From: a virus
Length of the DNA: 21,564 bases
Direction: 5' to 3' (one strand)
IMG/VR virus record: IMGVR_UViG_3300010392_000358
Location: 1-21,564 of that record
Both the position numbers and the translations under genes were made by a program. The notes under the pieces were generated by a model. It did not search any database, had not been told where the DNA came from, and was given only the letters and a program-made list of their open reading frames with translations. Position 1 is the stretch's first letter; each line of letters starts with the position of its first letter. Of the stretch, positions 1-21,564 are shown in pieces.

Positions 1-5
1 CACGC

Positions 6-683
6 TTAAGCGCCCTTAACGTAGGTTGGACGGCTGGCATTTTGCAGGCCAATAGAGTATTTCGTGCCGCTATCTGTCGCGCCCGACACATTGTGCTGAG
101 TGACCGAAAAGGGGCCGTAATAGTGATCGCCGACAGCGTTGTCGACGGCCTTGCAATTGACCGTCGAGCCAGCCTCCCAAATTTCACGGAGATAGTCGAT
201 CCCGTCGGTGTCCGGCCATTTGGCATTGCCCGAGCAGGAGATCGAAAGAGAACGGGTGCCGGTCAAGGTCGCACCCCAACCGCCCGTCGTCTTGTCGGAA
301 ACATCGATAGGCGAGCCGGAGCCATCACGCGAGGTGTCGTCTTGACCATCAAGCGAAGTGAACTTCTCAAAAGTCAGGGTGACACTGTCGCCCGCGACCT
401 CAACGACCGGGGTGACGGCATTCATCGAGCCATCAACCGGCTTGCGGAATGTGATCGAGCCCGTCGCAACCGAAACAACATCGGCAGAAAATGCGTTGGC
501 AGCCTCAGAGAACCCCGAGACAGTCATGCGCATTCCAGCCTCGACACCCAACCCGACAAAGTCGTCGGTCGTTTCTAGCGTCGTCGCGTCGGCGATTGAA
601 TGAGTGATCGCCGTGTCGGTCAACTGACCGCCATCGCCGACCTGGAGCAATACATTAATGCCCGCTTCTGGTTTGTTCGACAT
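6..683 (-). CDS. Phage major tail tube protein
   Basis: This 225-aa protein probably polymerises into the inner tube of a long non-contractile tail. It starts MSNKPEAGINVLLQVGDGG. It has the Ser/Thr/Gly-rich, beta-strand-rich composition of siphovirus tail tube proteins, with a typical segment (about residues 105-150) reading TFEKFTSLDGQDD followed by GGWGATLTGTRSLSISCSG. The length is normal for the family. The ATG at 683 has a good AGGAGA ribosome site nine bases upstream. It is the last gene of the head-to-tail minus-strand series visible here and is separated from the upstream tail-completion gene by a terminator-like hairpin. That spacing would let the abundant tube protein be expressed differently from the connector genes. 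The family call rests on composition and synteny rather than on a diagnostic motif. Confidence 0.8.
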   Translation of the reverse strand: MSNKPEAGINVLLQVGDGGQLTDTAITHSIADATTLETTDDFVGLGVEAGMRMTVSGFSEAANAFSADVVSVATGSITFRKPVDGSMNAVTPVVEVAGDSVTLTFEKFTSLDGQDDTSRDGSGSPIDVSDKTTGGWGATLTGTRSLSISCSGNAKWPDTDGIDYLREIWEAGSTVNCKAVDNAVGDHYYGPFSVTQHNVSGATDSGTKYSIGLQNASRPTYVKGA

Positions 684-705
684 GGTTCTTTCTCCTTAAA
701 CCAAA

Positions 706-726
706 GAAAAACCCGCGCGGGGCGGG
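706..726 (-). terminator. Terminator-like hairpin between tail-completion and tail-tube genes
   Basis: On the minus strand CCCGC, a five-base loop and GCGGG are followed directly by TTTTTCTTT. This is a classical intrinsic terminator shape, although the stem is only five G-C pairs. It sits between the stop of the DUF3168-like gene (744) and the ribosome site of the tail tube gene (start 683), inside the late transcript. It could be a partial attenuator or a target of processive antitermination. Confidence 0.6.
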
Positions 727-743
727 CAGTTAAAAAACTCTCT

Positions 744-1148
744 TTAGGCGTCGAGCGTAAGCCAGACGCGATAAGTTTGGCCGCCGAGGAAGAGCTCTTT
801 CTCTTCCGTTTTGCCGGTATGCCCAGCAACAAACTCGCAGCGCTGCACCTTCCAGCCAGCGACCTCAAGATCGGCCCGGTGTAAGGTGTCGTGGATCACG
901 TTAAGAAGCACCTTAAGGCTCTTGCGCGACCGCCCTTTCGTCCAGGCAAACAGATCGAAACCCATTTCAATAATCAGGTCGTCGCCCTTGTCTGGCTGGG
1001 GATAGCGGATCTCGTCGTCGCCGATCGCCACATAGGGCGGCGCAGCGTTGTCGGGGATCCAGTCATAAAGCTTGGCGCCCTCAGCCTCGATCGCCGGCTT
1101 GAGCAGGGCATAAACAGCGGCTTGAACCGCGAGGCTAGGCTCAGCCAT
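744..1148 (-). CDS. Tail completion / DUF3168-like protein
   Basis: This 134-aa protein starts MAEPSLAVQAAVYALLKP. It contains the pattern typical of DUF3168 phage proteins: an N-terminal helix with a V..LL motif, a central PPYVAIGDDE segment (about residues 37-46), and a C-terminal VQRCEF..GHTG..EEKELFLGGQTYRVWL strand region. Members complete the tail terminus or the head-tail interface of siphoviruses. I chose the ATG at 1148 over an upstream alternative because the family begins here and an AGGAG-like sequence precedes it. The gene overlaps the end of the upstream gp10-like gene by eight bases, indicating translational coupling. Confidence 0.8.
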   Translation of the reverse strand: MAEPSLAVQAAVYALLKPAIEAEGAKLYDWIPDNAAPPYVAIGDDEIRYPQPDKGDDLIIEMGFDLFAWTKGRSRKSLKVLLNVIHDTLHRADLEVAGWKVQRCEFVAGHTGKTEEKELFLGGQTYRVWLTLDA

Positions 1149-1608
1149 GAGAGAGGCTCCTGAAAGCTTGGTTGATCGCGCGAGCAATCCTCGGCGTTAA
1201 ATATTTGGCGTGCTTCTCAAAAGCCGGCAGCAGAAACGGCCGCGCCCTCATACCCGAGGATCCGCGCCGCTGGCCGCCGCCGCGAGCACCACCCGAGATC
1301 ATTCGGGCCGCGTTGGGCTTGGTGCCAAATTCGAGGAACTTGCCGTAAAAACCTTTGCGGTTGGCCTTCTTGCCCCGCAGGCCGATCTTGGCCGAGAGGC
1401 CGTCGCGCCCAACCTTGAACGAGAGCAGACGCGCCAGGTTGCCGGTATCTTTCGGAACCTTGGAAACCGCTTCCCAATAAATCACCTCGGCGGCGTGCTC
1501 GATCTCCTTGCGAACCGGATCGCGGATCACGTCGGGCAAACGCCGAAGCTTTTGCCGCAACCGATTAACATTGCGAAAGCCGCGATTTCGCCGCGCAACC
1601 CCGCTCAC
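1141..1608 (-). CDS. HK97 gp10-like head-tail joining protein
   Basis: This 155-aa basic protein carries the hallmark of the HK97 gp10 / tail-component family: a YGKFLEFGTK motif (about residues 88-97) followed later by RARPFLLPAFEKH (about residues 121-133). An N-terminal coiled region (RKEIEHAAEVIYWEA) fits the same family. It acts at the head-tail interface during siphovirus assembly. The start is a GTG at 1608 that overlaps the stop of the preceding adaptor gene in a GTGA arrangement, so the two are translationally coupled. The Gly/Arg-rich insertion GGARGGGQRRGSSG just before the ARPF motif is longer than usual. Length is otherwise normal. Confidence 0.85.
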   Translation of the reverse strand: MSGVARRNRGFRNVNRLRQKLRRLPDVIRDPVRKEIEHAAEVIYWEAVSKVPKDTGNLARLLSFKVGRDGLSAKIGLRGKKANRKGFYGKFLEFGTKPNAARMISGGARGGGQRRGSSGMRARPFLLPAFEKHAKYLTPRIARAINQAFRSLSHG

Positions 1609-1928
1609 GAGATCTCGGTCGCCAAGACCGTCAAAATATCGCGATAGCCGGTCTCGTCAGAAAGGCGGCGGATTTCATAAGTCACACCACCCCACTCAAG
1701 CCGGTGCGCGATCGAGAGATCGGTGCGAAAGCGCACCTCAAAGCGATAGGTCATGCGCGAGGCGAGCTGGCCGGCCTCAACAGCCTGGCCGCCACCTTCA
1801 GGCGTGACCTTAGCAAAACACTCAGCCAGCGGGGAAAAGGCACCCTCATCGCCGCCCAAGCCATCGTCGAGCTGGTCTGGCACCATAAAGATCACCCTCT
1901 CGCGCATTTGCCCAAGCGATACAGCCAT
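1605..1928 (-). CDS. Phage head-tail adaptor (SPP1 gp16-like / H_T_join)
   Basis: This 107-aa protein shows the standard small-adaptor layout. The N-terminus is MAVSLGQMRERVIFMVP (the family's 'G.l..rv.i..p' start), a central region reads AECFAKVTPEGGGQ, and the C-terminus reads YEIRRLSDETGYRDILTVLATEI. It matches phage head closure / head-tail joining proteins in length and position, between the gp6-like connector and gp10. The ATG at 1928 lies only one base past the upstream stop codon, consistent with an operon. The protein forms a ring under the connector that seals the DNA-filled head. Confidence 0.85.
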   Translation of the reverse strand: MAVSLGQMRERVIFMVPDQLDDGLGGDEGAFSPLAECFAKVTPEGGGQAVEAGQLASRMTYRFEVRFRTDLSIAHRLEWGGVTYEIRRLSDETGYRDILTVLATEIS

Positions 1929-1929
1929 A

Positions 1930-2523
1930 TCAACAAACCTCGTAAACCAAGAAAGGCGAAAGCAGCGCCGCAGCCGAGCGCGGCACCTTGTTGGAAATTG
2001 TCCCGATCACCACCTCTTCGCGATGGCGCTCCCAATGAGCGATCGTTAAGCGGCAAGCCTGGACAAGCGGGGCAGGGATGGCGTCGGTCGAATACCCCGC
2101 CTTGAACTCAATCTGGACCGAGCCGGTCGCCGCCTGCGCGGCAGGCCAAGCTCCACCCGGCAACGGCTCAACCCAACCATGGGTCGCCGTCGGCCCCGAA
2201 GGCGCGAACACTTTAAAATCAGTATCCTCAACAAGGATCTGAGGACTGCCGTCACTGTCGGTGTAGGTAATTTCCTCGATCGAAATCAGCGGCGGCTTTG
2301 GCAAATAGATCCGCGCCGCACCGGACGGGAACCCGTCAAGATTAGCGCGCCAAGTCTGCTCGACAACAGCGCGGCCCGTTATGACCTCAATCTCAGCAGA
2401 CGCCGAGACGACAAGCTCATCGACATATTCATCATCATCCGCCGAGGTGAGGCGACAATGATCCTTAGCAGCAGCCGTCGAAAGGAGGGCCGCCGCCGGC
2501 GCAGTAACAAGCTCGAGAAACAT
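1930..2523 (-). CDS. Phage gp6-like head-tail connector protein
   Basis: This 197-aa protein starts MFLELVTAPAAALLSTAAAKDHCRL. It follows the gp6-like connector pattern: an N-terminal 'P....LL....AK.HLR' helix, then DEYVDELVVSASAEIEVITGRAVVEQTW (residues about 32-59), strands with YLPKPPLISIEEITY, and a C-terminal helix APLVQACRLTIAHWERHREEVV. It docks on the portal as the first ring of the neck. I chose the ATG at 2523, not an upstream in-frame one, because the upstream part is low-complexity and not family-like, and GGAG precedes this ATG. The leader (2524-2611) contains an A/T-rich tract and one copy of the dispersed 15-bp palindrome. Confidence 0.85.
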   Translation of the reverse strand: MFLELVTAPAAALLSTAAAKDHCRLTSADDDEYVDELVVSASAEIEVITGRAVVEQTWRANLDGFPSGAARIYLPKPPLISIEEITYTDSDGSPQILVEDTDFKVFAPSGPTATHGWVEPLPGGAWPAAQAATGSVQIEFKAGYSTDAIPAPLVQACRLTIAHWERHREEVVIGTISNKVPRSAAALLSPFLVYEVC

Positions 2524-2577
2524 CGCAGCCGCTCCACAAAAAAATGAAATAAAAAAAATGGAAAAAGGCGAGGGACC

Positions 2578-2592
2578 GCGAACGCCGTTCGC
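2578..2592. repeat. Dispersed 15-bp palindrome, copy 1
   Basis: GCGAACGCCGTTCGC is a perfect 6-3-6 inverted repeat lying in the gap between the small head gene (stop at 2612) and the connector gene (start 2523). It is identical to the copies at 17302, 18395 and 19858. In the transcribed (minus) direction it is followed after 11 bases by T-rich sequence, so an attenuator role is possible here. Confidence 0.9.
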
Positions 2593-2611
2593 AGCCCCGC
2601 CGCTTAAAGAA

Positions 2612-2842
2612 TTACCGAGACTTATTTTCGGGCGCGGACCCTTTGGCCTTAGCCTCTTTCTCAGGAGTCGTCTCTTTGGCCTTACTTTCCTTGGCCCATT
2701 CGTTCTCAGCGAACACAACGGCCAATTCTTCGGGCAAATCATAGACCTCGCCCTCTTTGTAAGTGCGGGTCTTGCGATCGCCCGGATCGCCTTTTTTCGT
2801 TGCTGTCATTTCGACGCGAACGAGCTTTGCTTTCTCAGCCAT
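2612..2842 (-). CDS. Small charged phage head-associated protein
   Basis: This 76-aa protein starts MAEKAKLVRVEMTATKKG. A central segment reads RTYKEGEVYDLPEELAVVFAENEWA, which resembles small phage proteins often coded between the major capsid protein and the connector ('G....lp..lA..f...gwA'). The C-terminal third is a Lys/Glu/Ala-rich tail (KESKAKETTPEKEAKAKG), probably disordered. Its role is unknown; a minor head protein or assembly helper is inferred from position only. The ATG at 2842 has a GAGG site at suitable spacing. It is transcribed with the late operon. Confidence 0.75.
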   Translation of the reverse strand: MAEKAKLVRVEMTATKKGDPGDRKTRTYKEGEVYDLPEELAVVFAENEWAKESKAKETTPEKEAKAKGSAPENKSR

Positions 2843-2865
2843 TTGAAAACCTCAGTGGTTAGAAA

Positions 2866-2908
2866 TTCTCGGCGGAAAAGGAAGAGAAGGGCGGCCAGCG
2901 GCCGAGAA
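2866..2908 (-). other. Inverted repeat downstream of the capsid gene
   Basis: TTCTCGGC and GCCGAGAA form an eight-base stem enclosing a G/C-rich loop that contains its own GGCC/GGCC pairing. On the minus-strand transcript it lies 30 bases after the capsid stop codon and is followed by UUUCU. It could be a weak terminator or an RNA-stabilising 3' structure that raises capsid expression over downstream genes. Confidence 0.4.
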
Positions 2909-2938
2909 CACCAGCCACCCCTCAATGCACTCCGCTTA

Positions 2939-4339
2939 TTAGGCGGAGATTTTCAGAAGCTTGATCGCACGGTCCTCGACCACCTTGCCGCCGGTACGCT
3001 TGCGCACATAGAACAAGACATATCCAGGAACAGAGATCGCATTGACCGTGATGCGAATGCCGTGGCGATCGGTGATCAAGTAACCTTCCTTGAAGTCGCC
3101 AAAAGCGAGCGGGAAGGCATTGGCGCCGACGTCGGACATTTCTTCGTTTTCAACCAGGCCGTGACCCATCAAGGTCGAAGGCTGGCCGAGGACAAAAGAA
3201 GGCTGCCAGAGATAGTTGCCCTGGCCGTCCTTGAACTTACGAATGCGGCCAACCGTCGCCCGGTTCGCCATCCAAATGGCATTGGCCCGGTAACCAGGAG
3301 CCAAAGCAGTCTGGACGTCGATCAGCGCGTCGGAAGGGTCCGAGGCAGCAAAATCAGCAGCAGCACCAGAGGCGATATATTCAAGGACGCCAAAAGCGCG
3401 GCTGTCGTCAGCCGTTGCAACGGGAGTGCCGTCAAGGAAACCGGTCGGCTTCTTGGTACCGTCACCGACAGTAAAGGCATTGCCCTCACCCTTCGCCAGG
3501 GAGCGGACAGACTTGCGCAGGAGCCAGGCCTCGACATTAAAGAAAATATCGTCGAGGGCCTCCTCGGTCGTCTTAGGGTAGGCGTAGACCGTACCCTGAG
3601 ACGGGGCGACCTCTTCCAGGGACGAGGTATCAGTCTCGCTGCGAGCGTCGGTCTCACCCGCCCAACCGTAGGTGTCGCCGTTCGTGTCGACGATTTCTTT
3701 ATAGTCAGACGTGCCGACTGTAATCACCTGCGAAACCTGTCGCATCGGCGAGATATCGACAACTCGCTCATTAATCGCGCTGGAAAGCTCCTCGGGAACC
3801 CCATGACCGCCATCGGCCGCGACGGTCGTTTGCACGGCCTTCGCCTCGGCGGCAAGCTTTTCAGCGACGTGAAGTGATTGCTTTTTGTCCGGGTTGTATG
3901 GATCGCGAACCCAGGCGTCGAAAGCCGTTTTATGAGCGATCGCCTCATCGGAAAGCTCAGCGACACCACCACCAGCACCGGGGCGGTTCAACTTTTTCCA
4001 AAGATTATCGAGATCGGACTTCAAGCCGGCATATTTGTCGAGCTCGGTGTTGATCTTGACGAGCTTCTCGTCGAGCAGAGGATCAGCCTGGCCGCGCTTT
4101 TCGACCTCGCCGATCCGCTCGTCGTTCGCTTCCTTAAATTCGGAGAAGGTTTTGCCCAGACCATCAAGAACAGTCTTGAGCTGATCGAGGGTGACGTCGC
4201 CGTCCTTGGTCTCGATCGCAAAGCCATCGGCATGACCTCGAGCCAGGAAGGCCAGATAATCAGCAGAAGGGGAGGCAACAGCCGGAGCGGCAGCCAGGAG
4301 AGACATGGCGGAAACGCCGGCGAGTAGAGATTTACGCAT
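2939..4339 (-). CDS. HK97-fold major capsid protein
   Basis: This 466-aa protein builds the icosahedral head. Residues about 45-118 form the coiled-coil delta/scaffold region typical of HK97 capsid precursors. The mature-type sequence follows, with family landmarks such as GVPEELSSAINERV..ISPMRQVSQVI, ETDARSETD, GTKKPTGFLDG, ANRATVGRIRKFKDGQGNYLWQPS and a C-terminal DRHGIRITVNA segment. The neighbouring U35 protease is expected to remove the N-terminal region. Oddly, the N-terminus looks like a Sec signal peptide: MRKS, then a hydrophobic stretch, then AVA (residues 20-22) before SPS. The ATG at 4339 has a clear AGGAG site nine bases upstream, so this start is probably real; the next Met (residue 12) has none. 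Confidence 0.93.
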   Translation of the reverse strand: MRKSLLAGVSAMSLLAAAPAVASPSADYLAFLARGHADGFAIETKDGDVTLDQLKTVLDGLGKTFSEFKEANDERIGEVEKRGQADPLLDEKLVKINTELDKYAGLKSDLDNLWKKLNRPGAGGGVAELSDEAIAHKTAFDAWVRDPYNPDKKQSLHVAEKLAAEAKAVQTTVAADGGHGVPEELSSAINERVVDISPMRQVSQVITVGTSDYKEIVDTNGDTYGWAGETDARSETDTSSLEEVAPSQGTVYAYPKTTEEALDDIFFNVEAWLLRKSVRSLAKGEGNAFTVGDGTKKPTGFLDGTPVATADDSRAFGVLEYIASGAAADFAASDPSDALIDVQTALAPGYRANAIWMANRATVGRIRKFKDGQGNYLWQPSFVLGQPSTLMGHGLVENEEMSDVGANAFPLAFGDFKEGYLITDRHGIRITVNAISVPGYVLFYVRKRTGGKVVEDRAIKLLKISA

Positions 4340-4381
4340 TTTTAAATGCTCCTGTATGAGAGGGATAACTGCGCGGAAAGG

Positions 4382-5059
4382 TTACGCGCGCAGCAGGTTT
4401 TCAAAGCGCTCGACACTTTCGAGCAATGCCTTTGCCTCGGCGTCGCCAGGATCCCCCTCACGCGCCAGGTCTTTAAGCCGAGAGATCAAGCTCTCAGCCT
4501 CGCCTCGAGAAAAGCCCGCATCCCGCAAGACCGTCTCGACGTCGCGGACGGTCGAGATCGCCTCGATCGCCCCCTTGATATCGGCGACCTGCGCAGCCTC
4601 ATTAGCCGGGAAGGTCACAAGCGAGATTTCCCAAAGGTCAATCTCGGTGAGAGTGCGGACGTTCTCGTCGACGTCGTCCTCATATTTCTTGGTTATAAAG
4701 CCGATCGACAGCCCGCCCATGGCGCCCATCTTCAAAAGCTCATAGGCCTCGGCGCCGCGCACGGTTGCCGTGGCGAGCTGGCCCTCAACATAGAGGCCGT
4801 GCTCGTCCTCTTTCATTTCTTTGTAAACACCGATCGGCTGGTCGGCGCGGTGCTGCCAAAGCATGGCGGGCAGGGTGCCCTTGGCTTTGTGCTGCGCCAG
4901 ACTGGCCTCAAAAGCGCCCTTGGCAACGACGTCGCGATAACTGTCAATCACGCCAAACACCGAGCCATAACCAGAAAACTCACCGGATTTTTTGAGGCTC
5001 TTAATCTCAAAAGGCACGTCGAGCCGCTTGCGCTCAAGATTGCTATTTTTCAGTCGCAT
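4382..5059 (-). CDS. HK97-type prohead protease (peptidase U35)
   Basis: This 225-aa serine protease matures the prohead by cleaving the capsid delta domain and itself. The signature pieces are SGYGSVFGVIDSYRDVVAKGAF (split here as SGYGSVFGV and RDVVAKGAF), MLWQH with the likely catalytic His70, GAMGGLSIGF with the likely nucleophile Ser118, and EIDLWEISLVTFPAN with the acidic Glu144. The C-terminal 70 residues (RDVETVLRDAGFSRGEAESLI..LK) match the usual tail of these proteases. The ATG at 5059 overlaps the end of the portal gene by 17 bases and is preceded by GAGG, supporting coupling. Order and length are standard for HK97-like head modules. Confidence 0.93.
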   Translation of the reverse strand: MRLKNSNLERKRLDVPFEIKSLKKSGEFSGYGSVFGVIDSYRDVVAKGAFEASLAQHKAKGTLPAMLWQHRADQPIGVYKEMKEDEHGLYVEGQLATATVRGAEAYELLKMGAMGGLSIGFITKKYEDDVDENVRTLTEIDLWEISLVTFPANEAAQVADIKGAIEAISTVRDVETVLRDAGFSRGEAESLISRLKDLAREGDPGDAEAKALLESVERFENLLRA

Positions 5060-6290
5060 CGGTAGGCACCTCTTTGTCTGGATCCGTGGTCATATTGAGC
5101 GGGGTCAAAGGTTCGTCGAGGCCGTCGAGCGGGTCGAGATCCTCGAGCTCGCGCACCTCGTTGCGGGTCAACCAACCCGCCGAGATCCCTTTGTTGTAAA
5201 ATTCACCGCGATCTTTGGCAGTGCCGCGCAGCAGCGCGTTTGCGTTGTGCTTGGCATATAGATCCGGAGCATTCCCCAAGAGGGTCGCGTCGATCTTTTG
5301 CTCCCAACGTTCGAGCCAAGGCGCCAGCGTATGGGTGACATGAGCCATAAAGAAGCTCTCGGCCGAGGCGTAAGTCGCCGTCTTGTCGGCGTGGCCGATC
5401 ATTTGGGGGAACACTTTGAAGGCGCGACAGACCTCCTCGATCTGGAGCCGCCGGGTCTCAATCGTTTGACTGTCCTCAGCCGAATAACCCAAAGGCTTGA
5501 ACTCGGCGCCATTGTCAAAAATCGCCGTTTTATACCAGTCCGAACCGTGAGCCGCCTTCCAAGCCTTGGCGAGCGACTTCGCTGCCTCAGCCTTGAGCGG
5601 GCTCGGCGTGACAATCTGCCCAGCCGGGCGACCGCCGCGACCGTGATATTTGGCCTGGCCGGCTTCCGTAACCGCCGCCAACCCGATCGCCTCGCGGGCG
5701 AGCTTAGTAATCTCGAGAGCCGAGACCCCATCCCAAGACGGGCCACGTAAATGAAATATATCGGCCTGCGGAGCGATAAGCTCGCCGCCATCCTCCAGGC
5801 GGATCGTATAGGTCAGCGTCCAGTCAGCGTTTTGTTTCCAGCTCACCCGACCAGGCAGCAAAGGCAGAAGCTCGAGCGGCTCGTTGCGCGGGCCTCGATT
5901 GATCCAGGCGAGACCGCCACAACCAAGCGCGGCGTGCATAGAAAGCCCCTCGCGGAACTCAAACGCTGTTTGAAAATCATTAGGGCGCCGATAGAGCAGG
6001 CGATGAACATCAAGATCTTTTGCGACCTCCTTGCCACGACCTTTCTCGCGGAAAATCTTGAGCGGGAGCTGAGCACAACCCTCGGCGATCACCCGAACAC
6101 AAGCCAGAACCGTCGTGATCTGGAGCGCCTGCAAAGGCGTCACCTTGCGACCCGAGGCAGTCAAAACCAGCTCGTCGTCGAGCGCCGCGATCACCTCCTC
6201 GATCGTGCGAGCAGCCTTCTCCTCCTCAATAGAAAGAGCGTCCGCCTCGAGGTCGGTCGCGCCACTCTTGCCAAACGGCCAAAAATCCAT
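5043..6290 (-). CDS. HK97-family portal protein
   Basis: This 415-aa protein forms the dodecameric DNA entry ring at one capsid vertex, onto which terminase docks. Recognisable family segments are ALQITTVLACVRVIAEGCAQLPL (N-terminal third, given here as ITTVLACVRVIAEG), HRLLYRRPNDFQTAFEF, IFHLRGPSWDGVSALE, RLQIEEVCRAFKVFPQMIG, and LAPWLERWEQKID near the C-terminus. I chose the ATG at 6290, coding MDFWPFGKS, because AGGAGG precedes it by ten bases. A TTG further upstream would overlap the terminase. It lies between terminase and protease, the normal HK97-type order. Confidence 0.93.
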   Translation of the reverse strand: MDFWPFGKSGATDLEADALSIEEEKAARTIEEVIAALDDELVLTASGRKVTPLQALQITTVLACVRVIAEGCAQLPLKIFREKGRGKEVAKDLDVHRLLYRRPNDFQTAFEFREGLSMHAALGCGGLAWINRGPRNEPLELLPLLPGRVSWKQNADWTLTYTIRLEDGGELIAPQADIFHLRGPSWDGVSALEITKLAREAIGLAAVTEAGQAKYHGRGGRPAGQIVTPSPLKAEAAKSLAKAWKAAHGSDWYKTAIFDNGAEFKPLGYSAEDSQTIETRRLQIEEVCRAFKVFPQMIGHADKTATYASAESFFMAHVTHTLAPWLERWEQKIDATLLGNAPDLYAKHNANALLRGTAKDRGEFYNKGISAGWLTRNEVRELEDLDPLDGLDEPLTPLNMTTDPDKEVPTDATEK

Positions 6291-6306
6291 GAGAGCCGAG
6301 CCTCCT

Positions 6307-8124
6307 TTAGGCGACGACAAGCTCCTCGTCTTCGAGGTAGCTGCCCGATTGATCTTCCTGGTGAACCAAGGCCCGTCCGAGCGCCATGATCAGCGCGACG
6401 ATCCCGTCGATCTTGTCGCCCGACTTTGACTTGTCCGGCTTGAGGTTGCCCGCCGGGTCTTGCCAGGCGACGGCGTTGGACGCCATCCAGGTCAAGACCG
6501 GGTTGCCCCCATGGGCCAACAAGTGGCCCGGCAAAAAGCGCTCAGCGAGCTCGCGGCACGGCGGGCTCATGCTGGCGTAACCCTGGCGGAACGTAACCAT
6601 CTCGTGACCGTCGGCCATAAGCTGAGTGACGAGCTGCGAGCTGTTCCAAGCATCGAAGGCAATTTCTTGAATGTTGAACCGCTCGGCCAGCGGCCGCTCA
6701 GCGTCGATATACTGCGAAACGAAAGACAGACCCTCGGGCTCGCGAGCGAGCTGAGCGAAAACCTGCTTGCCCGAGATCACCGCGCGGATCACGTCATAGT
6801 CGACCACGTTGCCCTCAGTGGCGATCATGTGGCCCTCGCGGACCCAAAGATCGTAAGGCACCCGATCCTTGCGAGCACGCTGAGCAACGCCGTCGGCCGG
6901 GCAAAAATGCCGGGCCACAACATGCCAGGGCTCGCCAGTCTCAATCGGCGGAAAGAGCAACACCAGCGCCGTGATATCGTTGCGGCTCGAAAGATCGAGG
7001 CCCGCGAAACAATCACGCCCCTCAAGTGCCTCCTCATCGACCTGAGTGGCACAAAGACGCCAATCAACCATTGGCAGCCAGCGGGTTGCCTGCTCGGTCC
7101 AGATCGACAGGTGAAGGCGCTTAAAAGCGTTCTCAGCCGACGGAACGACACCGGCCTTCTTTGCCTCCTTGCGGACGTAGTCGACGCCGATCGTTTGCCC
7201 GAGGCTCGGATTTGCTTGCGCCCAAACCCGAGGGTCGGAGATATCAGCATCCGGATCCGCAGCAAAGATGATCGGCAGAAATTCAGGATCCTCGAGATCG
7301 CCGTCGCGGACTTGCTTGGCGTATTCGTGCTGCTCATAGCAAAACGATAGCCGGTCAAAGCCCGAGGTGGTGATCAGCAGCTCAAGCGGTTGAGCGCGAG
7401 CGCCGGTCGAGGTGTGGAGCGTGTCGTATAGGTCGCGGTGAGCGAAGGTATGGACCTCATCGCCAATGATGCAAGAGGCGTTAAGGCCGTGCTTGGTGCC
7501 GGCCGAGGAGCTCAACACCTGATAACTCGAATAGCTTGGCGGGCCGAGGGTGATGGCCCGAGCAAATTCCCGAGAGCGCATCGCCAGCTCTTGGCTCTGC
7601 GAGCGCATCCTCTTTGCCTCAGTGTGCGCGAGAGCGGCCTGCTTGGTGTCACTGGCGAAGCTGTAAACCTCAGCACCGACCTCATGGTCAGCAAAGGTCA
7701 TGAGCAGCCCGACACCGGCAGCGAACCCCGTCTTGCCGTTCTTGCGCGGCACCTCGATATAAACAATCCGAAAACGTCGCGTTCCGTCGGCGCGCTTCCA
7801 GCCAAACATCACCCGAAGGGTGGCAGCCTGCCAGGTCAGCGGATCAAAAGGCCGCCCAGCCCACTTGCCCTTAGTGTGGCGCAGGTAGCGCTTGAAAAAG
7901 AAAACCGCCCGATCGGCGGCGCGTTCGTCGAAGTAGTGCCCCTCAGGCGCCGTCTCTTCAGCCCAGCGATAAAGGTTCTCTGCAAACTGGACAGCATAAG
8001 CCTCAGCGAGCTCGGCGATCTCCACGTCCGTCGCCTCATGGCCGGGAAATTTTTCGATTATTTTCTCAATGGATTTTCCCAGCCTCGCCAAAGATCTCGT
8101 CCTCCGAGAAGCCCTCGTCGTCAC
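6307..8124 (-). CDS. terL: Terminase large subunit
   Basis: This roughly 605-aa packaging motor has an N-terminal ATPase with a Walker A-like VPRKNGKT (residues 125-132) and a Walker B CIIGDEVH (Asp222-Glu223). A TTSGF coupling segment follows (about 252-256). The C-terminal RNase H-like nuclease shows GLDLSSRND (Asp377), IAFDAWNS and KIDGIVALIMALGRA. It pumps phage DNA into the prohead and cuts the concatemer. The reading frame opens with a GTG at 8124. A TTG at 8091 with a GGAGG site nine bases upstream is an equally plausible start. It overlaps the small terminase gene, as in many phages. Confidence 0.95.
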   Translation of the reverse strand: MTTRASRRTRSLARLGKSIEKIIEKFPGHEATDVEIAELAEAYAVQFAENLYRWAEETAPEGHYFDERAADRAVFFFKRYLRHTKGKWAGRPFDPLTWQAATLRVMFGWKRADGTRRFRIVYIEVPRKNGKTGFAAGVGLLMTFADHEVGAEVYSFASDTKQAALAHTEAKRMRSQSQELAMRSREFARAITLGPPSYSSYQVLSSSAGTKHGLNASCIIGDEVHTFAHRDLYDTLHTSTGARAQPLELLITTSGFDRLSFCYEQHEYAKQVRDGDLEDPEFLPIIFAADPDADISDPRVWAQANPSLGQTIGVDYVRKEAKKAGVVPSAENAFKRLHLSIWTEQATRWLPMVDWRLCATQVDEEALEGRDCFAGLDLSSRNDITALVLLFPPIETGEPWHVVARHFCPADGVAQRARKDRVPYDLWVREGHMIATEGNVVDYDVIRAVISGKQVFAQLAREPEGLSFVSQYIDAERPLAERFNIQEIAFDAWNSSQLVTQLMADGHEMVTFRQGYASMSPPCRELAERFLPGHLLAHGGNPVLTWMASNAVAWQDPAGNLKPDKSKSGDKIDGIVALIMALGRALVHQEDQSGSYLEDEELVVA

Positions 8125-8611
8125 TCAACGCTAGAGAGTTAGGGTGATCTTGCGAGGGCCAGCCCTCAGTACCAGGTAACTGCGGCGCCGGAGGAGCCGC
8201 CCCCTGAGCCGCACGACCGCGAGAGGCTGGGGTCAACCCAAACTCACCGGCGAGCTGGCGATACTCCTTGCGCGCTTCCGCAGCGATCGAGATCGCCGGG
8301 TTCTTGCGCATGATCCCGCCTTTTTTGTAGGTCATACCGTCACGCTTGACCGAGGTCTCAGCCTGGCGCCATCGGTCATAGGCCGAACAGAGCGCCTCAA
8401 AAGCCCCGAGATCGAGCTCGGTTAACAGCCCCAGGCGCGCAAGCTTAGGAACAAGCTCTTTCCATTTCCGCTTGCCATGCTGCCCCAACCAAGAAGGCGG
8501 CGTCGGCGCACCAGCCCGCTCGGGCTGAGGCTCGTCCTTCGGCAAGGGCCGTTTACCAGGATTGCCCGCCGCGATCTTGGCAGCCGTCGGCTTAGGTCGT
8601 CGGCCAGCCAT
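8066..8611 (-). CDS. terS: Terminase small subunit (P27-like)
   Basis: This 181-aa protein recognises phage DNA and delivers it to the large terminase. The N-terminus MAGRRPKPTAAKIAAGNPGKRPLP is the basic 'GRP.KP...K...GNPGKR' start of the P27/terminase_4 family. The helical centre contains LTELDLGAFEALCSAYDRWRQAE, and IMRKNPAISIAAEARKEYRQLAGEFGLTPASR is the conserved C-terminal helix and motif. Residues after about 135 form a Pro/Ala/Ser-rich variable tail. The ATG at 8611 has AGGAGG nine bases upstream, better placed than the TTG two codons earlier. It overlaps terL. Confidence 0.92.
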   Translation of the reverse strand: MAGRRPKPTAAKIAAGNPGKRPLPKDEPQPERAGAPTPPSWLGQHGKRKWKELVPKLARLGLLTELDLGAFEALCSAYDRWRQAETSVKRDGMTYKKGGIMRKNPAISIAAEARKEYRQLAGEFGLTPASRGRAAQGAAPPAPQLPGTEGWPSQDHPNSLALSDDEGFSEDEIFGEAGKIH

Positions 8612-8706
8612 GGGCAAAACCCTCCTGCTAGGAAAATTATTTTTTCATTTCGCGGCGGTAAAAAGGTGACTACCCAACCGGTCAAGGCGCGGCAGGCTGT
8701 AGAGAT

Positions 8707-9084
8707 TTAGCCCCCCCTCCCCCTGGAAGGGCCGAAGCGGCCGTCCTCGCGGGCGGTTTTCCGATCGTGGCAAATTTTGCAAAGAGACTGGAGGTTGTTC
8801 CAGTCGAGGCGGAGAGCGTCGTCACCCTTGTGAGGCTTGATATGATCGACCGCCTCAACTGCCTCGGTGCGACCATGCGAGGCGCACTCGACACACAACG
8901 GGTTCTCTTCGATATAGGCAGCCCGCAGCTTGCGCCAGTCGTGACCATAGCCACGCTTAGCCGACGAACCGCGTTCGCGATCCAAGACCTGGCGGCGCTC
9001 GCGCTGGTGCTCAAGGCAAAAGCGGCCATGAGTGAGTAGAGGGCAACCAGGGTGGTTACACGGCTTGGCTGGGCTGCGAGGCAA
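8707..9084 (-). CDS. HNH endonuclease next to the terminase
   Basis: This 125-aa nuclease has an N-terminal Cys-rich zinc-like module (C9, C14, C23, H26: PCNHPGCP then GRFCLEH). The HNH fold follows, with C64-V-E-C67, the catalytic pair D80-H81 in VDHIKPHKGD, N97 in WNNLQSLC, and C102-K-I-C105-H106. HNH proteins beside terminase in HK97-like phages are known to assist terminase cleavage at cos, and that role is inferred here. The start is a TTG at 9084 (MPRSPAKP) with GGAGG five bases upstream. No ATG fits. It is the first gene of the late leftward series, directly after two terminator hairpins. Confidence 0.9.
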   Translation of the reverse strand: MPRSPAKPCNHPGCPLLTHGRFCLEHQRERRQVLDRERGSSAKRGYGHDWRKLRAAYIEENPLCVECASHGRTEAVEAVDHIKPHKGDDALRLDWNNLQSLCKICHDRKTAREDGRFGPSRGRGG

Positions 9085-9095
9085 AGGCGCCTCCG

Positions 9096-9131
9096 AAAAA
9101 GAGAACGGCCCACCGGAAAGGGCAGGCCGTT
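9096..9131 (-). terminator. Intrinsic terminator 2 upstream of the packaging genes
   Basis: On the minus strand AACGGCC and GGCCGTT form a perfect seven-base stem around a 14-base loop, followed by CTCTTTTTC. It lies immediately before the ribosome site of the HNH gene. Nothing on the plus strand needs it as a terminator, so it probably acts on leftward RNA entering the late operon. Confidence 0.65.
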
Positions 9132-9202
9132 CATAAGTTTAACAGGGAGGCTTTACGTCTGGGAGACGTTGGGGGCCTCAAGGCACCCAAGCTCTCAAGC
9201 CA

Positions 9203-9236
9203 TAAGAAAACCCGCCTGATCGTGATGATCGGCGGG
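9203..9236 (-). terminator. Intrinsic terminator 1 upstream of the packaging genes
   Basis: On the minus strand CCCGCC pairs with GGCGGG, with an inner GATC/GATC extension, and is followed by TTTTCTT. This is a strong intrinsic terminator. It is about 20-55 bases downstream of the inferred start of the late promoter at 9264-9292. It would also stop leftward transcripts leaving the 9311-9970 gene. Confidence 0.75.
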
Positions 9237-9263
9237 CTGACCCATTCCTCGAGAGATAGTGAA

Positions 9264-9292
9264 TTGATACCTTAACCTGTCCTGTGTGTCAA
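9264..9292 (-). promoter_or_regulatory. Candidate late promoter
   Basis: On the minus strand a perfect -35 box TTGACA (9287-9292) is followed by a 17-base spacer and a -10 box TATCAA (9264-9269, four of six). Transcription would start near 9257 and run directly into terminators 1 and 2 before reaching the HNH and terminase genes. The -35 box is part of the same GACACA motif that is repeated upstream of the 9311-9970 gene. Confidence 0.6.
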
Positions 9293-9310
9293 CAACCTGT
9301 ATCCAGAGGC

Positions 9311-9970
9311 CTACTCGCCCCCAATATCTTGCGGCTGGCTGGGGAGCGGGCAGCCCTCTCGGGCAAGCTGGAAAATGTGCAGGGCGGCACGGAACTCAAC
9401 AAGCAGAGAGCCAGAGCGCAGGGAGAAAGCGCGCTCCATTGCCCGGAAGCCCTGGCGCTTGGTGATCAGATTATCAAACACGTCGGCCAAGGTGCGGCCC
9501 TCATCAAAGGCCGAGAGCTTATGGCGCCGAGCCCCGACGACCACCGTCGCAATGTAACCGCGCCAATCAGCAAACACCCGACGGCTCGCTTGAGGGATGG
9601 GATCGGGCGAGGCTTTCGGTGTGGTCGGAGCGCTGGCGCTGGTATCGACCCTTATCGCCTCATAATCAATGGCGGGGATATTGTGGCTAAAGCCCTGCGA
9701 CCAGAGGTCAACGATATCAACCAGGTTCTTGCGCTCGACTTCGGAGAGCTGCGGGCTATTGATTATCAGCTTGAGAGGATCGGGGCCACGTCGCGAGGCT
9801 CCCCGGTCCATAGTGATCGCCGCGCTGATTGCTTCCGCCGTCTCGATATATCCGCTCTTCTTGAGAGCCTTTGCCATACGCTTTGCAGCACGGCGGCCCT
9901 CGTCGGTCTTGCCGACCTGCTCGAAGAGCTTCACGGCCTGCGCCCTTGGAATACTGATTGCCTCACTCAT
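9311..9970 (-). CDS. Unrecognised 219-aa phage protein in the position of a Q-like antiterminator
   Basis: I do not recognise this protein by sequence. The N-terminal 60 residues are basic and helical (GRRAAKRMAKALKKSGY, then TAEAISAAI). A Thr/Pro/Ser/Ala-rich linker spans about residues 108-127. The C-terminal half carries a distinctive DWRGYIATVVVGARRHKL, then SAFDEGRTLADVFDNL. There are no transmembrane segments and no Cys clusters. The ATG at 9970 ends a 350-base gene-free region with many TGTGTC repeats. The gene stops just upstream of a promoter followed by terminators that lead into the late genes, which is where lambda-type phages carry the late antiterminator Q. A regulatory role is therefore inferred from place only; another DNA-metabolism role is possible. 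Confidence 0.8.
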   Translation of the reverse strand: MSEAISIPRAQAVKLFEQVGKTDEGRRAAKRMAKALKKSGYIETAEAISAAITMDRGASRRGPDPLKLIINSPQLSEVERKNLVDIVDLWSQGFSHNIPAIDYEAIRVDTSASAPTTPKASPDPIPQASRRVFADWRGYIATVVVGARRHKLSAFDEGRTLADVFDNLITKRQGFRAMERAFSLRSGSLLVEFRAALHIFQLAREGCPLPSQPQDIGGE

Positions 9971-10319
9971 ACCTGAAAACCCCTGTTTGTGTCAGCGTGC
10001 CAACCCTGTGTCGGTCTTGTGTCGGCTTTTGTGTCAGCGCTAGACCGCAGAAACCCTACCTCCTTCTTCTCTTCTCTTTTGTTTGACACAAGAAAGAGAG
10101 AAGAGAGAGGTTGTTTGAATACGTGCAGGCGCACCTCTCCTGTGGTGCCCCCCTGTGTTTGTTGTGTCAGCGGTGTCAAGTGGCCTGAGCGCCCCGGTGA
10201 GCGGGCCTTTGGGCTGACACAAGCCTTGACACAAAAGCCAGGAGGCTCGGCCGATCTGTGTCGTAAGCCTTTAACTTGAAGAGACCGAGGGAAGAGGGGG
10301 GGCGGGGGAGAAGGGGCTA
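9971..10319. repeat. Gene-free region with a TGTGTC / GACACA repeat cluster
   Basis: About 350 bases without a convincing gene. TGTGTC occurs on the plus strand at 9988, 10007, 10018, 10030, 10163 and 10257, and inverted as GACACA at 10085, 10216 and 10228. Three copies share the longer core TTGTGTCAGCG (9987, 10029, 10162). Neighbouring copies are 11-12 bases apart (10007/10018/10030 and 10216/10228), about one helical turn. The region also holds a pyrimidine/purine hairpin (10069-10105) and a long purine tract (about 10278-10317). It follows the helicase-like gene, so a replication origin with iterons or a multi-operator site is plausible. Confidence 0.7.
10069..10105. other. Pyrimidine/purine hairpin inside the repeat cluster
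   Basis: CTCTTCTC (10069-10076) and GAGAAGAG (10098-10105) form an eight-base perfect stem. Partial inner pairing surrounds a GACACA motif in the loop. The left arm is almost pure pyrimidine and the right arm almost pure purine, an easily melted or structured element within a G+C-rich genome. Confidence 0.45.
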
Positions 10320-12092
10320 TCATGCCTCGACCTCCCCTTGAGCTTGAGGAGGCTCGTCGGGCACCACGACCGGGCGAGCGTCGGCCAAAACTTCGAGCGG
10401 GATCCGGACACCGCGCGATCGGACCTGGCCGAAAAATATCGCATTGGGGAGCCGCTCGGGCGATCCTTTGGGCGTTTCCATTTGTGGCAGCACTTTGCGC
10501 CAGCCTGACTTTGCCCAATCCGTGCCCTTGAAAATCTCCTCAAGGCCCGGATGGTTGTCAGCGATCACAATCTCGCGGCGATAAGGATCCTCGGCAACGG
10601 GCCGGATCAAAATTCCATATTCATCTTTGAGAGCCGTGGCGATCCAGTCAGCGCCGCGACCGCCATCGGCAATCGTCTTGAGGATCGACCCGAGGACCAT
10701 CTCGCTTTGACCAATCCGAACGCGCCGCCCAACCAAGGCAGCCCAACAACGCGCCGAGGCCGATTGACCGCCGTCACCCTCGCGGGCCTCACTAATCAAA
10801 ACCGTCTCAATCCATTCCTTAAGTTGGGGAGACGCGGCGGCCGCGCCCGAATGAGCCAGCGCCGAGGCGGCGGCAAGAATAATCGCCAGCGCATCGCTGC
10901 GCCGACCATCAAGCCCGCCCTCAACCAATTGCCGGCGGATCAATTTGAACCCCTGGCGGACAATTGGGTAAGCCGAATAAAGTCGGTGACGAAGGGCCGG
11001 CCCGACGGCGCGGATCTCTTCCAAAGACGTCTCGAGATATTCGATCGCCTCGGCGGTTGGCGACATGCGACGGAACTCAAGCATGATATGCCGGTTTTCG
11101 TCGGCGTCCTTCATTGGCGGCGGCTCGACCGAGCCAAACAAAAAAGAGGCCTCAATCTTGCCGGTGCGACCCTCGGCTCCCCCCAAAGCAAAATTGCCTC
11201 GATTAGGCTCGAAAGCCGCCCGCGCCATTTCTAAAATATTGGTCGAGTTGTTGTTGTTCTCACGGACCTCAAATTCATCAACAATCACCGGCAAAGCGAA
11301 GCGATGATCAGAGAGCTCGTCGCGGATCCCCGCATAGGTCGCTTTCTCATAGCGTAAAGCTAAATCGCCGGTCACCGCCTCGATAAGGTCGAAATAGTGC
11401 GACTTGCCCGATCCCGAAGGGCCGACCGCCGAACCTGGCGGGCGGCGAGGCAGGGCTTGCGGCAAGACTTGGCAGGCGATAAGGCCGAAAGCCAAAATAG
11501 GATCAAGCATCGGATCGGACCACGCCCAAGAGGTCAAGAGCTGGCGGATCTGCGCGATCGCCTTGTCGTCGGCCGGTTTGCCGGCGGGCAAATCGCGGGG
11601 CGGTTGGGCCGCATAAAGAAACCCGCCGATTTCTGTTCCGGCAGGAATGGAGCGAACCTCTTTTAGGGCCTCGCCCTCAAAAACATAGTGGCGAAGTTCA
11701 GCCCCACCATGGACGACCAGGCCGCCCTCGCCATCATCCCAAACCCCCGCGCCTCGCCAGGATCTATCGGCGTCAAAAATTCCCTTGTGATGGGCCTCGC
11801 GGATCAAGGCCGCATTGAGAGCCGAGAGATCAAACGGGGTTTTAGGTGCATTACGACCGCCACTGGCCGGAGGATAAAACTCTGAGGGCCAGGCAACCTT
11901 GCCGCCAAATAAATCGAGGATCCCGTTAAGGGTCAAAGTCCGACCGCTAAACTGGCGGAACTGGCGGGCAGCGTCGGTGAAAAAGTAAGACCCGGCGGCA
12001 TGGCCGAGGATCTGGATCGGACAATTGGGCGGCAAAGTAGAACCGAGAACCCCTTGGGCGTCGAGAGCGTCGCGCACGTCGTTCTCGCTCAT
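10320..12092 (-). CDS. Replication helicase-like P-loop ATPase
   Basis: This 590-aa protein has a Walker A GPSGSGKS (residues 224-231) and a Walker B LPVIVDEFE (Asp272-Glu273). A sensor-like NILEMARAAFEPNRG segment and FLFGSVEPPPMKDADENRHIMLEF (about 318-340) follow, the latter typical of phage and mobile-element superfamily 3-like or DUF927-type helicase domains. The N-terminal 200 residues include FFTDAARQFRQFSGRTLTLNGILDLFGG (split: FFTDAARQFRQF, LNGILDLFGG), a region seen before such ATPase domains. It probably unwinds phage DNA at initiation. Its ATG overlaps the stop of the primase gene in an ATGA arrangement, so the two are translationally coupled as a primase-helicase pair. Confidence 0.85.
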   Translation of the reverse strand: MSENDVRDALDAQGVLGSTLPPNCPIQILGHAAGSYFFTDAARQFRQFSGRTLTLNGILDLFGGKVAWPSEFYPPASGGRNAPKTPFDLSALNAALIREAHHKGIFDADRSWRGAGVWDDGEGGLVVHGGAELRHYVFEGEALKEVRSIPAGTEIGGFLYAAQPPRDLPAGKPADDKAIAQIRQLLTSWAWSDPMLDPILAFGLIACQVLPQALPRRPPGSAVGPSGSGKSHYFDLIEAVTGDLALRYEKATYAGIRDELSDHRFALPVIVDEFEVRENNNNSTNILEMARAAFEPNRGNFALGGAEGRTGKIEASFLFGSVEPPPMKDADENRHIMLEFRRMSPTAEAIEYLETSLEEIRAVGPALRHRLYSAYPIVRQGFKLIRRQLVEGGLDGRRSDALAIILAAASALAHSGAAAASPQLKEWIETVLISEAREGDGGQSASARCWAALVGRRVRIGQSEMVLGSILKTIADGGRGADWIATALKDEYGILIRPVAEDPYRREIVIADNHPGLEEIFKGTDWAKSGWRKVLPQMETPKGSPERLPNAIFFGQVRSRGVRIPLEVLADARPVVVPDEPPQAQGEVEA

Positions 12093-13168
12093 TGGTCGGC
12101 ACCCATCAAAAGATCATTGAAATCCTTGCCCTCGGGCGGGATCTTGGCTTCGATATGGAGGCCGCCGCATTCTTGGGGCTTCTCTTCGGCCAGGCGGGCG
12201 GTGAAATCCCAAAGCGCCTTCTCAATTGCCTTGCGCGCCGGGCTCCCCTCTTTATCGCCATCGGCGCAAAGAAAGAGGTTTTGAAGGCCGCCGATCAAAG
12301 GTTGATTAATGAAATTCCCCACCGAGCCAACGGCCCAAACGGCCCAATCTGGTTTAACCTTCAAAATTGATAAGCCCGTTTCAATCCCCTCACATAAAGC
12401 CAGGGTCGAAGGCAGCGGCCCGCGCGGGCCAGAGAGACGGATCGCCCCGCCGCGCATGGAGCCGAGCATCATTTTTGCGGGCTGGTGATTGATCTTTTTA
12501 AACCAACCACGAATTTCACTTTCAACCAAAAAGGTCCGGTGGATCCCCATAAAATTCCCCTCAGCGTCTTGAACTCCTGCGACCATGGCCGGGAAGGATT
12601 GGCCCGAGGGCGAATGCAAAAGATTTGGGTGATATCGCAGAGCGGCCGGGCAAGCAATTTGGATCCGGCGATAATTGAGATACCCCTGAGCGGGCGACTG
12701 AGCACCGGGGAGAGTTTCATCCCAAATAGCGCGGGCCTTAGCTTGTTTCTCCGCACCTTCCTCGGCGGCCTTTTTATCGCGGGCCGCCTTCCTGGCTGCC
12801 AGATCAGCCTTGCGCTGAGCCTCAGCCTCCTTGTCGGCTTTGGTTTTTGGTTTGCGTTTGCCGCCGGTCGAAACCGGCAGGCCGAGAAACTCTTTAGCCC
12901 GGCGGATCGCGCCGCCATTGTCCAGGCCCTCAACAATCTTGATAAGGTCGATCAGGTTGCCGCCGCGATCAGCGGCAAAGTCACGCCACCGCCCGGCATA
13001 CTGCCCGGAGAGCGGGACCGAGACCTGGTCTTTCTTGCCCGTTTCGAGGCCTGGCGCCATCCAGCGCGGCCCGGTGCGCTTGCCCAGCGGCAAGAACTCA
13101 CGGCAAACGGCCTCAGCCTGAGCCGTCAACAGATCCGCCACCTCAGCAAAAGAGAGATCGTCGCTCAT
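12089..13168 (-). CDS. Toprim-domain DNA primase-like protein
   Basis: This 359-aa protein starts MSDDLSFAEVADLLTAQAEAV. An N-terminal zinc-finger-like segment without the usual cysteines reads GRWRDFAADRGGNLIDLI (about residues 60-77). It resembles the P4-type primase start, which reads 'W.DF....GD.idl'. A Lys/Ala-rich coiled linker (about 97-140) precedes the Toprim domain, which shows LALCEGIETGLSI (acidic Glu) and LFLCADGDKEGSPARKA (DxD-like). It likely makes primers for the coupled helicase. I chose the ATG at 13168; an ATG at 13201 would add 11 unlikely residues overlapping a palindromic operator. It diverges from hicA. Confidence 0.88.
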   Translation of the reverse strand: MSDDLSFAEVADLLTAQAEAVCREFLPLGKRTGPRWMAPGLETGKKDQVSVPLSGQYAGRWRDFAADRGGNLIDLIKIVEGLDNGGAIRRAKEFLGLPVSTGGKRKPKTKADKEAEAQRKADLAARKAARDKKAAEEGAEKQAKARAIWDETLPGAQSPAQGYLNYRRIQIACPAALRYHPNLLHSPSGQSFPAMVAGVQDAEGNFMGIHRTFLVESEIRGWFKKINHQPAKMMLGSMRGGAIRLSGPRGPLPSTLALCEGIETGLSILKVKPDWAVWAVGSVGNFINQPLIGGLQNLFLCADGDKEGSPARKAIEKALWDFTARLAEEKPQECGGLHIEAKIPPEGKDFNDLLMGADQ

Positions 13169-13186
13169 GCCCGCCCCCCTAAAAAG

Positions 13187-13244
13187 GTGTGTATTGCACA
13201 CACTTTATTGTTGACGGCTGCCGAGGAGTGTGTATAATACACAC
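13187..13244. promoter_or_regulatory. Divergent hicA / primase promoter with two palindromic operators
   Basis: Two similar 17-bp sites lie 41 bases apart centre to centre: GTGTGTATTGCACACAC (13187-13203, near-palindrome) and GTGTGTATAATACACAC (13228-13244, perfect palindrome). A plus-strand promoter TTGACG (13211-13216), 16 bases, TATAAT (13233-13238) drives hicA, with its -10 inside the second site. The first site lies just upstream of the primase start. HicB antitoxins carry a ribbon-helix-helix domain and repress their own promoter, so these are probably HicB/HicAB operators acting on both directions. Confidence 0.75.
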
Positions 13245-13266
13245 ATAAGCAACGAGGAACGAGGAA

Positions 13267-13455
13267 ATGAAAAACAGTCGCCAGATCATAAAAGCCTTGA
13301 GAGCCGACGGTTGGCAGAAAGTGGGGCAGGTTGGGGATCACGTCCAGTTTAAACACCCAACAAAAAAAGGCCGGGTTACGGTCACCCACCCAAGAAAAGA
13401 CTTCCCAATCGGAACGCTCAAGAGCATCGAGAAACAGGCGGGGATCAAGCTCTAA
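13267..13455 (+). CDS. hicA: HicA-family mRNA interferase toxin
   Basis: This 62-aa protein has the full HicA pattern: MKNSRQIIKALRADGWQKV, then GQVGDHVQFKHP with the catalytic His25 in G-D-H, then GRVTVTHPRKDFPIGTLKSIEKQAGI. HicA toxins adopt a dsRBD-like fold and cleave mRNA until bound by HicB. The length is typical. The GAGGAA ribosome site (about 13260-13265) is close to the ATG at 13267. It is the first gene of a plus-strand unit hicA-hicB-membrane protein, running against the surrounding leftward genes and starting from a strong-looking promoter with palindromic operators. Confidence 0.95.
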   Translation: MKNSRQIIKALRADGWQKVGQVGDHVQFKHPTKKGRVTVTHPRKDFPIGTLKSIEKQAGIKL

Positions 13456-13512
13456 GGAGCCCCCCGCCGAGGCGGCGGACCAATCAATCAAACACAAATT
13501 GAGATCAAAACA

Positions 13513-13899
13513 ATGAAACAGACCTATATCGCGATCATTCATAAAGACCCCGAGAGTGACTTCGGGCTGTCCTTCCCCGACTTTCCCGGCTGCGTCACCG
13601 CAGGCGATAGTTTTGAGGAGGCGGCCAGTGAGGCCGAGGAGGTGCTCAAGTTTCACATTGCCGGCATGAGCGCCGATGGTGAGGAGATCCCCGAGGCGTC
13701 GAACTTTGATTTTGACCTGGCCGACGAGCCAGGCTTCGTTGGCGTGACCCTTATCGAGGTCGACGTGCCGGGCCGCAAAGAGCGATACAACGTCACCCTC
13801 GACGTCGGCTTGGTCGCTCGCATCGACGAGGCGGCCGGTAAAGGTAAACGATCGGATTTCTTGGGCCAGGCGGCCGAAGAGAAATTGGGGAGGGGTTAG
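13513..13899 (+). CDS. hicB: HicB-family antitoxin and autorepressor
   Basis: This 128-aa protein neutralises HicA and represses the operon. The N-terminal RNase H-like HicB fold reads YIAIIHKDPESDFGLSFPDFPGCVTAGDSF (key pieces FGLSFPDFPGCVTAGDSFEEA), then EAEEVLKFHIAGM. The C-terminal 35 residues, RYNVTLDVGLVARIDEAAGKGKRSDFL, form a ribbon-helix-helix DNA-binding domain, the longer type of HicB. The ATG at 13513 lacks a clear Shine-Dalgarno and follows an A-rich leader, which may keep its translation separate from hicA. A small CCGCC/GGCGG hairpin lies between the two genes (about 13469-13480). Confidence 0.95.
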   Translation: MKQTYIAIIHKDPESDFGLSFPDFPGCVTAGDSFEEAASEAEEVLKFHIAGMSADGEEIPEASNFDFDLADEPGFVGVTLIEVDVPGRKERYNVTLDVGLVARIDEAAGKGKRSDFLGQAAEEKLGRG

Positions 13900-13905
13900 A
13901 ATATT

Positions 13906-14268
13906 ATGAAGAAGTTTGAAGATCAGATTGCGTTCTGGGCGAGGGCAGGGGCGGCCGCTAACGGCACAATTGTCTTGACCCTGATCAGCGCGGCAGCCGG
14001 GTTTAGCGCGGACTGCGGAAGTTTTTCGGGTATTCTGCTTGGTCTGATCAAGTTCCCAGCGATCGGCTTCTTGGCCGGGCTGGCTGGGGAGGCTCTTTTT
14101 GGGCTGTCGTTGCGAATTGAGGCCTATCACGGCGGGAGCCGAACGGTTGGTGAAGCCGTTGCCGGGGTTGGCGGTGCAAGTGCTATAGCCGTTTGCTGGT
14201 TTAATGCGGTGCTGCACGCCTGGAATGCCGATAGTCTTGCTGAGCTTTTTGAGGCGGCCTGCCCCTAA
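13906..14268 (+). CDS. Small three-helix membrane protein linked to hicAB
   Basis: I do not recognise this 120-aa protein. It begins with a short charged segment (MKKFEDQIAFWAR) and then shows three hydrophobic stretches at about residues 16-34, 43-67 and 84-104, rich in Ala, Gly and Leu. An EAYHGG loop separates helices two and three. The C-terminus is short and acidic. It starts six bases after the hicB stop, on the same strand, so it is very likely cotranscribed with the toxin-antitoxin pair. Membrane proteins in such lysogen-expressed units sometimes exclude other phages, but nothing in the sequence proves that here. Confidence 0.75.
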   Translation: MKKFEDQIAFWARAGAAANGTIVLTLISAAAGFSADCGSFSGILLGLIKFPAIGFLAGLAGEALFGLSLRIEAYHGGSRTVGEAVAGVGGASAIAVCWFNAVLHAWNADSLAELFEAACP

Positions 14269-14272
14269 CCCC

Positions 14273-14566
14273 TTAGCCAAACAGGTCGCCACGACCGGCG
14301 CGGTGAAAGGCCTCTTCCCAGCCCTTGGCGAGGCGCTCGTCGCGCTCAGCGGCGGCGGCGGTGCTACAATCGAACATCCAGAGCCAGCTCTTTTTAAGGG
14401 CTGGCTCTTCTTCTGTGAATGGGCAAACGCTGCGAGGTTGTTTCGCCAGCACCGCGCCTGCGCCCGAGTAGAGGGCGAGAACGCTCGATTGCTTTTCTCT
14501 AGCGAGGGCTGCCCACCCTTGCCAGTCGTCTCGGTCTGGGCAAGGGTCATTGTGGTGGCTTCCCAT
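14273..14566 (-). CDS. Hypothetical 97-aa phage protein
   Basis: I recognise no family. The protein begins MGSHHNDPCPDRDDWQGWAALAREK and ends DERLAKGWEEAFHRAGRGDLFG, a helical basic tail with a pattern (aKGWeea...G) seen in several small phage proteins. It is the last gene of a leftward operon (15986 to 14273) and overlaps its upstream neighbour by 20 bases. Its stop lies four bases from the convergent stop of the membrane protein gene, leaving no room for a terminator between them. Confidence 0.65.
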   Translation of the reverse strand: MGSHHNDPCPDRDDWQGWAALAREKQSSVLALYSGAGAVLAKQPRSVCPFTEEEPALKKSWLWMFDCSTAAAAERDERLAKGWEEAFHRAGRGDLFG

Positions 14567-14846
14567 CTTCTTCGCTTCCTATGGTGAAAAGCACGCCGCT
14601 CGCCGTCTTGAGCAGCACCGAGGCCTCAAAGGGCGTCATGGTGATCACTCGATCCAGCGCGTCGAGATCCAGCGCGATCTTGCCGCTGTTCTGCCACTCC
14701 AGGCGCATAGCGCCGGCCAGGCGATGGGTCAGCTCGAGCAGGCCCTCAAGGGTCAGCTCCATGAGATCCTCTTGCTCCTCGCGGGTCCAACGCCTGAGCG
14801 TTAGGGTGTCGCCGTTGGATGCGATCATATATTCGCATGGGCTCAT
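14547..14846 (-). CDS. Hypothetical 99-aa phage protein
   Basis: No family is recognised. It starts MSPCEYMIASNGDTLTLRRWT and is acidic and helical in the middle (REEQEDLMELTLEGLLELTHRLAG, quoted as MELTLEGLLELTHRL). It ends with a strand-like ASVLLKTASGVLFTIG. The start codon shares one base with the upstream stop (TAATG), and GGAGG lies seven bases before it, strong evidence that it is a real, coupled gene. The function is probably early or regulatory by position only. Confidence 0.75.
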   Translation of the reverse strand: MSPCEYMIASNGDTLTLRRWTREEQEDLMELTLEGLLELTHRLAGAMRLEWQNSGKIALDLDALDRVITMTPFEASVLLKTASGVLFTIGSEEDGKPPQ

Positions 14847-15370
14847 TAAAAGGCCTCCGCAAGCGGCCGGATAGGGGGCAAGCCCCGCGATTGGCGGTGG
14901 ACATTGCCGCGCTGGACGAGCTGGTGAGCCGTGAGGCCGTGCAGGTTCTCAAGGCAATAAAGGCCCGGCTTAACATCCTCATCGACTCGCAGGCCTTGCC
15001 CCTCCAGCCATGCCTTAAGGGCGGCGAAGGGGTCGGCGGCGGCTTTTGTGCCGAGCGGCTTGGCGCGCTCTTCCGAGAGCGGTTGGCCGTGGATCAGCTC
15101 GAAGGCCAGGGCGTAGGTGTCGCCATAGCGCGAGCGAAGAGCGTCAACCTGGCCGCTGCTCAGCTTGTTGATCCGCGCCGTCTCAGCACGATTTGAGCTC
15201 AAGGCGAGCTGATAAAGCACCGAGGCGATCCGCTTAAAAGAATAGGCGCTGCGCCGCCCTCGGTTGATTGCCAAGGTCTGGCGGCGGGTGGTCAGGTGAT
15301 CGGTCAGCTTGCGAATGATTTGGCGGCGCTTTCGGTCGGCCGCGCCGTTTTGTTCGGCTTTTTGTTGCAT
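14846..15370 (-). CDS. Hypothetical 174-aa basic phage protein
   Basis: No family is recognised. The N-terminal third is strongly basic (DRKRRQIIRKLTDHLTTRR, then NRGRRSAYSFKRI), suggesting nucleic-acid contact. The middle reads LSSGQVDALRSRYGDTYALAFELIHG, and the C-terminus holds WLEGQGLRVDEDVKPGLYCLENLHGLTAHQLVQRG (key pieces PGLYCLENLHGLTAHQ). The ATG at 15370 follows GGGGAGGGG at good spacing and lies 26 bases after the small membrane peptide gene. The stop overlaps the next gene. It belongs to the same leftward operon. Confidence 0.75.
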   Translation of the reverse strand: MQQKAEQNGAADRKRRQIIRKLTDHLTTRRQTLAINRGRRSAYSFKRIASVLYQLALSSNRAETARINKLSSGQVDALRSRYGDTYALAFELIHGQPLSEERAKPLGTKAAADPFAALKAWLEGQGLRVDEDVKPGLYCLENLHGLTAHQLVQRGNVHRQSRGLPPIRPLAEAF

Positions 15371-15396
15371 GGTTTTCCCCTCCCCAAAAATGGTGA

Positions 15397-15507
15397 CTAG
15401 TAAGTCGCGGCGGCTTGAATAACGATCGCTTCAATGATCCCAGCCAAAACCCCCGCAACAATTGCGGCAGCTAAAATCCCTGAAAGGATTTGCTTGGCGG
15501 CGTTCAT
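15397..15507 (-). CDS. 36-aa single-helix membrane peptide
   Basis: This short gene codes MNAAKQILSGILAAAIVAGV, continuing LAGIIEAIVIQAAATY. It is almost entirely hydrophobic from residue 7 to 32, forming one membrane-spanning helix. Its ATG overlaps the stop of the preceding gene as ATGA (15504-15507), and the next gene starts 26 bases after its stop with its own strong ribosome site. That tight fit makes it a real gene although it is very short. Candidate roles are a membrane-acting regulator, an exclusion peptide or a small holin-like peptide; none can be shown from sequence. Confidence 0.7.
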   Translation of the reverse strand: MNAAKQILSGILAAAIVAGVLAGIIEAIVIQAAATY

Positions 15508-15986
15508 AGGCTGGCTTCCTGGCGGACGGCGCTCTCAACGTCTTTGATCTCGCGGATTGAGGTCTCGATCAGGGCGATCAGGGCCAGGCCTTCTTGGCGC
15601 GAGATATCGCTGCCCCCAGAAGAGTTTTCGTCCTTGGCCTGCAAAAGAGCCGAGGCAACGTTGCCGAAGGCCCCGTCGGCCTGGAGCTTCTCGAGAAACA
15701 CATCACCAATCGGTTTTTTGGGGGCGGCCTGGCCGGTTAGGGCTTCGAGCTGCGAGCGATAGACGTCAAACAAAGGCGTCTCACCTGTTTTCTGAAATGT
15801 CGCCGTGTCGAGCAGCAGGGCCAGGCTCATCGGCGGGCTGTCGGGGCGCTCCGGGTTTCCCCAGGCGTAAACACTGCCCTCGGTGCGCGAGGTCACCAGT
15901 GCGGCGATCTTGGTGCCGAGGATCTGCAAGACCCGGTGCATTGCGCCCGAAAGCGTGCCGGGGTCGGCTTGGTGCTGCAAAGTCAC
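15504..15986 (-). CDS. Hypothetical 160-aa phage protein
   Basis: No family is recognised. It starts with GTG (MTLQHQADPGTLSGAMHRVL), and the ATG at residue 16 is an alternative. The composition is soluble and helical: MSLALLLDTATFQKTGETPLFDVYRSQLEALTG (key piece LFDVYRSQLEALTG) in the middle and EGLALIALIETSIREIKDVESAVRQE at the C-terminus. It is the first gene of the leftward operon ending at 14273 and overlaps the start of the 36-aa membrane peptide gene by four bases. Confidence 0.7.
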   Translation of the reverse strand: MTLQHQADPGTLSGAMHRVLQILGTKIAALVTSRTEGSVYAWGNPERPDSPPMSLALLLDTATFQKTGETPLFDVYRSQLEALTGQAAPKKPIGDVFLEKLQADGAFGNVASALLQAKDENSSGGSDISRQEGLALIALIETSIREIKDVESAVRQEASL

Positions 15987-16038
15987 TGTGAAAAACTCCA
16001 GCGGTTGAAATGGAATGGTGCTGCCCCAATGTGAAAAG

Positions 16039-16061
16039 CTCTCCCCATAACAACGGGAGAG
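16039..16061 (+). promoter_or_regulatory. Hairpin enclosing the ribosome site of the 16068 gene
   Basis: CTCTCCC (16039-16045) and GGGAGAG (16055-16061) pair perfectly around a nine-base loop. GGGAGAG is also the ribosome site of the plus-strand ORF starting at 16068, six bases downstream. On the other strand the stem is followed by CTTTTC, so it could also be a weak terminator after the Cro-like gene. The same arrangement is found before the gene at 18029. Confidence 0.55.
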
Positions 16062-16067
16062 CGAAGC

Positions 16068-16235
16068 ATGACGGCAGAGCAGGAAGGCGTTGAAACAGAC
16101 ACGGCGGCACTGGCCGCCTTAGCGCGAGAGCTCGCCGAGAAACACCCCGGCAAAAGAGATCTATTCGAAGGCTTGGCCGAGCTCGCCGAAATCATTGGGC
16201 GCACTCCAGATAGTCCGCCGCAAAGCGGGCTGTGA
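16068..16235 (+). CDS. Small 55-aa helical protein
   Basis: This short ORF codes MTAEQEGVETDTAALAALAR, then ELAEKHPGKRDLFEGLAELA and a short Pro-rich tail. The central part is a strongly amphipathic, Glu/Ala/Leu-rich helix. Its ribosome site is GGGAGAG six bases before ATG, identical in sequence and spacing to that of the XRE gene at 18029, and it lies in a hairpin. It is convergent with the Cro-like gene, whose stop is 14 bases away, and is oriented with the repressor. No family is recognised. The opposite strand here is low-complexity, which favours this reading, but the gene is short enough to remain uncertain. Confidence 0.5.
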   Translation: MTAEQEGVETDTAALAALARELAEKHPGKRDLFEGLAELAEIIGRTPDSPPQSGL

Positions 16236-16249
16236 GGCGGGCTTTCAAG

Positions 16250-16462
16250 TCAGGCATTGACGGCCTCGTCGATCTGAAAGGCGGCCGGGATAATCCGCTC
16301 GAGCTGGACGATCGTTTCTTTTGTTGGGTTCCAGCCAGGCAGATCCATGGCGCGAAGGGTCGTTTTATTGATCCCTGCCTCGGTCGCAAGGCGGGTGAAG
16401 CCCCAACTCTTGTGGGTCTTGAAAGCCCGAATGCGCTCTATAGTGCGTTCTGTGTCAGTCAT
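16250..16462 (-). CDS. Cro-like small HTH regulator
   Basis: This 70-aa protein starts MTDTERTIERIRAFKTHKSW and has a phage helix-turn-helix: WGFTRLATEAGINKTTLRAM, then GWNPTKETIVQLERIIP. The 'LA..AGI.k.TLR......W.Pt..Ti..LE' pattern is typical of small phage XRE regulators. It diverges from the CI-like gene across a 93-base region with three operator-like sites, the cro/cI layout. No ribosome site precedes the ATG at 16462, and a TTGACA/TATTCT promoter would start transcription at or next to the A of ATG. The mRNA may therefore be leaderless. It likely opens the leftward early operon. Confidence 0.85.
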   Translation of the reverse strand: MTDTERTIERIRAFKTHKSWGFTRLATEAGINKTTLRAMDLPGWNPTKETIVQLERIIPAAFQIDEAVNA

Positions 16463-16468
16463 GCGACA

Positions 16469-16496
16469 AGAATATGCAATATAATGCACATGTCAA
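16469..16496 (-). promoter_or_regulatory. Leftward early promoter before the Cro-like gene
   Basis: On the minus strand the -35 box TTGACA (16491-16496) is followed by 16 bases and TATTCT (16469-16474). Transcription would begin at about 16462, the first base of the Cro-like start codon. Operator site 16475-16488 fills the spacer between the two boxes, so a bound repressor would block RNA polymerase. Confidence 0.6.
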
Positions 16497-16560
16497 CACG
16501 AAAGGTGCAAAAAGATGCAGGTGAGTTTTTTGGTAAATGGTGACAGTGTATAGATATGCA
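16475..16560. promoter_or_regulatory. Left operator cluster: TGCA-N6-TGCA sites
   Basis: Two perfect sites, TGCA-ATATAA-TGCA (16475-16488) and TGCA-AAAAGA-TGCA (16506-16519), begin 31 bases apart. A third with one mismatch, TGTA-TAGATA-TGCA (16547-16560), begins 41 bases further and covers the CI-like start codon. Spacings of about three and four helical turns place them on one face of the DNA. They lie between the divergent Cro-like and CI-like genes, as in lambda operators. Confidence 0.75.
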
Positions 16561-17302
16561 AATATACGATCCCGAAACACGTCGTGAGGCGCTGCGGCGC
16601 TTTATTGAGGCCAACAAGATCAAGGTTACCGTTTGGTGCCGCGAGGCGGGTGTCAGTAACGGCAGCGTGCGGGCCTTTCTAAAAGGCGACAGCAACTCGC
16701 TCACAGACAAAACGCTGACCAAGCTTGCTGGTGCGAGCGGCGTAAGTGTAGGTGTGTTGACGGGTGAGGCCGAGGCCCTAAGTCGCGCCCAGGACGGGGC
16801 GCGGCAGCTTGAAAACGCCTTTACTGACCGGGAGGTTATCAAGGCCGTCGTCGAGCAGATGAAAGGCAGCGGTAGAACGGTCCCGGTTTACAGCGCGGCG
16901 GTTTGCGACCCCGCCTGTGGAACTGCTGGGCTTGTTCATGCGGCAGCTCTTTTCATTGACCGGCAAAGCGAAAGCGCCAGGGCTAATATGGTGGTGGGGC
17001 TGGAGAGCTTTAAGACGGCGTTTATCTTTAGTGTTGCAGGGAACGCAATGTCACCGCGCTACGAGGCAGGTGAGGGGGTGGCAGTTGCGAGCGACCCCTT
17101 GATTGAGCCGGGGGATCACGTCCTTTTTGGCCTTAAGGATCCTGTTGGCGCGTCGCTCTTTGCGCGCTTTGACGGTGAGGGCGAGGGGCAGGCTTCCTTT
17201 CATCAGTATGGGCCGGGGAGTGGTCGTGACTTTCAGGTCGGATCTGAGCTAATTGGTGAGCGCCTAAAGGTTATTGAAGGCGCGCAGCTCCTCGGGCTCT
17301 AG
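16556..17302 (+). CDS. CI-like phage repressor with degenerate S24 domain
   Basis: This 248-aa protein has an N-terminal helix-turn-helix (about residues 20-70: KVTVWCREAGVSNGSVRAFL, then LTDKTLTKLAGASGVSVGVL). A linker follows, then a C-terminal LexA/CI peptidase S24-type fold with AFIFSVAGNAMSPRYEAGEG, then PGDHVLFGL. In this family the nucleophile Ser lies in G-D/N-S-M; here the position is Ala164 (GNAMSP). The Lys of the usual V-K-R is Ala203 (LFARF). It should therefore dimerise but not self-cleave. No clear ribosome site precedes the ATG at 16556. It probably maintains lysogeny by binding the TGCA-N6-TGCA operators on both sides. Confidence 0.88.
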   Translation: MQIYDPETRREALRRFIEANKIKVTVWCREAGVSNGSVRAFLKGDSNSLTDKTLTKLAGASGVSVGVLTGEAEALSRAQDGARQLENAFTDREVIKAVVEQMKGSGRTVPVYSAAVCDPACGTAGLVHAAALFIDRQSESARANMVVGLESFKTAFIFSVAGNAMSPRYEAGEGVAVASDPLIEPGDHVLFGLKDPVGASLFARFDGEGEGQASFHQYGPGSGRDFQVGSELIGERLKVIEGAQLLGL

Positions 17303-17316
17303 CGAACGCCGTTCGC
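17302..17316. repeat. Dispersed 15-bp palindrome, copy 2
   Basis: GCGAACGCCGTTCGC begins at the last base of the CI-like stop codon and lies in the 256-base gap before the next gene. It is identical to the copies at 2578, 18395 and 19858. Confidence 0.9.
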
Positions 17317-17324
17317 GGGTTAGT

Positions 17325-17342
17325 TGATTACCATAGTAATCA
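17325..17342. other. Perfect 7-4-7 inverted repeat after the repressor gene
   Basis: TGATTAC, CATA, GTAATCA form a perfect A/T-rich inverted repeat eight bases beyond the 15-bp palindrome. It could be a protein-binding site or part of a weak terminator with the palindrome; no T-run follows. Confidence 0.55.
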
Positions 17343-17356
17343 TTGCGTCCCATGGG

Positions 17357-17385
17357 TTGACAGCCTTTTTGCAACCCCCTAATGT
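17357..17385 (+). promoter_or_regulatory. Candidate promoter for the second S24-like gene
   Basis: TTGACA (17357-17362), 17 bases, TAATGT (17380-17385). The -35 is perfect and the -10 weak. It lies within a GGGTTG/CAACCC inverted repeat (17354-17377). The remaining gap to 17558 shows no convincing gene. Confidence 0.4.
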
Positions 17386-17558
17386 TCGCGCCAAGATCCT
17401 ACTCGCAAGAGGCGGGCGGGATCGGGGGTTCCGTTACCACACAGACCCCCAATCGACCCTTTCCCAGAATGGGCCAGCCTTAACCATCGGTCATGAGCCG
17501 AAGGACAAGGCCCACGCCGCGCGAGCTCGCGCGGGAACTAAATGGGGAAGGGTAGGAA

Positions 17559-17927
17559 GTGAAGTCAAGCCAAGCTGGCGATTTTAAAGCCATAAGAACC
17601 CACCCGGCGCGACCGCTCGCGTCGGGGTTGGAAAATATCACCATCATTAAAGCGCCCTGCAATGGGCTTGCGCCCCGCGTCGCGGCGGGGGAGATCGTTG
17701 CGATCGATCCAGGCCGGGCAGCGCAGGCGGGGGACGATGTTTTCATTCGGTGGCGAGGATATGAGCAAGGGCGCCTGGCGCGACTTGTGTGTCGCTGCGC
17801 TGGGGGTGCGGTGATCGGGGGGTTGAGGGGGCAGCCTTTAACGAAGGTCGAGCGCGGGCAATGCCTGGAGATCGTGAGGGTGATATCAATTTCACGATTG
17901 ATAATTCAGGGTCACAGCAAAATGTAA
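17559..17927 (+). CDS. Stand-alone degenerate S24-like protein
   Basis: This 122-aa protein starts with GTG (MKSSQAGDFK) after GGGGAAGGG. It has no helix-turn-helix but shows the core of a LexA/CI-type S24 domain: ITIIKAPCNGLAPRVAAGEI, then VAIDPGRAAQAGDDVFIRW, then GRLARLVCR. The alignment GDSMEP to CNGLAP puts Gly36 at the nucleophile Ser, and VKRL to LARL puts Ala74 at the catalytic Lys. It should be inactive as a protease but may still dimerise, perhaps with the neighbouring CI-like repressor. It could instead be a remnant of a second repressor that lost its DNA-binding half. It lies between the two operator clusters. Confidence 0.7.
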   Translation: MKSSQAGDFKAIRTHPARPLASGLENITIIKAPCNGLAPRVAAGEIVAIDPGRAAQAGDDVFIRWRGYEQGRLARLVCRCAGGAVIGGLRGQPLTKVERGQCLEIVRVISISRLIIQGHSKM

Positions 17928-17938
17928 AAATTAAAATA

Positions 17939-17983
17939 AGCATTTAAATGCACTTTCGCAGTTGACAGATGCAATAAAATGCA
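17939..17983. promoter_or_regulatory. Right operator cluster: TGCA-N6-TGCA sites
   Basis: AGCA-TTTAAA-TGCA (17939-17952, one mismatch, containing the perfect palindrome GCATTTAAATGC) and TGCA-ATAAAA-TGCA (17970-17983) begin 31 bases apart, exactly as in the left cluster at 16475/16506. The second site starts two bases after a perfect TTGACA (17962-17967), so it would cover a rightward promoter. That promoter has only a weak -10 (about 17985-17990). Confidence 0.7.
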
Positions 17984-17988
17984 CAATC

Positions 17989-18020
17989 CTCCCTCTCAAC
18001 AAACACACGTTGAAAGGGAG
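17989..18020 (+). promoter_or_regulatory. 5' leader hairpin enclosing the ribosome site of the XRE gene
   Basis: CTCCCT-C-TCAAC (17989-18000) pairs with GTTGA-A-AGGGAG (18009-18020) around an eight-base loop: an 11-pair stem with one mismatch. Most of the ribosome site GGGAGAG (18016-18022), six bases before the ATG at 18029, is in the stem. Translation is expected to depend on opening this hairpin. The 16068 ORF has the same design. Confidence 0.6.
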
Positions 18021-18028
18021 AGACCTCA

Positions 18029-18433
18029 ATGCCACACCCCACGGACAAGCACGTCGGCTTTCGGGTGCGCCAGCGGCGCATGAGCCAGCGGATCAGCCAG
18101 CCCAAGCTTGGCGCGGCCCTCGGCGTTTCGTTTCAGCAGGTCCAAAAGTATGAGAACGGCGCCAACCGGATCGGCGCCTCTAACCTCTACGGGATCGCTA
18201 AAGCCCTAAAGGTCGAGGTCGGGTATTTCTTCGACGGCCTTGAGGAAACCGGCAACGGCAAAACTCTCGACGCCTTCACCGACCCGCACCTCCTGCGCCT
18301 CGGCGGGTGCTGGGCTTGGATCCCCGACAAAATCCGCAAGCACCTGATCGGCCTCGCCGAAGCCGCCGCCCGCGCGTCAGGCTGGCCCGGCCCCGCGAAC
18401 GCCGTTCGCGAAGAGCCAAGAGGGGAGGGCTGA
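18029..18433 (+). CDS. XRE-family transcriptional regulator
   Basis: This 134-aa protein has an N-terminal helix-turn-helix at about residues 8-70: VGFRVRQRRMSQRISQPKLG, then LGVSFQQVQKYENGANRIGA, then LYGIAKALKVEVGYFFDGL. This is a form very common in alphaproteobacterial regulators. The C-terminal half is helical and of unknown role. It opens the rightward operon beyond the second operator cluster, so by position it could be a CII- or Cro-like early regulator. Its leader hairpin covers the ribosome site. One copy of the 15-bp palindrome lies near its 3' end, where it is read as A-N-A-V-R. The next gene starts two bases after its stop. Confidence 0.88.
   Translation: MPHPTDKHVGFRVRQRRMSQRISQPKLGAALGVSFQQVQKYENGANRIGASNLYGIAKALKVEVGYFFDGLEETGNGKTLDAFTDPHLLRLGGCWAWIPDKIRKHLIGLAEAAARASGWPGPANAVREEPRGEG
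18395..18409. repeat. Dispersed 15-bp palindrome, copy 3
   Basis: GCGAACGCCGTTCGC lies in frame within the 3' end of the XRE gene, 26 bases before the ATG of the ParB-like gene. With flanking bases it extends to 17 bp. GAGGGGAGGG follows before the start codon, as with copy 4. Confidence 0.92.
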
Positions 18434-18435
18434 TC

Positions 18436-19629
18436 ATGGGACGCCCAAGCAAGCTAAGTGAAGAGACAAAAACACAGATCATTGAGGCCAAGCTCGAGAA
18501 GGGCCAAACCCTCGTCGCGATCGCCAGGAAGTTTGATATCTCCAAAAGCCGCGTCTCAGATATTGTTCGCGAGCATGAGGCCCGCTCGGGCAGCGAAAAA
18601 AACCAGCCACCGCAAACCGTTCCCTGGTGTCAATGCACCCTCGGCGAAAATCCGCGCAAGACCTGGACCGAGGAGGAGCTCGACGAGCTCATCCTCTCGA
18701 TCGAGCGGCGCGGTGTTTTGGTGCCGTTGATTGTTGAGAAAATCGAGGGCGGTCTCAAAGATCACGTCTCGGGCGGCGATGGTCATGAGTATGTCGTCCG
18801 CGACGGGCAGCGCCGCTATCATGCGGTCGCCAAGCTTATCGAGGCGGGCAGGCTAACCAAGACCGCCATGCTGCCGGTGATGATCGAGGGCCTTCAAGAC
18901 CCCCTCGATATCACGCTCAACCAATTGGCGCGCAATCACGGCCGCGTTGAAATGACCCCGCTCGACGAGGGCGAGGCCTTCAAGGGGTGCGAAGGCCGAG
19001 GCGCCGACGCGAGCCTGATTGCCCACACCATTGGCAAAACCCGGCGCTACGTCGAGCAGCGCATCCAAATCGCCAGAGACCTCGGCGACACGGCGCGCGG
19101 CGCACTGATTGAGGGCGAGATCACCTTTACTCAGGCGCGCACCATTGCCGGCCAGGACGAGGAAACTCAGGAAGCCGCCGTCGAAGCCATTGAGGCGGGC
19201 AAAATCCTCACCGAGAACGAGCTCAAAGACTTCCTAAAACCAGATCCCCAGGACGGCGAGGTCGCCCCCAACCCCGACCTCGCCGCCACCCCTCCGGATC
19301 CCGCCGACCCCACAGCGGCGGATCCGGAGGATCCCCTACCGCTTGAGGGCGGGGAAGGCGGTGCGGTTGAGATTGTCGACCTTCAAGTCACGATCGACGA
19401 GCCCGACGAAGAGGGCCGCGAGGATCTCGGGCCGGCGCTACCGCTCGACGAGGAAGGCCGGCAAAAGATTTGGAGCGAGATCTGGAGGCCGGGCTTTGAT
19501 CAGCTCGCCGCCTTTACGGAAAAATATGTCAACGGAAGCCGCCCCGAAACCGCCGATTGGGCTCCTGAAGATCAGCAGGTGCTCGACTGGCTCGGGGGCC
19601 GGCGCGCCAAAGCGGAGGCGGCAGCATGA
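18436..19629 (+). CDS. ParB/KorB-like DNA-binding protein
   Basis: This 397-aa protein has three parts. Residues 1-50 form a resolvase-type helix-turn-helix (AIARKFDISKSRVSDIVREH). Residues about 70-180 form a ParB N-terminal domain with WTEEELDELILSIERRGVL, then YVVRDGQRRYHAVAKL (the ParB 'GERR' box as GQRR) and LNQLARNHGRVEMTPLDEGEAF. Residues about 187-240 form a KorB/ParB-like HTH (LIAHTIGKTRRYVEQRIQIA). A long Asp/Pro/Glu-rich C-terminal linker follows. ParB proteins load on specific palindromes for partition or act as regulators. No ParA gene is present in the window, so regulation or a phage-specific role is equally possible. The ATG at 18436 follows GGGGAGGG. The extra N-terminal HTH is unusual. 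Confidence 0.88.
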   Translation: MGRPSKLSEETKTQIIEAKLEKGQTLVAIARKFDISKSRVSDIVREHEARSGSEKNQPPQTVPWCQCTLGENPRKTWTEEELDELILSIERRGVLVPLIVEKIEGGLKDHVSGGDGHEYVVRDGQRRYHAVAKLIEAGRLTKTAMLPVMIEGLQDPLDITLNQLARNHGRVEMTPLDEGEAFKGCEGRGADASLIAHTIGKTRRYVEQRIQIARDLGDTARGALIEGEITFTQARTIAGQDEETQEAAVEAIEAGKILTENELKDFLKPDPQDGEVAPNPDLAATPPDPADPTAADPEDPLPLEGGEGGAVEIVDLQVTIDEPDEEGREDLGPALPLDEEGRQKIWSEIWRPGFDQLAAFTEKYVNGSRPETADWAPEDQQVLDWLGGRRAKAEAAA

Positions 19630-19898
19630 GCAGCTACGTCGCAAACCCGCGCGGCGAGGGCTTCGTTGTGCCCAAGCCAGAAGCCGGCGAGAGCACCGAC
19701 CAGGGCATGGCCAAGCTGCGCCGCAGGATCGCCGAGAGCGCCTGTCACGGATGCTTCGACCCCATCGGTTACAACGAACCGTTCTTTAATCAAGCGACCT
19801 GGCTCATCCATGTTGCCTGCAATCAAAGCATGGCTGCCGACAAAGCAAGGCGCGACCGCGAACGCCGTTCGCAAATCGAGGGGAGGGTCGCGGTATGA
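19626..19898 (+). CDS. Small Cys/His protein, possible zinc-binding
   Basis: This 90-aa protein overlaps the ParB-like stop codon as ATGA, so the two are coupled. Residues 40-65 contain C-H-G-C, followed by H-V-A-C in a spacing (CxxC...HxxC) that could bind one zinc ion: ACHGCFDPI, then WLIHVACNQSMAADKA. The N-terminus is Gly/Pro-rich and the C-terminus is very basic (KARRDRERRSQIEGR), where it reads through a copy of the 15-bp palindrome in a different frame from the XRE gene. The family is not recognised; a nucleic-acid-binding role is inferred. Confidence 0.75.
   Translation: MSSYVANPRGEGFVVPKPEAGESTDQGMAKLRRRIAESACHGCFDPIGYNEPFFNQATWLIHVACNQSMAADKARRDRERRSQIEGRVAV
19858..19872. repeat. 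Dispersed 15-bp palindrome, copy 4
   Basis: GCGAACGCCGTTCGC lies near the 3' end of the Cys/His gene, read in the frame coding R-E-R-R-S. It is 22 bases before the next start codon at 19895, again followed by GAGGGGAGGG. Confidence 0.92.
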
Positions 19899-20074
19899 AT
19901 GAAGCTTATCAAGGATATGCCGCAGCGCTTGGCGACCTGATCCGCCTCACCACGATCGACCCGATCCAAGCCCACGAAGCCCTTGAGGGCGCCGGGATCA
20001 GCCGCAAAAACCTCGAGGACGCCAAGGTCGACGACTTCGACCTCACCACGATCTTTCCAAGTGAAGGCGGGTAA
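19895..20074 (+). CDS. Hypothetical 59-aa acidic protein
   Basis: The start codon overlaps the previous stop (ATGA), and GAGGGGAGGG lies upstream. The protein reads MNEAYQGYAAALGDLIRLTT, then IDPIQAHEALEGAGISRKNL and an acidic C-terminus. It has two short helices and no recognised family. It is a coupled gene of the rightward early operon. Confidence 0.65.
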   Translation: MNEAYQGYAAALGDLIRLTTIDPIQAHEALEGAGISRKNLEDAKVDDFDLTTIFPSEGG

Positions 20075-20076
20075 CG

Positions 20077-20268
20077 ATGTTTAACTTTTTCATGCCAACT
20101 ATCGGCCATGACGCCGACGGCAAAGAGTGGCTTTGCATCGAAACAATTTCCATCAAAGACGACGGTGCCTACCGGCTCGCAGTCGACGCTCAAGCCGACC
20201 TGCCAGCACCAGTGATGCTCGTCAAATTCCCAATCCAATCGTCCGTTTGCGATAGGGAGACCGAATGA
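20077..20268 (+). CDS. Hypothetical 63-aa protein
   Basis: It starts two bases after the preceding stop, MFNFFMPTIGHDADGKEWLC, and ends in a strand-like VMLVKFPIQSS. Nothing is recognised. Its stop overlaps the next start (ATGA), which supports its reality. The ribosome site is weak. Confidence 0.6.
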   Translation: MFNFFMPTIGHDADGKEWLCIETISIKDDGAYRLAVDAQADLPAPVMLVKFPIQSSVCDRETE

Positions 20269-20480
20269 AGATCATGCAACAGAAAAACCGGGTGCTGGTG
20301 TCCCTGACATCCCGAGAAGCGGACGGGTTTTTAGCCTTCCTGATTGAAGCGCAAGACGCAGTTGGCGGCGTAGTCAATGAGGACGAGACCCTGCCTGGTT
20401 ACTTCCTCGGAAAAGGCCTAATGAACCGCCTTGTTGATGATCTTCCGCGAGGCTCCGATTTTGAGAGAGGCCGGAAATAA
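20265..20480 (+). CDS. Hypothetical 71-aa protein
   Basis: Coupled to the previous gene by ATGA overlap, with GGGAGA before the ATG. The sequence MKIMQQKNRVLVSLTSREAD, then FLAFLIEAQDAVGG is helical and soluble. It is the last convincing gene of the rightward operon; its stop is 23 bases from the convergent minus-strand gene. No family is recognised. Confidence 0.65.
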   Translation: MKIMQQKNRVLVSLTSREADGFLAFLIEAQDAVGGVVNEDETLPGYFLGKGLMNRLVDDLPRGSDFERGRK

Positions 20481-20503
20481 TGAGGCTACATATTCCGCCG
20501 ACT

Positions 20504-20944
20504 TTATGTGAGATGCTTGATCACTGCTTCGGTTCGATACCCGACGACGACAAATTCTACCCGCAGGTTGGGGGGGTCTTCTCCACTGTAGATAACCCCA
20601 GGGAGGCGCGTGGATACCCATCTCCATATATTCGCGTCCGCGTTTTTCTCGCCTTGCCTCGTGGCGGGCAATTCAACGGCGACACTATCAATGACCGGAG
20701 CCCTGACAAATGTGTAGCCGGGTACTTCGCCTACCATAAAGTACCAAACGTCCTCCCGGCCCTTCATTGTGATTCTTTGGATTTCAATATCGCTACTGCC
20801 AGAAATTCTTTCGCCGTTAGCATCAAAGTGAGCCGCAATAACTTCGGTTTCGCCAAGCTCTTTGAGGAACTTCCCAAGAGAAATAGCCTGTTGGATTGCC
20901 GTGCCGACGGTTGTCAAGGTTCCAACATCATCAATACCAATCAT
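20504..20944 (-). CDS. Hypothetical 146-aa protein
   Basis: This minus-strand protein begins MIGIDDVGTLTTVGTAIQQA (ATG at 20944 after GGGGGA; a TTG 18 bases upstream is an alternative). It contains HFDANGERISGSSDIEIQRI, then DVWYFMVGEVPGYTFVRAP, an alternating strand pattern that looks like a genuine folded domain, and ends VEFVVVGYRTEAVIKHLT. A longer open frame on the plus strand is Cys/Asn/Arg-rich and less protein-like. No family is recognised. It is oriented opposite to the early operon, suggesting a separate, possibly lysogen-expressed, unit with the next membrane protein. Confidence 0.7.
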   Translation of the reverse strand: MIGIDDVGTLTTVGTAIQQAISLGKFLKELGETEVIAAHFDANGERISGSSDIEIQRITMKGREDVWYFMVGEVPGYTFVRAPVIDSVAVELPATRQGEKNADANIWRWVSTRLPGVIYSGEDPPNLRVEFVVVGYRTEAVIKHLT

Positions 20945-21044
20945 AGAAATTGCATCCCCCAAAAACTGGTTTCGAGAGGTCTAACGAGAGACCCCCGGAA
21001 AACCGCAAAAAACCGTTGTCGCAAAAGTAACCTTATTCAAACCC

Positions 21045-21299
21045 TCAGAATTTCACGGGAATTGAGACAGTCAAATGGTTGCCGAAAATCTGACAAGCGA
21101 AGCCCACCACAAGCAGGCCGATCCCAAGACGGGAAAGCCATTTTCGTCGTGTCGCCCGAGACCTATTGGCCCGAGTTGGTGTGGTAATAATCATGTCGCC
21201 GCCCTCCTCAGACAAGCCAGGAGAGAGGCCGTTAATGTAGATCAAGAGCGCCCCAGCAATGTCGAGGGCCAAGCCGATATCAGAGAGCGTGAAGTCCAT
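21045..21299 (-). CDS. Small two-helix membrane protein
   Basis: This 84-aa protein has hydrophobic stretches at about residues 8-23 (IGLALDIAGALLIYI) and 57-74 (LGIGLLVVGFACQIFG), separated by a basic loop (RANRSRATRRKW). This is the common shape of small phage and bacterial membrane proteins of unknown role. It is transcribed on the minus strand upstream of the 20504-20944 gene, with about 100 bases between them. No family function is recognised. Confidence 0.65.
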   Translation of the reverse strand: MDFTLSDIGLALDIAGALLIYINGLSPGLSEEGGDMIITTPTRANRSRATRRKWLSRLGIGLLVVGFACQIFGNHLTVSIPVKF

Positions 21300-21356
21300 G
21301 ACCGCACGCTACCAGAGCAGGTGAAACTGACCAAACATAAACGAGGAATTGAGCAA

Positions 21357-21536
21357 ATGAACTTGCGAGAAAGAGTGGCCAATGTGATTGGCGAAGAGCG
21401 ACGAAAGAGCGGCAACTTCTTCACACTGGACTCCGTAACTGCGGACGCCGCCCTCAATGAAACCATTCTCGCTTTGTATGAGGCGGGCCAGGATGCCGCC
21501 GCCGATGCGCTGCGGGATTTGGCTATCTCGAAATAG
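21357..21536 (+). CDS. Hypothetical 59-aa protein
   Basis: The ATG at 21357 follows GAGGAA by nine bases. The protein reads MNLRERVANVIGEERRKSGN, then ALNETILALYEAGQDAAADA, a soluble, charged, helical protein. It is divergent from the membrane protein at 21299. No family is recognised. Confidence 0.6.
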   Translation: MNLRERVANVIGEERRKSGNFFTLDSVTADAALNETILALYEAGQDAAADALRDLAISK

Positions 21537-21548
21537 AGGAATTTAGCC

Positions 21549-21564
21549 ATGGAAGACGAAGTAA
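21549..21564 (+). CDS. Start of a gene cut by the window end
   Basis: ATG followed by codons for E-D-E-V. GAGGAA lies seven to eight bases upstream, so a further rightward gene probably begins here. Nothing more can be said. Confidence 0.4.

Follow-up and report, generated by a model that had tools for sequence, protein, structure and literature searches.

In phage lambda, the repressor gene lies between two operators, OL and OR, with three sites on each side (3+3) at a spacing of roughly 20-25 bp. Two temperate phages whose CI proteins are among the nearest relatives of the one described here have twin operator clusters with other half-sites. In the Agrobacterium phage Rivra (PV764937), palindrome pairs of the AGTGGGAYRCATCCCACT type at 2539/2561 and 3718/3750, 1.18 kb apart, flank the CI gene, accompanied by a small divergent gene and outward-facing operons, and in the Paraburkholderia phage IPK (PV588664), ATTACCGTACGGTAAT sites at 2208 and 3947/3973, separated by 1.74 kb, flank CI, with TTGAC directly 5' of the operator on both sides. 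In Rhizobium phage RHph_Y25, the repeat pair was seen on the left side only. Given Rivra and IPK, the plan is already known, and the locus that we describe is one more instance of it.

Layout of the locus

The window, that is, the whole stretch of DNA that was analysed, is the complete 21,564-base IMG/VR virus record IMGVR_UViG_3300010392_000358, which is probably a phage genome fragment. Structural and primase genes are encoded on the minus strand up to ~16.5 kb. The features discussed here are as follows.

16250-16462, minus strand: ORF for a Cro-like small HTH protein of 70 aa that opens the leftward operon
16469-16496, minus strand: leftward early promoter TTGACA-16-TATTCT, found by promoter scan (10/12 matches)
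16475-16488, unstranded: operator left-1, TGCAATATAATGCA, exact TGCA-N6-TGCA, within the spacer of the leftward promoter
16506-16519, unstranded: operator left-2, TGCAAAAAGATGCA, exact, 31 bp from left-1 and upstream of the -35
16547-16560, unstranded: operator-like site left-3, TGTATAGATATGCA, one mismatch, 41 bp from left-2
16556-17302, plus strand: CI-like repressor of 248 aa with a weak N-terminal HTH_26 and a degenerate C-terminal S24 domain
17559-17927, plus strand: HTH-less, S24-core-like protein of 122 aa, assigned from hhalign and tblastn neighbours
17939-17952, unstranded: operator right-2, AGCATTTAAATGCA, AGCA-N6-TGCA, one mismatch, upstream of the right -35
17962-17967, plus strand: right -35 TTGACA, a consensus hexamer read in the sequence
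17970-17983, unstranded: operator right-1, TGCAATAAAATGCA, exact, 31 bp from right-2 and directly 3' of the right -35
17989-18020, plus strand: inverted repeat CTCCCTCTCAAC-8-GTTGAAAGGGAG in the HTH_3 leader, with CAAC-N8-GTTG as its core
18029-18433, plus strand: XRE/HTH_3 regulator of 134 aa (HTH_3 E=1.2e-10), first gene of the rightward operon
18436-19629, plus strand: ParB-like protein with an additional N-terminal HTH, encoded second in the rightward operon

As in lambda, operators of one type flank the repressor gene on both sides, the predicted early promoters face outward, the putative Cro-like gene is divergent and each cluster contains several sites. Unlike lambda, the window has a TGCA half-site, 3+2 sites, a spacing of 31-41 bp and 1.46 kb between the clusters; its S24 domain lacks the catalytic dyad, and the HTH-less S24-like gene sits between the clusters. 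The right pair of Rivra is similarly spaced (32 bp), whereas its left pair is spaced at 22 bp and its half-site is GTGGGA; IPK differs in its half-site (ATTACC) and in its right pair (26 bp), and the CI proteins of both phages, unlike that of the window, retain the catalytic Ser and Lys. A first-pass annotation of the window had likened the locus to lambda OL/OR; the topology holds and is supported by the two phages with the same plan, but the locus is not a strict copy: the right cluster has two sites rather than three, its -10 is weak, and the S24 domain is devoid of catalytic residues.

That annotation had also listed four TGCA-N6-TGCA sites, of which those at 16475, 16506 and 17970 are exact, whereas the one at 17939 reads AGCA-N6-TGCA, its GCATTTAAATGC nonetheless being a perfect palindrome. 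The 31-bp spacing that it reported was measured in both pairs, and the fifth site at 16547 has, as described, a single mismatch and overlaps the ATG of the CI-like gene (16556-16558). Equally frequent pairs elsewhere, the outcome that it had named as contrary to its reading, were not seen: the entire record contains five sites that match with one mismatch or none, and every one of them lies inside the two control regions. The exact site, present three times in the record, occurred 0.35 times on average and never more than 2 times in 100 shuffles; 1 of 1000 whole-window shuffles produced two equally spaced pairs, and none of 5000 local-composition shuffles a pair in both control regions. Furthermore, the left and right 51-bp modules are identical at 33 of 51 positions, a value that was not reached in 2000 shuffles.

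Read outward, the left module is TGCATCTTTTTGCA-CCTTTCGTG-TTGACA-TG-TGCATTATATTGCA-TATTCT and the right module is AGCATTTAAATGCA-CTTTCGCAG-TTGACA-GA-TGCAATAAAATGCA-CAATCC. The register of TTGACA is the same in both, 9 bp and 2 bp from the sites of the pair, and CTTTCG between the outer site and the -35 is common to the two modules; the first reading had missed both the register and CTTTCG. The outward promoters that it placed over the clusters are borne out for both -35 hexamers and for the left -10, but not fully on the right. The left -35 occupies 16496-16491 on the minus strand and the operator overlaps the promoter in its spacer, whereas the right side offers the consensus -35 alone: the rightward promoter was not reported by the promoter scan, and the -10 at 17 bp, AATCCT, is weak (3/6 matches). 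The leftward +1 is predicted at ~16462, where the Cro-like ATG begins (window 16460-16496), and the Cro-like transcript may thus be a leaderless mRNA.

TGCA modules in other genomes

A module pattern of 18 fixed bases matched five contigs in IMG/VR, four of which carry nearly the same module adjoining an XRE repressor; the one examined (L003) has a P2-like tail gene, and one of the four corresponds to contig L116 from a genome of Achromobacter dolens. When no promoter was required, the spacings of TGCANWWWWNTGCA pairs in IMG/VR clustered at 20-21, 23-24, 30-32, 36-37 and 41-44 bp, near helical multiples. A TTGAC-like hexamer precedes the proximal site by exactly 3 bp at 17 of the 30 loci with a 30-32-bp spacing, some of which are near-identical copies, and at 1 of the 35 distinct pairs with a spacing of 20-25 bp. 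In GTDB genomes, a related pattern identified a Desulfurellaceae locus (L108) in which the module separates an S24 repressor gene from a small, divergently oriented HTH gene. Additionally, in two Fibrobacter promoters of lexA-like genes, named as such from the translated sequence (L109:7901-7944 and L111:4983-5026), two TGCA-type boxes 31 bp apart surround TTGACA.

The P2-like and other prophages (L003/L116, L082 and L104) and the Fibrobacter lexA loci share with the window the 31-bp TGCA pair, the TTGAC between its sites and the adjoining repressor; unlike the window, they have a single module, and their repressors are unrelated, with different recognition helices. At the TGCA loci examined, there was no second 31-bp pair within 4 kb, and a second cluster at L106 was rejected because it lies in coding sequence without a repressor. 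The recognition stretch VAFRTYCDYEAGK, common to most of the TGCA-module XRE repressors examined, is absent from the proteins of the window, so that the half-site does not identify its binder. Since the recognition stretches differ, the shared half-site looks convergent, and the recurrence of the 31-bp module beside unrelated repressors suggests that this promoter-operator geometry has been reached repeatedly.

The search for TGCA pairs at 31 bases in related prophages, proposed in the first-pass annotation, had a divided outcome: the pairs recur beside other XRE repressors, at 31-32 bp and around TTGAC, but close relatives were not found. For the CI-like, primase and ParB-like proteins, IMG/VR yielded no useful close relatives; GTDB genomes, phages and plasmids, searched for relatives of the CI-like protein, had none of use either, and no close relative of the whole immunity region emerged from these searches. 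Our literature search on the TGCA motif found nothing concerning phage operators.

Other arrangements of these boxes were also encountered. The viral contig L048 (2825-2911) contains six TGCA-N6-TGCA sites, mostly in 10-bp steps with a 32-bp gap, which resemble iterons. In two Enterobacteriaceae contigs (L113:4491-4534 and L114:5430-5473), dense TGCACTAAATTGCA-like iterons surround TTGAC upstream of a small gene that is followed by a ParA-like gene, and these iterons are possibly involved in plasmid partition or replication control.

Regulatory proteins

The CI-like protein matched four phage CI proteins at 96% in hhalign, in an alignment that spans most of its length, and its Pfam S24 and HTH_26 matches are below the cut-off. 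In its S24 domain, the catalytic Ser is replaced by Ala164 (GNAMSP) and the catalytic Lys is absent at SLFARF (200-205), two residues that are invariant in the four reference CIs. Given the loss of both, RecA-stimulated self-cleavage is unlikely, so that induction would have to proceed otherwise. All HTH matches of the divergent 70-aa Cro-like ORF are sub-threshold. The 122-aa protein matched the CI profile at 88% in hhalign as an S24 core without HTH; CNGLAP replaces GxSMxP, so that the Ser is missing here as well, and its six neighbours in tblastn, all weak, are repressors or regulators of phages. AlphaFold modelling from single sequences gave models too poor for use, with a mean pLDDT of 45 for the CI-like protein and of 36 for the 122-aa protein. 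It is conceivable, although doubtful, that a CI-like repressor incapable of self-cleavage runs the lambda-plan switch while the 122-aa protein associates with it via the S24 fold, modulating or relieving repression.

Residues ~77-145 of the CI-like protein (window 16784-16990), which cover the linker and the beginning of the S24 region, share similarity with the motif I region in N6-adenine methyltransferases of type I. This stretch, FTDREVIKAVVEQM...VCDPACGTAG, which parallels the DPACGTGG region of these enzymes, scores above the cut-off in Pfam (E=5.7e-5) and has a PADLOC E-value of 7.7e-6. The likeness may reflect chance or a chimera.

The inverted repeat in the HTH_3 leader is the sole CAAC-N8-GTTG match in the window and could fold into an RNA hairpin of -16.9 kcal/mol. 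For the XRE regulator LfsT of P. aeruginosa, recognition of NAACN(5,8)GTTN has been reported (PMC9769523). The repeat is a candidate operator of the HTH_3 protein or, alternatively, a candidate RNA hairpin holding the ribosome-binding site.

A probable lambda-type immunity region and the alternatives

The sites, their spacing and register, the gene order and the parallels in other phages are demonstrated, and the two clusters likely correspond to OL and OR in an immunity region of the lambda type, arranged as mirror images, with the CI-like gene between outward early operons. What speaks against this reading is that the right -10 is weak, that each cluster has one imperfect site, that the CI-like and Cro-like proteins, the two candidate binders, have HTH domains scoring below the Pfam cut-offs, and that their recognition stretches differ from that of the XRE repressors at other TGCA modules; the searches, moreover, gave no close relative in which the sites might be conserved. 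With respect to the binder, cooperativity and autoregulation, we infer the following mechanism. The TGCA-N6-TGCA palindromes would be bound by CI-like dimers and probably by the Cro-like protein as well, one site in each cluster filling the spacer between the -35 and -10 of the outward early promoter and the other lying upstream of the -35. Because the paired sites are three helical turns apart, a pair of dimers could occupy them cooperatively and keep RNA polymerase off the promoter; the spacings of 31 and 41 bp, ~3 and ~4 helical turns, are consistent with cooperative binding, and a DNA loop across the 1.46 kb is possible. From the leftward promoter, the Cro-like protein would be made together with the operon that runs toward the primase genes; the rightward promoter would drive the HTH_3 and ParB-like genes. 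Occupation of left-3, over the CI-like start codon, would allow the repressor to limit its own synthesis.

We consider it unlikely that the 134-aa HTH_3 protein binds the TGCA sites as the main repressor of both promoters and the CI-like protein acts elsewhere. The TGCA modules of other viruses do adjoin HTH_3 repressors, no other protein of the region has a strong HTH_3, and among the regulators of the window this one is the best phmmer match to the TGCA-module repressors, a weak one (E about 0.01). However, it has a candidate operator of its own, CAAC-N8-GTTG, in its leader, its recognition helix (SFQQVQKYENG) is unlike the VAFRTYCDYEAG of those repressors, and in Rivra and IPK the operators flank the CI-like gene.

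That the left cluster alone is a working CI/Cro switch, with the right one a decayed or weakly used duplicate without paired regulation, would account for the weak -10, the mismatched site and the failure of the promoter scan on the right, and yet appears unlikely as well: TTGACA and both right sites retain the register of the left cluster, with 33/51 identity to it, and the XRE gene begins directly 3' of them. Weak -10 elements are common in alphaproteobacteria, a point that would also count against decay if the host belongs to this group. That an AT-rich palindrome clusters by chance in intergenic DNA that is itself AT-rich is highly improbable, for although ~8 one-mismatch sites are expected per window shuffle, no local-composition shuffle placed a pair in both regions, and the TTGACA register is common to the two.

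As a lambda-type immunity region, the locus would show the OL/OR plan to be preserved in a divergent phage that uses another half-site. Paired TGCA boxes around TTGAC may also provide a concrete signature for lysogeny switches in unannotated contigs.
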